A stretch of DNA of 64,000 nt from Xanthomonas arboricola pv. guizotiae (lineage in GTDB: Bacteria > Pseudomonadota > Gammaproteobacteria > Xanthomonadales > Xanthomonadaceae): the NCBI RefSeq assembly GCF_002940205.1, contig NZ_MDSK01000011.1:62001-126000 (forward strand), given 5' to 3'. The notes beneath the pieces were generated by a model. That model was not told the DNA's origin. It worked only from the letters and a program-made list of their open reading frames with translations, and did not search any database. Positions 1 through 64,000 of this stretch are shown here, piece by piece; position 1 is the stretch's first letter, and each line of letters begins with the position of its first letter. Position numbers and translations under genes: made by a program.

Positions 1-32
1 GCCTTTGGCGCTCTTCAAGTTGCTGATTCGAT

Positions 33-108
33 TGGTGGGCCGTGATGGATTCGAACCATCGACCAAAAGATTAAAAGTCTTCTGCTCTACCGACTGAGCT
101 AACGGCCC
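33..108 (-). tRNA. tRNA-Lys (anticodon UUU)
   Basis: Reading the minus strand gives a full cloverleaf: acceptor GGGCCGT pairing with ACGGCCC, a D arm with AGCTCAG, an anticodon loop with TTT, a T arm with GGTTCGAATCC, and an encoded CCA at 33-35. The mature body without CCA is 36-108. It closely matches enterobacterial tRNA-Lys. It lies downstream of queC on the same strand, about 50 bases after that stop, and could be co-transcribed. Confidence 0.97.
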
Positions 109-155
109 ACTGTCCCGGCAGTGCGCCGGGGTGCGCATTCTACCCTACAGCGGCG

Positions 156-830
156 TCAAGGCGAAATGGCGTAGTGGGTGGGGTCCGCGACGCCGGCGTC
201 GGCGAAACCGGCGGCACGCAGGCGGCAGGCGTCGCAGTGGCCGCAGGCGCGTCCGCCGGCGTCGGCGCGGTAGCAGGACACGGTCAGGCCGAAGTCCACG
301 CCCAGGCGCACGCCTTCACGCACGATGTCGGCCTTGCTGAGGAACTGCAGCGGTGCGTGCACGCGCAGGCCGGCGCCTTCCACGCCGGCCTTGGTGGCCA
401 GGTTGGCCAGCACTTCGAAGGCGCGCACGAATTCGGGCCGGCAGTCGGGGTAACCCGAATAATCGACCGCGTTGACGCCGCAGAACAGGTCGTTGGCGCC
501 GATCACCTCGGCCCAGCCCAGTGCCAGCGACAGCATGATGGTGTTGCGCGCCGGCACGTAGGTGATCGGGATGCCGTCGCCACCGGAATCGGGCACGTCG
601 ATGTCGTCGGTGAGCGCCGAGCCGCCGATGCTGCGCAGGTCCACGTCCACCACCTTGTGCGCGATGACGCCCTGCGCCGCCGCCACGCGCGCGGCGGCGT
701 CCAGCTCGGAGGTATGGCGCTGGCCGTAGCGCACGCTCAAGGCATGCACGGCAAAGCCCTGCTCCTGCGCAAGCGCGATGACGGCAGCGGAATCCATGCC
801 TCCGGACAACAGAACAACGGCTTTTTTCAT
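156..830 (-). CDS. queC: 7-cyano-7-deazaguanine synthase QueC
   Basis: QueC converts 7-carboxy-7-deazaguanine to preQ0 with ATP and ammonia, in the queuosine tRNA-modification pathway in the cytoplasm. The 224-residue product has the N-terminal PP-loop SGGMDS (residues 9-14). It also has the zinc-binding cysteines C186, C196, C199 and C202 in the C-terminal CxxCxxC arrangement. The length is normal for the family. The frame opens with [11 protein letters not shown], so the start is secure although the ribosome binding site is weak. The usual queuosine partner queE is not seen upstream. The next upstream DNA is a decayed regulator/exporter pair, so this side of the gene may have been rearranged. 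Confidence 0.96.
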
Positions 831-1059
831 GACGGATCGGCAATCACAACGGAATAGGCGGAAAGGCTAGCAGGCTCGGCGTGGCACGGCGACCCGGCAG
901 TCGCTGCGGCGGCAGCGGGATGCCGGGCAACGCGGCTGTGCCACGCGTGCACGGGCGGGGCAGTGATGCACCTGCAGGCCGATCCGGTGCGATAGCCTGC
1001 CGGCAGTGGCACGCCTCGGGCATCGGTGTTGCGCGCGTCGGGTTGCGGCACGGCCGGTC

Positions 1060-1305
1060 TCAGCGCAGTCTTGCAGACGCCGCCTTGCGCAGGGCCTGGC
1101 CCAGCTGCTGCGAGGCGCTCGAGCGCACCGCAGCGCATTGCCAGTACAGCGGCACATCGAGCCAGCGTGTCGGGTCGATGATGACCACCTGCCTGTCGCG
1201 CACGGCAGGCACGGCCATCGATTCCGGCGCCAGACACCAGCCGAGTCCGCGTGCGGCCGCTTCGACGAAGCCGGTCGAGGTCGGCAGGTAATGGATCGGC
1301 GGCGC
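1060..1305 (-). pseudogene. 3' remnant of a LysR-type regulator (ArgP-like)
   Basis: About 80 codons resembling the C-terminal effector-domain end of LysR-family ArgP/LysG regulators run to a stop at 1060. The recognisable stretch starts near PPIHYLPTSTGFVEAA and includes LGWCLAPES and a LDVPLYWQ segment. No helix-turn-helix or N-terminal half is present. The open frame upstream is unrelated antisense of the LysE-like remnant. ArgP/LysG genes normally lie divergent from a lysE/argO exporter, and that is what adjoins here, so the 5' ends of both genes appear to be missing at one junction near 1295-1305. Confidence 0.7.
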
Positions 1306-1632
1306 CAGCATGTCGGTCTGGTGGTGGCGATCTGCGCGTTCGGCGATATCGCGCTGATCGTGCCGGGCGTGGCCGGGATCGGCGTGCTGGTGACGCAATG
1401 GCCGGAGCTGCTGCAGGGATTTCGCTCTGCGGGAGCTGCATTTCTCGCGGCATATGGCGCGCTGGCTGCACGCAGGGCCTGGCGTGGCACCAGCGGGTTG
1501 GCGCCGTCGCAGACCGGTGCGCAGCGTTGGCAGCGCACCATGCTGGCGTGTCTGGCATTTACCTTCCTCAACCCGCATGTCTATCTGGACACGATGCTGC
1601 GGCTGGGCGGCCTGTTGCGCGGCCCTGCGTGA
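1294..1632 (+). pseudogene. Internal remnant of a LysE/ArgO-type amino-acid exporter
   Basis: The frame from about RRRQHVGLVVAIC to a stop at 1632 matches the LysE/ArgO family. It shows a hydrophobic segment with AICAFGD and ALIVPGVAGIGVLV, an AFLAAYGALAARRAW loop, and the family signature NPHVYLDT near the end. The N-terminal membrane segment with its family motif is missing, and so are the last roughly 70 residues. The fragment holds two or three of six membrane helices and cannot form a working transporter. It abuts the LysR remnant tail to tail, in the order expected if one deletion removed the shared promoter region and both 5' ends. The region 1633-1729 holds nothing recognisable. Confidence 0.7.
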
Positions 1633-1729
1633 CGCTGCGCCGGGGCAGACGGTGGCGGCCGCCTCCGCATCGGCCGGTCAGCATGCTTGCGCCGGCGATC
1701 TGATCGACGGCGCAGCACGGGCCGTTGGC

Positions 1730-3898
1730 TCAGGCGTTGCGGACCTTGCTCAGCAGCTGTGCGACCGGTGCCGCTGCGCGCGTGGCGGACTGCCGTGCCT
1801 TGCGTGCGTCGATCTTGAAGATCGCCACCGCATCGGTGAGCTGCACCGCCTGCTCTTCCATCGCGCGTGCGGCGGCGGTGGCTTCTTCCACCAGCGCGGC
1901 GTTCTGCTGCGTGGTTTCGTCCATATGCGTGATGGTCTGGTTGACCTGCTCGATGCCGGCCGACTGCTCCTGCGAGGCTGCAGAGATCTCGCCCATGATG
2001 TCGGTGACGCGTTGCACGCTGGCCACCACGTCGCCCATGGTCTTGCCGGCGCTGTGCACCAGTGCCGACCCCTCGGCCACGCGTTGCACCGAGTCGTCGA
2101 TAAGGTCCTTGATCTCCCTGGCGGCGCCGGAGGACCGCTGCGCGAGCGTGCGCACCTCGGAGGCCACCACGGCAAAGCCGCGGCCTTGCTCGCCGGCACG
2201 GGCGGCTTCCACCGCCGCATTCAAGGCCAGGATATTGGTCTGGAAGGCGATGCCGTCGATGACGCTGATGATGTCGGCGATCTTCCTTGACGAGGCCTCG
2301 ATACCGGTCATGGTGTCCACCACCTTGCCGACCACCTCGCCACCTTGCGAGGCGACGCGTGCGGCGCCGATCGCCAGCTGGTTGGCCTCGCGCGCGCTTT
2401 CGGCATTCTGCTTGACGGTGGAGGTCAGCTCTTCCATCGATGCGGCGGTTTCTTCGAGGTTGGCGGCCTGCTGTTCGGTGCGTTGCGACAGGTCCTGGTT
2501 GCCGGCGGCGATTTCGCTGGCCGCGGAGTTGATCGACATGGCCGATTCCTGGATGTTGCCGACGATCTGCGCCAGCTGGCTGGCGGTGGTATTGGCGTCA
2601 TCGCGCATCTGCGCGAACACGCCGCGGAAGTCGCCGCTCATGCGTGCGGTGAGGTCGCCGGCGGCGATGGACTGCAGCAACGACGACAGCGACTGCAGAT
2701 TGCCGTCGGCGGTGGACATCAGGTGGTTGAGGCTTTCGACCATGATGCGGAAATCGAACTGGAAGCGCTCGGCATCGCCGCGCGCGCCGAAGTCGCCGTT
2801 GGCGGCCGCCTGGGCGAGATGCTTGATCTCGTGGTTCATCGCCGACAGGTTGAGCTTGACCTGTGCCATGGTGTCGCTGAAAACGGCCTTCTCGCCAGGC
2901 AGCGGCTGCATGTCCTCGGAGAGTTCGCCAACCGCATAGCGGCCCATGATGCGCGCCAGATCGGTCTGCACGGCCACGTGCGAGGCGACCAGCAGGTTGG
3001 TGTCGGTGGCCATGCGCCCATAGTCGCCCGGGAATGCCGCCGCATCGATGCGGAAGCTGATCTGGCCGTTGTCATGATGCCTGGCCATGTCGGTTTGCGC
3101 GGCCATCAGGTTGCGCAGCTGCAGCTGCATCTTGTCCATGGCCTTGAGCAGACGGCCGGTTTCGTCGGTGGCGTTGGTGTGCACGTCGTTGTGCAGGTCG
3201 CCGGCCGCGATGGCTTCTGCAGTGCGCGTGGCCTGGCTGAGCGGCTGGGTCAGGCTGCGTGTGATCAACCATGCGAGCAGGCCGCTGATGACCAGTGCGG
3301 CAATGCCGCCGGTGGCCAGGATGACTTTCCCTCGATGCATGGATGCAACCGCGGCGGCATAGGCCTCCTTGCTGAGGCGGCGCTCCAGTGCAGCGTTCTC
3401 GCGGATCGCCGTCTGCTGCGCATCCATGGCCGCTGCGGCATCGCCTTGCAGCAACGCCTGTGCTTCCTGGTTCTGGTCGCGAAGACCGTATTCGAGAACC
3501 TGGTCATTGAGCTTGACCGAGATGTCGCGCTGTTCCTGCACCAGGTCGAGCGCCTGTTTCTCATTCGTGCTGCTGGGCAATGCGGCCAAGGCGTCGTGTG
3601 CCTGCTTGTAGCGTGCGCGGTTCTTGTCGATGATGTCCATCGCGCGGCGATTGGCTGCGTCGCCAGCGACCATGACGATATCGCGCAGGCCGATCGCCAC
3701 ATTGGTGTTGGCGTCGAGCATTTCCGAGGACAGCTGGATCCTCTCCATGTTGCTGTTGACGATGGTGTCCAGCTCGAAACGGGCGTTGGACATGGTGACC
3801 AGGCCGGTGGCCACAAGCAGGCCCGACAATAGGATCAAGATGCCAAAGGCCATGCCCAAGCGACGGCCGACATTGAGGTGTTGCAGATATGTGTTCAT
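1730..3898 (-). CDS. Methyl-accepting chemotaxis protein
   Basis: This is an inner-membrane chemoreceptor of 722 residues. It has a short cytoplasmic N terminus, TM1 at about 15-35, a periplasmic four-helix sensor of about 150 residues, TM2 at about 190-211, and a HAMP domain. Two further HAMP-like or linker helical segments follow (around [11 protein letters not shown] and [14 protein letters not shown]), then the long signalling coiled coil. The conserved hairpin tip reads [20 protein letters not shown] followed by [14 protein letters not shown]. There is no C-terminal CheR-tethering pentapeptide; the protein ends SKVRNA. The ligand cannot be told. It is a single gene with no che partners beside it, so it probably feeds a flagellar pathway encoded elsewhere. 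Confidence 0.94.
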
Positions 3899-4417
3899 TA
3901 CCGCATCCAGGTAGTGCAGCTGAGGGACTCGATGATTAGGTTATCCACCAGAGCGTCTTGCCCCAGCTAGCGGCCGGATCGTGACGAGCTAAAGGCTCAT
4001 ATTTGAAATTACTTATATTGAATTCATCGGGTGGAATAAATTTCCCGACAGCCGTCTGCGGCGGCCTCACAGGCGCGCAGAAATTGCTTGTTTATTGCGT
4101 TACTGGTGGATCGAAGCATGCCAACAGCGGAACGATTTTCCGACGTTCTGCCGACACGTGGCAACGCATCCGCAGCAAGCCGGACGCCGGGGCGGGCCCC
4201 GATTCGTCTCGTGTCGCAATGCCGGCAATACGCTTGTCTTCAAGCCGCGTCGGTGTCGGTGCTGCCAAGTGCTCAGGTGCTTGGATCGGCCGTGATGCAG
4301 TGCGACAAGGCCACGTTGCCGCGAGCGATTTGCGGGCCCGCACGTGCTGGCGGCTCTGCCGGCAACGCGCATCGCGCGTGAAGCATCACGCGCGTGGTGG
4401 CACTGTGGGTCTTGCGC
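3899..4417. other. Intergenic region upstream of the chemoreceptor
   Basis: This gap of about 520 bases lies between the chemoreceptor start and the end of a small minus-strand gene. Bases 3990-4050 are clearly more AT-rich than the surroundings and are the likely place for the chemoreceptor promoter. I could not find a clean sigma-28 or sigma-70 box pair. A plus-strand frame from 4003 to 4479 exists, but its composition is unlike a protein and it overlaps the better-supported gene at 4418, so I do not call it. Confidence 0.4.
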
Positions 4418-4630
4418 TCAACCTTCCAGTGCAGCAAGCATCTGTGCATGGAGCTGCTCGGCGCCGCTTTCGGTATTGAAGCGCGCAAAGATTTCCTCGC
4501 CGGAAAGCAGACCGATCCGGACCGAGTGGCAATACGAGCCGAAGTTTTCGCCTGCGTTGAAGGGATCGCTGATGACGGAGATATGGTTGAGGCGGACCCG
4601 GGTGGTACCGAACTGGATGAACATCTGCAA
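4418..4630 (-). CDS. Small conserved-looking hypothetical protein, 70 aa
   Basis: The protein is 70 residues long, starts MQMFIQFGTTRVRLNHISVI and ends in an acidic helix (EQLHAQMLAALEG). It has no signal peptide or membrane segment. The balanced composition (Phe, Ile, Tyr, few Arg/Pro runs) differs from the Arg- and Pro-rich products of shadow frames here, which is the main reason to accept it. A short strand-rich core with GLLSGEEIFARFN suggests a small cytosolic fold. I do not recognise a family. It is divergent from the pseudouridine-synthase-like gene, with 111 bases between the two starts. Confidence 0.65.
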   Translation of the reverse strand: MQMFIQFGTTRVRLNHISVISDPFNAGENFGSYCHSVRIGLLSGEEIFARFNTESGAEQLHAQMLAALEG

Positions 4631-4741
4631 TCTCCTGTGTGAGCGTCCAGTTTCCCATGTTGTCGGGCGGTGCAGAAGCCGGCCTCACGCATCCATCGAC
4701 CCAGCACGTACACTGCCGTCCCCTGAAGCCGAGCTCGCCCG

Positions 4742-5452
4742 ATGTCCGATCCGATCCGTCTCGACAAATGCGTGGCCGCGTTGTTCGGCTGCTCGCGTGG
4801 CGAGGCGCAGCAGTACATCGAAGGCGGCTGGGTCAGGGTGGACGGGGTCGTGGTCGAAGAGCCGCAAGCCTTGGCCATTGCGGCGCAGGTGACGCTGGCG
4901 GAAGACGCCGTGCTCGCAGCTGCCGAGCCTGCCACGCTGCTGCTGCACAAACCGGCAGGCATGCGCGCCGAGGCGGCGCTGGCACTGGCCACGCCGGCAA
5001 CGCGCAGCGCACTGGACCAGCTCGAGATGCGTGTGCTGAAGCGGCACTTCCTGCGCTTGAACGCGCCGCTGCCGCTGGAGGACGAAGCGAGCGGCTTGCT
5101 GGTGCTGAGTCAGGACGGCCGCGTGCTGCGCAGGCTCAGTGCCGATGCAGCCTCGATCGAACAGGAATTCCTGGTGGAGGTGCGCGGTGAGCTGCGCCCG
5201 TACGGCATGGCGCGGCTTGCGCATGGCCTGGTGTATCAGCAGCGCAGCCTGTCGTCGTGCAAGGTGAGCTGGCAGAACGAGGAGCGCCTGCGGTTTGCGA
5301 TCAAGCACGTGCAACCCGGCCAGCTGCGTTACATGTGTGGTGAGGTGGGGCTGGAGGTGGTCAGCATCCGGCGCCTGCGCGTGGGTCGCGTGTCGCTGGG
5401 CAAGCTGGCCATTGGTGAATGGCGCTATCTGCCGACAGGCGAGCGGTTTTGA
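4742..5452 (+). CDS. RsuA/RluB-type pseudouridine synthase-like protein
   Basis: The 236-residue length matches RsuA-family rRNA pseudouridine synthases. An N-terminal S4 RNA-binding domain covers residues 5-60 (LDKCVAALFGCSRGEAQQYI, then GWVRVDG). The catalytic domain opens with LLLHKPAGM (67-74). The active-site motif, usually RLDxDTxGL, reads PLEDEASGL here, putting Glu113 where the catalytic Asp is expected. The later RQVRRM-type motif reads GQLRYM. The fold looks intact, ending SLGKLAIGEWRYLP as the family does. It may therefore be an inactive or altered paralogue acting as an rRNA-binding protein. A true activity cannot be excluded from sequence alone. Confidence 0.85.
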   Translation: MSDPIRLDKCVAALFGCSRGEAQQYIEGGWVRVDGVVVEEPQALAIAAQVTLAEDAVLAAAEPATLLLHKPAGMRAEAALALATPATRSALDQLEMRVLKRHFLRLNAPLPLEDEASGLLVLSQDGRVLRRLSADAASIEQEFLVEVRGELRPYGMARLAHGLVYQQRSLSSCKVSWQNEERLRFAIKHVQPGQLRYMCGEVGLEVVSIRRLRVGRVSLGKLAIGEWRYLPTGERF

Positions 5453-5657
5453 CTGGCGTCGGTGGTTGGCGCGCCTAGTCGCGATGCGGTCGCCTGCAGA
5501 TGCTGCTGGCGCGCTGTTGCGCGGAAAGTGGCACGTAACGGCTGTGCCTGGCAAGGGCTGGCCCAGACCGACGCCCGGCACCGGCAATGCAGGGCGCTTG
5601 CGCATCGTGCGCAGGCTGCGCCGCGCATCCCGACAACCGACCCGCTTCCTTCATCGC

Positions 5658-5768
5658 TTATTTCTTGTTGCGTTTCTTCTTGGCGCGCGTCACCAGCCAG
5701 AACACCACCGCGATCACCCCGATAACCAGAATGACGAAGGCCGGTGACAGAAACGAATTGTCGCCCAT
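5658..5768 (-). CDS. Single-pass membrane micropeptide, 36 aa
   Basis: A minus-strand frame of 36 codons starts MGDNSFLSPAF, continues through a hydrophobic helix (VILVIGVIAVVFWLV) and ends with a basic cluster RAKKKRNKK before TAA. An AGGAA ribosome binding site lies 8 bases before the ATG. The architecture (short outside head, one helix, strongly positive tail) is typical of a real small inner-membrane protein oriented N-out by the positive-inside rule. It stands alone between the RsuA-like gene and the lipoprotein gene. The function is unknown. Confidence 0.7.
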   Translation of the reverse strand: MGDNSFLSPAFVILVIGVIAVVFWLVTRAKKKRNKK

Positions 5769-6014
5769 GAGAATTTCCTGGAAGTCTTCGCAGCCAAGTG
5801 CTGCACCGACAGCAGCCTAGCGAGCGGGCTGCTTGATGACGTGAAATACGCCGCATTGCGAGTTGAGCGGCCCAACAGGCCTCGCGTCCGGTGGCTGCAG
5901 TCTAGATGAGCAATACATCACGTACATAGAGGCTGCGCCGACAGCCGGTCGGCTCATCCCCGACGATCGTGATGCCATGGGGCTGCGCTCCTTTCCGAGC
6001 GCAGCCTTGTCAGG

Positions 6015-6785
6015 TCACGGGAAGCTCGCGCTGCAGCGGAACCCGGCGCAATCGATCTGCAGCGTACTCCCGCCGCTGCAGGCTGCAGTGAAGCGGGTGG
6101 CGCTGTGCGCCTGCACCGCGCCGCAATTCAGGCCGCTGCTGACGCTTTGGGCGCGTGTCATGGCCGATTCGGTGGACATGGCCGGGCCGGCAGGCGCAAC
6201 GGTGGCTGCGGCGTGGCCGGCAGGCGCTGCCGCGCTGCCCGGCGCAGGCGGGGCGACAACGCCTGCCAGCGGCAGCGTGACGGCTCCGCTGGGCGCATTG
6301 CCGCCGCTGGCGGCGGTGATTGCGACAGCGCGCCCCTGTGCGTTGTCGCCCTGCAACGGCTGGCCGCGGTCCTCGCGGTGGCGGTCGAAGCTCAATGTCT
6401 GTCCGAATACCAGCTGGATCCAGCTCGGGTAGGTGTAGCCGGTCCCCTTGCTGTGATCGACGATGGCGCCGATCGCGCCGCCGATCAGGATGTTGCCCCA
6501 GATCCCGATGTTGGCGCGCGAGATGGAGCGACCGGCGGCATTGCGCTGACCGGGCAGCACGCAGGTGACCTCCAGGTCGCGCGAGGAGCGACGGACCTGC
6601 ACGGTCTGCCCGGACTTCAGGGCGAATCGTCCCTTGTCGTTGCTGAGGGCGCAGTCGGCGCCAGCGATGACCTGCCCGTCGGCCGTCTTGGTGTCGACGC
6701 GGATGGGTTGGGTCGCGTCGCTCATGACCGTTGCGCAACCGCTCAACGCAGCCGTGGCGATGGCTGCAGTCACTAGGTGTTTCAT
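6015..6785 (-). CDS. Predicted lipoprotein, function unknown
   Basis: The start at 6785 is chosen because AGGGGA lies just upstream and the frame then opens with a lipoprotein signal peptide, MKHLVTAAIATAALSGC, giving Cys17 as the lipidated residue (mature 240 residues). A longer frame to 6950 has no signal and no ribosome binding site. Residues 20-110 form a compact domain with CALSNDKGRFALKSGQ and a glycine-rich hydrophobic stretch (GIWGNILIGGAIGAIVD) like that of small secreted lipoproteins with a glycine-zipper helix. Then comes an Ala/Pro-rich linker, and a C-terminal segment with three cysteines (CGAVQ, CSGGS, CAGFRC). The role is not recognised. Confidence 0.8.
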   Translation of the reverse strand: MKHLVTAAIATAALSGCATVMSDATQPIRVDTKTADGQVIAGADCALSNDKGRFALKSGQTVQVRRSSRDLEVTCVLPGQRNAAGRSISRANIGIWGNILIGGAIGAIVDHSKGTGYTYPSWIQLVFGQTLSFDRHREDRGQPLQGDNAQGRAVAITAASGGNAPSGAVTLPLAGVVAPPAPGSAAAPAGHAAATVAPAGPAMSTESAMTRAQSVSSGLNCGAVQAHSATRFTAACSGGSTLQIDCAGFRCSASFP

Positions 6786-6942
6786 GCTGTCCCCTGGCGT
6801 AAGGCAAGGCAGGGCCAGGTGGGCATGGCGCCGCGTCCCTGGCACAACCGTGTCGTGATCAATCCCCGTCGCCGACGCATCGCGCGCCGGCCGCCACTTC
6901 ATACCGGGATTGCGGGCCGCCGTCCAGTTGCGGCCGCCTGCA

Positions 6943-7347
6943 TCATGCAACCGGCGTGGAAAATACCCGGTGCCTGGCCATCACGCTGCGGATCGCACTC
7001 AACAGCTGCTCGGGGGTATAGGGCTTCTCGAGGAAGGCCACACCGTCCGGCAGGATCTCTTCCACATATTCGACCGCCAGGCCGGAGGTCAGCAGCACCG
7101 GCAGGTTGTAGGGTGCGTGGGTCGTCTTGAGCGCCAGATCCACACCGGTCAGGCCGCCAGGGAAATGGATGTCGGAAAACAGCACATCGACGCGCGGGTC
7201 GCTTTCGATCAGGGCCAGCGCTTCTTCGACCGAGCCTGCGCTGCGGCAGGTAAAACCATAGCTTTCCAGCACAAGGCAGCTGAGTTGTCGGGTGCCATCG
7301 CCATCTTCGACGACGAATACAACTGGCCGTTCCTTGTTCTGTGACAT
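6943..7347 (-). CDS. Stand-alone response regulator receiver protein
   Basis: This is a 134-residue CheY-like receiver with no output domain. Acidic residues ED sit in VVFVVEDGDG, the phospho-acceptor Asp in DVLFSDIHFPGG, the switch Thr/Ser in VLLTSG, and the conserved Lys in FLEKPYTPEQLL. The start at 7347 (MSQNKERP) is preferred over one at 7374 because the extra residues MWPALRDVL do not fit the fold. No histidine kinase adjoins, so it is probably an orphan acting on a distant kinase or as a phosphate sink. The transcript reads toward the lipoprotein gene, about 157 bases away. Confidence 0.88.
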   Translation of the reverse strand: MSQNKERPVVFVVEDGDGTRQLSCLVLESYGFTCRSAGSVEEALALIESDPRVDVLFSDIHFPGGLTGVDLALKTTHAPYNLPVLLTSGLAVEYVEEILPDGVAFLEKPYTPEQLLSAIRSVMARHRVFSTPVA

Positions 7348-7425
7348 GAGCACATCTCGTAAGGCAGGCCACATTCTCGGCGATGCGGCAGTGAACCCTC
7401 TGTCAATGCAGACGGAGCCGTACGG

Positions 7426-7908
7426 TTACCAGCCGAACGGGCCGGGGCCATAGCCACCGGGGCCGTAGCGCGGCCCGAACAGCGCGCCTTCGCCGCGTCC
7501 GACGCTGATGCTGACGCCGATCTGGTGTGCCTTGCCGTCGTCGTCGTAATAGGTCTTGCAGGAATTCAGGTTGACGGCCTGCCAGTTGCTGTTGCCGCCG
7601 CGGCTGGAATAGCCCATGCCGGTTTCGACCGCGCCATGCAGCTTGCCCTGGCACTGCTCGGCGCGTTCGGCGGCAAGCGAGGCCGCGCTGGGGCGGCTCA
7701 ACGCAGGCTTGGGGCCGCTCTTGTCGCCGTAGAAGGTGCCCGGCGGGTCGGTGCTGTATTCGGGATCGGAGCGGTACTGCACCGGGGCTTGCGGAACGCT
7801 CAGGTCCAGCGACCGTGCCGACCCCGGCTCGGCGCTGTTCTCGCCGGCCTGGGCGAGCGCGCTGCCGGCGGCAAACAGGGTGGCCAGGAGGAGCAGGCTG
7901 CGTTTCAT
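7426..7908 (-). CDS. Secreted hypothetical protein
   Basis: The product has 160 residues with a clear Sec signal peptide (MKRSLLLLATLFAAGSALAQA, cleavage after about residue 20). The mature part is Pro/Ser/Tyr-rich, includes a helix AAERAEQCQGKLHGAVE, and has two cysteines (in EQCQG and NSCKTYYDDDG). It ends in a Gly/Pro/Tyr tail (GPRYGPGGYGPGPFGW). The disulfide-capable core and glycine-rich tail suggest a small periplasmic or surface protein. No family is recognised. It is expressed on the same strand as the receiver gene, with 78 bases between them. Confidence 0.75.
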   Translation of the reverse strand: MKRSLLLLATLFAAGSALAQAGENSAEPGSARSLDLSVPQAPVQYRSDPEYSTDPPGTFYGDKSGPKPALSRPSAASLAAERAEQCQGKLHGAVETGMGYSSRGGNSNWQAVNLNSCKTYYDDDGKAHQIGVSISVGRGEGALFGPRYGPGGYGPGPFGW

Positions 7909-8046
7909 CGGTGGATTCTACTCAAGGGGGACTGGCAGCGCGTGCCAGATCGCCTGGTGAAACTAGCAACGATTGATTGAATGCGCGCTGTCGATTCTGC
8001 GGATTTTTGTGCCGGCGCCGCCATCGCGATGACACACGCGGTTGCA

Positions 8047-9843
8047 TCAGCCCTGCTCGCGCACGATCTCGATCAGTTGCACGCCATAGCGGGCCAGTTT
8101 GCCGCCACCGATACCGCCGACACGCGACAGCGCGTCGATGCTGGTCGGCCGCTGTTCGGCGATATTGCGCAGCGTGCTGTCGTGGAAGATCACGAAGGCC
8201 GGCACGTTCTGCTCCTTGGCCAGCTCCGCGCGCAGGCCGCGCAAGGCATTGAACAGCACCAGATCCTGTGGCTGCACCGGCAGGCCGGTCCGTTGCGCGC
8301 TGCGCTCGCGCCCGGCAGCCGGGTTCTCGCGCCGCATCATCACCTGGCGCTCGCCCTTGAGCACCTGGCGGCTGGCATCGGTCAGGCGCAGCCCGCCGTG
8401 GCCTTCGCTATCCACTTCCAGCAGGCTGGCCGCCACCAGTTGGCGAAACACCCCGCGCCAGGTGCGTTCGTCCAGATCGCGGCCGATGCCGTAGGTGCTC
8501 AGCTGGTCGTGGCCGAGCTGCCTGATGCGCTCGTTCCCGCTGCCGCGCAGGATGTCGATCAGATGGCCCACGCCGAAGCGCTGGCCGCTGCGGTACACGC
8601 AACTGAGCGCCTTCTGCGAGGCCACGGTGGCGTCCCAGGCGGCGGCAGGTGTCAGGCAGTTGTCGCAGTTGCCGCAGGGCTTGGGATAGGTCTCGCCGAA
8701 GCCGGCCAGCAGCACCTGGCGGCGGCATTGCATCGATTCGCAGTAGCCGAGCAGGTGATCGAGCTTGGCGCGCTCCAGCCGCTTGCGCTCCTCGGCGGCT
8801 TCGCCCTGTTCGATCATCTGCTTGAGCAGCACCACATCGCCCAGGCCGTAGCACAGCCAGGCCTCGGCGGGGTCGCCATCGCGGCCGGCGCGGCCGGTTT
8901 CCTGGTAGTAGCCTTCCAGCGATTTGGGCAGATCCACATGCGCCACGAAGCGCACGTCCGGCTTGTCGATACCCATGCCGAAGGCGATCGTGGCGGCCAT
9001 GATGATGCCGTCCTCGCGCAGGAAGCGGCGCTGGTTTTCCGCGCGCACCTCGGCCGGCAGGCCGGCGTGGTAGGGCAGGGCGTTGAAGCCCTGCGAGCAC
9101 AGATACTGCGCGGTCTCTTCGACCTTGCGCCGCGACATCGCATAGACGATGCCGGCAGAGCCGCGATAACGGCCCAGGAATTCCTGCAGCTGCTTGCGCG
9201 CGTTGTCCTTCTGCACCACGGTGTAGCGGATGTTGGGGCGGTCGAAGGAGCTGACGAAGTGGCGCGCGTCGACCAGGTCCAGGCGTTCGGCGATCTCGCG
9301 CTGGGTGGGCGGGTCGGCGGTGGCGGTCAGCGCCATGCGCGGGATGTGCGGCCAGCGTTCGTGCAGCACGGTGAGCTGGCGGTATTCGGGGCGGAAATCG
9401 TGGCCCCATTGCGAGACGCAATGCGCCTCGTCGATGGCGAACAGCGCGATGCGGCTGCGTTCCAGCAAGGACAGGAAGCGCTGGGTCAGCAGGCGCTCCG
9501 GGGCGACGTAGAGCAGGTCCAGATCGCCCGACAGCAGGGCGCGTTCGACCCGCTGGGCGTTCTCCGCGTCCAGCGTGGAGTTGAGGAATTCGGCGCGCAC
9601 GCCGAGCTGGCGCAAGGCCTCGACCTGGTCCTGCATCAGCGCGATCAGCGGCGAGACCACGATGCCGATGCCGTCGCGCAACAGCGCCGGCACTTGATAG
9701 CACAGCGACTTGCCGCCACCGGTGGGCATCAGCACCAGGGCATCGTTACCCGCAGCGACGTGTTCGACAATGGCTTGCTGTGGGCCGCGGAAGTCGTCGT
9801 AACCGAAGACGCGGCTGAGCAGTTCGTGGGCGGGGGAGGACAT
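8047..9843 (-). CDS. recQ: ATP-dependent DNA helicase RecQ
   Basis: RecQ is a 3'-5' superfamily 2 helicase acting in recombination and replication-fork repair in the cytoplasm. The protein has 598 residues. Walker A is MPTGGGKS (39-46), and the Walker B box DEAHC is at 138-142, followed by [11 protein letters not shown]. The C-terminal helicase motifs include [22 protein letters not shown] residues and the [10 protein letters not shown] motif VI. The RecQ zinc cluster is [17 protein letters not shown] followed by CGNCDNC. A winged-helix segment and a C-terminal HRDC domain (around [16 protein letters not shown]) follow. Length and domain order equal those of E. coli RecQ. Confidence 0.97.
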
Positions 9844-10000
9844 CGGCCTAGGATACCGCGCGGGTCAAGATCTGGTCGGATGGCATGGGAGCAGCTGCGC
9901 GCAATGGCAGATCGGAGATTGCCGCGATGTGCTGTATGTCGGCGCCCAGGGTCCGCACTGAAGCCTTATACGGTTGGGATGACGTGGGCTTCGCACCGTA

Positions 10001-10143
10001 CCCTCACCCCAACCCCTGCTTCGCGCCCCGGCCCGCGCCAGCGGCGCGGGCGCTCCAAGGCACGCGCGGCAGTGCCGCGCAAGCTGTGCCTTCTCGCCCC
10101 GGCGGGAGAGGGGCTCAAACCCGAAGGGGCGAAGCCCGAGGGG
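10001..10143. repeat. Structured intergenic repeat of Xanthomonas type
   Basis: The block starts CCCTCACCCCAACCCC and contains nested inverted repeats. CCCGCGCC/GGCGCGGG are arms at 10032-10039 and 10043-10050. GCGCGGCA/TGCCGCGC are arms at 10064-10071 and 10073-10080. AAGGCAC/GTGCCTT encloses the second pair, and a TCTCGCC...GGCGGGAGAGGGG stem follows. It reaches exactly to the dps stop codon. Xanthomonas genomes carry many intergenic elements beginning with this CCCTCACCCCAACCCC block. Its position makes it a likely 3' end structure for dps mRNA. Confidence 0.75.
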
Positions 10144-10701
10144 TTACTGCAGCAGCGAACGCAGCATCCAGGCGTACTTCTCGTGGGTCTGCAGGCGCTG
10201 GGTCAGCAGGTCCACGGTCGGGTCGTCGCCGGCGTCGTCGGCGGTACCCAGCACCTTGCGTGCGGTACGGCAGACCGCCTCGTTGCCGCTGACCAGCTGG
10301 CGCACCATTTCACGCCAGTCGGCGCTGTCGCTCAACCCCTGTTCTTCCGGGATCGAGGTCAGGGCGACGAACTCGCTGTAGGAGCCCGGTGCGTTGTAGC
10401 CCAGGGCGCGGATGCGCTCGGCCACTTCGTCCAGCGCCGCCCACTGCTCGGTGTACTGGGTCTCGAACATGGTGTGCAGCGAGTTGAACATCGACCCGGT
10501 GACATTCCAGTGGAAGTTGTGGGTCTTCAGATACAAGGTGAAGGCGTCGGCCATGTAGCGGGCCAGACCGTCGGAGATCTGCTTGCGATCGCTGTCCTTG
10601 ATCCCGATATCGATGTGTGGGGCCGATGCTGCGGCGACCGGCAGTGCGTCCAATGCTTCATTGATCACGACGGGCTTGTTGGCGTTCTTTTTCTTGGACA
10701 T
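10144..10701 (-). CDS. dps: Dps-family ferritin-like DNA-protecting protein
   Basis: The 185-residue protein has the Dps four-helix fold. The ferroxidase motif KTHNFHWNVTG sits in helix A, the paired acidic motif is FETQYTEQWAALDEVAERIRALG, and the C-terminal helix has HEKYAWMLRSLL. Dps dodecamers oxidise and store iron with peroxide and protect DNA in starvation and oxidative stress. The Lys-rich N terminus (MSKKKNANK) could bind DNA. A strong AGGAGG lies 8-9 bases before the ATG. It is divergent from hrpA with 90 AT-richer bases between. I could not identify a convincing OxyR site there. Confidence 0.95.
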   Translation of the reverse strand: MSKKKNANKPVVINEALDALPVAAASAPHIDIGIKDSDRKQISDGLARYMADAFTLYLKTHNFHWNVTGSMFNSLHTMFETQYTEQWAALDEVAERIRALGYNAPGSYSEFVALTSIPEEQGLSDSADWREMVRQLVSGNEAVCRTARKVLGTADDAGDDPTVDLLTQRLQTHEKYAWMLRSLLQ

Positions 10702-10791
10702 GGGAATGGTCCTCCTGAGGAAACTGATATCGGGTCACAATAGACAGGCTAAAGGATCTGTTGTCATTCAATCTTTCACATTTTTCCATCA

Positions 10792-14913
<4,122 letters not shown>

Positions 14914-15069
14914 CGGGTGCCGGAGGCGCTGGTGACGACGGCTTGCCGCCATCGCCAGCGCGTTGTGTCGGCGGAGGTTTTGCCACCGGCTGGCCGCTCA
15001 GGCCGAGCGCTGTGCTTTGAGCGGTGAACGCAACCCAGCGCACAGTGGTCAGCGCGGCGTGGACGATGC

Positions 15070-15108
15070 CCGGAACCGGCGTGTACGCCCGGTACATGCC
15101 GGTTCCGG
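15070..15108. terminator. Strong hairpin between hrpA and the TonB-dependent receptor gene
   Basis: Arms CCGGAACCGGC (15070-15080) and GCCGGTTCCGG (15098-15108) are perfectly complementary. The stem extends inward through GTGTAC/GTACAT with one wobble, leaving a 5-base loop. There is no T-tract on either side. It lies between two convergent genes, 157 bases after the hrpA stop and 51 bases after the receptor stop, so a bidirectional terminator or mRNA 3' stabiliser is likely. Confidence 0.7.
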
Positions 15109-15158
15109 ATATTGGCCGCACCGCCTGGCGGTGCGCGCCGTCCGGTTGCCAGCCGCTG

Positions 15159-17792
15159 TCAGAATTTCATGTGCAGGGTTGCCATGTATCGGCGCCCGCT
15201 CTTGTAGCGGCCGGCCAAATGGTCGGTGTCGCCAAGATACTGCAGGTATTGCTCGTCCAGCAGGTTCTGCGCGTCGATCTGCAGCGACCAGTTCGGGCTG
15301 AACGCATAGCCGATGCTCGCGCCGAGTTCGGCGTAGTCATCCACGCTTGCCGGCGCGGCGCCAGCCACGTAACCGCCGGCCAGATAGCTGTCGCGCCAGT
15401 TGTAGGTCAGCCGTGCGTTGAGCGGGCCTTTTTCGTAGTACGGGCTGACTGCCACGCTGTTGCGCGACTGGTAGGGCAGGGCATCGCCGGTGTTGTTTTC
15501 GCCATTGGCGTAGGTGTAGTTGGCGGTCAAACCGAAGCCGCTGTCGCCGAACGGCTGCTGGAACGCGATGTTGAAGCCCTTGACCTTGCCATCGCCGGCA
15601 TTGCGTGGCCGCTGGATGCTGTAATCGCAATAGCCATCGGCGCTGCAGCCGTTGCTGCCGAGCAACTGCGCCCAGCTCTGCGGCGCGGTATCGCGCAGCG
15701 CGTTGTACTGGCGCTCCACGCTGGCGCTGGTGTCGATGTAGTTGTCGATCTTCTTGTAGAACAGCGACCACGCCACCACCGACTGCTGCGCGAAGTAATA
15801 CTCGGCCGACAGGTTGAAGTTCCAGGATTGGTACGGCGACAGCTCGGCATTGCCGCCGCTGCCGGTCAGCGTGGTGTCGTTGAGGAAGGTGTTGTTGACC
15901 ATCTGGTTGTACGGTGCCCAGGCGATCACCTTGGCCGCGGCAAAGCGGAACACCCAATCGTCAGCGGCCTCGTAGGAGAGCGTGAGCGAGGGCAGCAGGA
16001 AATCCTCCTTGCGCGTGCGGGTCTGCCACAGGCTGTCGGCGTTCTGCAGTGTGGGCGTGCCGCTGTAGACGAAGCCGCTGCCCTCGGTTTTCGAATCGAC
16101 ATAACGCAGCCCGAGATTGCCGCGCAGGTCGCCGCCGGAGAAGTTCAATTGCGCATAGGCGGCGTTATTGGTCTGCTGCAGCGCCCAGGTGTTGTTGAGG
16201 TAGCTGGCCGGATCCGGTGCGCCGTAGTCGACCGGGCTGTTGCGGATCCAGTTCAGCACGTTGTTGCGGCCTGCCTGCACATGCCGGCCGTGGTCCGGAT
16301 AGAAATCCTGCAGATCGGTCAGTCCGATCGTGCCCACGTCGGCCAGCGTGCCCGGCGTCACGCCGCCATAGACGTTGAGCTCGAAGCGCTCCTCATGCCT
16401 GCCATGGCGCACGCCCAGCAGCAGTTGGTTGACCACGCTGTCGAACCGCAGATTCAGATCGAGTTGCCCGTAGGTGTCCTTGCTTTCTGTGGAAAAGATG
16501 CCGTTATTGCCGAACCAGCCGCCGGCCGAGCCCCAGTTGGCCGGATCGCGCGCGCGCGCCGGATCGTCGAAACGGATGCCGCGCCGCGTGTCCCAGCTGA
16601 AGCCGCCGTTGTAGAACGGCTCGATGAAATACTGCGACAGGTCCTCGTTCTCGGATCTGCTTTGGCCCACCTGCCCATTCAATCCCCAGCCATCGCCGCG
16701 GAATGCGCCGCGCAGGTCCAGGCCCTTGGTGGTGACTTCCGATTCGCGCACGTTGTTGTCGTAGATCACGGTGCCGCCGAGCGGGTCGGCATTGGCGCCG
16801 GAATGCCCGCTGGTCACCACGCCATTGCGCAGGCCGCCGAGTTGGTCCACCGCCGCCACCGTGCCGGCATTCCAGGTCAGAAAGCTGTACATCGACTGGT
16901 TGTAGTTGTCGAAGTTCTCGTTGATGTACAGGCCGCTGAGGTTGAATTCCAGCGCCTGGCTGGGCTTGAGTTGCAGGTTGACCACGGCGCTGTCACGCTC
17001 GCGATCCTGCTGGAACCAGGCCGCGTTGATCGAGTTGGGCACGTCCGCATCGGCGGGCACGCCGCCTGCGGCATTGGCGAAGGTGCGGGCCGGCGCGTAG
17101 CCGAACACTTCCATGCCGCGACGATCGACGCGTTCTTCGTAATGCTGCGCCGACACCGCGATGCCGAAGGTGTCGGCCGCGTTCTTCCAGCTGTACAGCA
17201 GCGCCGCGTTCGGTTTGCCTTCGCTGGCCTGCGCGCTGTAGCTGTAGCCGATGGAGGCGGCCACCTCGTTGACGTCCAGGTCCAGCGGTTGCCGGGTGTG
17301 CATCAACACGGTGCCGCCCAGGCTGCCTTCGGTCAGGCGCGCTTCGGAGGATTTGAGGATTTCCGCGCGGCCCAGGATCTGCGGCGCCAGCAAGGTGTAG
17401 TCGAATCCGCGGCTGGGTTGCTCGCCGTAGAGCCAGATCGCCTGCGCCACCGGGTGGCCGTCCAGGAAGGACAGATTGAGGCTGGGGTCGGTGCCGTCGA
17501 TGCTGACGCGCTCGCCCTGGCCGAAGCGCCGGTCCAGAGTGACGCCGGGAATCTGCGACAGCGCCTCGGCCACGTTGGTGCTTGGAAACTTGCCGATGTC
17601 TTCGGCGGTGATGGCTTCGGAAATGCCGGCGTTGTTGCGTTTGGTGTCTAGCGATTGTTCCAGGCTGGCACGGATGCCGACCACCTGCACGGCATCCAGA
17701 TCGGTGGCCTGGTCGACCGCGTCCTGGGCTTGCGCAGCGAATGCCAGCGACAACGCGATCGCGCTGGACAGCAGGGTGGTGCTGTATTTCAT
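15159..17792 (-). CDS. TonB-dependent outer-membrane receptor (carbohydrate-type)
   Basis: The start at 17792 is supported by AGGAGA 6 bases upstream; a GTG at 17810 would be too far. The protein has 877 residues. A signal peptide (MKYSTTLLSSAIALSLAFAAQA) and an N-terminal TonB-box-like DAVQVVGIRAS come first. The plug domain holds VAEALSQIPGVTLDRR and a GERVSIDGTDPSLN region. A 22-strand barrel ends in the canonical C-terminal Phe (HMKF). This is the Xanthomonas/Caulobacter subfamily that imports plant sugars or their polymers. It lies 102 bases downstream of a glucokinase gene on the same strand, which supports a glucose-containing substrate. Energy would come from a TonB such as the one at 37465. 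Confidence 0.93.
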   Translation of the reverse strand: MKYSTTLLSSAIALSLAFAAQAQDAVDQATDLDAVQVVGIRASLEQSLDTKRNNAGISEAITAEDIGKFPSTNVAEALSQIPGVTLDRRFGQGERVSIDGTDPSLNLSFLDGHPVAQAIWLYGEQPSRGFDYTLLAPQILGRAEILKSSEARLTEGSLGGTVLMHTRQPLDLDVNEVAASIGYSYSAQASEGKPNAALLYSWKNAADTFGIAVSAQHYEERVDRRGMEVFGYAPARTFANAAGGVPADADVPNSINAAWFQQDRERDSAVVNLQLKPSQALEFNLSGLYINENFDNYNQSMYSFLTWNAGTVAAVDQLGGLRNGVVTSGHSGANADPLGGTVIYDNNVRESEVTTKGLDLRGAFRGDGWGLNGQVGQSRSENEDLSQYFIEPFYNGGFSWDTRRGIRFDDPARARDPANWGSAGGWFGNNGIFSTESKDTYGQLDLNLRFDSVVNQLLLGVRHGRHEERFELNVYGGVTPGTLADVGTIGLTDLQDFYPDHGRHVQAGRNNVLNWIRNSPVDYGAPDPASYLNNTWALQQTNNAAYAQLNFSGGDLRGNLGLRYVDSKTEGSGFVYSGTPTLQNADSLWQTRTRKEDFLLPSLTLSYEAADDWVFRFAAAKVIAWAPYNQMVNNTFLNDTTLTGSGGNAELSPYQSWNFNLSAEYYFAQQSVVAWSLFYKKIDNYIDTSASVERQYNALRDTAPQSWAQLLGSNGCSADGYCDYSIQRPRNAGDGKVKGFNIAFQQPFGDSGFGLTANYTYANGENNTGDALPYQSRNSVAVSPYYEKGPLNARLTYNWRDSYLAGGYVAGAAPASVDDYAELGASIGYAFSPNWSLQIDAQNLLDEQYLQYLGDTDHLAGRYKSGRRYMATLHMKF

Positions 17793-17894
17793 GATGTCTC
17801 TCCTCATCACGCACGGGGATGGACGGCGGGCTGCTGCTCGCCGGATGCGGGGTCTTGCAGACGCGCGCCCGGGGCCGAGCGGGTGGTGGATCGC

Positions 17895-18929
17895 TTACGA
17901 CAGGTCAGCGTGGTGCTGCAGATACCAGTTGGCCGCGCCAAGCACGCCCAGCTGCCCGTGCTCGACCAACTTGACCGGAATGCGTTCGAGTACCGCGCGC
18001 ATGCGTCCCTTGGCCAGAAAACGCTCGCGAAAACGGCTGGTCTGCAGGAATGGCCCGATCGTCGGCAAGATGCCGCCGGCCAGATAGATGCCGCCGCCGG
18101 CGCCGTAGGCCAGCGCCATGTCGCCGACCGCGCTGCCCAGGATGGCGCAGAAGACCTGCAGGCAATCGCGTGCCAGCGCATCGTCTTCGTGCAGCGCGGC
18201 ATGCGTGATCGCGGCCGGCAGCCGATGGCGGGGCGTGGCGCCCTGCAGTTCGCACAGGGCGTCGTACAGATGCAGCAGGCCAGGCCCGGACAGCACATGT
18301 TCGAGCGGCAGATAGCGCTCGCCACGCAGCAGGATCCGCAGCATCTGCAGTTCCATCTCGTCGTTGCTGGCCAGGGCGACCTGGCCGGCCTCGGTGGCGA
18401 GCACGATCGCGCGTGGCCTGGCATCGATCCAGACCGCCGCACCCAGCCCGGTGCCGGGGCCGACCACCAGGATCGGGCCGCTGGCGCGCGCATGCCGCGG
18501 CGTCGGCCCGCTCAGTTGCAGCGCGGCGCGTTGTTCCATCAGCGGTGCGGCGTAGGCCACCGCTTCGAAATCGTTGACCAGGTGCACGCTGGGCACGGCG
18601 AGCGCGGCGCGAATGCGGCCAGGCGAAATCGTCCACGGCAGGTTGTTGCTGATGAAGCTGCCATCGTCCAGCGCGACCCCGGCACTGGCGATCACCACCG
18701 CCTCGACGTCGCGCCGTTGCTGCAGGAAGTCGGCAAGGATGGCGTCCAGACTGGCGTGTTCGGCGCAGCGGTAGGTGCGGTAATGCGACAGCTCGGTCGC
18801 AGCATCGCCTGCCCGCGCGATGTGGCCGACCCGCACATGCGTGCCACCCACGTCGGCCGCGATGAAGCCGGTGGCAACCGCTGCGGTAGGCAAGCCAGAA
18901 GCGAGAGCAGAACGCGAAGTCGCAGCCAC
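17895..18929 (-). CDS. glk: Glucokinase
   Basis: The enzyme phosphorylates glucose with ATP in the cytoplasm. The 344 residues show the Glk-family phosphate motif DVGGTHVRVG (26-35), SNNLPWTISPGRIR for sugar binding, VNDFEAVAYAAP, the GPGTGLGAA adenosine motif, and the C-terminal YLAGGILPTI. The N-terminal 20 residues before TGFIAADVGG look like an extension and the true start may be slightly internal. It is organised with the receptor gene just downstream. A palindrome resembling a LacI-family operator lies 68-81 bases before the start. Together these suggest a sugar-uptake and phosphorylation unit. Confidence 0.92.
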   Translation of the reverse strand: MAATSRSALASGLPTAAVATGFIAADVGGTHVRVGHIARAGDAATELSHYRTYRCAEHASLDAILADFLQQRRDVEAVVIASAGVALDDGSFISNNLPWTISPGRIRAALAVPSVHLVNDFEAVAYAAPLMEQRAALQLSGPTPRHARASGPILVVGPGTGLGAAVWIDARPRAIVLATEAGQVALASNDEMELQMLRILLRGERYLPLEHVLSGPGLLHLYDALCELQGATPRHRLPAAITHAALHEDDALARDCLQVFCAILGSAVGDMALAYGAGGGIYLAGGILPTIGPFLQTSRFRERFLAKGRMRAVLERIPVKLVEHGQLGVLGAANWYLQHHADLS

Positions 18930-19260
18930 GTGCAGTCCTTTGGAGTCGTCCGAGCGGCCAATGCGATCGGCGAGTAGCGGCCTGTGTAGGAGTTGGTGAC
19001 AACGATGTCAATGGTTCAGTCGGGTTGGATCGATCTTGCTGGCGGGCTCGAGTGCGAAATCGCTCACTCCAGGGCTGTCTGCGTGGGTGTGATTGCGCAG
19101 TGCGGGAGAGCGCGCACGCGCTACTGCGCCGTCGCAAACACCACGTCTGTTGTCGCCATCTGGACGCTGAGCGGCGCTGGCATCGCCCCGTGACAGCAAT
19201 ATTGGCCTCGGCGGTGGCTACCGACAGCCTGGTTGCGTCAGCGCTCGCGCAGTCGCCAGT
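18930..19260. other. Gap upstream of glucokinase
   Basis: This stretch of 331 bases separates the PqaA-family gene from glk, both on the minus strand. The part near glk carries the operator-like palindrome at 18997-19010. Elsewhere I see only short Arg-rich open frames with no ribosome binding sites, and no RNA gene. Confidence 0.5.
18997..19010. promoter_or_regulatory. LacI-family operator-like palindrome
   Basis: TGACAACGATGTCA is a 14-base near-perfect palindrome (6 of 7 positions symmetric) with the central CG typical of LacI/GalR operators. LacI-type sugar regulators in gammaproteobacteria, including NagR-type regulators, recognise TGACAnCGnTGTCA-like sites. It sits 68-81 bases upstream of the glucokinase start. 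No LacI-family gene is present in the window. Confidence 0.55.
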
Positions 19261-20778
19261 TCAGCGCGCAGCCGCCGCAGAGGCGTTGCCCGGCAAGGTG
19301 CTGCAGGCCGCGCCGTCGGTGGGTGGCGCCTGCGTCGGGTAGTGCTGCTTGCCGAGCACGTAGGCCTGGCTGGTGGCGACCAAGCCGTCCGCGTAGGTGG
19401 CCTCGACGAAGTACGCGCTCCAGCCGGCATCGGGAATCTGCACCGGGACCGACACCGTGTTGCCGCGTGCAGGTGCGATCGGCGTGGCGCTGTAACGAAT
19501 GCCGCAGGCATAGCGGAAGTCGCGCGCCGCCGGGTTGCGCGCCTGCCACAGACGCAATTGCGCAGGGCGCTCGGACGACCGGAAGCGGATCTGCGGGTGT
19601 TCGCCTGCGTGCAGGGAATCACGCACCCTTGGCAATGCACGCTGCTGCTGCAGTCGGGTCACGAAGGGCACCAGGCTGTCGACGATGGCGGCGCGGATGC
19701 CGTTGTGCGTGCTGTTGGGCACCATGCGCAGCGCCTTGCTGCCGGGCAGCGCGTCGTAGAAGAACTGCGTGTTGTCCGGCAGGAAGAAATCGTCGCCGCT
19801 GGCATTGACGATGTACTTGGGCACGGCCAAGCGTTTGCGCTGCGGCGTGTGCAGATAACTCAGCGGGTCCTGCAGTCGCACCAGCTGCGCAAATGCCGGT
19901 GTGTGCAGTTGCGCGGTGATTCCCTGCCTGGCGTAGGCGCCGAACGCGATCGGCCAGTTGCCGCCATAGGCCCGGGACATGTGCTCGAGCACCGCCGGCA
20001 TATCGAGGATGTCGATCACGAACGGCACCACGGCCTCCACGCGCGCATCGGCGATGGTGGCATGCCAGCTCGCCCAACCACGCTTGGAGGCGCCGGCGAG
20101 GATGAAGCGACGGACCTGCAACGGCGCCAATTCGCGTTCGGCCAGGCTCATGGTGCGCGCGATCGCCGCGGCCATCGGCACATGCAGCGGCATGGTCTTG
20201 CGTCGTTGCGGCGATGCAAGGAACAGCGACCAGCTGTAGGCGACGCTGTCGTCCTCGCGGCGCGGCCTGCCATCGTTGCGGTAGGTCAGTGCCTGGCTGG
20301 GCAGATCGCCGAGCGCGATCACCACGGTGCGGCTGCGCCGCGCCAATGCGGCCAGGGCCTCGGGCGGCAATTCGCTGGGCGGTTGTGGCGCGCCGCCATC
20401 GGCCGGTTGGCGGGTGCCATTGGTGGAGATCAGCAGCGCACGCGTCGGCAACGCATCGGCCGGGACGTAGATCGCCACATCGTGCTGCCAGCTGGCCGGC
20501 TGCACCAGGTCCTCCGGCGACCACTGCTGCGAGGTCAGCAGGTAATCGCGCCTTTCGACACCGTCCACCGTGCGGGTGGCCACGCGCCGGTACACCAGCG
20601 GTTGGCGCTCGATGGCATCGTGATAGCACACCAGCGCCTGGTCGATGCCGACCTCGGGCGCGTCGGCGCACTGCTGCGCTGACAGGGTGGGCGCAGTGGC
20701 CGCATCTGCAGGCGCAACGCCCGCAAACCAGGCCAGTAACGCCAGCAACGCCAGGCTGCAACATGGCATCGAACGCAT
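19261..20778 (-). CDS. PhoPQ-activated pathogenicity-related (PqaA-type) alpha/beta hydrolase
   Basis: This secreted protein has 505 residues with signal peptide MRSMPCCSLALLALLAWFAG. The start at 20778 is chosen for a GGAG about 9 bases upstream and because the longer frame has no signal. The alpha/beta-hydrolase core holds a nucleophile elbow GASKRGWASW. A later YIVNASGDDFFLPDNTQFFYDALPG carries the acidic residue, and NSTHNG offers the candidate His. These match the PqaA/AprA family first seen in Salmonella as PhoP-activated. The enzymatic substrate is not known for the family. It reads toward glk and could be co-regulated, though 331 bases separate them. Confidence 0.85.
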   Translation of the reverse strand: MRSMPCCSLALLALLAWFAGVAPADAATAPTLSAQQCADAPEVGIDQALVCYHDAIERQPLVYRRVATRTVDGVERRDYLLTSQQWSPEDLVQPASWQHDVAIYVPADALPTRALLISTNGTRQPADGGAPQPPSELPPEALAALARRSRTVVIALGDLPSQALTYRNDGRPRREDDSVAYSWSLFLASPQRRKTMPLHVPMAAAIARTMSLAERELAPLQVRRFILAGASKRGWASWHATIADARVEAVVPFVIDILDMPAVLEHMSRAYGGNWPIAFGAYARQGITAQLHTPAFAQLVRLQDPLSYLHTPQRKRLAVPKYIVNASGDDFFLPDNTQFFYDALPGSKALRMVPNSTHNGIRAAIVDSLVPFVTRLQQQRALPRVRDSLHAGEHPQIRFRSSERPAQLRLWQARNPAARDFRYACGIRYSATPIAPARGNTVSVPVQIPDAGWSAYFVEATYADGLVATSQAYVLGKQHYPTQAPPTDGAACSTLPGNASAAAAR

Positions 20779-20840
20779 GCGTGTTCTCCGGGTGAGCTGC
20801 CGCAGTCTGCGGTGGCGGGCCGGCAGTGTCCCGGGCGCGC

Positions 20841-21362
20841 TTACTTGACCCGGCGCACCTTGGCCTGCGTGTTGTAGCCCTCGATCTGCAGATACCACAC
20901 GCCGACCAGACCCGGCTTGATCTTGACCTTGGGTGCCTGCTTGCGCACGCCCGACAACGTCGCAGCGTCGGTCTGCTCCCAGTCCTGGCCATTGGCCAGC
21001 GTGTACACGCGTCCCTTCGAAAAGCCCTTGAACTCGCCGACGATGGTGCTCTCGATCGGCTCGTTGCTGCCGAAGTCGAAGAAGCCGCGGTTCCTGACGA
21101 TCACTTCCTGGCGGCCGGCTTCCTTGGCCTGTTCGACCACGACCGCCGCTTCCTTGGCGACCTTGCCCTGCAGCCAGTCGTTGAGCGCGGCCAGTTCGCC
21201 GGCATCGAGCTTGTCCAGGCCGGCGGCCTTGAACTGCTCGGCGCTCATCTGCGACTGCAGGTCGCCCTGCACCGCGCGCTGCGCGAGGGCCGGAGCGGCG
21301 TTCAGGGCGAGGGTCAGGCAGACCAGCAAGGGAATGCGGCGCGCGAGCGACATGGAGGCCAT
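20841..21362 (-). CDS. Secreted hypothetical protein
   Basis: The product is 173 residues long; the most likely start is the second Met (MSLARRIPLLVCLTLALNAAPALA), which begins a signal peptide cleaved after ALA. The mature protein has an acidic helix (SAEQFKAAGLDKLDAGELAALNDWLQ) like a short repeat region. A beta-rich domain follows with VGEFKGFSKGRVYTLANGQDWEQTD and VWYLQIEGYNTQAKVRRVK. No catalytic motif is visible. It begins 53 bases after the pqqE stop on the same strand, so it may be read through from the pqq operon. It is otherwise unassigned. Confidence 0.8.
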   Translation of the reverse strand: MASMSLARRIPLLVCLTLALNAAPALAQRAVQGDLQSQMSAEQFKAAGLDKLDAGELAALNDWLQGKVAKEAAVVVEQAKEAGRQEVIVRNRGFFDFGSNEPIESTIVGEFKGFSKGRVYTLANGQDWEQTDAATLSGVRKQAPKVKIKPGLVGVWYLQIEGYNTQAKVRRVK

Positions 21363-21415
21363 CCGATCAGGAGAGGCGGCTAGTGTAGACGCTAGCCCGC
21401 GCCTGCCGCAGCCGG

Positions 21416-22546
21416 CTATGGTGCGTCGGCGGCTCGTGCCTCTGTGCTGGCCGATGCCGCGCGTCCGGGGCGGCGGTAGACGAACTCCGGCGGCGGGGCG
21501 GCGGCCTCGCGTTCGGCGGTGGCGCGTACCTCGGTGTGTCGCGGCGAACGTTCGCAGACCGGGTCCAGCGTGGCGGCATCGCCACTGAGCGCCAGCGCCT
21601 GGCAGCGGCAGCCGCCCCAGTCGATCTCGCGTTTGGGGCAGCCCTGGCAGACCTCCGGCATCCAGGCGGTGCCGCGGAAGCGCACGAAGGCCTCGCCGTT
21701 GTTCCAGATGTCGGCCAGCGACCGCTCGCGCAGGTTGTCAAAGCGCATGCCGTCGATGGTCTCGGCCGCATGGCAGGGCAGCACATCGCCACGCGGGGAG
21801 ATATTGACGAAGCGCTGGCCCCAGCCACCCATGCACGGCTTGGGCTGGCGGGCGTAGTAATCGGGGGTGACGAAGTCGATCGCCAGGCGGTCGCCGAGCT
21901 CGCGGCGGGCGGTTTCCACCGCGTCAATCGTGGCCATCAGCTGCTCGCGGCTGGGCATCAGCGCGGCGCGATTGCGCAGGCCCCAGCCGTAGTACTGGGT
22001 GTGCGCCACTTCGATGCGTTCGGCCTGCCATTCCAGCGCCAGCGCGATCATGCCGGGCACGCGCTCGGCGTTATGGCGATGCAGTACCGCGTTGAGCGTC
22101 AGCGGCAGGCCGCGCGCGCGCACGGCGGCGGCGAACTCGCGCTTCTTCGCCAGGCTGTTGCGGTAGCCGGCGATACGGTCGGCACCGGCCGGGTCGACGT
22201 CCTGCACGCTCAGCTGCACATGCTCCAGTCCGGCGGCCTGCAGCTGGTCCAGCATCGGCTCGCCGCCGGCCACGCCGGAGGTGATCAGGTTGCTGTACAG
22301 TCCGAGCGCACGCGCATGCGCCACCAGTTCGGGCAGGTCCTTGCGCAGCATCGGCTCGCCGCCGGAAAAGTGCGCCTGCAGCACGCCCATGTCGGCGGCC
22401 TGCAGCAGCAGCGAGCGCCAGCCGGCGGTGTCCATTTCCTCGCGCAGCGCCGCCAACGCGATCGGGTTGGAGCAATACGGGCAGGCCAGCGGGCAGCGAT
22501 GGGTCAGCTCCAGCAGCACCGACAGTGGCGGCGGGGCGATGCTCAT
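21416..22546 (-). CDS. pqqE: PQQ biosynthesis radical SAM protein PqqE
   Basis: PqqE is a radical S-adenosylmethionine enzyme that crosslinks the Glu and Tyr side chains of PqqA in the first step of pyrroloquinoline quinone synthesis. The 376-residue product has the CX3CX2C cluster motif at C18, C22 and C25 ([10 protein letters not shown]) and the SAM-binding HFSGGEP. The C-terminal SPASM region binds further Fe-S clusters: [31 protein letters not shown]. The start at 22546 overlaps the pqqD stop by ATGA, implying translational coupling. A C-terminal Ala/Arg-rich tail is slightly longer than usual. Confidence 0.97.
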
Positions 22547-22821
22547 GGCCGCAGCAGACGCTTCTGATGCAGCGTGGCGGTGAGCTCGATCACATCGAGC
22601 TCGATATCGGCCGCGTCGGCATCGAATTCGCCCGCCAGTTCCTGCGCGATCTGCGCCAGCGAGCGCGTGCCGTCGTAGCGCTGCGCCACCACCAGGGCGA
22701 TCTCGTCCAGCTCGACCACGCGTTCCGGCGCCAGCAGCACCCATTGGTCACGCGCGCGGTCGTGCTGCAGGCGCACGCCTGCGCGCAGGGCCGGCTGGCT
22801 GTCGCGGGTGATGCTGCTCAC
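22543..22821 (-). CDS. pqqD: PQQ peptide chaperone PqqD
   Basis: PqqD binds the PqqA peptide and presents it to PqqE. It has 92 residues from a GTG start (VSSITRD) that overlaps the pqqC stop codon as GTGA. This explains why a search for ATG would miss it. Family features are the hydrophobic core [24 protein letters not shown] and the C-terminal helix [18 protein letters not shown]. The end overlaps the pqqE start. Both overlaps point to tight coupling within the operon. Confidence 0.93.
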
Positions 22822-23570
22822 GCCGCGGCCCGGCTGGCGTCGCGGTCGGGCACGAACGCATCCGGCCACACGATGCCCGGGGCGACGTAGGCCACGTGCA
22901 ATGCATCCAGCTGCGCCCACAGCACCGAGCACTTGAAGTGCAGCGCGGCCTTGACCAGGGACTGTTTTTCGACGGTATCGGCGTGCTGCTTGACGTAGTC
23001 CAGCGCAAAATCCGAATCGCGTGGCGCCTCGGTCAGGCGATGCTCGAAATAGGCCAGCGCGTCGGGCGAGACGAAGTCGTAATGCTTGAGCATGCCGGCC
23101 ACGCGCCGGCCGATGATGTTGGGGGCGAACAGCTCGGTCAGCGAGGAGGCGATCGCCTCGAGCAGGCTTTTTTCGCGCACGAACTGCAGGTAGGCCTGCA
23201 CCGCAAAACGGGTGCCGGGCAGCAGCGCACGGCCGGATTCCACCAGCGCGCGCTCCAGGCCGAGCGCGTCGGTCAGGTGCAGCCAACGCGCGATGCCGCC
23301 ATCGCCGGGGCTGTTGCCGTCATGATCGAGAATGCGTTGCCGCCAGACCCGCCGCAACGCCGGGTCTTCCATGCGCGCCAGGATTGCGGCGTCCTTCAAT
23401 GGAATGCAACGCTGGTATTCGAAGCGGTTCAGCGCCCAGGCCTGGACCTGGCCGCGATCGAGCTTGCCCTCGTGCAGGAGCGCATGGAAGGGATGCTGGT
23501 CGTGGTACAGGCGGGCGCCGATGGCGCGCAGGTCCGCCTCCAGCTGGTCCGGGGTGAGCAGGGTGGTCAC
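22818..23570 (-). CDS. pqqC: Pyrroloquinoline-quinone synthase PqqC
   Basis: PqqC is a cofactor-free oxidase catalysing the final ring closure and eight-electron oxidation to PQQ. It has 250 residues from a GTG start (VTTLLTP) that overlaps the pqqB stop as GTGA. Family residues are visible in YHDQHPFHALLHEGKL, WALNRFEYQRCIPLKDAAI, RILDHDG, ELFAPNIIGRRVAGMLKHYDFV and LHFKCSVLWAQLDALH. The length equals that of other PqqC proteins. Confidence 0.96.
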   Translation of the reverse strand: MTTLLTPDQLEADLRAIGARLYHDQHPFHALLHEGKLDRGQVQAWALNRFEYQRCIPLKDAAILARMEDPALRRVWRQRILDHDGNSPGDGGIARWLHLTDALGLERALVESGRALLPGTRFAVQAYLQFVREKSLLEAIASSLTELFAPNIIGRRVAGMLKHYDFVSPDALAYFEHRLTEAPRDSDFALDYVKQHADTVEKQSLVKAALHFKCSVLWAQLDALHVAYVAPGIVWPDAFVPDRDASRAAA

Positions 23571-24466
23571 AGGATGATCTCCAGGCCGTCGTGCGCGACG
23601 TCCCAGCCGCTGGCACGCGCGCTGGCGTACTCCGGCGAGTGGGTGTCGAGCACGGGATTGGTGGTGTTGAGATGGATGAAGATCTTGCGCGCCACCTCCA
23701 GCGGGGCGAACGCGGCAATCGTGCCGTCGGGGCCGTCGATGCTCATGTGGCCCATGCGCTGGCCGGTCTTCTGGCTGATGCCCAGTTGCACCATCTCGTC
23801 GTCGCGCCACAGCGTGCCGTCGAAGAACACCAGTTCGGCGCCTTGCAGGCGCGCGCGCAAGGCATCGGTCATCGCCGCGCAGCCGGGAATGTAATGCACG
23901 CGGTGCCGACCATCGTCGATGGTCAGCCCGAGGGTTTCTTCGTTGGAGCCGGCCAGGTCGCCGCCGCTGCGCGATTCCATGAACAGCGGCACCTTGCCGG
24001 GCACCGAGAACGGTGTGAGCTGCAGGCCCAGCAGCGACACCGGTGTGTCCAGCGCAAACGGATGGCGCTGCACGTAGGCGGGATTGACCGCATCGAAGAT
24101 GGGGTTCTGCGACAGCAGGTCCAGCACGCGGTGGCTGGCATGCAGCGAGAACGCCTGGCTCTCGCGCATCGACAGCAATCCGGCGATATGGTCGATCTCG
24201 CCGCTGGTCAGCAGCACCGCTTCGATCGGCGAATGCCGCAGACCGTGCTGCGGCCAGAGCGCGGGCGTCGCAAGCACTTGTTGACGGAAATCGGGTGAGG
24301 CGTTGATCAGGACCCAGCGCTGGCCATCGGCACTGACGGCGATGCTGGCCTGGGTACGACGTTGGGCACCGTCGGCTTGCTGCCATGCCCGCCGGCTGGC
24401 GGGTGTGTGGCAATTCCACTGCGGGTGCCCACCGCCGGCCGCCGATCCCAGAACGATGATGCGCAT
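23567..24466 (-). CDS. pqqB: PQQ biosynthesis protein PqqB
   Basis: PqqB is a metallo-beta-lactamase-fold protein that hydroxylates an intermediate in PQQ synthesis. The protein has 299 residues and begins MRIIVLGSAAGGGHPQWNC, diagnostic of the family. It also shows INASPDFRQQVL, the degenerate metal motif LTSGEIDHIAGLLSMRE, and the C-terminal KIFIHLNTTNPVLD. It lies 66 bases after the tiny pqqA gene and overlaps pqqC by four bases. Confidence 0.96.
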   Translation of the reverse strand: MRIIVLGSAAGGGHPQWNCHTPASRRAWQQADGAQRRTQASIAVSADGQRWVLINASPDFRQQVLATPALWPQHGLRHSPIEAVLLTSGEIDHIAGLLSMRESQAFSLHASHRVLDLLSQNPIFDAVNPAYVQRHPFALDTPVSLLGLQLTPFSVPGKVPLFMESRSGGDLAGSNEETLGLTIDDGRHRVHYIPGCAAMTDALRARLQGAELVFFDGTLWRDDEMVQLGISQKTGQRMGHMSIDGPDGTIAAFAPLEVARKIFIHLNTTNPVLDTHSPEYASARASGWDVAHDGLEIIL

Positions 24467-24532
24467 GAAGAACTATGACCTATCTGCCGGCGATTGCCGG
24501 TCATGCATCGGGAGGAGGGGCGGCAGGTGAGC

Positions 24533-24613
24533 TCAGAATTCGCCGGAGACGTAGCAGTTGATCTCGGCGCCACAGTTGACTTCACGAACGACAGGCTTCT
24601 TCCAGGTCTTCAT
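24533..24613 (-). CDS. pqqA: PQQ precursor peptide PqqA
   Basis: A 26-codon gene, too short for routine gene finding, encodes the peptide substrate of the pathway. It starts MKTWKKPVVREVNCGAEINC and ends YVSGEF. The Glu and Tyr of the E-x3-Y motif (E17, Y21) are the residues fused to make PQQ. A GAGGT ribosome binding site lies 7 bases ahead of the ATG. It is the first gene of pqqABCDE. The operon reads minus-strand from the divergent region shared with relA. Confidence 0.95.
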   Translation of the reverse strand: MKTWKKPVVREVNCGAEINCYVSGEF

Positions 24614-24913
24614 CGGCTACCTCGCAGTTGATGGGATGACGTCGCCGCGGCAGGACGCAGCGACAACGCCACTGGAGGATAGGCAGGCGGTTTGGGCGAG
24701 TTGTAAAAAGCATGTAAAAAGCCGATCGAGCGTGCCGATTGGCCTGCAGCGTTGCCGCACAAGCGGCGCACAGCGGTTGCGAATCAAGGCGTTGGCGGGT
24801 GAACCGACCATAAGCGCGAGCGTGCGGCATTGCGCCGACCACAATGCACTGCGCGTTGTGGAGAAGGTGACGCGCACGTTACCGTAGCTGTCAGCCCCTT
24901 GTTGCCCATCGCC
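24614..24913. promoter_or_regulatory. Divergent pqqA / relA control region
   Basis: The region holds the promoters of both operons. A direct repeat of TGTAAAAAGC occurs at 24702-24711 and 24713-24722 with an 11-base period, one helical turn. It lies 89-109 bases upstream of the pqqA start and is a candidate tandem operator or UP-like element. On the pqqA strand a TTTACA and a TATCCT can be seen but 20 bases apart, so I do not assign a promoter. Confidence 0.4.
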
Positions 24914-27082
24914 GTGTCCACCGCTGTGACCAGTTCCTCAATCGAGCGCCTGCATGCCTTGCTGCAGCGCCCCGCCATCGCGTCGATCGCGCCAGATCTG
25001 CGCGACGCCCTGGCGCAGGCCTGGCAGCAGCTGCCGGCGCCGAGCGAGAACGTGGCCTGGGCGCTGCTCGCCGACACGCTGGACGCGCTGGCGTCGCTGG
25101 CCGCCGACGAAGCCACCCTGATTGCGGCACTGCTGTTCGACCTGCCCGCGCTGCGCGGCGCAATCGCCGGCCTGCCGTGGCAACCGGCAGAGCGCCGGGT
25201 GGCAGTGGAAGGCCTGCTGGATGGCCTGGATGCGGCCGACCAGGTCTGGGCGCTGCATGCCGGGCGCGAGGCCGGGCGCAACAGCGAAGGGTTGCGGCGG
25301 CTGTTGCTGTCCATCATCCACGACCTGCGGGTGGTGCCGATCCTGCTGGCGCGCCAGTTGGCGCGCATGCGCGTGGCCGACCGCCTCAGCGAAGAACAAC
25401 GCCGCGCGCTGGCACAGCTCACCCGCGACATCCACGCGCCGCTGGCGAACCGGCTGGGCATCTGGCAGGTGAAGTGGGAGCTGGAAGACCTGGCGTTCCG
25501 GCATCTGGAGCCGGAGACCTACCGCCGCATCGCCCGCGAGGTGGACGAAACCCGGGTGGCGCGCGAGCGCTACCTGGACGCGGTCAAGCGCACCCTGTCG
25601 ACGACGCTGGCCCAGCAGGGCCTGCGCGCGGAGGTGAGCGGGCGGCCGAAGCACATCTACAGCATCTGGCGGAAGATGCAGAAAAAGCGCCTGTCCTTCG
25701 ACCAGCTGTACGACATCCGCGCGGTGCGGGTGATGGTCGACGACGTGGCCGCCTGCTATGCCGCGCTGGGGGCGGTGCACTCGCTGTGGGCGCCGGTGCC
25801 GAGCGAGTTCGACGACTACATCGCCCGGCCCAAGGCCAACGACTACCGCTCGCTGCATACCGCGGTGGTCGGCCCGGAAGGGCGCACGATCGAAATCCAG
25901 ATCCGTACCCACGAGATGCATGCGCAGGCCGAGCTCGGCGTGGCCGCGCACTGGAAATACAAGGAAGGCGGCAAGGGCGCCGAAAAAGCCTTCGACCGCA
26001 AGATCCTGTGGATGCGCCAGTTGCTGGAGCAGGTGCAGGAAGGCGACCGCGGCGAACTGGCCGGCGCGCTGGATGCCGAGCTGATCGAAGACCGCGTGTA
26101 TGCGCTGACGCCCAAGGGCGAGGTGATCGATCTGCCGCAGGGCGCCACGCCGCTGGATTTCGCCTATCACGTGCACACCATGGTGGGGCATCGCTGCCGC
26201 GGCGCGCGCGTCAACGACCGCATCGTGCCATTGACCTACCGGCTGCGCAGCGGCGACCGGGTGGAGATCATGACCGCCAAGGAGGCCGACCCACGCCGCG
26301 ACTGGCTGCTGACGTCCAACGGGTTCCTGGCCAGCGGGCGTTCGCGCGACAAGGTGCGCGCCTGGTTCCACAAGCTCGACCGCGCGCGCAACGTACAGGC
26401 CGGCAAGGACCTGCTCGATCGCGAGCTCAAGCGGCTGGGCCTGCAGCACGCCGATTTGAGCGTGGCCACGCGCAAGTTCCACGCCGAGAATGTCGACGAT
26501 CTGTACATCCAGGTGGCGTTGGGCGATACCGGGCCCAACCAGGTCAGCCGTGCGCTGCTGGAAGCCGAGCGGGCCGCCTCGCAGCCGGCGGTGCCGGCGC
26601 CGCCACGGCCCACCGCGCGCCGCGACGGCCTGGGCAAGTCCAAGTTCACCGTGCAGGGCGTGGGCAATCTGCTGGTGCAGCTGGCGCGCTGCTGCCAGCC
26701 GGTGGCAGGCGAGCCGATCGCCGGCTATCTGACCCGCGGCCGCGGCATCACCGTGCACCGCACCGATTGCGCGGCGTTGTCGCGCCTGGCCGCGGCGCAT
26801 CCGCAGCGGGTGTTGCCGGTGGAGTGGGGCCAGGCCGGCAGCGGCTACGAGGTGGATGTGCAGGTGCGCGCGGTCGACCGCCGCTGGCTGCTCAAGGACA
26901 TCACCAACCTGATCGCGCAGGAGGATGCGCACGTGCTGGAAATCAACAGCGACAACGTGCGCGACACCGGCAGGGCGCAACTGCGCCTGCGCCTGAAGGT
27001 CAGCGACTACGACCAGCTGTCCAGCCTGCTCGGCAAGCTGGATGCCTTGCCCGGCGTCAACGAGGTGCGGCGACTCGGTTGA
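24914..27082 (+). CDS. relA: (p)ppGpp synthetase RelA
   Basis: RelA makes (p)ppGpp from ATP and GTP/GDP on starved ribosomes. The domains in order are as follows. A hydrolase-like HD region has lost its catalytic HDxxED (LLFDLPALRGAIAG is in its place). The synthetase domain follows with RPKHIYSIWRKMQKKR, FDQLYDIRAVRV, NDYRSLHTAV and EIQIRTHEMH. Then come TGS (VYALTPKGEVIDLPQGATPL), a zinc-finger-like CCQPVAGEPIAGYLTRGRG with HRTDC, and a C-terminal ACT domain. With a GTG at 24914 the product has 722 residues, near the usual RelA length. GTG 24926 or TTG 24830 are alternatives, and none has a clear ribosome binding site. It is the synthetase-only type, distinct from bifunctional SpoT. Confidence 0.94.
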   Translation: MSTAVTSSSIERLHALLQRPAIASIAPDLRDALAQAWQQLPAPSENVAWALLADTLDALASLAADEATLIAALLFDLPALRGAIAGLPWQPAERRVAVEGLLDGLDAADQVWALHAGREAGRNSEGLRRLLLSIIHDLRVVPILLARQLARMRVADRLSEEQRRALAQLTRDIHAPLANRLGIWQVKWELEDLAFRHLEPETYRRIAREVDETRVARERYLDAVKRTLSTTLAQQGLRAEVSGRPKHIYSIWRKMQKKRLSFDQLYDIRAVRVMVDDVAACYAALGAVHSLWAPVPSEFDDYIARPKANDYRSLHTAVVGPEGRTIEIQIRTHEMHAQAELGVAAHWKYKEGGKGAEKAFDRKILWMRQLLEQVQEGDRGELAGALDAELIEDRVYALTPKGEVIDLPQGATPLDFAYHVHTMVGHRCRGARVNDRIVPLTYRLRSGDRVEIMTAKEADPRRDWLLTSNGFLASGRSRDKVRAWFHKLDRARNVQAGKDLLDRELKRLGLQHADLSVATRKFHAENVDDLYIQVALGDTGPNQVSRALLEAERAASQPAVPAPPRPTARRDGLGKSKFTVQGVGNLLVQLARCCQPVAGEPIAGYLTRGRGITVHRTDCAALSRLAAAHPQRVLPVEWGQAGSGYEVDVQVRAVDRRWLLKDITNLIAQEDAHVLEINSDNVRDTGRAQLRLRLKVSDYDQLSSLLGKLDALPGVNEVRRLG

Positions 27083-27160
27083 GTGCGCCGCAGCCCGCCG
27101 GCGCCCATCGCCTGGAAACAGACCGCACCCACAGCAAGCAAGGTGTGCCCGCCTGCCGCT

Positions 27161-27200
27161 TCCCGAATCCCGAATCCCGATTCCCGATTCCCGATTCCCA
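27161..27200. repeat. 7-bp tandem repeat
   Basis: Five full units of TCCCGAA or TCCCGAT plus a partial unit run head to tail in the gap between relA and the next gene. The period is exactly seven bases. Such short arrays are prone to copy-number change. It lies 86 bases before the preferred start of the downstream gene. Confidence 0.85.
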
Positions 27201-27285
27201 AGCCCACATCGTCTTCGCAGCAGACAGCTACCATGACCGGGTGAACGCGTCCCCGTCAGGTCGCGCCAAGGACGGACGCTACCGC

Positions 27286-28800
27286 ATGCTCCCGCTTCCG
27301 CGCTGGGCAAGATCGCCTCGCCTCTGGGCACCATTGCGCAGCCGCGCGCTATGGCGCGTGGTGCTGGCCTTGTGCGCCTGTCTCTTGCTGGCCACGATCG
27401 TGCTACGCAAGCCGCTGGCCGATTGGCTGTGGCCGGACACGCGCATCCAGCAACTGCTGCAGCGGGGCGATGCGGCACTGTCGCGCGGCCACCTCAGTGC
27501 GGCCGATGGCAATGGCGCGCGCGAACTGTTCGCTGCTGCGCTTGCGCTGGACAGCGATCGTGGCGAAGCCCGCGCCGGGCTGGCGCGCACCGGTGCCGCC
27601 GCAGTGGTGCAGGCGCGCGCGGCGATTGCGGCCGGGGACGCCGCTGCTGCGCAGCGCGCTTTGACGCTGGCGAACGCGCTGGAGGTGCCGCAGGCGCAGA
27701 TCGCACCGGTGGCACTGCGCCTGCGCCAGTTGCAGGCGCGTCGGGCCGGGTTGGACGCCTTGTTCGCACAGGCGGTGTCCGCGCAACGGCAAGGGCGCCT
27801 GGATGGCGGCCCGGACAGCGCGCTGCCGTTGTATCAGCGCATCCTGACCCTGGCACCGGACCGCACCGATGCGCTGGAAGGGCGCGAGGACGCCCTGACC
27901 GACCTGCTGGCGCAGGCGCGCCAGGCCCTGGCGCGCGATGCGCTGGCCGATGCGGCGATGCTGCTGGCCGCGGCCAAGCGCTATGACGCCGGGCATGCCG
28001 ATGTGCCGCTGACCGAAGGTCACTATCACCGTGCGCTGGAGCAGCGCCGTCAGCGCGCGCAGGGCCTGTTGCGGCGTGGCCGGCTGGCACCGGCCGCGCG
28101 CGATTTCACCGCAGTGCTGGCAGCCGAGCCGGCGGATGCGGCCGCCCAGCGTGGGCTGGAGCAGGTGGCCGGCGAATATGCCGCGCAAGCCGGCCGGCAG
28201 GCGGCAGATTTCCAGTTCGATGCCGCGCTGCAGTCGCTGCAGGACGCCAAGACCTTGCTGCCCGGCGCCGCCGCGATCGCGCAGGCCGAGCAGGCGATCG
28301 CGCGTGCACGCGATGCCCAGCGCAGCCCCGAGACCGGGCTGTCGCGCGGTACCCGCGAGCGCCGCCTGCGCGCGCTGCTGCAACGGGTGGCAGCTGCCGA
28401 AGCGCAGCAGCAGTGGATGACGCCGCCCGGCGCCAGTGCCTACGACGCGGTGCGTGCCGCGCAGGCGCTGGCGCCGCGCGATCCACGCGTGCTGCAGGCC
28501 GCCGCACGGGTGGTGCCGGCCAGTCAGCGCTGCTTCGAGGACGAGCTGCGCAACAACCGCCTGCGTGCCGCGCGCGGCTGTCTGGATGCCTGGCAGGCGC
28601 TAACGCCCAATGGTGATGCACTGGCCGGCGCGCGTCGACGGCTTGCGCAACGCTGGGTTGCGGTGGGCAGCGAGCGCCTGGGACAGGAAGACGCCGCCTT
28701 TGCACGACGCGCGCAGGACGAGGCGCACCAGCTGGATCCGGGGCTGCCGGAATTGGCCGAGTTCACGCGCCGGGTCAAGGCCGTGACCGAGCACCGGTGA
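27286..28800 (+). CDS. Membrane-anchored Ala-rich repeat protein (TPR-like)
   Basis: The protein has 504 residues from ATG 27286, or 519 from GTG 27241; the first has a GGACGG box upstream. One membrane segment at about 21-41 (ALWRVVLALCACLLLATIVL) follows a basic N terminus. The remainder is a long alpha-helical solenoid of degenerate 34-residue-like repeats. LARTGAAAVVQARAAIAAGDA, LYQRILTLAPDRTDALEGRE and RGRLAPAARDFTAVLAAEPAD are TPR signatures (A at 8, P at 32 type). It would sit in the inner membrane with its repeats in the periplasm and act as a scaffold. No enzymatic motif is present and the function is unknown. It shares direction with relA. Confidence 0.8.
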   Translation: MLPLPRWARSPRLWAPLRSRALWRVVLALCACLLLATIVLRKPLADWLWPDTRIQQLLQRGDAALSRGHLSAADGNGARELFAAALALDSDRGEARAGLARTGAAAVVQARAAIAAGDAAAAQRALTLANALEVPQAQIAPVALRLRQLQARRAGLDALFAQAVSAQRQGRLDGGPDSALPLYQRILTLAPDRTDALEGREDALTDLLAQARQALARDALADAAMLLAAAKRYDAGHADVPLTEGHYHRALEQRRQRAQGLLRRGRLAPAARDFTAVLAAEPADAAAQRGLEQVAGEYAAQAGRQAADFQFDAALQSLQDAKTLLPGAAAIAQAEQAIARARDAQRSPETGLSRGTRERRLRALLQRVAAAEAQQQWMTPPGASAYDAVRAAQALAPRDPRVLQAAARVVPASQRCFEDELRNNRLRAARGCLDAWQALTPNGDALAGARRRLAQRWVAVGSERLGQEDAAFARRAQDEAHQLDPGLPELAEFTRRVKAVTEHR

Positions 28801-28860
28801 CGCAGCGGCTGTCCTCGGCGGCGCCACTCACAGCGCCATCCCCGAGCGCCCGGCGCACAC

Positions 28861-30963
28861 TCACTCCGCGATAAACAGCGCGCGCACCGTGCCACGCGCC
28901 GCATCCAGCGAAAAATGCCGGGCCACGTTATGCAACCCGTTGTCGGCCAGGCGTTGCCACAGCGCCGCATCGCGATACAGGCGCACGATCGCTGCGGCGA
29001 AGGCCTCGGCATCGTCGGCCACGCAGACGTCCTCGCCGTCGCGTAGATGCATGCCTTCCACCGCACAGGTGGTGCCGACCACCGGTTGCCCGTGCGCCAT
29101 GCTCAGATTGATCTTGCCCTTGACGCCGGCGCCGAAGCGCAGCGGCGCCACCGCGATGCGTGCATTCTCCATGAACGGCAGCAGATCCGGCACATGCCCG
29201 TGCAATTGCACGCCGGGGCATTCGTCCGCCAGCAGTGTCAGCGCCGCCGGCATGTCCGCGCCGATGCAGTGGAAGACCACCTCCGGCAATTGCGCGCGCA
29301 CCTGCGGAAAGATCGCGCTGATGAACCACTGCACCGCATCCACATTGGGCGGATGCCGGAAGCCGCCGACGAACACCAGGTCGCGGCGTTGCGCGAAGCG
29401 GCGGCCGCTGCCGGCCACCTCATGCAGGTTGGAGAGCAGGGCGGTGCGGATCTGCGGTGCATCCGCCTGCAGCTGCGCCTGTTCGGCTGCCGAGACCAGC
29501 AGCGTGACATCGGTGGCGGCCATGATCTCCAGCTCGCGCAGGCGGGTGCGTTCGGCCGCGCGCAACAGGTTGGCATCGCCGGCCAGCGCGGCGCCGCGGC
29601 GCTCGCGCAGGTAATGCAGGTCGACGGTGTCGAACAGGGTGCGCGCCTGCGGGGCGTATTGTCTGAGCAGCGGCAGGCAGGCATGCGCAACGTGGTGACG
29701 CACCAGCAACACCACCGCAAACCGTGGGCCGTGCGTGCGCAGCCAGTTGCCGATGCCGTCCAGGAACGGCGCGTACCAGACTTCCACGCCCAGTTGCTGC
29801 AGTGCCTGCGTGTGCCGTCCGGCGTGTTCGCGGCGGGTCGGCACGAACACCACGTGCGCGCCCTCTTCGCATAGCAGGCGGATCAGATTGAACTGCCGCA
29901 ACGAGCCCGAGTCGCGGTCCGGTTGCGGCACGCATTCGTCCAGGATCAGCACCTGGCGTTGGCCACGATGCAGCAGCGCAGGGCCGGGGACCGTGCCGAC
30001 CGGCAGCTGCGTTGCCAGCGCCTGCTGCCACTTGTCGGCGAACACGCCTTGGTTGCGCACCTGGTACGCCTTCACCCCGGTGCGGGTGTCGGTGCCATTG
30101 CTGGTGCCCTCGTCGTGCACCACCACGCTGGCCGGCTGCACCAGCACCCGGTAGCCGGCGGCACGCACCGCAAACGCCAGGTCGGTGTCTTCGTAATACG
30201 CCGGCATGTAGCGGCGATCCAGCCCGCCCAGCGTCTGCAACAGCGCGCGTGGCAGCGCGATGGCCGCACCGGAGCAGTAGTCCATCGCACGCACATAGGC
30301 ATGGCGCGGATCGTCGGCCGATTCGAAGCGGCCGTAGCTCCAGGCGCTGCCGTCGGCGAACACCACGCCGCCGGATTCCTGCAGGCGTCCGTCCGGGTAC
30401 ACCAGCTGCGCGCCGACCAGCCCGGCGCCGGGGTGCTGGGCAAACGTGTCGATCAGCCGATCCAGCCAGCCGGGTTGCGGGATGGTGTCGTTGTTGAGCA
30501 GCACCACGTAGTCGCCGCGCGCCAGGGCGATGCCGTCGTTGCAGGCGGCGATGAAGCCGCCATTGCTGGCGCGCCGGTGGTAGTGCAGCCCTTGCACCAG
30601 CGGCAGCTGCGCCTGCGTGGCGTCGCTGCTGCCGTCGTCCACGACGATGATCTCCACCTCCAGCAGCGGCGGATGTGCTGCCAGTGCGCGCAGGCACGCC
30701 AGGGTGTGCGCGATGTGGTTGTAGACCGGAATCACCAGCGTCACCCGCGGGGCGTCGCTGTGCGGGACCGCAAACGCGGCAAACGGTACAGCCTCCGGCA
30801 ACCACAGCGGCGTGCCCAGCGCCACCGGCGGTGCCTGCGTATGCACGCGAATGCGCTGCCAGGTGGCGCGCCAGCCGCGTGTGCGCATGCTCGCCACGCT
30901 GCGGTGAATCAGCCCAAGCACGCGATTTAACAGATAGCGTGCATCGGCCAGGGACATCGACAT
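28861..30963 (-). CDS. Two-domain glycosyltransferase (GT2 + GT4-like)
   Basis: The 700-residue protein has two transferase domains. The first (about 70-310) is a GT-A GT2 domain: PRVTLVIPVYNHIAHTL, EIIVVDDGSSD, a nucleotide-sugar DXD equivalent LLNNDTIPQPG, and AYYEDTDLAFAVRAAGYRV. The second (about 350-690) is GT-B GT4-like, with RQVLILDECVPQPDRDSG, LVFVGGFRHPPNVDA and APLRFGAGVKGKINLSMAHGQPVVGT. No membrane segment is obvious. Such fusions assemble surface glycans such as O-antigen or capsule, or modify flagellin. There are no lipopolysaccharide genes next to it, so the substrate is unknown. Confidence 0.9.
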   Translation of the reverse strand: MSMSLADARYLLNRVLGLIHRSVASMRTRGWRATWQRIRVHTQAPPVALGTPLWLPEAVPFAAFAVPHSDAPRVTLVIPVYNHIAHTLACLRALAAHPPLLEVEIIVVDDGSSDATQAQLPLVQGLHYHRRASNGGFIAACNDGIALARGDYVVLLNNDTIPQPGWLDRLIDTFAQHPGAGLVGAQLVYPDGRLQESGGVVFADGSAWSYGRFESADDPRHAYVRAMDYCSGAAIALPRALLQTLGGLDRRYMPAYYEDTDLAFAVRAAGYRVLVQPASVVVHDEGTSNGTDTRTGVKAYQVRNQGVFADKWQQALATQLPVGTVPGPALLHRGQRQVLILDECVPQPDRDSGSLRQFNLIRLLCEEGAHVVFVPTRREHAGRHTQALQQLGVEVWYAPFLDGIGNWLRTHGPRFAVVLLVRHHVAHACLPLLRQYAPQARTLFDTVDLHYLRERRGAALAGDANLLRAAERTRLRELEIMAATDVTLLVSAAEQAQLQADAPQIRTALLSNLHEVAGSGRRFAQRRDLVFVGGFRHPPNVDAVQWFISAIFPQVRAQLPEVVFHCIGADMPAALTLLADECPGVQLHGHVPDLLPFMENARIAVAPLRFGAGVKGKINLSMAHGQPVVGTTCAVEGMHLRDGEDVCVADDAEAFAAAIVRLYRDAALWQRLADNGLHNVARHFSLDAARGTVRALFIAE

Positions 30964-31202
30964 TCCGTTGGAACTCCAGACGTGGCGTGGCGAAGAAAAC
31001 CCGGCGAGCAGTCGTCAGGCGGCGAGGACGGCGCAAGGCAAGCGCAGGGGACGCAGGGTACCTGCAGATACCGAAGACGGTCCGTGCCCGCTGACGGTGC
31101 GCGTGGCCGTTTTGTTAGCCGCGCTTAAGTCAGAGGGGCCGGCCGGCCACAACCACGACAGCGCTGCGCTAGACTCGCCGGACTCTACATTCTCGCATTC
31201 CT

Positions 31203-33647
31203 GTGCCCCGACGCCACGACAACGACGCTCCCGACGATTTCGAGGACGACTCCACCGAGCAAGGTTCCCGCTGGCAACGCAGGCTGATTGTCTGGGCTTT
31301 TGCGGCATTCGCGCTGGCGTTCGGTTTTCTGATTCCCTACACGGTGTATCTGAACAAGCAGGTCACCCAGCGGTTCGGCGAGCTGCGCTGGCAGATCCCG
31401 ACCCGCGTGTACGGGCGGCCGTTGGTGCTGGCACCCGGCAATGCGCTGGATGCGGCCACCTTGAAGACCGAGCTGGACGCCGCCTCGTACCGTGACGACG
31501 GGCAAGCCAGGCTGGCCGGCACCTACCAGCAGGACGGCAGCCGCTTCACCATCGCCAGCCGCGGTTATATCGATGTGGATGGGCGCGTGCCTGCGCGGCG
31601 GGTGGAAGTCAGCCTCTCCGGCGGGCGCGTGGCCAGCCTGCGCGACGCCGGCGACCGCAAGGCGCTCAAGAGTGCGCGGCTGGACCCGGCGCGCATCGCC
31701 ACGCTGTACGGGCAGAAGCAGGAAGAGCGCCGCCTGGTGCGCATGGAAGAAGTGCCTGAGCTGCTGGTCACCGGCCTGCAGGCGGTCGAGGACCGCGACT
31801 TCAACAGCCACCACGGCATCGATCTCAGCGGCATGGTGCGTGCGGCCTGGATCATGGCGCGCTCCGGCGGCCAGGTCCGCCAGGGCGCCAGCACCCTGAC
31901 CCAGCAGCTGGCGCGCAGCGGCCTGCTCGGCATCGGCAAGGAACAGACCCTCACCCGCAAGTTCAACGAAATTCTCTACGCAGTGATCATGGAGGCGCGT
32001 TACGACAAGCGCACCATCCTGGAGGCCTATCTCAACCAGGTCTATCTGGGCCAGCGCGGCGGGCAGGCGATCCATGGCGTGTCCTCGGGCGCGGAGCTGT
32101 GGTTCGGCCGCGAGCTCAATTCGATGACCACCGAGCAGATCGCCTTGCTGATCGGGCTGGTCAAGGGGCCGTCCTACTACGACCCGCGGCGCAACCCGGA
32201 GCGCGCGCTGGATCGGCGCAATTTCGTGCTGGGCAAGCTGCACGAAAACAACCTGATCGACGCGGCCGAATACAAGCGCGCGCTGGCCGCACCGCTGGGC
32301 GTGCCCACCGAGCCGGGCCTGGTCGCGGCCAACCGCTTCCCGGCCTATGTGGATCTGGTGCGGCGCCAGCTCGCGCACGATTACCCGGAAGGCGTGCTGC
32401 AGGGCGCCGGCATGAGCGTGCTCACCGGCATGTCGCCGTCCGCGCAGGCCTATGCCGAAGGCGCTGTCACCGGCACCATCAAGCGGCTGGACAACAAGAA
32501 GCGCCCACCGTTGCAGGCCGGCCTGGTGCTGACCGACGTGCATAACGGCGACGTGCTGGCGGTGGTCGGCAGCCGCGACGTGGCCAAGCCGGGCTTCAAC
32601 CGCGCGGTCGAAGCGCAGCGGCAGGTCGGCTCCCTGCTCAAGCCGTTCGTCTACCTGCTGGCGCTGGCCTCGCCGGACCGCTGGGCGCTGTCCAGCTGGG
32701 TCGACGATGCACCGGTGACGGTGCAGCTCAGCCGCGGCAAGACCTGGTCGCCGGGCAATTCCGACAACCGCAGTCACGGCACGGTGCGGCTGATCGATGC
32801 GCTGGCGCATTCCTACAACCAGGCCACGGTGCGCGTGGGCATGCAGGTCGGCCCGGAGCGCATCGCACAACTGATCCAGGTACTGGCCGGCATCAAGGCC
32901 GACAGCAATCCCTCGCTGATCCTCGGTGCCACCGACCAGAGCCCGTACGGCATGGCGCAGCTGTACCAGTTCCTGGCTGCCGGTGGCGAGATCCAGCCGC
33001 TGCACGCGGTGCGCGGCGTGCTCGATCCGCAGGGCAAGCTGCTCAAGCGCTACGACAAGACCCCGGCGCCGGCGCAGGAGGGCGATTCGGTGGCGGCCAA
33101 CCTGATCAGCATCGCCCTGCAGCAGGTGGTCAGCGGCGGCACTGCGCGGCAGTTGCTGGGCGATGGCCTGGGCCGGTTGTCGCCGGCCGGCAAGACCGGT
33201 ACCTCCAACGACGGCCGCGACAGCTGGTACGCCGGCTACACCGGCGACCACCTGGCGGTGATCTGGATGGGCAACGACCAGAACGAGCAGACCGGCCTGT
33301 ACGGCGCCACCGGCGCGATGCGGGTATGGTCGAGCATCTTCGCGCGGCTGCCGAGTGCGCCGTTGAAGGTCAGCGGCAAGGGCCTGGACTGGCAGTGGGT
33401 GGACGCGGCCGGTACCGGCGTGACCGATGCCGGCTGCCCGGGCGCGCGCCAGTTCCCGTTCGTGGTCGGCTTCACGCCGGCCTACGCCCCCTGTGCCGGC
33501 AATGCGCCGTCGATCGAAGGCGTGCCGGGCGATGCATCCGCGCCGGCCGAGCAATCCGGCGGTGGTGGCTGGCGTCGCTTCTTCGGCCTGGAAAAGAAGC
33601 CGGAAGACCCCGCGCCGGCACCCGCCGCGGCTGCACCTGCACGTTGA
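31203..33647 (+). CDS. mrcB: Penicillin-binding protein 1B (bifunctional transglycosylase/transpeptidase)
   Basis: PBP1B polymerises and crosslinks peptidoglycan at the inner membrane. The protein has 814 residues from a GTG start. A short cytoplasmic tail rich in Asp/Glu/Arg comes first, then TM at about 27-47 and a UB2H domain. GT51 follows with catalytic E196 in AVEDRDFNSHHG, and QGASTLTQQLARSGLLG. The transpeptidase has SLLK (S477, K480), SYNQ and KTGTSND (K664). The C-terminal extension ends in an Ala/Pro-rich tail. The gene is followed 13 bases later by a TPR-like lipoprotein, as in the PBP1B-LpoP pairs of pseudomonads. Confidence 0.95.
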   Translation: MPRRHDNDAPDDFEDDSTEQGSRWQRRLIVWAFAAFALAFGFLIPYTVYLNKQVTQRFGELRWQIPTRVYGRPLVLAPGNALDAATLKTELDAASYRDDGQARLAGTYQQDGSRFTIASRGYIDVDGRVPARRVEVSLSGGRVASLRDAGDRKALKSARLDPARIATLYGQKQEERRLVRMEEVPELLVTGLQAVEDRDFNSHHGIDLSGMVRAAWIMARSGGQVRQGASTLTQQLARSGLLGIGKEQTLTRKFNEILYAVIMEARYDKRTILEAYLNQVYLGQRGGQAIHGVSSGAELWFGRELNSMTTEQIALLIGLVKGPSYYDPRRNPERALDRRNFVLGKLHENNLIDAAEYKRALAAPLGVPTEPGLVAANRFPAYVDLVRRQLAHDYPEGVLQGAGMSVLTGMSPSAQAYAEGAVTGTIKRLDNKKRPPLQAGLVLTDVHNGDVLAVVGSRDVAKPGFNRAVEAQRQVGSLLKPFVYLLALASPDRWALSSWVDDAPVTVQLSRGKTWSPGNSDNRSHGTVRLIDALAHSYNQATVRVGMQVGPERIAQLIQVLAGIKADSNPSLILGATDQSPYGMAQLYQFLAAGGEIQPLHAVRGVLDPQGKLLKRYDKTPAPAQEGDSVAANLISIALQQVVSGGTARQLLGDGLGRLSPAGKTGTSNDGRDSWYAGYTGDHLAVIWMGNDQNEQTGLYGATGAMRVWSSIFARLPSAPLKVSGKGLDWQWVDAAGTGVTDAGCPGARQFPFVVGFTPAYAPCAGNAPSIEGVPGDASAPAEQSGGGGWRRFFGLEKKPEDPAPAPAAAAPAR

Positions 33648-33660
33648 CTGGAGTGACCCG

Positions 33661-34185
33661 ATGAACCGACTGCACCGTTTGCTTGCCCTCGCTGGCGTGT
33701 CTGCCGCGCTCACCGCCTGCGTCAGCGCGCCCCCCTTGCCGCCGCCGGCCCCGGTGGACCCGACCACGCCGACCCAGCGGCTGCTGCTGATCGAACGCGA
33801 GGCCGGCGTCGACGATACCGAGCTGTCGGTGCAGCCATTGCGCGACCCGCAGGTGGACGATCTGCGCGAGACCGCCAAGAGCAGGCGCCAGGCCGGCGAC
33901 CTGGCCGGCGCGGCGGCGTCGCTGGATCAGGCCGTGGGCCTGGTCTCCGGCGATCCTGCCATCCTGCAGGAGCGTGCCGAAGTGGCGGTGCTGCAGGCCG
34001 ACTGGCCCGCCGCCGAGCGTTTCGCCAAGCAGGCCATCGAACTGGGCTCCAAGACCGGGCCGCTGTGCCGTCGGCACTGGGCCACCATCGAACAGTCGCG
34101 GCTGGCACGCGGCGAGAAGGAGAACGCCGCCTCGGCCAAGTCGCAGATCGCCGGGTGCACGGTGCCGGGCGTGAAACGCTACTGA
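33661..34185 (+). CDS. TPR-like lipoprotein, probable PBP1B activator
   Basis: The protein has 174 residues with signal peptide MNRLHRLLALAGVSAALTAC and lipidated Cys20, then a Pro-rich linker (SAPPLPPPAPVDP) and two or three TPR-type helical repeats (RRQAGDLAGAAASLDQAVGLV; WPAAERFAKQAIELGSKTG). GGAG is spaced 9 bases ahead of the ATG, 13 bases after mrcB. A lipoprotein with TPR repeats downstream of mrcB activates PBP1b in Pseudomonas (LpoP). Position, anchor and repeats agree, but homology was not searched. It may instead have another envelope role. Confidence 0.85.
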   Translation: MNRLHRLLALAGVSAALTACVSAPPLPPPAPVDPTTPTQRLLLIEREAGVDDTELSVQPLRDPQVDDLRETAKSRRQAGDLAGAAASLDQAVGLVSGDPAILQERAEVAVLQADWPAAERFAKQAIELGSKTGPLCRRHWATIEQSRLARGEKENAASAKSQIAGCTVPGVKRY

Positions 34186-34437
34186 GCGCGGCCAGGACGC
34201 CGGCTGCGCCTGCTGCACGACGGGCGCGGCGAGCGTGATGCGGCCTGTCAGTTTCGCGCACCTGCTCGACGCGAGCCGTCCGTTCCCGCGCGCGACCGTC
34301 AGCGGCGCCACGCGGCCATCTTGGCGCGTAAACGCCGGCTGCGCGGCCAGTGCCGCCGCCGGCCCACCGGCGCAACCCAGGCAGCGGCAGCGCGCACGCG
34401 CTAGGCTGTCGCGCTTCCTGCCCCAGCTTCCGGTCCC

Positions 34438-36444
34438 ATGTCCCAACTTGCCACTGCCAGCATCGAGGCGCTCAGCGAGGGCGGGGCGCTTGCGCGTCAG
34501 CTCGATGCGTTCGCGCCACGTGCCGCGCAGTTGCGCCTGACCGGCGCCATTGCCGAGGCGTTGGAGGCGCGCGAGGTGCTGCTGGCCGAAGCCGGCACCG
34601 GCACCGGCAAGACCTACGCCTACCTGGTGCCGGCATTGCTGTCGGGGCTGAAGACCATCGTCTCCACCGGCACACGCGCATTGCAGGACCAGTTGTTCCA
34701 TCGCGACCTGCCGCGCGTGCGCGCCGCGCTCGGCATCGGCCTGCGCAGCGCGCTGCTGAAGGGCCGCGCGAACTATCTGTGCAAGTACCGCACTCAGCAG
34801 GCGCGCGGTGAGCCGCGCTTTGCCACGCCCGAGCAGGTCTCGCAGTTCCAGCGCATCGTGGCCTGGAGCGGGCGCACCCAATTCGGCGACATGGCGGAGC
34901 TGGAAGCCTTGCCGGACGACTCGCCGCTGCTGCCGCTGGTGACCTCCACCGTCGACAACTGCCTGGGCACCGAATGCCCGTTCTACAGCGAGTGTTTTGT
35001 GGTGCAGGCGCGCCAGCGCGCGCAGGCGGCCGATCTGGTGGTGGTCAACCACCATCTGCTGCTGGCCGACCTGGCGCTCAAGCAGGAAGGCTTCGGCGAG
35101 ATCCTGCCCGGCGCGCAGGCCTTCGTCATCGACGAAGCGCATCAGCTGCCGGAGCTGGCGGCGAACTTCTTCGGCGAGAGTTTCGGCATGCGGCCGTGGC
35201 AGGAACTGGCGCGCGACTGCATGGTCGAAGCGCGCCTGGTTGCCGGTGCGCAGGCCAGCCTGCAGGAGCCGATCCTCGCCCTGGACGAGGCTCTGCGCGG
35301 CCTGCGTGCGGGCATGGAGGGCCTGCCGTCACGCGGCACCCAATGGCGTGCGCTGGCCAAGCCGCAGGTGCGCGAGGGTTTCGATGCGGTGCTGTCGTCG
35401 CTGGCGCGGCTGGGCGAGGCCCTGCTGCCGTTGCGCGAGGCCTCGCCCGGGTTCGATGGCTGTAGTGCACGTGCGCAGGAAGCGCTGGCGCGGCTGTCGC
35501 GGTGGCTGGGCGAGGATGCGCCGGTGGCGGATTTCGACCAGGAGCTGCCGGACACCGTCGACAACGATGTGCTGTGGTACGAACTCAGCCCGCGTGGATT
35601 CCGTTGCCAGCGCACGCCGCTGGATGTGTCCGGCCCGCTGCGCGAGCACCGCGAAAAATCGCATGCGGCCTGGGTGTTCACTTCGGCCACATTGGCGGTG
35701 GGCGGCGAGTTCGACCACATCGCGCAGCGCCTGGGCCTGAGCGATCCGGTGACCTTGCTGCAACCCAGCCCGTTCGACTGGGCGCGCCAGGCACTGTGCT
35801 ACCTGCCGCCGCATCTGCCCGATCCTGCCGCACGCGGATTCGGCACCGCGCTGATCGCGGCGCTGATGCCGGTGCTGGACGCCTCCAATGGCCGCGCGTT
35901 CCTGTTGTTCGCCTCGCACCGCGCGCTGCGCGAGGCGGCCGACGCATTGCGCGGCGCGCCGTGGCCGCTGTTCGTGCAGGGCGAGGCGCCGCGTGCCACC
36001 TTGCTGCAGCGTTTCCGCACTTCCGGCAACGGCGTGCTGCTGGGCTCGGCCAGCTTCCGCGAGGGCGTGGACGTGGTCGGCGATGCCTTGAGCGTGGTGG
36101 TGATCGACAAGCTGCCGTTCGCCGCACCCGACGACCCGGTGTTCGAAGCGCGCCTGGATGCGATCCGCCGCGACGGCGGCAACCCGTTCCGCGACGAGCA
36201 GTTGCCGCAGGCGGTGATCGCGCTCAAGCAGGGCGTGGGCCGGCTGATCCGCAGCGAGACCGATCGTGGCGTGCTGGTGCTGTGCGACCCGCGCCTGGTG
36301 AACAAGGGCTACGGCCGCACCTTCATGCAGTCGCTGCCGCCGTTTGCGCGCACCCGCGAGATCGGCGACGTGCGCGCGTTCTTTGGCGTCGCCGAGCCGG
36401 TGGGCGACAATGGCGTGCTCGCGTTGCCGTTCGGCGACGCCTGA
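34438..36444 (+). CDS. DinG/YoaA-type ATP-dependent DNA helicase
   Basis: This is an XPD-like superfamily 2 helicase of 668 residues. Walker A EAGTGTGKT is at 51-59 and Walker B is VIDEAHQLPE. The 4Fe-4S cysteines lie in CKYRT, CLGTECPFY and SECFVV. The C-terminal half has LLGSASFREGVDVVGD and QGVGRLIRSETDRGVL. The spacing fits YoaA or DinG, 5'-3' helicases that resolve R-loops, G-quadruplexes or forked structures. A 252-base GC-rich gap (34186-34437) precedes it and holds no gene I can support. It lies directly upstream of tsaB with only 29 bases between. Confidence 0.92.
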   Translation: MSQLATASIEALSEGGALARQLDAFAPRAAQLRLTGAIAEALEAREVLLAEAGTGTGKTYAYLVPALLSGLKTIVSTGTRALQDQLFHRDLPRVRAALGIGLRSALLKGRANYLCKYRTQQARGEPRFATPEQVSQFQRIVAWSGRTQFGDMAELEALPDDSPLLPLVTSTVDNCLGTECPFYSECFVVQARQRAQAADLVVVNHHLLLADLALKQEGFGEILPGAQAFVIDEAHQLPELAANFFGESFGMRPWQELARDCMVEARLVAGAQASLQEPILALDEALRGLRAGMEGLPSRGTQWRALAKPQVREGFDAVLSSLARLGEALLPLREASPGFDGCSARAQEALARLSRWLGEDAPVADFDQELPDTVDNDVLWYELSPRGFRCQRTPLDVSGPLREHREKSHAAWVFTSATLAVGGEFDHIAQRLGLSDPVTLLQPSPFDWARQALCYLPPHLPDPAARGFGTALIAALMPVLDASNGRAFLLFASHRALREAADALRGAPWPLFVQGEAPRATLLQRFRTSGNGVLLGSASFREGVDVVGDALSVVVIDKLPFAAPDDPVFEARLDAIRRDGGNPFRDEQLPQAVIALKQGVGRLIRSETDRGVLVLCDPRLVNKGYGRTFMQSLPPFARTREIGDVRAFFGVAEPVGDNGVLALPFGDA

Positions 36445-36473
36445 GCTTTCTCCTTCCTGCCTGCGGTCCTGCC

Positions 36474-37193
36474 ATGAAAGTCCTCGCGTTCGAGACCTCC
36501 ACCGAAGCCTGTTCCGTCGCGCTGCACGTGGATGGCCGCGTGCTGGAGCGCTTCGAACTGGCGCCGCGTCGCCATGCCGAACTGGCGCTGCCGTGGGCCG
36601 GGCAACTGCTGGCCGACGCCGGCATTGCGCGCCGCCAGCTCGACGCGATTGCGGTCGGTCGTGGCCCGGGCGCCTTCACCGGCGTGCGGCTGGCGATCGG
36701 CATTGCGCAGGGCATCGCGCTGGGCCTGGACGTGCCGGTGCTGGCGGTGTCCACGCTGCAGGTGCTGGCCCTGCGCGCGCCCGCCGAGGCGACGCAGGTG
36801 CTGGCCTGCATCGATGCGCGCATGGGCGAGGTGTATGCCGGCGTCTTCGCGCGCGCTGGCGACGTGCTGCGCGAGCTGGTGCCGGAAGTGGTCTGCGCAC
36901 CGCAGGAATGCCTCGTGCCGGACGCGCTGCAGCGCTTTGCCGGTGTCGGCAGCGGATTCGCCGCTGCCGAGGCAGTGCTGCAACAACGCTTTGCGACCCG
37001 GCTGAGCAGCATCGATGCCGCCGCATTGCCGCATGCCGCCGACCTGCTGACGCTGGCCGTGCCCGCGCTGCTGCGCGGCGAAGGCGTGGCGCCGGAGCGG
37101 GTGGAACCGGCCTATCTGCGCGACAACGTGGCGCTGACCCTGCTCGAGCAGCAGGCCGCGCGCGCAGCCAAGGCCGCCGGCACCGCGCCATGA
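36474..37193 (+). CDS. tsaB: tRNA N6-threonylcarbamoyladenosine complex protein TsaB
   Basis: TsaB is a scaffold partner of TsaD in making t6A37 in ANN-reading tRNAs, and it is essential. The 239-residue product opens MKVLAFETSTEACSVAL and has the ASKHA motif VGRGPGAFTGVRLAIGIAQGIALG, which binds TsaD. It is 240 codons, normal for the family. It is downstream of the DinG-type gene, and its stop overlaps by ATGA the start of an ADP-ribosylglycohydrolase remnant. Confidence 0.95.
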   Translation: MKVLAFETSTEACSVALHVDGRVLERFELAPRRHAELALPWAGQLLADAGIARRQLDAIAVGRGPGAFTGVRLAIGIAQGIALGLDVPVLAVSTLQVLALRAPAEATQVLACIDARMGEVYAGVFARAGDVLRELVPEVVCAPQECLVPDALQRFAGVGSGFAAAEAVLQQRFATRLSSIDAAALPHAADLLTLAVPALLRGEGVAPERVEPAYLRDNVALTLLEQQAARAAKAAGTAP

Positions 37194-37430
37194 CCGATGA
37201 ATTGCAGCGCGCGCGTTTCCGCGGCTGTCTGCTGGGCCTGGCGGTGGGCGATGCGCTCGGCACCACCGACAGTTCGCGCACCATGCATGCCGCTGACGAA
37301 GCGCTGGATGCCTGCCGGCTGTTCGCTTTCCAGTTGCGTGCCGCGTTGCTCGGCGGACAGCGCCAGCAGGTGTTGCAGACCCGCTGCGAAGGGCTGTCGA
37401 CACCGGCGCTGCGTGCGTTGTCGGTGCGCG
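37190..37430 (+). pseudogene. Remnant of an ADP-ribosylglycohydrolase family gene
   Basis: An ATG at 37190 overlaps the tsaB stop as ATGA. The first 26 codons match the family's opening (RFRGCLLGLAVGDALGTT), which precedes the metal-binding residues. The frame then jumps to DSSRTMHAADEALDACRLFAFQLRAALLGG. This is typical of the family's middle section (SxxTHxAxExxDACR), so roughly 70 residues between are missing. After about 37430 family similarity stops and the frame runs into DNA antisense to tonB. An ADP-ribose binding fold cannot be built from this. The start and operon position survive. Confidence 0.65.
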
Positions 37431-37437
37431 ACCATGA

Positions 37438-37457
37438 CGCGTCCCTGTCGGGACGCG
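37438..37457 (-). terminator. Hairpin downstream of tonB
   Basis: CGCGTCCC (37438-37445) and GGGACGCG (37450-37457) form an 8-base perfect stem with a 4-base loop. It begins 8 bases after the tonB stop codon on the minus strand. There is no clear T-tract, so it may be an imperfect rho-independent terminator or a 3' stabilising stem. Confidence 0.55.
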
Positions 37458-37464
37458 CGACGGC

Positions 37465-38340
37465 TCAACGATCGTCGTGCAGCTCGCCGCCGGGCAGGAA
37501 CAGCCAGGTGCGTGTGACCTGCAGGATGTCCACGTCGTCCTTGGTCCGGGGCAGTGGCGGGAACGGCTGCGCCAGCTGCACCACCCGCAGCGCTGCCGCA
37601 TCCAGCGCCGGGGTGCCGCTGGAGACCAGCACGCGGCTGCTTTCCACGCTGCCGTCGCGGCGCACGCCCACGCTGATCACCACCTTGCCGCCGAGTCGGC
37701 GCCGGCGCGCCTCGTCCGGGTAATTGAGATTGCCGACGCGCTCGGCACGGTCCACCCACGCACGCAGGTAGTTGGCGTAGGCGTATTCGCGGGTACTGGC
37801 CGAGACGAACTTGCGATTGGGGCGCTTGGCATATTGCTCCGAGCGCAGATGCACCTCGGCGGCGAGCCGGGCCATTTCCGCGTCGCGCTGCACGCGTTGC
37901 GCATCGGTGGGCGAGGGCAGGTCGGTCTGCGGATTCGGCTGCGGCGTTGGCACGGCCTGCTCGCCGCGGCGGCTGGCCACCACGCGGGTCTGGGTCGGCT
38001 CCGGCGCCTGCAGCGTGGTCGCACGCTGCGCCTGCGGTGCCAGCCCGCTGCGGTCCTGCGGCACCACCCCGGGCTGGCTGTCGCGCGGGCGTTGCGCGGT
38101 GGCGTGATTGCCGCCGCCCTGCTGGTTGGCCTGGGCCAGGAAATCGGCCTGCCTGGGCGTCAGCGGGGTGCTGGTCTGGCTGAAGATCACATCCAGCGTC
38201 GGCACCAGCGGTGCGTCCTCGCTGACCGCAAACCCTACGCCCAGGATCAGCACGCCGTGCAGCAGCAGCGAGATCACCAGCGTCGCGGTCAGCCGGCGGC
38301 GCTCGTCCATGGGAGCCGGCAGTGCCGCGGCCGCGCTCAT
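37465..38340 (-). CDS. tonB: TonB family energy-transducing protein
   Basis: The 291-residue protein has a short cytoplasmic N terminus, one TM at about 18-38 (TATLVISLLLHGVLILGVGF), and a Gln/Pro-rich periplasmic linker. The C-terminal TonB domain has the family motif RRRLGGKVVISVGVRRDGSVESSRVLVSSGTPALDAAAL, in pieces YPDEARRR, VVISVGV and GTPALDAAALRVV. TonB transfers proton-motive-force energy to outer-membrane receptors such as the one at 15159. Its start overlaps the gshB stop by ATGA, so it is translated after gshB. Confidence 0.9.
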   Translation of the reverse strand: MSAAAALPAPMDERRRLTATLVISLLLHGVLILGVGFAVSEDAPLVPTLDVIFSQTSTPLTPRQADFLAQANQQGGGNHATAQRPRDSQPGVVPQDRSGLAPQAQRATTLQAPEPTQTRVVASRRGEQAVPTPQPNPQTDLPSPTDAQRVQRDAEMARLAAEVHLRSEQYAKRPNRKFVSASTREYAYANYLRAWVDRAERVGNLNYPDEARRRRLGGKVVISVGVRRDGSVESSRVLVSSGTPALDAAALRVVQLAQPFPPLPRTKDDVDILQVTRTWLFLPGGELHDDR

Positions 38341-39287
38341 TGCGCCGCGCCGGCCTCGATCGCGTCGAACAGCAGCCCGGCGATGTTCAGGCCGAACTGC
38401 GCATCCAGCTCGCGCACGCAGGTGGGGCTGGTGACGTTGACCTCGGTCAGGTAATCGCCGATCACGTCCAGGCCGACGAAACGCATGCCGCGGCGACGCA
38501 TCTCCGGGCCCACCTGCGCGGCGATCCAGCGGTCGCGCTCGGACAGCGGCCGGCCTTCGCCACGTCCGCCGGCGGCCAGGTTGCCGCGGAATTCGTCGCC
38601 CTGCGGAATCCGTGCCAGGCAGTAGTCCACCGGCTCGCCATCGACCAGCAGGATGCGCTTGTCGCCGGCGCTGATGTCGGGGATGAAGCGCTGCGCCAGG
38701 GTCAGCTTGCGATTGCCGTCGGTCAGCGTCTCCAGGATCACGTTGAGGTTGGGGTCGCCGCTGCCGCTGCGGAAGATCGAACGCCCGCCCATGCCGTCCA
38801 GCGGCTTCAGCACGGCCTGGCCGTGGTCGAGCACGAACGCCTTGAGCGCGGCGGAGTCGCGGCTGACCAGGGTCGGCGGGCAGCACTGCGGAAACAGCAA
38901 TGCGGCCAGTTTCTCGTTGTAGTCGCGCAGGCCCTGCGGGTCGTTGACCACCTGCGCGCCGGCGCGCTGGGCCACGGTCAGGACCTGGGTGTCGTAGACG
39001 AACTCCGCATCCACCGGCGGGTCCTTGCGCATCAGCACCACCTGGCCGGGGCCGAATTCCAGTTCGGCGAACTCGCCCAGGGTGAACCAGCCGGCCTTGT
39101 CCTCGCGCACGCGCAAGGGCGCGACCTGTGCCACCGCGCGTCCCTCGCGCAGGCTGAGGCCGCCCGGACGCACATACTGCAGGCGGTGACCACGCCGCTG
39201 CGCTTCCAGCAACATGGCGAAGGTAGTGTCTTTGGCGATCTTGATGGAGGCGATGGGATCCATCACCACGACGACGTCGAGCGACAT
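38337..39287 (-). CDS. gshB: Glutathione synthetase
   Basis: GshB joins gamma-glutamylcysteine and glycine with ATP in the cytoplasm. The protein has 316 residues with an ATP-grasp fold, starting MSLDVVVVMDPIASIKIAKDTTFAMLLEA, as in E. coli. Other marks are VNDPQGLRDYNEKL, LKPLDGMGGRSIF, RFIPDISAGDKRILLVDG, FRGNLAAGGRGE and DVIGDYLTEVNVTSPTCVRE. The length is normal. The tonB gene overlaps its end. It is divergent from pilG across about 238 bases. Confidence 0.95.
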   Translation of the reverse strand: MSLDVVVVMDPIASIKIAKDTTFAMLLEAQRRGHRLQYVRPGGLSLREGRAVAQVAPLRVREDKAGWFTLGEFAELEFGPGQVVLMRKDPPVDAEFVYDTQVLTVAQRAGAQVVNDPQGLRDYNEKLAALLFPQCCPPTLVSRDSAALKAFVLDHGQAVLKPLDGMGGRSIFRSGSGDPNLNVILETLTDGNRKLTLAQRFIPDISAGDKRILLVDGEPVDYCLARIPQGDEFRGNLAAGGRGEGRPLSERDRWIAAQVGPEMRRRGMRFVGLDVIGDYLTEVNVTSPTCVRELDAQFGLNIAGLLFDAIEAGAAQ

Positions 39288-39525
39288 GGGGAGCTAAACC
39301 TTTGGAACAGGCTGCCGATGGTAACTTCAAGCGGTGGCGATGGCGCGCCCGGCCGGTCGTGAATGCGCGACTTGCCGCTCGGCCCGCAGCTGCACACGGT
39401 CGGAACGTCCGCCTGGCGGGCCCCCGGCAAGGTACCCTTGACAGTCAATGCGGGTCTTGGGATATACATGCAGTTTCGTAGCGACGCCGGCAGGGAAGAA
39501 GCGTCGCGCGTCCGGGGATATTTGC

Positions 39526-39927
39526 ATGACTGAAAACATGGCTGCGGGTGGGGAACTCGCAGGACTGAAGGTGATGGTGATCGATGATTCGAAGACCATT
39601 CGCCGCACCGCCGAAACGCTGCTGAAGCGGGAAGGCTGTGAAGTGGTGACAGCAACCGATGGTTTCGAGGCACTGGCCAAGATTGCCGACCAGCAACCTC
39701 AGATCATTTTTGTCGACATCATGATGCCGCGCCTGGATGGGTACCAGACGTGCGCGTTGATCAAGGGCAACCAGCTCTTCAAGTCGACGCCGGTGATCAT
39801 GCTGTCGTCCAAGGACGGCCTGTTCGACAAGGCACGCGGCCGCATCGTCGGCTCCGAGCAATATCTGACCAAGCCGTTCACACGTGAAGAACTACTGAGC
39901 GCGATTCGCACGTACGTCCACGCCTGA
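39526..39927 (+). CDS. pilG: Twitching motility response regulator PilG
   Basis: This is a CheY-like receiver of the Pil/Chp system that controls type IV pilus extension, 133 residues from ATG 39526 (MTENMAAGG). An upstream ATG at 39448 gives a longer frame with an atypical Lys/Arg-rich lead, so the internal start with GGGGA 8 bases ahead is preferred. The phosphorylation Asp lies in IIFVDIMMPRLDG, acidic residues in MVIDDSKTIRRT, and Lys in YLTKPFTREEL. It is the first gene of pilGHIJ-chpA-chpB-chpC. Confidence 0.95.
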   Translation: MTENMAAGGELAGLKVMVIDDSKTIRRTAETLLKREGCEVVTATDGFEALAKIADQQPQIIFVDIMMPRLDGYQTCALIKGNQLFKSTPVIMLSSKDGLFDKARGRIVGSEQYLTKPFTREELLSAIRTYVHA

Positions 39928-39944
39928 CCAGGGGGAAAGGCAAC

Positions 39945-40307
39945 ATGGCTCGAATTATATTGATCGAGGACTCGCCCACCGACAGGGCAGTCTTCAGTCA
40001 ATGGCTGGAAAAAGCAGGCCATACGGTCGTCGCCACCGACAATGCCGAAGAGGGACTGGCGCTGATTCGCAGCCAGGCGCCCGATCTGGTGCTGATGGAC
40101 GTGGTGCTGCCCGGCATGAGCGGTTTCCAGGCAACGCGTGCATTGGCGCGCGACCAGGCCACCAAGGACATCCCGGTGCTGCTGGTCAGCACCAAGGGCA
40201 TGGAAACCGACAAGGCCTGGGGTTTGCGGCAAGGTGCCAGCGACTACATCGTCAAGCCGCCGCGCGAAGACGATCTGATCGCGCGCATCAAACAACTGGT
40301 GCGTTGA
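39945..40307 (+). CDS. pilH: Twitching motility response regulator PilH
   Basis: The 120-residue single-domain receiver acts with PilG in tuning pilus retraction. Acidic residues are in RIILIEDSPTDRAVF, the phospho-Asp in LVLMDVVLPGMSG, and the Lys in YIVKPPREDDLI. There are 17 bases between pilG and pilH, with a ribosome binding site AGGGGGAAAGG before the ATG. Its stop overlaps the pilI start (TGATG). Confidence 0.94.
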   Translation: MARIILIEDSPTDRAVFSQWLEKAGHTVVATDNAEEGLALIRSQAPDLVLMDVVLPGMSGFQATRALARDQATKDIPVLLVSTKGMETDKAWGLRQGASDYIVKPPREDDLIARIKQLVR

Positions 40308-40837
40308 TGCGCTCTCCATTCGACATTCTCGAAGACTACGAGCGGCGTAGTCTTGCGCACGCCACGCCGCTGCCGGAACGCCAGTTCTCGGCCGACATCT
40401 GGCGCGGCGTCGGCTATCGCGTCGGCACCCGGCGGCTGGTCTCGGATTTCCGCGAAGTTGCGGAAATCGTGCCGATGCCGCCGGTCACGCCGGTGCCGGG
40501 CGCGCAGCCCTGGCTGCTGGGCGTGGGCAACCTGCGCGGCAACCTGTTCCCGGTGATCGACCTGAAGCAGTTCCTGGAGGGCCGTCGCACGGTGCTGCAG
40601 GAAGGCCAGCGCGTGCTGATCATGCGCCAGAGCGGCGGCGACGTCGCGCTGACCATCGACGAGCTGTACGGCCAGCGCAGCTTCGAGCAGGTCCAGGCGG
40701 TGGAACCCGGCGAGTTGGCGCAAGGCCGCTATGCCCATTTCATCGACCGTGCCTTCCGCAACGAGACGCAGGACTGGGGCGTGTTCTCCCTGGCGTTGCT
40801 GTCGCGCACTCCTGAATTCCGGCAGGCCGCGGCCTAA
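40307..40837 (+). CDS. pilI: CheW-like coupling protein PilI
   Basis: PilI links the receptor PilJ to the kinase ChpA. It has 176 residues with a CheW domain: VTPVPGAQPWLLGVGNLRGNLFPVIDLKQFL, and VLIMRQSGGDVALTIDELYGQ. The start codon overlaps the pilH stop. The C-terminal FSLALLSRTPEFRQAA is a family-like end. It belongs to the same operon. Confidence 0.93.
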   Translation: MRSPFDILEDYERRSLAHATPLPERQFSADIWRGVGYRVGTRRLVSDFREVAEIVPMPPVTPVPGAQPWLLGVGNLRGNLFPVIDLKQFLEGRRTVLQEGQRVLIMRQSGGDVALTIDELYGQRSFEQVQAVEPGELAQGRYAHFIDRAFRNETQDWGVFSLALLSRTPEFRQAAA

Positions 40838-40876
40838 GCCGCGACCCCGCCACGTCATACAGATCGAGGTCGAACC

Positions 40877-42913
40877 ATGAGTACCGCCCCGGACGCCCGC
40901 AAGACCAACAAGCTCGGCAGCGTCAGCACCAGCTTCTGGCTTGGTTTGCTGGTGTTGTCGATGATCGTGTTCGGCGCCAATACCGGCGTCGCCACCTGGC
41001 AGGGCAGTCGCCTGGCCGGTGCCGGCACCGGCGCGGCCGATCTGCAGGTGCTGTCGCAGCAGCTGGCCAACCAGGGCCGCGAAGCGGTCTCCGGCGACCC
41101 CAAGGCGTTCGCCGCGTTCAAGGACACCAAGGGCCGTATCGACAGCACGGTCAGCGAACTGGATGGCCGCTACGGCCAGGAAGGCTCGGTCGCCGGTGCG
41201 ATGGCCCAGCTCAAGGCGACCTGGGTGCCGCTGAGCAAGAACGCCGATCAGGTCATCGCCAGCGAACCGGCGGTGCTCGGTCTGGCCGGCAACGCCGAAC
41301 GCTTCTCCGGCAGCGTGCCGCAGCTGCAAGCGCAGTTGAACGAAGTGGTGCGCGCGATGACGGTCAGCGGCGCGCCCGCGGCGCAGATCTACAACACGCT
41401 GCAGCAGGTCGTGGTCGCCGGCACCATGGCGCGCCGGGTGACCGAAATGCGCGCCGGTGGCGCCAATGCCGCCGCCTCCGGCGATGCGCTGGCACGCGAC
41501 TCGGTGGTGTTCACGCAGATGCTCGAAGGCCTGCGCTCAGGCAACGACGAACTGGGCATCGCCGCGGTGCGCAACCCGGCCGCGTTGTCGGCGCTGGAGC
41601 AGTCGCAGGCGCAGTGGGCGACGATGAAGAAGGACGTCGACGCCATCCTGGCCAGCTCGCGCAACCTGTTCGCCGCGCAGTCCTCGGCCGCCGCGCTGAC
41701 CGCCGGCTCGAACAGGATGCTGGACGACAGCAAGAAGCTGTTCGATGCGTTTTCGGCATTCGGCTCGGTGCGCGACACGCGCCTGTTTCCGAACTTCTGG
41801 CTGGGCGTGGTGTCCGGCCTGCTGGCGCTGCTGGCGATCATCGGCTTTGTCTGGAGCTCGGTGCGGGTGCGCTCGCGCGAGCAGGACGTGCGCTACCAGG
41901 CGCAGGTGGAATTCAACAGCCGCAACCAGCAGGCGATCATGCGCCTGCTGGACGAAATCAGCTCGCTCGGCGAGGGCGACCTGACCGTCAAGGCCTCGGT
42001 GACCGAGGACATGACCGGCGCGATCGCAGACGCCATCAACTACGCCGTGGACGAGTTGCGCCACCTGGTGACCACGATCAACGACACCTCGGCCAAGGTC
42101 GCCGTGTCGACCCAGGAGACCCAGGCCACTGCGATGCAGCTGGCCGACGCGGCCGGCCAGCAGGCCAACCAGATCACTACCGCCTCCGAGCGCATCAGCG
42201 AAATCGCCGCCAGCATCGAACAGGTGTCGCGCAACTCCACCGAGTCGGCCGAAGTGGCGCAGCGCTCGGTGGTGATCGCCGCCGAAGGTGCCGGCGTGGT
42301 GCGCGAGACGATCCAGGGCATGGACCAGATCCGCGACCAGATCCAGGAAACCTCCAAGCGCATCAAGCGCCTGGGCGAATCCTCGCAGGAGATCGGCTCG
42401 ATCGTGGAACTGATCAACGACATTTCCGAGCAGACCAACATCCTGGCGCTCAACGCCGCGGTGCAGGCAGCATCGGCCGGCGAGGCCGGTCGCGGTTTCG
42501 CGGTGGTGGCCGACGAAGTGCAGCGCCTGGCAGAACGCACCTCCGGTGCGACCCGGCGCATCGAAGGCCTGGTGCAGACCATTCAGGCCGATACCAACGA
42601 GGCGGTCAGCTCGATGGAGCAGACCACCTCCGAAGTGGTGTCCGGTGCGCGCCTGGCCGAAGACGCGGGCACCGCGCTGACCGAAATCGAGCGTGTGTCC
42701 AACGCCTTGAACAACCTGATCAAGAACATCTCCATCGCCGCGCACCAGCAGTCGGCCGCGGCGACGGATATCACACAGACCATGGGCGTGATCCGTCAGA
42801 TCACCAGCCAGACATCGCAGGGTGCGGAGCAGACGGCCGAGTCGATCGGCAACCTGGCCCAGCTCGCTGCCGATCTGCGCCGTTCGGTCGCCGACTTCAA
42901 GCTGCCGGCGTGA
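40877..42913 (+). CDS. pilJ: Type IV pilus chemoreceptor PilJ
   Basis: PilJ is a methyl-accepting protein for twitching. The protein has 678 residues. TM1 at about 20-40 (FWLGLLVLSMIVFGANTGVA) is followed by a long periplasmic PilJ-type sensor with two helical modules, TM2 at about 306-327 (FWLGVVSGLLALLAIIGFVW), HAMP, and the signalling hairpin tip [43 protein letters not shown]. It signals to ChpA through PilI. It is 39 bases downstream of pilI. Confidence 0.95.
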   Translation: MSTAPDARKTNKLGSVSTSFWLGLLVLSMIVFGANTGVATWQGSRLAGAGTGAADLQVLSQQLANQGREAVSGDPKAFAAFKDTKGRIDSTVSELDGRYGQEGSVAGAMAQLKATWVPLSKNADQVIASEPAVLGLAGNAERFSGSVPQLQAQLNEVVRAMTVSGAPAAQIYNTLQQVVVAGTMARRVTEMRAGGANAAASGDALARDSVVFTQMLEGLRSGNDELGIAAVRNPAALSALEQSQAQWATMKKDVDAILASSRNLFAAQSSAAALTAGSNRMLDDSKKLFDAFSAFGSVRDTRLFPNFWLGVVSGLLALLAIIGFVWSSVRVRSREQDVRYQAQVEFNSRNQQAIMRLLDEISSLGEGDLTVKASVTEDMTGAIADAINYAVDELRHLVTTINDTSAKVAVSTQETQATAMQLADAAGQQANQITTASERISEIAASIEQVSRNSTESAEVAQRSVVIAAEGAGVVRETIQGMDQIRDQIQETSKRIKRLGESSQEIGSIVELINDISEQTNILALNAAVQAASAGEAGRGFAVVADEVQRLAERTSGATRRIEGLVQTIQADTNEAVSSMEQTTSEVVSGARLAEDAGTALTEIERVSNALNNLIKNISIAAHQQSAAATDITQTMGVIRQITSQTSQGAEQTAESIGNLAQLAADLRRSVADFKLPA

Positions 42914-42943
42914 GCACGACGCGGAACGGGAAAGGATCAGCAG

Positions 42944-43030
42944 ATGGCGCGTAGTAGCGTTACGTCGATGCAGGAACAGACCGGTGGCCGCCTCGGCGGT
43001 AGCCCGGCCGTAGGCAGGGGGCTGCAATGA
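42944..43030 (+). CDS. Possible 28-aa leader ORF coupled to chpA
   Basis: A frame of 28 codons begins at ATG 42944, preceded by AAAGGAT 7-8 bases upstream, and ends in TGA whose first bases overlap the chpA ATG (ATGA at 43027-43030). The peptide starts MARSSVTSMQEQTGGR and ends GRGLQ. Such an overlap would let ribosomes finishing the leader reinitiate at chpA, which itself has no strong ribosome binding site. It may be purely a translational-coupling device. The peptide has no recognisable domain. Confidence 0.4.
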   Translation: MARSSVTSMQEQTGGRLGGSPAVGRGLQ

Positions 43031-46000
43031 GTGCGCTTCGCGATGCGATGAGTCACGCCGCGCTGGGCTGGGTCAAGCCGGAGCTGGACGAGACGTTGCG
43101 CCAGGCGCGCAACGAGATCGAGTACTTTGCCGAAGAACCGTCCGACACCAGTCGGATGCGCTTCTGCGCCGGCTACCTGCACCAGGTGCAGGGCACCTTG
43201 CGCATGGTCGAGTTGTATGCCCCGGCGATGGTGGCCGAAGAGCTGGAACTGCTGGCCCAGGCCGTGCAGGCCGGCGAGGTCGCCGACCGCGACGAAGCCT
43301 GCGCCATGCTGATGCGCGGCACCGTGCTGCTGCCCGATTACCTGGAGCGCCTGCAGAACGGTCACCGCGACATTCCGATCGTGCTGCTGCCGCTGCTCAA
43401 TGAGATCCGCGCCACGCGCGGTCAGCCGGGCCTGAACGAAAGCGTGCTGTTCGCGTTCGATCCGCAGGCCGGCGTCGCCACCGAGGCCGAGCTGGATCAC
43501 GCGCGCGGCAGCCTGAGCGGGCGCAATCGCGAATTGCTCGACACCGTCGGCAATGCGGTCAAGGAAGAGCTGCTGCGCGTCAAGGACGCGCTGGACCTGC
43601 ACCTGCGCACCGGCGGCGAGATCGCCGAGCTGCAGACCCAGGTCAAGGATCTCGGCAGCGTTGCCGACACCCTGGGCATGATGGGCCTGGGCGTGGCGCG
43701 CAATGTGGTCGTGCAGCAGCGCGATGCGCTGGCACGGGTGGTCGAGGGCCAGGTGCAGATGGACGAAGGCGTGTTGCTGGATATCGCCGGCGCGCTGCTG
43801 TATGTCGATGCCTCGCTGGATGACCAGGTCGCCAGCCTGGGCGCCGATGTCGGCGACGGCAACGAAGCCGGCAACAGCGCCACCTCCTCGGAAGTGCGGC
43901 GCACGGTGGACGTGCTGGCGCAGGAGGCGATCGCCAATTTCGGTGCGGCGCGCGAGCATTTCGTCGCCTTCATCGAGACCAACTGGGACCACGCCCGCCT
44001 GGCCGAGGTGCCGCATCTGCTCGGCGAAGTCGGCGGGGCGCTGCGCATCCTCGAGCTGCCGCAGGCGGCCGATTATCTGGAGGGCGTGCGCCGTTATGTC
44101 GATCTGGAACTGATCGGCAAGCAGCGCGTGCCCAGCGGGCGCCAGCTGGACACCCTGGCCGATGCGATGGCCAGCCTGGAGTACTACCTGGAAGCCCTGC
44201 GCGAGCGCCGTCCCGGCCGCGAGGAGATCCTGGACATCACCCGCAACAGCCTGGAGACGCTGCGCTACTGGCCGCTGCCCTCGGGCCAGCCGTCCGATTT
44301 GCCGGTCGGTGCCGATCAGCCGGGCAGCCTGGCAGAACCGCAGCCGGTGGTCGCCCCGCCGTTGCAGCGTGCCGACACGCCGCAGGCCGACAACGATGCC
44401 GCGCCTGTGCCGTCGCTGGAATGGGCCAACGAAACCGTGGTCGAGGCGCCATTTGCCGCCAGCGTGGTGCACGACACCGGTGCTGCCGCCACCGATACGG
44501 TGTTCTCGTTCGACCCGGTCGCCGCCGAAGAAAGCGTCTCCGGCCAGGCCCACGTGCCGTTGACGGTTGCGCCGCTGGACCTGTCCGACGATGGCGCGCA
44601 GGCGCCCGGCGACTGGCAGCTGGAAACCACCGAGCACGCCGCACCGATCGCCACCTCCGTGTTCGACCCGGTGTCGGCCGAGCAGGACGGCAGCGTGTCG
44701 GCCGATGCCGCGCAGGTCAGCTATACCGTGGATCTGAGCGCGCTGGAGCAGGACGACAACGCCACGCCGGCGCTTGCCGAACCGGCGCCATTGCAGATCG
44801 AGCAGATCGAGTTGCCGGGCGATGCCGAGCAGACCGAGGCACCGCTGGACTTCATCGCGCAGGCCCAGACCAGGCGCGCGCAGACCAGCCTCGAGGATGC
44901 GTTCTCGCCACCGCCGCTGCCGCCCGTGGCGCCGCAGCAGCGGGACGACCCGTTCGTCGACTCCGCGCCCGAACCGCCTCCAGCCCCGGCCGACGCCGCC
45001 GCCGAGCAGAGCGCGCCGCGCGTGCAGCAGGCGGTGGTCAGCGAGTTCGAACTGGACGCCGCATCGACGGCGTTTTTGGCCGAGCTCGACGCGGCCGCCG
45101 CGCAGTTCGATGTGCAGCGTCCGCAGGCAGCGCAGACTGGCGATACCGAGGCTCAGGTTGCAAAGGCAGCGCCCGAGCCGACAGTGAGCGAGCCGGCCCA
45201 GGCCGGTGCCGATGCCGGCATCTTCGGCGGCTTTGGCGACAGCGATATCGACGACGACATCCGCGACGTGTTCCTGGAGGAATTCGACGAGGAACTGGTC
45301 AATCTGGGCCAGCTGCTGCCGGTCTGGCGCGCCGCGCCGCACAGCCAGGACAACCTGCGCCCGATCCGCCGCGTCTTCCACACCTTGAAGGGCAGCGGTC
45401 GTCTGGTCGGTGCGCAGGCGCTCGGCGAGTTCAGCTGGAAGATCGAGAGCATGCTCAACCGCGTGCTCGACAATTCGCGGCCGGCCAGCCCCGCAGTGGT
45501 GGCAATGGTCGAGCTGGCCTACGAGGTGCTGCCGCAATTCAACGCCGCATTGCGCGACCAGGGCCGCATCAGCGCCGATCTGCCGGACATCCAGGCAGTT
45601 GCCGAGCGCGTGGCCGCGGGCGAAGAAGTCTATTACGTGGCCGTGCCGGCGACGCCGGTGGCTGCGGATGTCGCCTTCGTTCCGGCAACGGCAGGCGTGT
45701 TCGCGGCGACCGGTGGCACACCGGCGTCGGTGGACAGCGTGCTGCGCGAGATCCTGGAAGCCGAAGTCGCCACCCACCTGGAAACCGTCAACGCCTGGCT
45801 GCAGGCCAGCCAGGCCGGGCCGCAGTTGGCGAGCGAAGCATTGCTGCGCGCGGTGCACACCATGAGTGGCGCGTTTGCGATGACCGACGTGCCGGAAATC
45901 ACGCTGGTGACCACGCCGGCCGAGAGCTACGTCAAGCGTCTGCTTGCCGCATCGCTGCTCCCCTCGCAGGAGGGCATCGACGCCATTGCCGCAACGGCGG

Positions 46001-49000
46001 CGGCAATCGCCACCACCGTGACCGCCTTGCGTGCCGATGCGCCGTTGATCCCGTCGTTTGCGCCGTTGAGCGAGCACCTGCGCGCGCTGGTGGAGACGCT
46101 GCCGGAAGCGCAGTGGCCACCGCAGGCATTCCTGGACGAGCTGGAGGATCTGGATGCGCCGGGCGAGATGGCGGTCAGCAGCGAGTCGGCGGTCGAGCTG
46201 ACCGGCGCGCAGGATCTGTCGCGGTACCTGGACGCCAGCATCCTGCCGGCGGATGCGAGCGATCACAGCGCGCCCGCGCATGTCGCCGATGACGCAGGGG
46301 ATGCCGATGCGCACGCCGATGCCGACGCCGATGCAGCGATCGCGGTGGACGAGCTGGCCGAGGCCGAGGCCGAAGACACCTCGGCGCTAGCGTTGGACGC
46401 ACCGGCGCCGCACGAACAGACGCAGACGGCTGACGTTGCTGCGCTGGAGCAGGAGCAGGTTGCTGATTCGGTCGAGGCTGCGCAGGCCCCGGCCGGTGAT
46501 GCAGTCGCCTCCGATGCGGGAGCGGAGCAGCTCGCCGAGGCGTCGCATGGCGATGCTGCCCAGCACCAGCACGAAGCCGAGGCCGAGTCGCCTGGCGTCG
46601 ATGGGCACGACACGCCGGCCGATGAGCCGGTGGTCGACGCCGATGCCTGGGATGCGACCGGATTGCAGCAGGCCGGCAGTCACGATGCGGCGGCGCATGA
46701 GCAATCAAGCGACCTGCCGCAAGCTGGCGGGCACCTGGCAGTGGACGAGTTGTCCGATGCGGAAGCCGCATTGGGCGACGCGCAGACGCTCGCCGCGCCG
46801 GAAGCCGGGGAGATTGCTGCCGAGCGTGCAGACGCCGAGCAGGCGTCGCCGGGCGAGCCCGCTGCCGTGCACGACCGGCACGACCAGCGCGGGGGCGACG
46901 CAAGCGCGCAGGATGCCGACGCGGCGTCCACGGACGAAGCACCTGTCGAGACCATCGAGGCATTGGAAGCGGTACATGCGCAGGCGCAGCACGCGCAGCT
47001 GCCTGCCGACGAGGCAGCGCAGCACGGCGATGTGGCGTTGTCGCACGATGCCGACGCGCAGTTTGGCGACCAGTTGCAAGACACGGCGCCGGTGGGCGAG
47101 CAGTCGCCTTCCGAAGAACACGCGCTGTCGGGCGAGCAGGTGCACCTGCAGGAACCTGCGCATGCGGACGAGGCTGCGCAATCGGAAGCGCATGTCGATT
47201 CGGGCGAGCAGGAGCACCTGAACGCGCACGCGCATGCCGACGAAGTCGAGCACGTTGCGGAAGCCGAGCGCGCTGCAGAAGCAGAGCAGACTCCAGCAGC
47301 AGAGTACGCTGAAGCAGAGCAGGCGACAGAGGCGGAACAGACTGCGGACGTGGAACAGGCCGCAGACGCAGAGCACGCGGCGGACCTACAGCAGGCTGCG
47401 GAAGCGCTACCCGAACACACCATCGAATCGGTGCAGGCCTTCGAGATGGCGCAGGTGGCCGATCGGGTCGAAGAGACCGGCGATCCGCAGTCGGAAATTG
47501 CGCCGGAGCTGCAATCGGACGTTGTTGCCGACGCCGAGGCGGATTCCCGTGCCGATGCAGAGGTCCATGCGCAGCATCCAGACGCGGACGCAACGCTCGA
47601 TGCCATCGACGCAACGAGCGTCGAGCATCCCGAGCAAGTCGAATACACCGAACAAGTCGAGTATCCCGAGCACGCCGAACTAGTCGGACACACCGAACAC
47701 GCCGAACTAGTCGGACACACCGAACACGCCGACCAAGTCGGGCAAGCCGACTCCGCAAGCGAACACGAAGACGTCGCAGCCGTGGCCTTCAGCGCGCCGG
47801 TGGAAGACGCCGCAGCGGCCGATAGCGCCGCCAGCGACGTGGGCGCAGCCTTCGATACCGGCCCGCTCAACTTCGACCAGCTCGATGGCGAACTGGTTGA
47901 CATCTTCGTCGAGGAAGGCCGCGACCTGCTCGACCATTGCGATGGTCTGATCGCCCGCATGCGCGAGGTGCCGGAAGACCGCGAGGTCCTCAACGGACTG
48001 CAGCGCGACCTGCACACGCTCAAGGGCGGCGCGCGCATGGCCGGCATCAACGCCATCGGCGACCTCGGCCATGCGATCGAATCGCTGCTGGAAGCCGTGG
48101 CGGCCAACCGCACCGACATCGACCGCGACGACGTGCGCCTGTTCGAGCGCGGCTTCGACCGCCTGCACCAGTTGTTGACCCGCACCGGCATGCACCGCGC
48201 CGTGGCGATGCCGTCCGACCTGGTGGAAGCCTTCGAGACCCGCACCCGTGGCCGCAATGCCGCAGAGCCCAGCGACGCCGATGTGCGTGCGATCGCCAAG
48301 GCGTCGGTGGAACCGGCACCGCTGTCGGCGCCCATCCCGGTCGACGGCCAGGTCGAGGAAGAACTGCTGCCGCGCGCGCAGCAGGAACAGGTGCGCGTGC
48401 GTGCCGACCTGCTCGACCGCCTGGTCAATCACGCCGGCGAAGTGGCGATCTACCGCTCGCGCCTGGAACAGCAGATGGGTGCCTTCCGCGGCGCCATGGG
48501 CGAACTGGATCGCACCAACGCCCGTCTGCGCGACCAGTTGCGTCGTCTGGATCTGGAAACCGAAGCGCAGATCGTGGCGCGTTATCAGCGCGAGCAGGAC
48601 CAGGGCGATCGCACCTTCGATCCGCTGGAACTGGACCGCTTCTCCACCCTGCAGCAGCTCAGCCGCGCGCTGAACGAATCGGCCGCCGACTTGGGCGGTC
48701 TGCAAGGCGTGCTGGAAGATCTCTCGCGTCAATACGACGGCCTGCTGCAACAGCAGTCGCGGGTCAGCTCCGAGCTGCAGGACGGCCTGATGCGTGCGCG
48801 CATGGTGCCGTTCGACGGCCTGGTGCCGCGTCTGCGCCGCGTGGTCCGCCAGGCCGCCAGCGACACCGGCAAGCAGGTGCATCTGCTGCTGGAAGGCACC
48901 CAGGGCGAACTCGATCGCAACGTGCTCGACCGCATGGTCGCGCCGTTGGAACACATGCTGCGCAACTCGGTGGCGCACGGGCTGGAAGCGCCCGAGCAAC

Positions 49001-50190
49001 GGCGCGACGCGGGCAAGCCCGAAGAGGGCAGCATCGCGATCCGTCTGCGCCGCGAAGGCTCGGAAATCGTGCTGGAAGTGGCCGACGACGGCGCCGGGCT
49101 GGACCGCGAGGCGATCCGTCGCCGCGGCGAGCAGCGCGGCCTGATCGAACCCGGCCAGGAGCTCAGCGAGGCCGAACTGGATGGGCTGATCTTCGCCTCC
49201 GGTTTCAGCACCTCCGAGCAGGTCAGCCAGCTGGCCGGCCGTGGCGTGGGCATGGACGTGGTGCGCAACGAAGTGCGTCAGCTCGGCGGCTCGGTGGACA
49301 TCCACTCGGTGCGCGGCCAGGGCGTCACCTTCACCCTGCGCCTGCCGCAGACGCTGGCGGTCACCCAGGCGGTATTCGTGCGCATTGGCGACACCACCTT
49401 CGCGGTGCCGGTGGCGTCGGTCAGCGGTATCGGCCGCATCTCGCGCAGCCGCTACGAGTCGGGCGAGGGCGGTTACCACTACGCCGGCGAAGAGTACGTG
49501 CTGCACGATCTCGGCTCGCTGGTCGGCCAGGCCGCCGCGCGCGCCGATGGTCAGGCGCAGGTGCCGTTGCTGCTGGTGCGTGCGGGCGACCTGCGCGCAG
49601 CAGTGGCGATCGATCAGGTGCTGGGCAACCGCGAAATCGTGGTCAAGCCGGTGGGCCTGCAGATCGCCTCGGTGCCGGGCATCTACGGCGCCACCATCAC
49701 CGGCGATGGCCGCGTGGTGGTGATCCTGGACGTGGCCCCGCTGGTGCGCCGCTATCTCAGCCAACCGGCGCGTCCGGCGCTGGAAACGCAGACCGAAGCG
49801 CAGCGTCAGGTGCCGTTGGTGATGGTGGTGGACGACTCGCTGACCATGCGCAAGGTCACCAGCCGCGTGCTGGAACGTCACAACCTGGACGTCACCACCG
49901 CACGCGACGGTGTCGAGGCGCTGGAACTGCTCGAAGAGCGCGTGCCCGACCTGATGCTGCTGGATATCGAAATGCCGCGTATGGACGGCTACGAACTGGC
50001 GACCGCGATGCGCGCCGACCCGCGCTTCAAGGCGGTGCCGATCGTGATGATCACCTCGCGCAGCGGCGAGAAGCATCGCCAGCGCGCCTTCGAGATCGGC
50101 GTGCAGCGGTACCTGGGCAAGCCTTACCAAGAGTTGGATCTGATGCGAAACGTGTATGACCTGCTGGGGATCGCCCGTGTCCGAGACTAA
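43027..50190 (+). CDS. chpA: Chemotaxis hybrid histidine kinase ChpA (PilL type)
   Basis: ChpA is the kinase of the Pil/Chp system, 2387 residues. Hpt-like modules carry candidate phosphorylatable His at H52 (weak), H785 (FHTLKGSGRL), H944 (VHTMSGAFA) and H1663 (LHTLKGGARM). A second N-terminal helical module lacks the His. Residues about 1080-1610 form a very acidic, repetitive Ala/Glu/Asp/His linker. The CheA core follows, with dimerisation (LLDRLVNHAGEVAIYRSRL) and the ATPase boxes N (LEHMLRNSVAHGLE), G1 (ADDGAGLD) and G2 (GRGVGMDVVRNE). A CheW domain and a C-terminal receiver (D2313 in MLLDIEMPR) complete it. It is larger than most CheA hybrids. Confidence 0.94.
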   Translation: MSALRDAMSHAALGWVKPELDETLRQARNEIEYFAEEPSDTSRMRFCAGYLHQVQGTLRMVELYAPAMVAEELELLAQAVQAGEVADRDEACAMLMRGTVLLPDYLERLQNGHRDIPIVLLPLLNEIRATRGQPGLNESVLFAFDPQAGVATEAELDHARGSLSGRNRELLDTVGNAVKEELLRVKDALDLHLRTGGEIAELQTQVKDLGSVADTLGMMGLGVARNVVVQQRDALARVVEGQVQMDEGVLLDIAGALLYVDASLDDQVASLGADVGDGNEAGNSATSSEVRRTVDVLAQEAIANFGAAREHFVAFIETNWDHARLAEVPHLLGEVGGALRILELPQAADYLEGVRRYVDLELIGKQRVPSGRQLDTLADAMASLEYYLEALRERRPGREEILDITRNSLETLRYWPLPSGQPSDLPVGADQPGSLAEPQPVVAPPLQRADTPQADNDAAPVPSLEWANETVVEAPFAASVVHDTGAAATDTVFSFDPVAAEESVSGQAHVPLTVAPLDLSDDGAQAPGDWQLETTEHAAPIATSVFDPVSAEQDGSVSADAAQVSYTVDLSALEQDDNATPALAEPAPLQIEQIELPGDAEQTEAPLDFIAQAQTRRAQTSLEDAFSPPPLPPVAPQQRDDPFVDSAPEPPPAPADAAAEQSAPRVQQAVVSEFELDAASTAFLAELDAAAAQFDVQRPQAAQTGDTEAQVAKAAPEPTVSEPAQAGADAGIFGGFGDSDIDDDIRDVFLEEFDEELVNLGQLLPVWRAAPHSQDNLRPIRRVFHTLKGSGRLVGAQALGEFSWKIESMLNRVLDNSRPASPAVVAMVELAYEVLPQFNAALRDQGRISADLPDIQAVAERVAAGEEVYYVAVPATPVAADVAFVPATAGVFAATGGTPASVDSVLREILEAEVATHLETVNAWLQASQAGPQLASEALLRAVHTMSGAFAMTDVPEITLVTTPAESYVKRLLAASLLPSQEGIDAIAATAAAIATTVTALRADAPLIPSFAPLSEHLRALVETLPEAQWPPQAFLDELEDLDAPGEMAVSSESAVELTGAQDLSRYLDASILPADASDHSAPAHVADDAGDADAHADADADAAIAVDELAEAEAEDTSALALDAPAPHEQTQTADVAALEQEQVADSVEAAQAPAGDAVASDAGAEQLAEASHGDAAQHQHEAEAESPGVDGHDTPADEPVVDADAWDATGLQQAGSHDAAAHEQSSDLPQAGGHLAVDELSDAEAALGDAQTLAAPEAGEIAAERADAEQASPGEPAAVHDRHDQRGGDASAQDADAASTDEAPVETIEALEAVHAQAQHAQLPADEAAQHGDVALSHDADAQFGDQLQDTAPVGEQSPSEEHALSGEQVHLQEPAHADEAAQSEAHVDSGEQEHLNAHAHADEVEHVAEAERAAEAEQTPAAEYAEAEQATEAEQTADVEQAADAEHAADLQQAAEALPEHTIESVQAFEMAQVADRVEETGDPQSEIAPELQSDVVADAEADSRADAEVHAQHPDADATLDAIDATSVEHPEQVEYTEQVEYPEHAELVGHTEHAELVGHTEHADQVGQADSASEHEDVAAVAFSAPVEDAAAADSAASDVGAAFDTGPLNFDQLDGELVDIFVEEGRDLLDHCDGLIARMREVPEDREVLNGLQRDLHTLKGGARMAGINAIGDLGHAIESLLEAVAANRTDIDRDDVRLFERGFDRLHQLLTRTGMHRAVAMPSDLVEAFETRTRGRNAAEPSDADVRAIAKASVEPAPLSAPIPVDGQVEEELLPRAQQEQVRVRADLLDRLVNHAGEVAIYRSRLEQQMGAFRGAMGELDRTNARLRDQLRRLDLETEAQIVARYQREQDQGDRTFDPLELDRFSTLQQLSRALNESAADLGGLQGVLEDLSRQYDGLLQQQSRVSSELQDGLMRARMVPFDGLVPRLRRVVRQAASDTGKQVHLLLEGTQGELDRNVLDRMVAPLEHMLRNSVAHGLEAPEQRRDAGKPEEGSIAIRLRREGSEIVLEVADDGAGLDREAIRRRGEQRGLIEPGQELSEAELDGLIFASGFSTSEQVSQLAGRGVGMDVVRNEVRQLGGSVDIHSVRGQGVTFTLRLPQTLAVTQAVFVRIGDTTFAVPVASVSGIGRISRSRYESGEGGYHYAGEEYVLHDLGSLVGQAAARADGQAQVPLLLVRAGDLRAAVAIDQVLGNREIVVKPVGLQIASVPGIYGATITGDGRVVVILDVAPLVRRYLSQPARPALETQTEAQRQVPLVMVVDDSLTMRKVTSRVLERHNLDVTTARDGVEALELLEERVPDLMLLDIEMPRMDGYELATAMRADPRFKAVPIVMITSRSGEKHRQRAFEIGVQRYLGKPYQELDLMRNVYDLLGIARVRD
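46261..47860 (+). repeat. Acidic low-complexity region within chpA
   Basis: About 530 codons between the Hpt2 module and the C-terminal Hpt are built from imperfect short repeats rich in Ala, Glu, Asp, Gln and His. Nucleotides 47671-47741 hold two perfect 27-base copies of CACGCCGAACTAGTCGGACA-plus-CACCGAA (protein HAELVGHTE) and a partial third. Base and codon usage (for example CTA) differ from the flanks. No coherent fold is predicted, so the region is probably a flexible tether. Confidence 0.8.
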
Positions 50191-51385
50191 TGGCGCAATG
50201 GGAACTCCGGTCGCCCTGCTGGGCCGTCCCGGACAGGCGCGCGAGCGCCTGCGCGAAGCGCTCGGCCTGGCCGGCGCCCACGTCGTGCTGGAAGACGAGC
50301 CCTGCGCAGTCGATGTGCAGATGTTGCGCGATGCCGAGCCGGTGGCGGTGCTGGTCGCGCTGGAGCCGTCGATCGAAGACGCGCTCGAAGCGCTGGAGCC
50401 GGCCTTCAACATGCCCGGCGTCACGGTGATCTTCGACGAAGCCGAGCTGACCGTGCGCCGCGAGGGCTGGGAAGCGCAGCGCTGGGTGCGCCATCTGGCC
50501 GCCAAGCTGCATGGCCATGCCGACGTGTTGCCGCCCGGCACCGAAAGCGAGCCGTCGCTGCAGCCCGAGCCGGGCCTGGCGCTGGCGCCGCCGCAGCATT
50601 CGGACCTGCAACTGGACCAGCATCTGGAAGCGGCCGCGCATGCCTTCGAAAGCGTGCCCGGTGATGGCTTGTTCACTCACGCCCCCGAGCACGCCGAGAC
50701 ATCGGCCGGTGCCGACACAGCCGGCCAGACGCTGGGCGATTCCAGCACCTGGGGCCTGGTGGATGAGGTCACCGTGGTGGTGCGTCCGCGCACCGAATTG
50801 AACATGGACGCGTTGTCGACCGGCGGCTTGTCGCTGGTGGATCTGGAGCACAGCGGCGAGGTCACAGGTGCTGTGCTGGTGATGGCCGGGATCGGCGGGC
50901 CGGATGCGATCCGTCGCCTGCTGGCCGCATTGCCGCCGGAATTTCCGCGTGCCGTCCTGGTGCGCATGACGCTCGATGGTGGCCAGTACGGCAACCTGGT
51001 GCGGCAGATGGGGCGTGTGTCCGCGCTGCCGGTGGAGCTGGGTGAAGCCGGGCAGACCGTCGCGCCGGGCAAGGTCTATGTGTTGTCCGACGAGATCGGC
51101 CTGCAGCAGCACGCCGGCGCACTGGCCTTCGTGGCGCAGAGCGATCCGGCCGGGTTGATCGCTGCCTTGCCGCCGGCCGACAGCGCCGTGCTGATGCTCA
51201 GCGGTGCCAACGAAGCATTGGTGGAGGCCTCGCTGGCGCTGGCCGAGCAGGGCGCCTGGCTGGCGGGTCAGTCCGCCGACGGCTGCTACGACCCGGCTGC
51301 GGCAGCGCGGCTGGCGCGACAAGGTATTTTGACCGGCGACCCCGCGCAGTTGGCGCAGGCGTTGGCACAGCGTTGGCCGGCGTAA
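50177..51385 (+). CDS. CheB-like protein with degenerate methylesterase site (ChpB homologue)
   Basis: The product has 402 residues from GTG 50177 (VSETNGAMG), overlapping the chpA end. The N-terminal half is poorly conserved. The C-terminal half aligns with the CheB methylesterase fold: AVLVMAGIGGPDAIRRLLAALPPEFPRAVLVRMTLDG and VLMLSGANEALVEASLALAEQGAWLAGQSA. The catalytic Ser, His and Asp positions are Gly238, Met264 and Ala347, so the hydrolase is predicted inactive. It may still bind ChpA or PilJ as a structural adaptor. It is positioned as ChpB in Pseudomonas Pil/Chp clusters. Confidence 0.85.
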   Translation: MSETNGAMGTPVALLGRPGQARERLREALGLAGAHVVLEDEPCAVDVQMLRDAEPVAVLVALEPSIEDALEALEPAFNMPGVTVIFDEAELTVRREGWEAQRWVRHLAAKLHGHADVLPPGTESEPSLQPEPGLALAPPQHSDLQLDQHLEAAAHAFESVPGDGLFTHAPEHAETSAGADTAGQTLGDSSTWGLVDEVTVVVRPRTELNMDALSTGGLSLVDLEHSGEVTGAVLVMAGIGGPDAIRRLLAALPPEFPRAVLVRMTLDGGQYGNLVRQMGRVSALPVELGEAGQTVAPGKVYVLSDEIGLQQHAGALAFVAQSDPAGLIAALPPADSAVLMLSGANEALVEASLALAEQGAWLAGQSADGCYDPAAAARLARQGILTGDPAQLAQALAQRWPA

Positions 51386-51418
51386 GTCGGGCGCTCCCTC
51401 TCAGATCGGAACAGTGCG

Positions 51419-51898
51419 ATGAGCTACGCCAATAACGACGAAATCCGCGGCGTCCTGATTCAGGCGGGCAACGAGCGCGTGCTGCTGCCCAACGCGACGG
51501 TGGCCGAGGTGATGTCGCGCGTGGCGGTCGAAGCGCTGCCGGACATGCCGCGCTGGGTGGTCGGGCGCATCGACTGGTACGGCTGGAAGGTGCCGCTGTT
51601 GTCGTTCGCACGCCTCAGCGGCCTGGGCGACGAGCCTACCGCGCTCAACAACAAGGTCATCGTGCTGAAGGCGCTGGGCGGCAATCCCGCACTGCCGTAC
51701 TTCGCCCTGCTGACGGCCTCGTTCCCGCAGCTGATCTCGGTGCCGCGCGACGGACTGCTGGCCGACGCGTCGGAAGACGCGTTGCCGGAAGGCGTGCACA
51801 TGCGCGTGCTGCTCGGCGAGCAGAGCGCGCTGCTGCCGAACCTGGATGCCATCGAGTGGCAGGTGGCGCAGGCGCTTGCAGCGGCCGACGCCGCCTGA
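51419..51898 (+). CDS. chpC: CheW-like protein ChpC
   Basis: The 159-residue protein has a CheW fold: IRGVLIQAGNERVLLPNATVAEVM, WVVGRIDWYGWKVPLLSFARLSGL and LNNKVIVLKALGG. In Pseudomonas ChpC is a second coupling protein of the Pil/Chp system. It is the last gene of the operon, 33 bases after the degenerate chpB-like gene. The ribosome binding site is TCGGA before ATG 51419. Confidence 0.9.
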   Translation: MSYANNDEIRGVLIQAGNERVLLPNATVAEVMSRVAVEALPDMPRWVVGRIDWYGWKVPLLSFARLSGLGDEPTALNNKVIVLKALGGNPALPYFALLTASFPQLISVPRDGLLADASEDALPEGVHMRVLLGEQSALLPNLDAIEWQVAQALAAADAA

Positions 51899-51977
51899 GG
51901 GCGGCTGACCCGGTTTCTGCTTTAGCCGTGTCTCACGCAGGCGGCTATGTACAACAACGCAGTGATGGAGGCAGGCA

Positions 51978-52568
51978 ATGAGCTTGCCGGCATTTTTGCC
52001 GCGGCGGCATGCCGACGGTGTGCTGCTCTGCGACCTTGCCAGCGTCGACCCTGCGGCTGTCGCCGACTATCACGCGCGCAACCGCACGCATCTGGCCAAT
52101 GCGATGCCGCTGCGACCGGAGGCGTTCTACACCGCAGACGGCTGGCGGCGGCTCTGCATCGCCTATCGCACTTCGGTTCCTGGCGAGCGCGAACTGCAGC
52201 TGGTGTTGGTCGCGGCGCAGCAGGTGATTGGTACGGTAGGGTTTACCCAGATCCAGCGCGGTGCGTTTCAAGCCTGCCATCTTGGCTATGGTCTGGATGC
52301 CGCGGCACAAGGGCGTGGCCTGATGCATTGGGCTGCCACGCAGGGCATCGCGTTCGTGTTCGGTCCGTTGGGTCTGCACCGGGTGATGGCGCAGTACGTG
52401 CCGGAGAATGTGCGCAGCGCACAGGTCCTGGCGCGGCTGGGCTTCCAGATCGAAGGCCGCGCACGGCGTTACCTGCAGTTGAATGGCGTGTGGCGCGACC
52501 ACGTGCTGAGCAGCCTGTTGCGCGAGGACGGCGAGACTGGCGAGAACGGTGAGGTGGCCGAAGGCTGA
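51978..52568 (+). CDS. GNAT acetyltransferase, RimJ-like
   Basis: The 196-residue protein is of the ribosomal-protein-alanine N-acetyltransferase type. The acetyl-CoA P-loop equivalent is LGYGLDAAAQGRGLMHWA, followed by GLHRVMAQYVPENVRSAQVLARLGFQIEGRARRYL. The N terminus shows FLPRRHADGVLLCDLASVDPAAV. It could acetylate a ribosomal protein or another amino terminus. It follows chpC with 79 bases between, and it is not part of the pilus operon by function. Confidence 0.88.
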   Translation: MSLPAFLPRRHADGVLLCDLASVDPAAVADYHARNRTHLANAMPLRPEAFYTADGWRRLCIAYRTSVPGERELQLVLVAAQQVIGTVGFTQIQRGAFQACHLGYGLDAAAQGRGLMHWAATQGIAFVFGPLGLHRVMAQYVPENVRSAQVLARLGFQIEGRARRYLQLNGVWRDHVLSSLLREDGETGENGEVAEG

Positions 52569-53207
52569 TTGGTGCAGTGAAGGCCGGCGGTTGTTGACGT
52601 CTGTGCTGTTATTGGTCATTGCACACTGCTGGCGAGCATTGATGCCTGGAGTCGCGTTGCACCAAGCGTCGATGCCGGGATGGCGCGGGGAGGGCGCACT
52701 TCGTGAATCTGCCTTGGCCGGGACTTTGGTGGACTGCGCGCGATGATCCGCCCATTCAACGGCCAAGCGCGCCGATGAGCTGCTGTACTCGATGGAGTGA
52801 GTTGGCACCGACACCAACGCCGGAGGCGCACGCGCACCGATGCGCTGTGAGCCTGAAGGTGGAACGCTTGTACGCGGATGCGCTGGGCTTAGGCTACTGC
52901 CGCCTGCCGCCTGCCGCCTGCCGCCTGCCGCCCGCATGCCCGCAGCAAGTCGCTGCAATCTCGGCTGTCGTGACCGAACCTCTGCGCAACAGCGAACGGC
53001 TCGGGTCGAATACATCGGTGCGGGCGGTGCCCCCACGCTTTGCTCTTGCGGTGGCACGGGTAAACAGTTGCTGCCCAACGGCTGCGGTTGGCCTTCAACT
53101 CCAGGCAGCATCCACAGCCATTTCGCGATTGGTCCATGCCAATTCCGGGCAGAGGGTTGTGCCTGCCTGCCTGGCTGGCGGCTGAAACCCAGCTGCAGGC
53201 GCCGGGC
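52569..53207. other. Gene-poor region
   Basis: This is about 640 bases between the acetyltransferase and the stop of a minus-strand gene, which ends at 53208. It contains a short tandem repeat (52897-52931) and GC-rich DNA with no frame I can support. A minus-strand frame at 52889-53137 reads MDQSRNGCGCCLELKANRSR and onwards; its Cys/Arg-rich composition looks degenerate, possibly a small repeated family in Xanthomonas, but I do not annotate it. Confidence 0.5.
52897..52931. repeat. 7-bp tandem repeat
   Basis: Five perfect head-to-tail copies of CTGCCGC, followed by a degenerate CCGC. It has the same 7-base period as the array at 27161 but a different unit. It lies in non-coding DNA. Confidence 0.9.
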
Positions 53208-55154
53208 TCAATCGGTGCTCACGGTGACCTGCACCTCGATGCGCAGGCGATCAGCCGGTAGCTGCGTGTTGGGCGCGATCTCGATCTGCGTGGACCAGCC
53301 GCGATCGCGGCAGATGGTACGCAGCTGGTCCACCCAACGCCTGACGTCAGGTGCATCCGGTGTGGCGGCTTCGAGATGCAGCCTGGTCGGCGCGCGATGG
53401 CCCGCGCGCAGATGGCGACCGATCCAGTCGCCTGGAGCGCTCGACAGCGGCAGCAACTGCGCTGCCGCAGCAGACGCAGCGCGCTGCTGTGCGGTGTCGG
53501 ATGTCGCAAGCCTGCTGGCCGAGATCGGTTGTGACGCCGGTGCCGCTGCTGCTTCGCCCGACATTGCTGCAGCGTCGTCTGCCTGCCGTCGCTGCGCCGC
53601 GGGGGCTTTTAGTGGCGCCGTTTTCGGCGGAGTGCGCGATAGCAGCCCGGAAGGCTGAGTGGCTGGGGTGGCGCTGTCAGCCGGGATGAAGGGTGTCGGC
53701 TTGCCGGCTTCGGCGAGTGATCGCTGCTGGGTGTCGATTGCTAACAGGGGGGCGCCGGGCACGTGTGCCGAGGGAGCGGGCGCTACCTTCGGCCGCTCTT
53801 GCGTGGTCTGCTGCGCGCTGCCGTTGGCAATCGCGACGGATTCCCGTTCGGCAGAGAGGGTCTGCGTGGCGTCGACGTCTGCGTTGGCAATCGCTGCCAT
53901 CGGGGCTGCAGGCATCGGTGGTGCCGGTGCAGCAACCATTGGTTCCGGCAAGGCTGCAGCCGGCGCGGGCGGTGCCGGTGGAGCGGGCGAGGCAGACGGC
54001 GCTGGACTCGGGGGAGCTGCGAATGCGGCTGAGGGCTTTGCCGATACGGGTGGTGGCATGGATGCCAATGGTGTCGGCACCGGCGAGCGTTTTGCGACCA
54101 AGTCGCCTTCGAATGCAGATCCAGAGTCAGATTTGGCCGGGCTTGCTGGCATCGGCGCAGCCTGCGATTCATTGGGCTGGTCTGCAGGCTCCTGGACGGC
54201 GACGCGTGCCGCCTCCATGGGTGGCGCGGGCAGCGGTGCGGTGGCCTGCCAGTGCAGCCCGACACCCACGGCCAGGGTGACCGAGGCGGCCAGCGCCAGC
54301 GCCGGCATCCAGCGTTGCCGGCGCGCGCGCCGCGCCGCCGGTGTTGCCGCATGCAGCGCATCGGCTGCTGCCGCAGCGTCGGGCGTTGTTGCGTTGGTCG
54401 TCACTTCGGCCGTTGCCATGGCCTGTGCCACGCTCTGCGTGGAATCGCCCGCTGCAGGACCGGACACCTCAGCATTCGCAGCCTGCGCAGCTGGCTGACT
54501 GTCATCGGCCGACGCAGCCGCTTCAGCGCCGTCGTGCCGATACCGTGCATCGCCATCGGTGAAGTCGCTGCCGGTGGCCGGCGGTAGCTGTTGCAGCCAT
54601 GCACGCGTCGCGTCCTGCACGGGTGCGCCCAGTGCCTGCGCCGCATCCTCGCCGGCACCGAGGCGCCCCTGGATGGCGGCGCGCCGTGCGGCCTGGGACA
54701 GGTCGGCCTGCGCGGCTGCAGCAGCAAACACCGCAGCCATCGATGATGGTGGTTCGAACTGCTGCGCCGTTGTGTTGCGCGAGCCGTCAGCCGGCGTTGC
54801 GGTGGAGGGGCTGTCAGCCTGCGCAGCCGATGCGAAAAACGGGGCATCCATCGATGCGGGCGGCTCGAATTGCGCGGTCTCTTGCATGGCCGCATCGCGC
54901 GCGCCTTCTGCCGGCGGCGCGGCCTGCGTCTGCTCGGATTGCGCAGCCAACGCGAAAGCTGCCGCGTCCATCGACGCGAGTGGTTCGCGTTGTTCCGCGT
55001 CTTGCGCAGCGGTGTTGCGTGCGCGCTCGGCCTGCTGCGCGGCCTGTGCAAACCAGGCATCCATGCGCGCAGGCGGCAGATAGCCTGGCTGGGCCTGCAA
55101 CAGTGCAGCCAGGCCGTCGTCGCCAGCGAGGAAGCGTTCGAAGGCCGCGTTCAT
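53208..55154 (-). CDS. Repeat-containing membrane protein, putative anti-sigma factor
   Basis: The protein has 648 residues and one TM at about 283-301 (WMPALALAASVTLAVGVGL). The cytoplasmic N-terminal 280 residues include four imperfect repeats of about 38 residues starting MDAWFAQAAQQ, MDAAAFALAAQ, MDAPFFASAAQ and MAAVFAAAAAQ. The periplasmic part is Ala/Pro-rich and ends in a small folded domain (WIGRHLRAGHRAP; VRRWVDQLRTICRDRGWS; LRIEVQVTVS). The start codon overlaps the stop of the upstream sigma gene (ATGA). An anti-sigma role is suggested by operon position and the cytoplasmic-TM-periplasmic layout. No conserved zinc anti-sigma motif is seen, so this is inference. Confidence 0.7.
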   Translation of the reverse strand: MNAAFERFLAGDDGLAALLQAQPGYLPPARMDAWFAQAAQQAERARNTAAQDAEQREPLASMDAAAFALAAQSEQTQAAPPAEGARDAAMQETAQFEPPASMDAPFFASAAQADSPSTATPADGSRNTTAQQFEPPSSMAAVFAAAAAQADLSQAARRAAIQGRLGAGEDAAQALGAPVQDATRAWLQQLPPATGSDFTDGDARYRHDGAEAAASADDSQPAAQAANAEVSGPAAGDSTQSVAQAMATAEVTTNATTPDAAAAADALHAATPAARRARRQRWMPALALAASVTLAVGVGLHWQATAPLPAPPMEAARVAVQEPADQPNESQAAPMPASPAKSDSGSAFEGDLVAKRSPVPTPLASMPPPVSAKPSAAFAAPPSPAPSASPAPPAPPAPAAALPEPMVAAPAPPMPAAPMAAIANADVDATQTLSAERESVAIANGSAQQTTQERPKVAPAPSAHVPGAPLLAIDTQQRSLAEAGKPTPFIPADSATPATQPSGLLSRTPPKTAPLKAPAAQRRQADDAAAMSGEAAAAPASQPISASRLATSDTAQQRAASAAAAQLLPLSSAPGDWIGRHLRAGHRAPTRLHLEAATPDAPDVRRWVDQLRTICRDRGWSTQIEIAPNTQLPADRLRIEVQVTVSTD

Positions 55155-55753
55155 TGCACCGCGTCCAGGCTCAGGCGCAGTTTGGCGAAGGCGTAGCGCA
55201 GCCGGCTCTTGACCGTCTCGAAGCCGTCGCCCACCACCTGTGCGATGTCTTCCACCGCCAGCCCGACGAAGAAGCGCAATACCACCACTTCGCGTTGCGC
55301 ATCGGGCAGGGCCATGACGGCTGCGCGCACGCGCTGTTGCTGCTGTCCCAGCATGGCCAGTTGCTCGGTGGACAGGTCATCGTCGGGCAGCTGCAGATGA
55401 GGGTCTTCCAGCGGCACCGAGGTGGCGACGTAGGCGCTGCGCCGCGTGTCGAGCCAGGCATTGCGCGCGATCTGGAACAGGAAACTGGTGAAGGCGGCCT
55501 GCCCGGGGCGATAGTCGCTGCAGCGGGTCATCAGCTTGACCCAGGTTTTCTGCGCAAGGTCTTCGGCCTCGCTCAGATTGCCTTCGCACTGCCAGGCCAG
55601 GAAGTTGAACAGGGCGCGGTTATGGCGCTTGAACAACTCGGTGGCCGGTTGTTCGACAAACCCATTGGCGACGAGGAGCATGAGCTCCTCGTCGGGCAGC
55701 GGCGCAAGATCGGCTGGATGCATGCGCGCAGTATAAGCAACCGCCGTGTGCAT
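55151..55753 (-). CDS. ECF-type RNA polymerase sigma factor
   Basis: The product has 200 residues from 55753, where ATG overlaps the vWA gene stop (TGATG). Met at 55723 (MHPADLAP) is an alternative. Region 2 shows LFNFLAWQCEGNLSEAEDLAQKTWVKLM. Region 4 shows LPDAQREVVVLRFFVGLAVEDIAQVVG and VKSRLRYAFAKLRLSL as the -35-reading helix-turn-helix. It lacks the extra sigma-70 regions, so it belongs to the ECF group. It is the middle gene of a coupled trio (vWA lipoprotein, sigma, membrane protein). Its target promoter cannot be read from this window. Confidence 0.9.
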   Translation of the reverse strand: MHTAVAYTARMHPADLAPLPDEELMLLVANGFVEQPATELFKRHNRALFNFLAWQCEGNLSEAEDLAQKTWVKLMTRCSDYRPGQAAFTSFLFQIARNAWLDTRRSAYVATSVPLEDPHLQLPDDDLSTEQLAMLGQQQQRVRAAVMALPDAQREVVVLRFFVGLAVEDIAQVVGDGFETVKSRLRYAFAKLRLSLDAVQ

Positions 55754-57513
55754 CAGTCCGTGGTTGCGACCGGCCGGCTGCCGAGTGCTTCGGCCTGCTG
55801 CACCATGCGCAGGAAGTCGGCGCGATACCCATACCGATCCTTGCCGATACTGCCTGCGGCCAGGGCGCGCACCTGCGGGAAATCCCAGCCGTGCAGTTGG
55901 CTGCCACCGCGCAGGCGCTGGCCGAAACCGGCCACGGCCGCAGAGAAGCGGAAGGCCTCGCTGGAGGCATCCAATGCCACCTGCTGGTCGCGGCGGATGA
56001 CGGTATCGATCAGGCTGCTACGGTGCGCGCTGGGCAATTTGTAGCGCAGCTTGAGGTGGGCAAGTTCGTTATCTGCATTGCTCGCCGGGCGCAGCAGGTC
56101 GGCGGCGTAGCGCAGCGGATCGACCGACGCGGTGCTGTTGAGCGGGGTGATTTCATACAGCGCGGTCACGCTGTGGCCGGCACCGATGTCGCCGGCATCG
56201 ACCTGATCGTTGTTGAAGTCTTCGCGGCGCAGGGCACGATTCTCGTAGCCGATCAGCCGGTACTCCTGCACCGTTGCCGGGTTGAACTCGACCTGGATCT
56301 TGACGTCGCGCGCGATGGTCTCCAGCGTGGCGCCCAGTTCGTGGGTCAGTACCTTGCGTGCTTCCAGCGGCGAGTCGATGTAGGCGTAGGCACCGTCGCC
56401 GGCATCGGCCAGTTGCTCCATCAGCGTGTCGTTGTAGTTGCCCGTGCCAAAGCCCAGCGTGGACAGCGCCACGCCGGAACGCCGCTTTTCGGCGACCATG
56501 CCTTTGAGCGTATCGAAGTCGGTGACGCCGACATTGAAGTCGCCATCGGTGGCCAGCAGGATGCGGTTGATGCCGCCGCGCAGGTAGCTCTGCTGTGCGG
56601 CGCGGTAGGCCAGCTCGATGCCGCTGGCACCGGCGGTGCCACCACCGGATTGCAGGCTGTCGATGGCTTCGACGATGCGTGCCTGCTGGTTGCCGGGCGT
56701 GGGCGACAGCACGACTGCGGTGTTGCCGGCATAGGTCACCAGGGTGATGCGATCTTTCGCGCGCAGCTGGCGCGTCAACAGCTTGAGCGAGGATTGCAGC
56801 AACGGCAGCTTGTCGGGCGCGTCCATCGACCCGGAGACATCGACCAGGAACACCAGGTTGACCGCCGGCAGCGCAGTGGTCGGGACATCGCGTCCATTGA
56901 TGCCGATGCGCAGCAGCAGGTGCTTGCCGTTCCAGGGCGCGGGAGCCAGTTCGGTGCGCACCGCAAAGGGCTGGCCATCGCGGGGCGCGGGGTCGTCATA
57001 GCGGAAGTAGTTGATCATCTCTTCCACGCGCACCGCATCCACCGGCGGCAGGCTGCCACTGGTGAGATAGCGCCGCACGTTGCTGTAGCTGCCGGTATCG
57101 ACATCGATGCTGAAGGTGGACACCGGGTTTTCCGCGGCCTGCACGATCGGGTTGTCGCTGAGGGTCTGGTAGGTTTCGCGGTCCTCGACCGGGGCGGCCG
57201 GTGGCGCCGGCATGATCATGCTGCGGCTTTCGGGGAGTGCCATCAGCGCCGCAGCAGGCGCTTGCCGCGCAAGCGCGCTGCTGGGCATCGGTGCGGGCCG
57301 CGCGTGCACGGGTGGAGCTGGGGGGGCGGGCGTGTACGCGACCGGCGGAGGCGGCATGTTCTGGACAATAGGTGTGTACTCGATCTCGGCGGTGGAAGGT
57401 GGCGGCGCCACTGCGTCGGGCGGCGCGGGCGGGTCGCCAACGACGGGTGAGGTGGGTTCGTGCGAGCAGGCGCTCAGCAGCAAGGCGAGCGCGAGAAGGC
57501 TGTGACGTGGCAT
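55753..57513 (-). CDS. von Willebrand factor type A domain lipoprotein (YfbK-like)
   Basis: The product has 586 residues from ATG 57513 with AGGATTCCC immediately upstream. The signal peptide is MPRHSLLALALLLSAC with lipidated Cys16. A Pro-rich segment follows (residues 20-90, PAPPAPPVHARPAP). Then come a YfbK N-terminal domain (PVSTFSIDVDTGSYSNVRRYL) and the vWA domain with MIDAS (VFLVDVSGSMD) at about 270-440, including a later LLATDGDFN. The C-terminal DUF3520-type region ends the protein. Such lipoproteins sit in the cell envelope and bind a partner through the metal site. Coupling to an ECF sigma factor suggests a sensor role. Confidence 0.88.
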   Translation of the reverse strand: MPRHSLLALALLLSACSHEPTSPVVGDPPAPPDAVAPPPSTAEIEYTPIVQNMPPPPVAYTPAPPAPPVHARPAPMPSSALARQAPAAALMALPESRSMIMPAPPAAPVEDRETYQTLSDNPIVQAAENPVSTFSIDVDTGSYSNVRRYLTSGSLPPVDAVRVEEMINYFRYDDPAPRDGQPFAVRTELAPAPWNGKHLLLRIGINGRDVPTTALPAVNLVFLVDVSGSMDAPDKLPLLQSSLKLLTRQLRAKDRITLVTYAGNTAVVLSPTPGNQQARIVEAIDSLQSGGGTAGASGIELAYRAAQQSYLRGGINRILLATDGDFNVGVTDFDTLKGMVAEKRRSGVALSTLGFGTGNYNDTLMEQLADAGDGAYAYIDSPLEARKVLTHELGATLETIARDVKIQVEFNPATVQEYRLIGYENRALRREDFNNDQVDAGDIGAGHSVTALYEITPLNSTASVDPLRYAADLLRPASNADNELAHLKLRYKLPSAHRSSLIDTVIRRDQQVALDASSEAFRFSAAVAGFGQRLRGGSQLHGWDFPQVRALAAGSIGKDRYGYRADFLRMVQQAEALGSRPVATTD

Positions 57514-58255
57514 GGGAATCCTTTGCGTGGCGAGAACGAATGGGTGAACAACCGGGCAGCCCGAGGTCGCCGTGCACTGCGCCTCTGCAGGTGAAACGGG
57601 CCAGGGCGGCAAACGGGGTTAAACGGATGTTTTTTTTTGAAGCGCTGCCGTGGCGCTCAATGGCCGTCAGCGGCAGTGGCTTGGCCGTGTCCGATGCGAT
57701 TGCGGATCCGGTTCGGCGACGCGCGGCGGGCGCAGCCCCGCTGGTGGGTTGACGGGCGGGGAGAGCCCGCGACGGGGCGTCGGACTGGTGCAGAACCCTT
57801 CGTCCGTGCAAGTAATGTCCTGGGAGCCGAGCGTGGGCGTGTCATCGACGGATCAGGTCGCTTGTTCATTGGCAGCTGGCGATTGCACACGGTGAACCTG
57901 GTGTGCCGCCGCTTGCCCACCCGACGCCTTGGCTCTGTAGTGGCGGGTAGCTCTTCGCACATGCCATCGACGCAGCAGCGAGTGCGCGGCTCAGCCATCG
58001 CCGACATTCGCGTGCGCGAGTCCACGGGCCTGCATCGCGTCGACGTCCGTGCAGGCTGTCTGCAGCAACGGCCACTGGCCGAAGCTGCGACACCTGAGAA
58101 AGGAGGCGCGGCGACGCGCATCATGCTTGCGGGCGTTATGCCTCAATCCGCATCACGGCGCGGGGTAATGCGGTTTATCCGCGGGCGTTGCTGCCGCATG
58201 ATGGGAGGCTGCGGCGCAGTGCGCGGCATCTGTTTCCGTTACGGAGTTCGCCTGG
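57514..58255. other. Long intergenic region with promoters for flanking genes
   Basis: This stretch of 742 bases lies upstream of both the vWA gene (minus) and the asparaginase gene (plus). A T9 run (57630-57638) lies about 117 bases ahead of the vWA start. I see no supportable gene: the frames are Arg/Pro-rich and lack ribosome binding sites. The ECF-type -35/-10 pair could not be identified. Confidence 0.5.
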
Positions 58256-59320
58256 ATGATTCAACGTCGTCATTTCCTCAAGAGCGCCACCCTGGGCGCC
58301 ATCGCTTCCGGCCTGGCCGGATGGGGCGCACGTGCGCAGGCCGCGGCCGCTGGCACCGCGGCAGTACGCCCTGCGGCGTTGCCCAAAGGTCAGGCACGGG
58401 TGATTTCCACCTGGGATTTCGGCGTGGCCGCCAATCAGGCCGCGTGGAAGCTGCTGAGTACCGGTGGCATGGCGCTGGATGCGGTAGAGGCCGGCGTGCG
58501 CGTGCCCGAAGCGGACCCGAACAATCCGACGGTGGGCCTGGGCGGGTATCCGGATCGCGATGGGCGGGTGACGCTGGACGCCTGCATCATGGACCACCTG
58601 GGCAATTGCGGCGCGGTGGCGTCGCTGGAAGATGTGGTGCATGCCATTTCGGTGGCGCGCGCGGTGATGGAAAAGACCCCGCATGTGATGCTGGTCGGCG
58701 ATGGTGCGCGGCAGTTCGCACTTGCGCAGGGCTTTGAGCAAACCAGGTTGCTGACGCCGAGTTCGGAAGCGGCGTGGAAGCAGTGGTTGAAGACGTCGAA
58801 GTATTCGCCCGAAGCCAATGTCGAAAACCGCGCCTGGCGTGACGCCAAGCTGCCCGGTGGCAAGGACAACCACGACACCATCGGCATGATTGCGCTGGAT
58901 GCGCACGGCAATCTGTCCGGCGCGTGCACCACCAGCGGCATGGCATGGAAGATGCACGGGCGGGTCGGCGACAGCCCGATCATCGGCGCTGGTCTGTATG
59001 TGGACAACGAAGTGGGCGGCGCCACCTCCACCGGCGTGGGCGAAGAAGTGATCCGCAATGTCGGTAGCTTTGCAGTGGTGGAAATGATGCGCCAGGGCAA
59101 GTCGCCGGCCGATGCCTGCCGCGAGGTGGTGATGCGGTTGATCCGCCGCAAGCCGGAGCTGACGCGCACGCTGCAGGTGGGATTCCTGGCGATGAACAAG
59201 CGTGGCGAGGTGGGTGCGTTCGCGATCCAGAAGGGCTTTAGCTACGCGGTGTGCGATGCGCAGCGGCAGGATCTGCTGGTGCCCGGCGAGAGCCATTACA
59301 CCAGCGAGCCGGCGGCATGA
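58256..59320 (+). CDS. N4-(beta-N-acetylglucosaminyl)-L-asparaginase (glycosylasparaginase)
   Basis: This is an Ntn-hydrolase that cuts GlcNAc-Asn bonds of degraded N-glycoproteins. The protein has 354 residues. A twin-arginine signal (RRHFLKS, R4-R5) is followed by ATLGAIASGLAGWGARAQA, so it goes folded to the periplasm. The catalytic nucleophile is Thr208 in NHDTIGMIALD, after autocleavage. GLGGYPDRDGRVTLDACIMD, and the C-terminal half with GAGLYVDNEVGGATSTGVGE and YTSEP at the end, are family features. It overlaps the cutC start. The nearby sialidase gene suggests use of glycoprotein glycans. Confidence 0.93.
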   Translation: MIQRRHFLKSATLGAIASGLAGWGARAQAAAAGTAAVRPAALPKGQARVISTWDFGVAANQAAWKLLSTGGMALDAVEAGVRVPEADPNNPTVGLGGYPDRDGRVTLDACIMDHLGNCGAVASLEDVVHAISVARAVMEKTPHVMLVGDGARQFALAQGFEQTRLLTPSSEAAWKQWLKTSKYSPEANVENRAWRDAKLPGGKDNHDTIGMIALDAHGNLSGACTTSGMAWKMHGRVGDSPIIGAGLYVDNEVGGATSTGVGEEVIRNVGSFAVVEMMRQGKSPADACREVVMRLIRRKPELTRTLQVGFLAMNKRGEVGAFAIQKGFSYAVCDAQRQDLLVPGESHYTSEPAA

Positions 59321-60048
59321 GTGCATTGGGTCTTGAAGTTGCGGCCGATTCGGTGGCCTCGGCGTTGGCCGCGCAAGCAGGCGGTGCGATGCGCGTTGAG
59401 CTGTGCGGCGGGCTGGATGGCGGTGGACTGACCCCGTCGTTCGGCACGTTGGCGGTAGTGCGCGCGCGTTTGCGGATTCCGCTGTATGTGCTGATCCGCC
59501 CGCGCGTGGGCGATTTCGTGTTCAGTGTCGATGAGGTGGAGGCGATGCGCCGCGATGTGCAGCAGTGCGTTGCGCTGGGCTGCGATGGCGTGGTGCTGGG
59601 CGCGCTGGACCGTCATGGCCAGGTCGATATGGACACGATGCGCGTGTTGATCGAGGCGGCTGGATCGCTCGGTGTGACTTTTCACCGTGCGATCGACGTC
59701 AGTGCCGAGCCTGCGCGCGCGCTGGAAGATGCGATCGCGCTGGGCTGCGTGCGGGTGCTGACATCGGGTGCGCGTGCCAGCGCCGTCGAGGGCGTGGACG
59801 TCATCGCCGCGCTGGTGCAGCAGGCGGCCGGTCGCATCGGCATCATGCCGGGCGCGGGCGTCTCCGAGCACAACGTCGCCAGCTTGCGCGCACGGACCGG
59901 TGCCTGCGAATTCCATGCGTCTGCTCGGGGGACGGTGGCTGCGCAGGTGCCGGCGCCGCATGCCTACATCAGCGACCTGGGCGGAGATTACCAGCGCACC
60001 GATGCCGCGCGGGTACAACGGATGGTGGACGCGTTGCAGCAAACGTGA
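59317..60048 (+). CDS. cutC: CutC family protein
   Basis: The 243-residue protein has a TIM-barrel fold of the CutC family. It shows LEVAADSVASALAAQAGGAMRVELCGGLDGGGLTPS, PLYVLIRPRVGDFVFSVDEVEAM, CDGVVLGALDRHGQVD, VTFHRAIDVSAEP, RVLTSGARASAVEG and FHASARG. It was first linked to copper tolerance in E. coli, but the copper role is disputed. The ATG overlaps the asparaginase stop (ATGA), so the two are translated together, which hints at a link to amino-sugar or glycan catabolism instead. Confidence 0.9.
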   Translation: MSALGLEVAADSVASALAAQAGGAMRVELCGGLDGGGLTPSFGTLAVVRARLRIPLYVLIRPRVGDFVFSVDEVEAMRRDVQQCVALGCDGVVLGALDRHGQVDMDTMRVLIEAAGSLGVTFHRAIDVSAEPARALEDAIALGCVRVLTSGARASAVEGVDVIAALVQQAAGRIGIMPGAGVSEHNVASLRARTGACEFHASARGTVAAQVPAPHAYISDLGGDYQRTDAARVQRMVDALQQT

Positions 60049-60151
60049 AACGCGCACAACGGTGCCTTCGGCCCGCATAGGCGTTGCCTGAGTTGCGCAA
60101 GCAAGCCGACCGCGACGCTTGATGGGCTGCTGTGCCTGTCGCGTTCGCCAT

Positions 60152-61927
60152 CTACTGATGGCCTGAAGGTTCCGGGGTTGTTTGCCGTTCGTCCTCAGAG
60201 TCGTCGCTGACCTGCTCGGGAATGTGCAGCGTGAAAGCCGGAAAGCACGCGCGGTCTTGCGTGTGTGCGTTGACGATCAGCTCCCGGGTCTTCCACATCT
60301 GGATCGCCTTGGCCAAGGTCGCTGCGTCGAGCTGGCTTCCTGCGTGATAAACGAACTGCCCAAGATGATCGACGATGCCCAGGTGCGCGCTCTTCTGCGC
60401 CTTCCAGTTGCTGACGTTCGCGTAGTGGCGCCTGAGGCCTTCCTCGCTCGGGTCTTCGACTCTGGGGGGGGGGCCTGCCATCTCGATCACCCGCCTCAGG
60501 AAATGGGGATCCTTGCTTTCTTTCAGCATTTTCTGCAAGGCCGGAATCTGGCCGAAGGTGGTGGGAGCGTCGGGTGGGCGCTTTTCTGGAAGGTAGGATG
60601 GAGCACCTTCCAGAAAGGGATTTCTTTCCTCATCAATGACCGTGCTCAGCATGGTCTGCGCGGTGTCTTCGATGCGTTCGAGCGCAGCCGTGCGAAGCGG
60701 TTCAGTGGTTGTCGCCGACGAGGATGCGCTGGCTCGATTGCCGGCACCAGGTGGCGAGAGATCCGGGGCGGCTGGGCCGGTCTGCTCTGGTTCGGCGGGG
60801 CGCGCAGTCAGACGAAGACGGTCGAGTTCCGCCTGTAGATGCGGCGGCACCCGGATAGTGCAGCTGGCAGGTAATCTGGCAATCGACGAGGGCAGTCTGG
60901 AGAGATTGTCGCAGCCTCGCAGGTCGAGTTCTTCGAGTTGCGTCAAAAGGTGAATGTCCAGCGGCAGGATGCGCAGGTTGCTGCAGTCTTTTAAGCTCAG
61001 TCGTTTCAATGGCGCACTGCCGTCAAAAATCGGTGGATAGTTGCTCAGCGCTGTGCAGCCTTCCAAATCAAGTTCTTCCAGCCTTGGCATTCGATGGATG
61101 GCCGGTGCAAGAGTGGACAGCGGCGAATCGCTTATCTGTAGCGTTTTCAGGTTTTGCAGGCCGGTAATGGAAGTCGGAAGCGATGTGATCCCGGTCCCCA
61201 CCAGCTGCAGCTTCTGCAGGTTGACAAACCCCTCGTGCTCGCCGGATGCATTGGTGTTCGCCAGGCGTTTGGGAAGTTCCTTCAATTCCGGGCAGGAAAG
61301 GATGGAGAGCTCACGCAATCGGCTGAGGCTTGCGATGGATGCAGGTAGCGAATCAAGCGGATTGTGCGCAAGCCTCAGTGTTTCCAGGCTCGAAAATTGC
61401 TGCATGGTGGCCGGAAGCTCCATCAGCCCCGCCGCGTTGATCGTCATGTGCTGCAGATGAGAAAGACGGTATGCCTGATCGGGAAATTGCGGAAGGGGAA
61501 CTGAGTTCAGCTCCAGCGCTACCCGCTCCGGTAGGGTTGCGTCCTCCAGTATGTCGGCTGTTGCCTTGAGCGCCCGGGCCGTGCTTGTTTCGACTTGCGG
61601 ATCGTTGCTGTTGGCCTGCCGCCATGCGCTGTGCCAGCGACTGCGGTCTGCGCTGTAGTGTCGTTGCCATTGCGCCAGAACGTCGCGGTACGGGCGAAGT
61701 GCTGTGGAGCGCTGTAATGGCGAAGCGTCAACGGTCGATGGCACACGCGGGCGGCCGGACCGGTGGCCAGACACATGTCTGATCAGGCCGCCGAGTATGC
61801 CGGTAGGGCGCTCGGGCGCGGGGTGTGCGGGTGGGACATTGCGCGCGGGTGCATTCGCATTGGATCCATCCTGCTCCGGCAGTCCGATAGGCGTGCCCGG
61901 CGGGCGTGGTTGATCGACGCGTCGCAT
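60152..61927 (-). CDS. xopL: Type III effector XopL (LRR E3 ubiquitin ligase)
   Basis: The 591-residue protein closely resembles XopL of X. euvesicatoria, a plant-targeted E3 ubiquitin ligase injected through the Hrp type III system. The N-terminal about 120 residues are Pro/Arg/Ser-rich (secretion region). A YSADRSRWHSAWRQANSNDP stretch precedes an LRR array of plant-type repeats at about 150-385, with repeats such as LETLRLAHNPLDSLPASIASL and LEELDLEGCTALSNYPP. The C-terminal XL-box domain (about 420-591) has no homology to RING or HECT. Lower GC and atypical codons suggest horizontal acquisition. A C10 run encodes P486-P488. The coding sequence is otherwise intact. Confidence 0.93.
   Translation of the reverse strand: MRRVDQPRPPGTPIGLPEQDGSNANAPARNVPPAHPAPERPTGILGGLIRHVSGHRSGRPRVPSTVDASPLQRSTALRPYRDVLAQWQRHYSADRSRWHSAWRQANSNDPQVETSTARALKATADILEDATLPERVALELNSVPLPQFPDQAYRLSHLQHMTINAAGLMELPATMQQFSSLETLRLAHNPLDSLPASIASLSRLRELSILSCPELKELPKRLANTNASGEHEGFVNLQKLQLVGTGITSLPTSITGLQNLKTLQISDSPLSTLAPAIHRMPRLEELDLEGCTALSNYPPIFDGSAPLKRLSLKDCSNLRILPLDIHLLTQLEELDLRGCDNLSRLPSSIARLPASCTIRVPPHLQAELDRLRLTARPAEPEQTGPAAPDLSPPGAGNRASASSSATTTEPLRTAALERIEDTAQTMLSTVIDEERNPFLEGAPSYLPEKRPPDAPTTFGQIPALQKMLKESKDPHFLRRVIEMAGPPPRVEDPSEEGLRRHYANVSNWKAQKSAHLGIVDHLGQFVYHAGSQLDAATLAKAIQMWKTRELIVNAHTQDRACFPAFTLHIPEQVSDDSEDERQTTPEPSGHQ
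60464..60473 (-). repeat. Homopolymeric C10 tract in xopL
   Basis: Ten consecutive G on the plus strand (C on the coding strand) span the Gly485-Pro-Pro-Pro codons, just after the repeat domain and in the early ligase region. In this sequence the frame is intact across it. Poly-C runs of this length are liable to slipped-strand change, which would truncate the effector. Confidence 0.9.
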
Positions 61928-61983
61928 CGCGTTGCTCGTCTTGGCTGTAGCTCACCGACGATGATCGGCATGCAACGCTACTG

Positions 61984-62002
61984 GCGAATCCGTGGAGGCG
62001 AA
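61984..62002 (-). promoter_or_regulatory. Imperfect PIP-like box upstream of xopL
   Basis: On the xopL strand the motif reads TTCGC-N9-TTCGC, ending 57 bases before the start. The consensus plant-inducible promoter box for HrpX is TTCGB-N15-TTCGB. Imperfect boxes with shorter spacing are known, so this is a candidate only. A CATCGT about 21-26 bases downstream could be the -10 element. Confidence 0.35.
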
Positions 62003-62012
62003 GCCACCGTCA

Positions 62013-63161
62013 TCATGACGAAGGATCGGCCGCGTGGTCGCATGCCGTTGTGCAGCGCTCAGACTGCGTTGCGGGGGCGGGCGCCTGGCAGGGGCCGCAC
62101 GCGTCGATTCGCGTGGGATCGAGCACTACATGCTTGATCCGTCGGCGCTTCCAGGTGTAGCTGATGTGCACCAACCCGTCACGGGTCTGGATCGCGGCCG
62201 GATACGAAAATTCGTCCTTGGCGCTGTCTTCCAGCGTGAGCACCCGCTGCCAGTGCAAACCATCGTCCGACAGTGCCACCGCCAGCGTGCCGCGTCCCTC
62301 CCACCAGTCCTTGCCGGCGATGGCGGGGTTGTAGACCAGCAAGGCGCGGCCGTCGCGCAGCATCGCCGCGTCGGTGCCGGAATTGGGGTTCTGCACATCC
62401 AGCAGTTGCATCGGCTGCCAGTGCAGGCCGCCATCGTCGGAGAAGGTGCTGAAGAGTGTGTCCTGCTGGCTGCGGCCCAGCGCCTGCAGACGACCATCCG
62501 GATACAGCAGCAGGCTGGGTTGGATCGCGCCGATCACGCTCGGATCGTTGAGCGGCATGCCGCGCTGCCAGTGCGCGCCGTCATCGTCGCTCCATTCCAG
62601 ATGCGCGCGCCAGCCGCGATCTTCGCTGCTGCTGGGTGCCAGGATGCGGCCGCCCGGCAACTGCAGCGGCTTGTTCTTGATTGGGCCAAGGATGCCGTCC
62701 GGCAAGCGCTGCGGCGTCGACCACGTCGCGCCGTTGTCCATGGAGGTGAGCCGCAGCCCCCACCACTGCCGCGGGTTGGGGCCGAGTTTGTAGTACAGCT
62801 GTACCGGCCCGGTGGACGATTGAAACAGCACCGGATTCCAGGCCGGCACATCGGTCCCTTGCTCGCCGGCGTGCGCGCCGTCGGCAATGCGTTGCGGAGT
62901 CTGCCACTGCTGCGGGCCACGCCGTGCGAGCCAGATGCCGACGTCGGGCGCGCCTTCGCGCGCACCGCCAAACCACGCCGCCAGCAGCTGCCCATCGCGG
63001 GTTTCCAGCAGGGTGGAGGCGTGCGCCTGTGGCGTGGGGGCAGGGTCGGCGATGAATTCGCTACGCACGATCGGCGACGCCGGAAACACGGCAGAGCGCG
63101 CCTGCGCGCTGCAGGCAGCAAGACTGGCAACAAGGCAGGTCAGCAAGCGCGTGGAAAACAT
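62013..63161 (-). CDS. Sialidase-like secreted (lipo)protein with BNR/Asp-box repeats
   Basis: The product has 382 residues. The signal peptide is MFSTRLLTCLVASLAAC, with a lipobox LAAC giving Cys17, or cleavage by signal peptidase I after AQA. A six-bladed propeller is implied by Asp boxes: SMDNGATW, SDDDGAHW, SDDGGLHW and SDDGLHW. Family marks are HASTLLETRDGQLLAAWFGG (the Arg/Glu subsites), VPAWNPVLFQ, and IGAIQPSLLLYPDGRL. An exo-alpha-sialidase or related glycosidase (BNR_2) is likely. Whether the sugar is sialic acid in a plant pathogen is doubtful, and other acidic sugars such as Kdo- or pectin-derived residues are alternatives. Confidence 0.85.
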   Translation of the reverse strand: MFSTRLLTCLVASLAACSAQARSAVFPASPIVRSEFIADPAPTPQAHASTLLETRDGQLLAAWFGGAREGAPDVGIWLARRGPQQWQTPQRIADGAHAGEQGTDVPAWNPVLFQSSTGPVQLYYKLGPNPRQWWGLRLTSMDNGATWSTPQRLPDGILGPIKNKPLQLPGGRILAPSSSEDRGWRAHLEWSDDDGAHWQRGMPLNDPSVIGAIQPSLLLYPDGRLQALGRSQQDTLFSTFSDDGGLHWQPMQLLDVQNPNSGTDAAMLRDGRALLVYNPAIAGKDWWEGRGTLAVALSDDGLHWQRVLTLEDSAKDEFSYPAAIQTRDGLVHISYTWKRRRIKHVVLDPTRIDACGPCQAPAPATQSERCTTACDHAADPSS

Positions 63162-63181
63162 CGGGGTCCCGTGCGGTGTGG

Positions 63182-63214
63182 ATTCAATAGAGACCTATTT
63201 ATCATCTATTGAAT
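63182..63214. promoter_or_regulatory. Long inverted repeat before the sialidase-like gene
   Basis: Ten-base perfect arms ATTCAATAGA (63182-63191) and TCTATTGAAT (63205-63214) are separated by 13 bases, in an AT-rich stretch 21 bases ahead of the ATG. The dyad covers the expected promoter or 5' untranslated leader. It is a candidate operator or mRNA stem. Confidence 0.6.
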
Positions 63215-63634
63215 ACCTGTGCCTTGGTCATCCCAGGCGCAGGCGGCCGTGGTTGCCGACCATGTGCAGCGAGGGCAGCCGGTCGAGCGCATCAGCAAGG
63301 CGGTAGGCAGGAACGTCATGGGCGTTGGCATGTCTGCGCCGTCCTGGGATCGCCACGTGTGCCGATGCCAAGGCCTGGGACACGTTCATGTCGCGCAACC
63401 GGTAGTGCTGGCCTCGCCCTGTGGCTTGATCGCCATGGGTGGCTCGACGGCACATCGGGAGTGCGACGTGCATTGCGAAGCTGCATGGCGCGGATTCAGC
63501 GGTACGCGTGTGCGCCGCTATCGGAAAGGCACTGCAGTGCGCTGCAGCCTGGCCTGTGTATCGCGACGCCGCGTGCAGGTCGTTGGTGGTCAACGCGCAT
63601 CACATCGTGCATTCCGTCCACTCAGGAGTCGAGC
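63215..63634. other. Spacer ahead of rebB
   Basis: About 420 bases lie between the palindrome and the RebB-like start. They hold the likely promoter of the R-body gene. A minus-strand open frame at 63228-63593 is Arg/His-rich, has no ribosome binding site and I do not call it. No RNA gene is seen. Confidence 0.45.
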
Positions 63635-63955
63635 ATGGCCTTTCCAACTGCAGTCAATCAACAGGTGACCGATGCCGTCACCCAGTCCGACGTCAAGGTT
63701 GTAGGCGAAGCGCCGGCGATGGCGATGGGCTCGATCTACCAGACAATGGCACAGTCGAGCGGTGTCCTGTTCCAGAACGCCGTCGCGGCACAGCAACAGC
63801 AGAACACCCTGGCGCAGGCTACGACCAATCAGGGCGTGATGCAGGTCTACAACGTGGATACCACGGTGGCGGCCGGTGCCGGCGAAAAGAGTGCGCAGAC
63901 CGGCGTGGCCGACAACCTGACCAGCCTGCTTACAGTGCTCCAGGCGTTCAAGTGA
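63635..63955 (+). CDS. rebB: RebB-family R-body protein
   Basis: The protein has 106 residues starting MAFPTAVNQQVTDAVTQ. It then reads VGEAPAMAMGSIYQTMAQSSGVLFQNAVAAQQQQN, the characteristic RebB alpha-helical pattern with repeated Ala/Gln. It continues QATTNQGVMQVYNVDTTVAAG and a C-terminal helix NLTSLLTVLQAFK. R-bodies are insoluble protein ribbons built from such subunits that extend on acidification; they were first known from Caedibacter. AGGAG lies 8 bases before the ATG. A further hairpin at 63970-63998 follows. The window ends before other reb genes can be seen, so the size of the cluster is unknown. Confidence 0.8.
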   Translation: MAFPTAVNQQVTDAVTQSDVKVVGEAPAMAMGSIYQTMAQSSGVLFQNAVAAQQQQNTLAQATTNQGVMQVYNVDTTVAAGAGEKSAQTGVADNLTSLLTVLQAFK

Positions 63956-63969
63956 GCAAGCGGCCGGCT

Positions 63970-63998
63970 ACTGGCGATCGCAGATCGCGCTCGCCAGT
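63970..63998. terminator. Hairpin after rebB
   Basis: Arms ACTGGCGA (63970-63977) and TCGCCAGT (63991-63998) are perfectly complementary over eight bases, with a 13-base loop that can pair further. It begins 15 bases after the rebB stop. It could end rebB transcription or attenuate into downstream reb genes beyond the window. Confidence 0.5.
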
Positions 63999-64000
63999 GG

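Follow-up and report, generated by a model that had tools for sequence, protein, structure and literature searches.

A lone RebP-type gene at the site of Group 2 R-body clusters, retained in a clade of Xanthomonas

As far as the relevant sources are accessible, the R-bodies studied to date need more than one cluster gene, either RebA and RebB or RebP1, RebP2 and RapA, and in Pseudomonas aeruginosa PA14 the expression of rebP1 requires FecI2 and RcgA (PMC8322103). Primary Reb proteins are described, in the available sections of a second article, as sharing QITD, KxxxD/E, NAV and QQQ motifs together with conserved prolines; the taxon figure of that article counts taxa possessing three or more reb genes (PMC13430693). 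A 2013 survey, again in its accessible text, mentions an extra Reb located far from the main cluster in Xanthomonas axonopodis, as well as taxa with only one copy (PMC3583457); this extra Reb is probably the same gene as the solitary one described here. Our literature search, which drew on partial texts and had most subscription journals outside its range, led us to recognise no paper on a solitary RebP or on the ECF-type promoter candidate described below.

The gene under study lies at the edge of the window, by which we mean the entire 64,000-nucleotide stretch of Xanthomonas arboricola pv. guizotiae DNA that was analysed; the draft genome it comes from totals 4.93 Mb, and the contig concerned, C11, is 138,288 bases long. 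The open reading frame runs for 106 codons from an ATG at 63635 to a stop codon at 63953–63955. As the original prediction of a short RebB-like gene had it, Pfam-A assigned the encoded protein to RebB (PF11747) and to no other family, with 94.8 bits against a cut-off of 24 (Table 1), and the predicted sequence pattern (MAFPTAVN, APAMAMG and a Gln-rich stretch) is present as described. The protein also carries motifs listed for primary Rebs in the available parts of PMC13430693, namely K21-x3-E25, NAV, QQQ, P4 and P27, with QVTD replacing QITD as one conservative change, and it was matched by 876 of 878 scored candidate database proteins (E≤1e-3). Relatives occupy the same locus in 24 further Xanthomonas genomes, three of these copies being broken, so the reading frame is not a chance one; genes at this locus are referred to below as solos. 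A solved-structure library returned only unrelated proteins (best E 0.57), an AlphaFold2 model was all helical with low confidence (mean pLDDT 55, pTM 0.20), NCBIfam offered no name, and a match was found to PHROG 32040, a family of unknown function.

Table 1. Coordinates of the features discussed in the text; positions are those of the window unless a locus identifier (L) precedes them.
Feature	Position	Strand	Basis
Asparaginase-family gene, site marker	58256..59320	+	PF01112; syntenic
CutC-family gene, site marker	59251..60048	+	PF03932; in 23/25 loci, the other two stretches stop at contig ends
XopL-type effector gene, variable neighbour, outside the proposed unit	60152..61927	-	PF20817 E=2.2e-74; in 12/25 reb loci
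Divergent sialidase-like (BNR_2) gene, constant neighbour	62013..63161	-	PF13088 E=4.6e-92; adjoins reb in 25/25 loci
Conserved upstream block, role unknown; candidate region of the present promoter	63462..63532		Alignment of 23 solo upstream regions
Shine-Dalgarno-like CAGGAG	63623..63628	+	Sequence; 6 bases 5' of ATG; conserved across 23 aligned solo upstream regions
Solitary RebP-type reb gene, 106 aa	63635..63955	+	PF11747 E=3.3e-27; sole PF11747 match on contig
Group 1 reb cluster, contig C2	L009:7038-11246		Four Rebs, two Reb-like proteins, HP1-like proteins
ECF-type sites, loci L143, L144, L145	L144:7104-7128, 4664-4688; L145 6517, 8232, 8898 (minus)		

The original prediction further anticipated two or more extra reb genes in one direction. 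A PF11747 search of contig C11 gave no match besides the window gene, also across the 12.3 kb of contig that remain beyond the window, and this expectation therefore fails at the window locus. Beyond the edge lie, in order, a YgjP-like metallopeptidase, HsdR, an open reading frame that we take, with no Pfam check, to be HsdS, a Bro-N protein and HsdM; HsdR is found downstream of the solo in five of 25 loci. The Bro-N domain protein sits inside the type I restriction operon, adjoining HsdM (L008:12602-13456).

Six more PF11747 matches are present in the same genome on contig C2, corresponding to four Rebs of about 90 residues and two Reb-like proteins. The four Rebs are followed by proteins of 81, 220, 119 and 357 residues, which fit HP1.4, HP1.3, HP1.2 and HP1.1 as laid out in section 11 of PMC3583457, the portion of that paper used here; the cluster is accordingly of the Group 1 kind as judged from length, order and Reb match only. 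The genome plausibly has R-body potential, owing to this C2 cluster and not to the window locus, which leaves the earlier suggestion that the organism encodes R-bodies standing for the genome and removes it from the locus for which it was made. The C2 cluster also holds a 127-residue open reading frame of unknown kind (L009:9486-9869), and an open reading frame upstream of it resembles, by eye, uroporphyrinogen decarboxylase. Group 1 clusters apparently down to one Reb match and HP1.1 were seen in G010 (C6 near 1040379) and G031 (C8 near 59897), possibly a parallel reduction to a single Reb.

Relatives of the window protein point to a different R-body lineage. A scan of named genomes retained 79 relative loci, in Paraburkholderia, Burkholderia, Lysobacter, Luteimonas, Dyella, Pseudomonas, Chromobacterium, Xanthomonas and other genera, most of them less than 2 kb from another Reb; identity to the relatives in Paraburkholderia, Lysobacter and Dyella, which are mostly paired, is 74–85%. 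The Group 2 label is based on the ECF sigma factor, RebD and Crp-type regulator found in Xanthomonas clusters, and by this gene content together with similarity the window gene appears to be of the RebP, or Group 2, type. A 71-row protein tree separates, at 100/100, the RebP-type proteins and the Group 1 Rebs of the window's genome. In the same tree the 22 solos do not form one clade (two changes; 0% of 200 bootstrap trees with one), which speaks weakly against a single origin given the few alignment columns; which RebP of a pair survived is not told by these 71 short rows.

Two Xanthomonas genomes carry Group 2 clusters next to the solo's markers. The gene order in Xanthomonas sp. F10 is asparaginase, CutC, sialidase-like gene, alpha-L-fucosidase, HP2a in two frames, HP2b, RebP and a RebP fragment. 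At the start of the X. bonasiae stretch lie part of the sialidase-like gene and traces of fucosidase, followed about 3 kb further on by the ECF sigma factor, RebD, HP2a, HP2b, RebP1, RebP2 and RcgA. Among the solo loci, L052 has a fucosidase between the sialidase-like gene and the solo that matches the F10 enzyme over residues 1–461 of 463, and fucosidase fragments lie in the same interval in L042, L043, L045 and L050. These shared markers and fucosidase pieces place the solo and the F10 and X. bonasiae clusters at one site. The F10 cluster looks half decayed, with HP2a in two frames and the second RebP partial; RcgA and RebD were not found in its genome, nor the sigma factor in its 12 kb. Evidence against a common site comes from other xanthomonads. 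The cluster of Xanthomonas sp. GPE 39 consists of one RebP, RebD, an open reading frame that is sigma-factor-like by eye and four of the promoter-like sites described below, with no marker gene (the sialidase-like gene included) in its 13 kb; the NCPPB 1128 stretch likewise showed none before the contig end.

Since Group 2 clusters occupy the same site in F10 and X. bonasiae, the window gene is likely a remnant, left after in-place loss of the sigma factor, RebD, two helper proteins, RcgA and the twin RebP; we infer the full cluster to be ancestral. Neither further rebs nor a sigma factor, regulator or helper genes were found at the window locus. Cluster remnants upstream of the sialidase-like gene were sought in five of the ten reb-less genomes, and no match was better than E 0.058. 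Queries for the ECF sigma factor, RcgA, HP2b and HP2a each found nothing in 35 genomes of the genus; as controls, the RcgA query found six of eight cluster genomes, and the sigma, HP2a and HP2b queries, controlled locally, recovered relatives in cluster loci. A PF11747 match is present in 30 of the 35 genomes and is the only one in 16, always at the solo locus. With G004, whose copy has stops, set aside, the solo is the sole RebB-family gene in 15 genomes, or in 14 if G033 is set aside as well.

The promoter region was compared across the relatives. In 56 of 73 other loci a TTCACR-N15-CGTY motif (the ECF-type site, defined by the present analysis and not by earlier literature) lies ahead of the first RebP gene, against an expectation of 0.04 from plain letter shuffles of loci that are mutually non-independent. 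The motif had been spotted by eye in 11 of these loci, ten of which have it; outside those it is present in 46 of 62. The 73 loci are the 79 relatives minus the Xanthomonas solos L090, L097, L100, L107 and L122 and minus L112, whose upstream region is cut. The site also occurs 5' of rebD in the NCPPB 1128 and X. bonasiae stretches and, in GPE 39, before the sigma-like open reading frame, rebD and rebP; each of these three stretches has one additional copy. None of 23 solos has the site within 150 or 500 bases upstream, and none was found in the 18 kb around the window gene, in the F10 stretch or in 20 kb surrounding the Group 1 cluster. Its position and its co-loss with the cluster make it a candidate promoter of the cluster's ECF sigma factor; the accessible text of PMC4362757 yielded no FecI2 consensus. 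A sigma-70-type scan of L008 5100-7400 returned no site.

Outside Xanthomonas, the ECF-type site is missing in genomes with a single PF11747 match at L086, L088, L091, L115, L135 and L141 (four of them MAGs, which may be incomplete); it is retained in L117, a short-contig locus that likewise has one match. Eight motif-less loci (L087, L103, L113, L116, L121, L125, L127 and L134) belong to genomes with two to five PF11747 matches, so a missing site alone does not mean solitude.

We also noted a palindrome, GTACGGC-N4-GCCGTRC, about 40 bases before rebP1 and just 5' of the ribosome site. As GTACGGC-N4-GCCGTAC it precedes rebP1 in 15 of 29 Lysobacterales loci (L067, L070–L074, L077, L079, L082, L085, L089, L092–L094 and L099), in none of 44 others and in none of 23 solos. 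It is a candidate regulator site or RNA hairpin, and a worn copy near 63500–63524 in the window seemed possible by eye. A plant-inducible promoter link was rejected: TTCG-N16-TTCG, expected 1.65 times in the window, matches once (61999–62022, minus strand), at a place that does not lie upstream of reb.

Taken together, a model for the solo emerges in which a Group 2 cluster would have shrunk in place to leave one RebP, with the second RebP, RebD, the helper proteins, RcgA and the ECF sigma factor lost from the site; the gene would be driven by a promoter other than the cluster's, and the selected property would be the ability of RebP to polymerise by itself into a ribbon or coil. The solo seems to have outlived its regulon. 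That it is a lone RebP-type protein at a Group 2 cluster site, without cluster partners, likely still self-assembling and probably under a new promoter, is a reading to which we give about even chances. The more far-reaching version, a one-gene R-body in which RebP, free of the ECF regulon and of partners, polymerises alone and is kept across a Xanthomonas clade, with parallels in other Lysobacteraceae, is tentative and in our estimation somewhat unlikely.

Selection on the solo bears directly on this model. The median pairwise dN/dS of 22 solos is 0.239, compared to 0.062 for the asparaginase, 0.175 for the CutC and 0.135 for the sialidase-like gene (23, 18 and 19 rows, copies with stops or short matches omitted). 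Codon models, with the transition/transversion ratio set to 1, covered 22 of the 25 loci (G004, G012 and G032 omitted as broken, G033 kept) and gave a maximum likelihood omega of 0.292 for all solos (2dlnL against omega=1: 165.5). RebP1 of ten clusters has an omega of 0.046 (2dlnL 228.9), the solo values in the window's own clade (0.169–0.199) being about fourfold higher; this looser constraint, like the excess over the three neighbouring genes, counts against the model. The solo is thus kept in clade A, the 15-gene clade that includes the window, less constrained than in clusters; elsewhere it is loosened, broken or gone.

The loosened, broken and missing copies are what would be expected if the solo were a functionless relic of a Group 2 cluster heading for loss, an explanation that we regard as unlikely. 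It draws on the lost ECF-type site, on broken copies in G004 (stops), G012 and G032, on the divergent middle in G033, and on a locus empty of reb in ten of 35 genomes. It draws as well on clade B, whose seven genes have an omega of 0.698 (2dlnL 4.05), or 0.627 (4.67) without G033 and 0.603 (4.04) without G008 as well. Clade B, chosen after the alignment was seen, is one clade in the codon and protein trees, and six of its seven genomes group in a tree of two neighbour genes (support 100); it is weakly but nominally constrained, and decay is the simpler reading for it. Against the relic explanation stand two lines of evidence: i) omega in clade A is 0.199 (2dlnL 174.8), with 0.169 (142.1) in the nine genomes that have no other reb and 0.151 (111.9) in the six with Group 1 genes, and ii) neutral simulation on the third-position tree placed stops in a mean of 14.2 of 22 tips over 1000 runs, never in none, and in at most three tips in four runs only. 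That selection is purifying also in species lacking any other R-body gene indicates that the solo likely has a job of its own.

What this job might be is constrained by 49 positions that are nearly fixed in 45 other RebPs. A solo that had lost polymerisation and been taken over for another cellular task would be consistent with its looser constraint relative to cluster RebP1 and with regulation that differs from the clusters. However, these states are kept at 94.4% in clade A, with 46 of 49 in the window protein, and a changed task appears quite improbable; the corresponding figures are 87.5% in clade B (90.5% without G033) and 47.4% in Group 1 Rebs. The retention of RebP-fixed states in clade A suggests polymerisation as the likeliest selected property.

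Co-assembly of the solo with Group 1 Rebs from another part of the genome would be conceivable where an intact solo and HP1.1 occur together, as they do in the window's genome and six others. It is very improbable, however: an intact solo is found in 14 genomes that have neither HP1.1 nor another PF11747 match, and solos share 47% of RebP-fixed states with Group 1 Rebs, from which the tree separates them with full support. HP1.1 is present in 14 of 35 genomes, and a link between possession of a Group 1 cluster and loss of the solo was considered and dropped, since intact solos occur in seven of 14 genomes with HP1.1 and in 14 of 21 without it (G033 counted as not intact).

The proposal that the window gene starts an R-body locus that serves host interaction together with XopL and the sialidase-like protein reflects the adjoining genes and can hardly be right, as no further reb lies on the contig, XopL accompanies reb in fewer than half of the loci, and the sialidase-like gene, present in 34 of 35 genus genomes, occurs also in those without reb and so gives no functional tie. 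Where present, the XopL-type gene sits between CutC and the sialidase-like gene.

If true, a RebP kept by selection in the absence of partners would mark the minimal unit able to polymerise, or else uncover a further function of Rebs. From X. bonasiae (full) through F10 (broken) to the solo, nature supplies a series of reductions that can be compared. For Group 2 R-body operons across several proteobacterial groups, the conserved ECF-type site is a candidate signature of the promoter, and it would help to learn when these operons switch on.

The closest described systems can be placed around the solo as follows, within the accessible parts of the sources. Group 1 clusters with HP1.1–HP1.4 (PMC3583457) encode members of the same Pfam family, but the window gene differs from their Rebs in its longer C-terminus, its subgroup and its lack of HP1 neighbours. 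The Caedibacter RebA and RebB also belong to this family; there the ribbon needs several Reb proteins, whereas here a single gene is present. For the extra Reb of X. axonopodis (PMC3583457), probably the same gene, the present analysis adds the relation to Group 2, the selection and the promoter. The Group 2 clusters with RebP1 and RebP2 of P. aeruginosa PA14 (PMC8322103) have the same RebP-type protein, a likeness drawn through relatives and not by direct comparison with the PA14 sequence. These relatives, in Xanthomonas, are paired in clusters with an ECF sigma factor, a RebD-like gene and a Crp-type regulator; unlike them, the window has a single RebP and lacks the ECF-type site, and none of the partners sought turned up in the genus.
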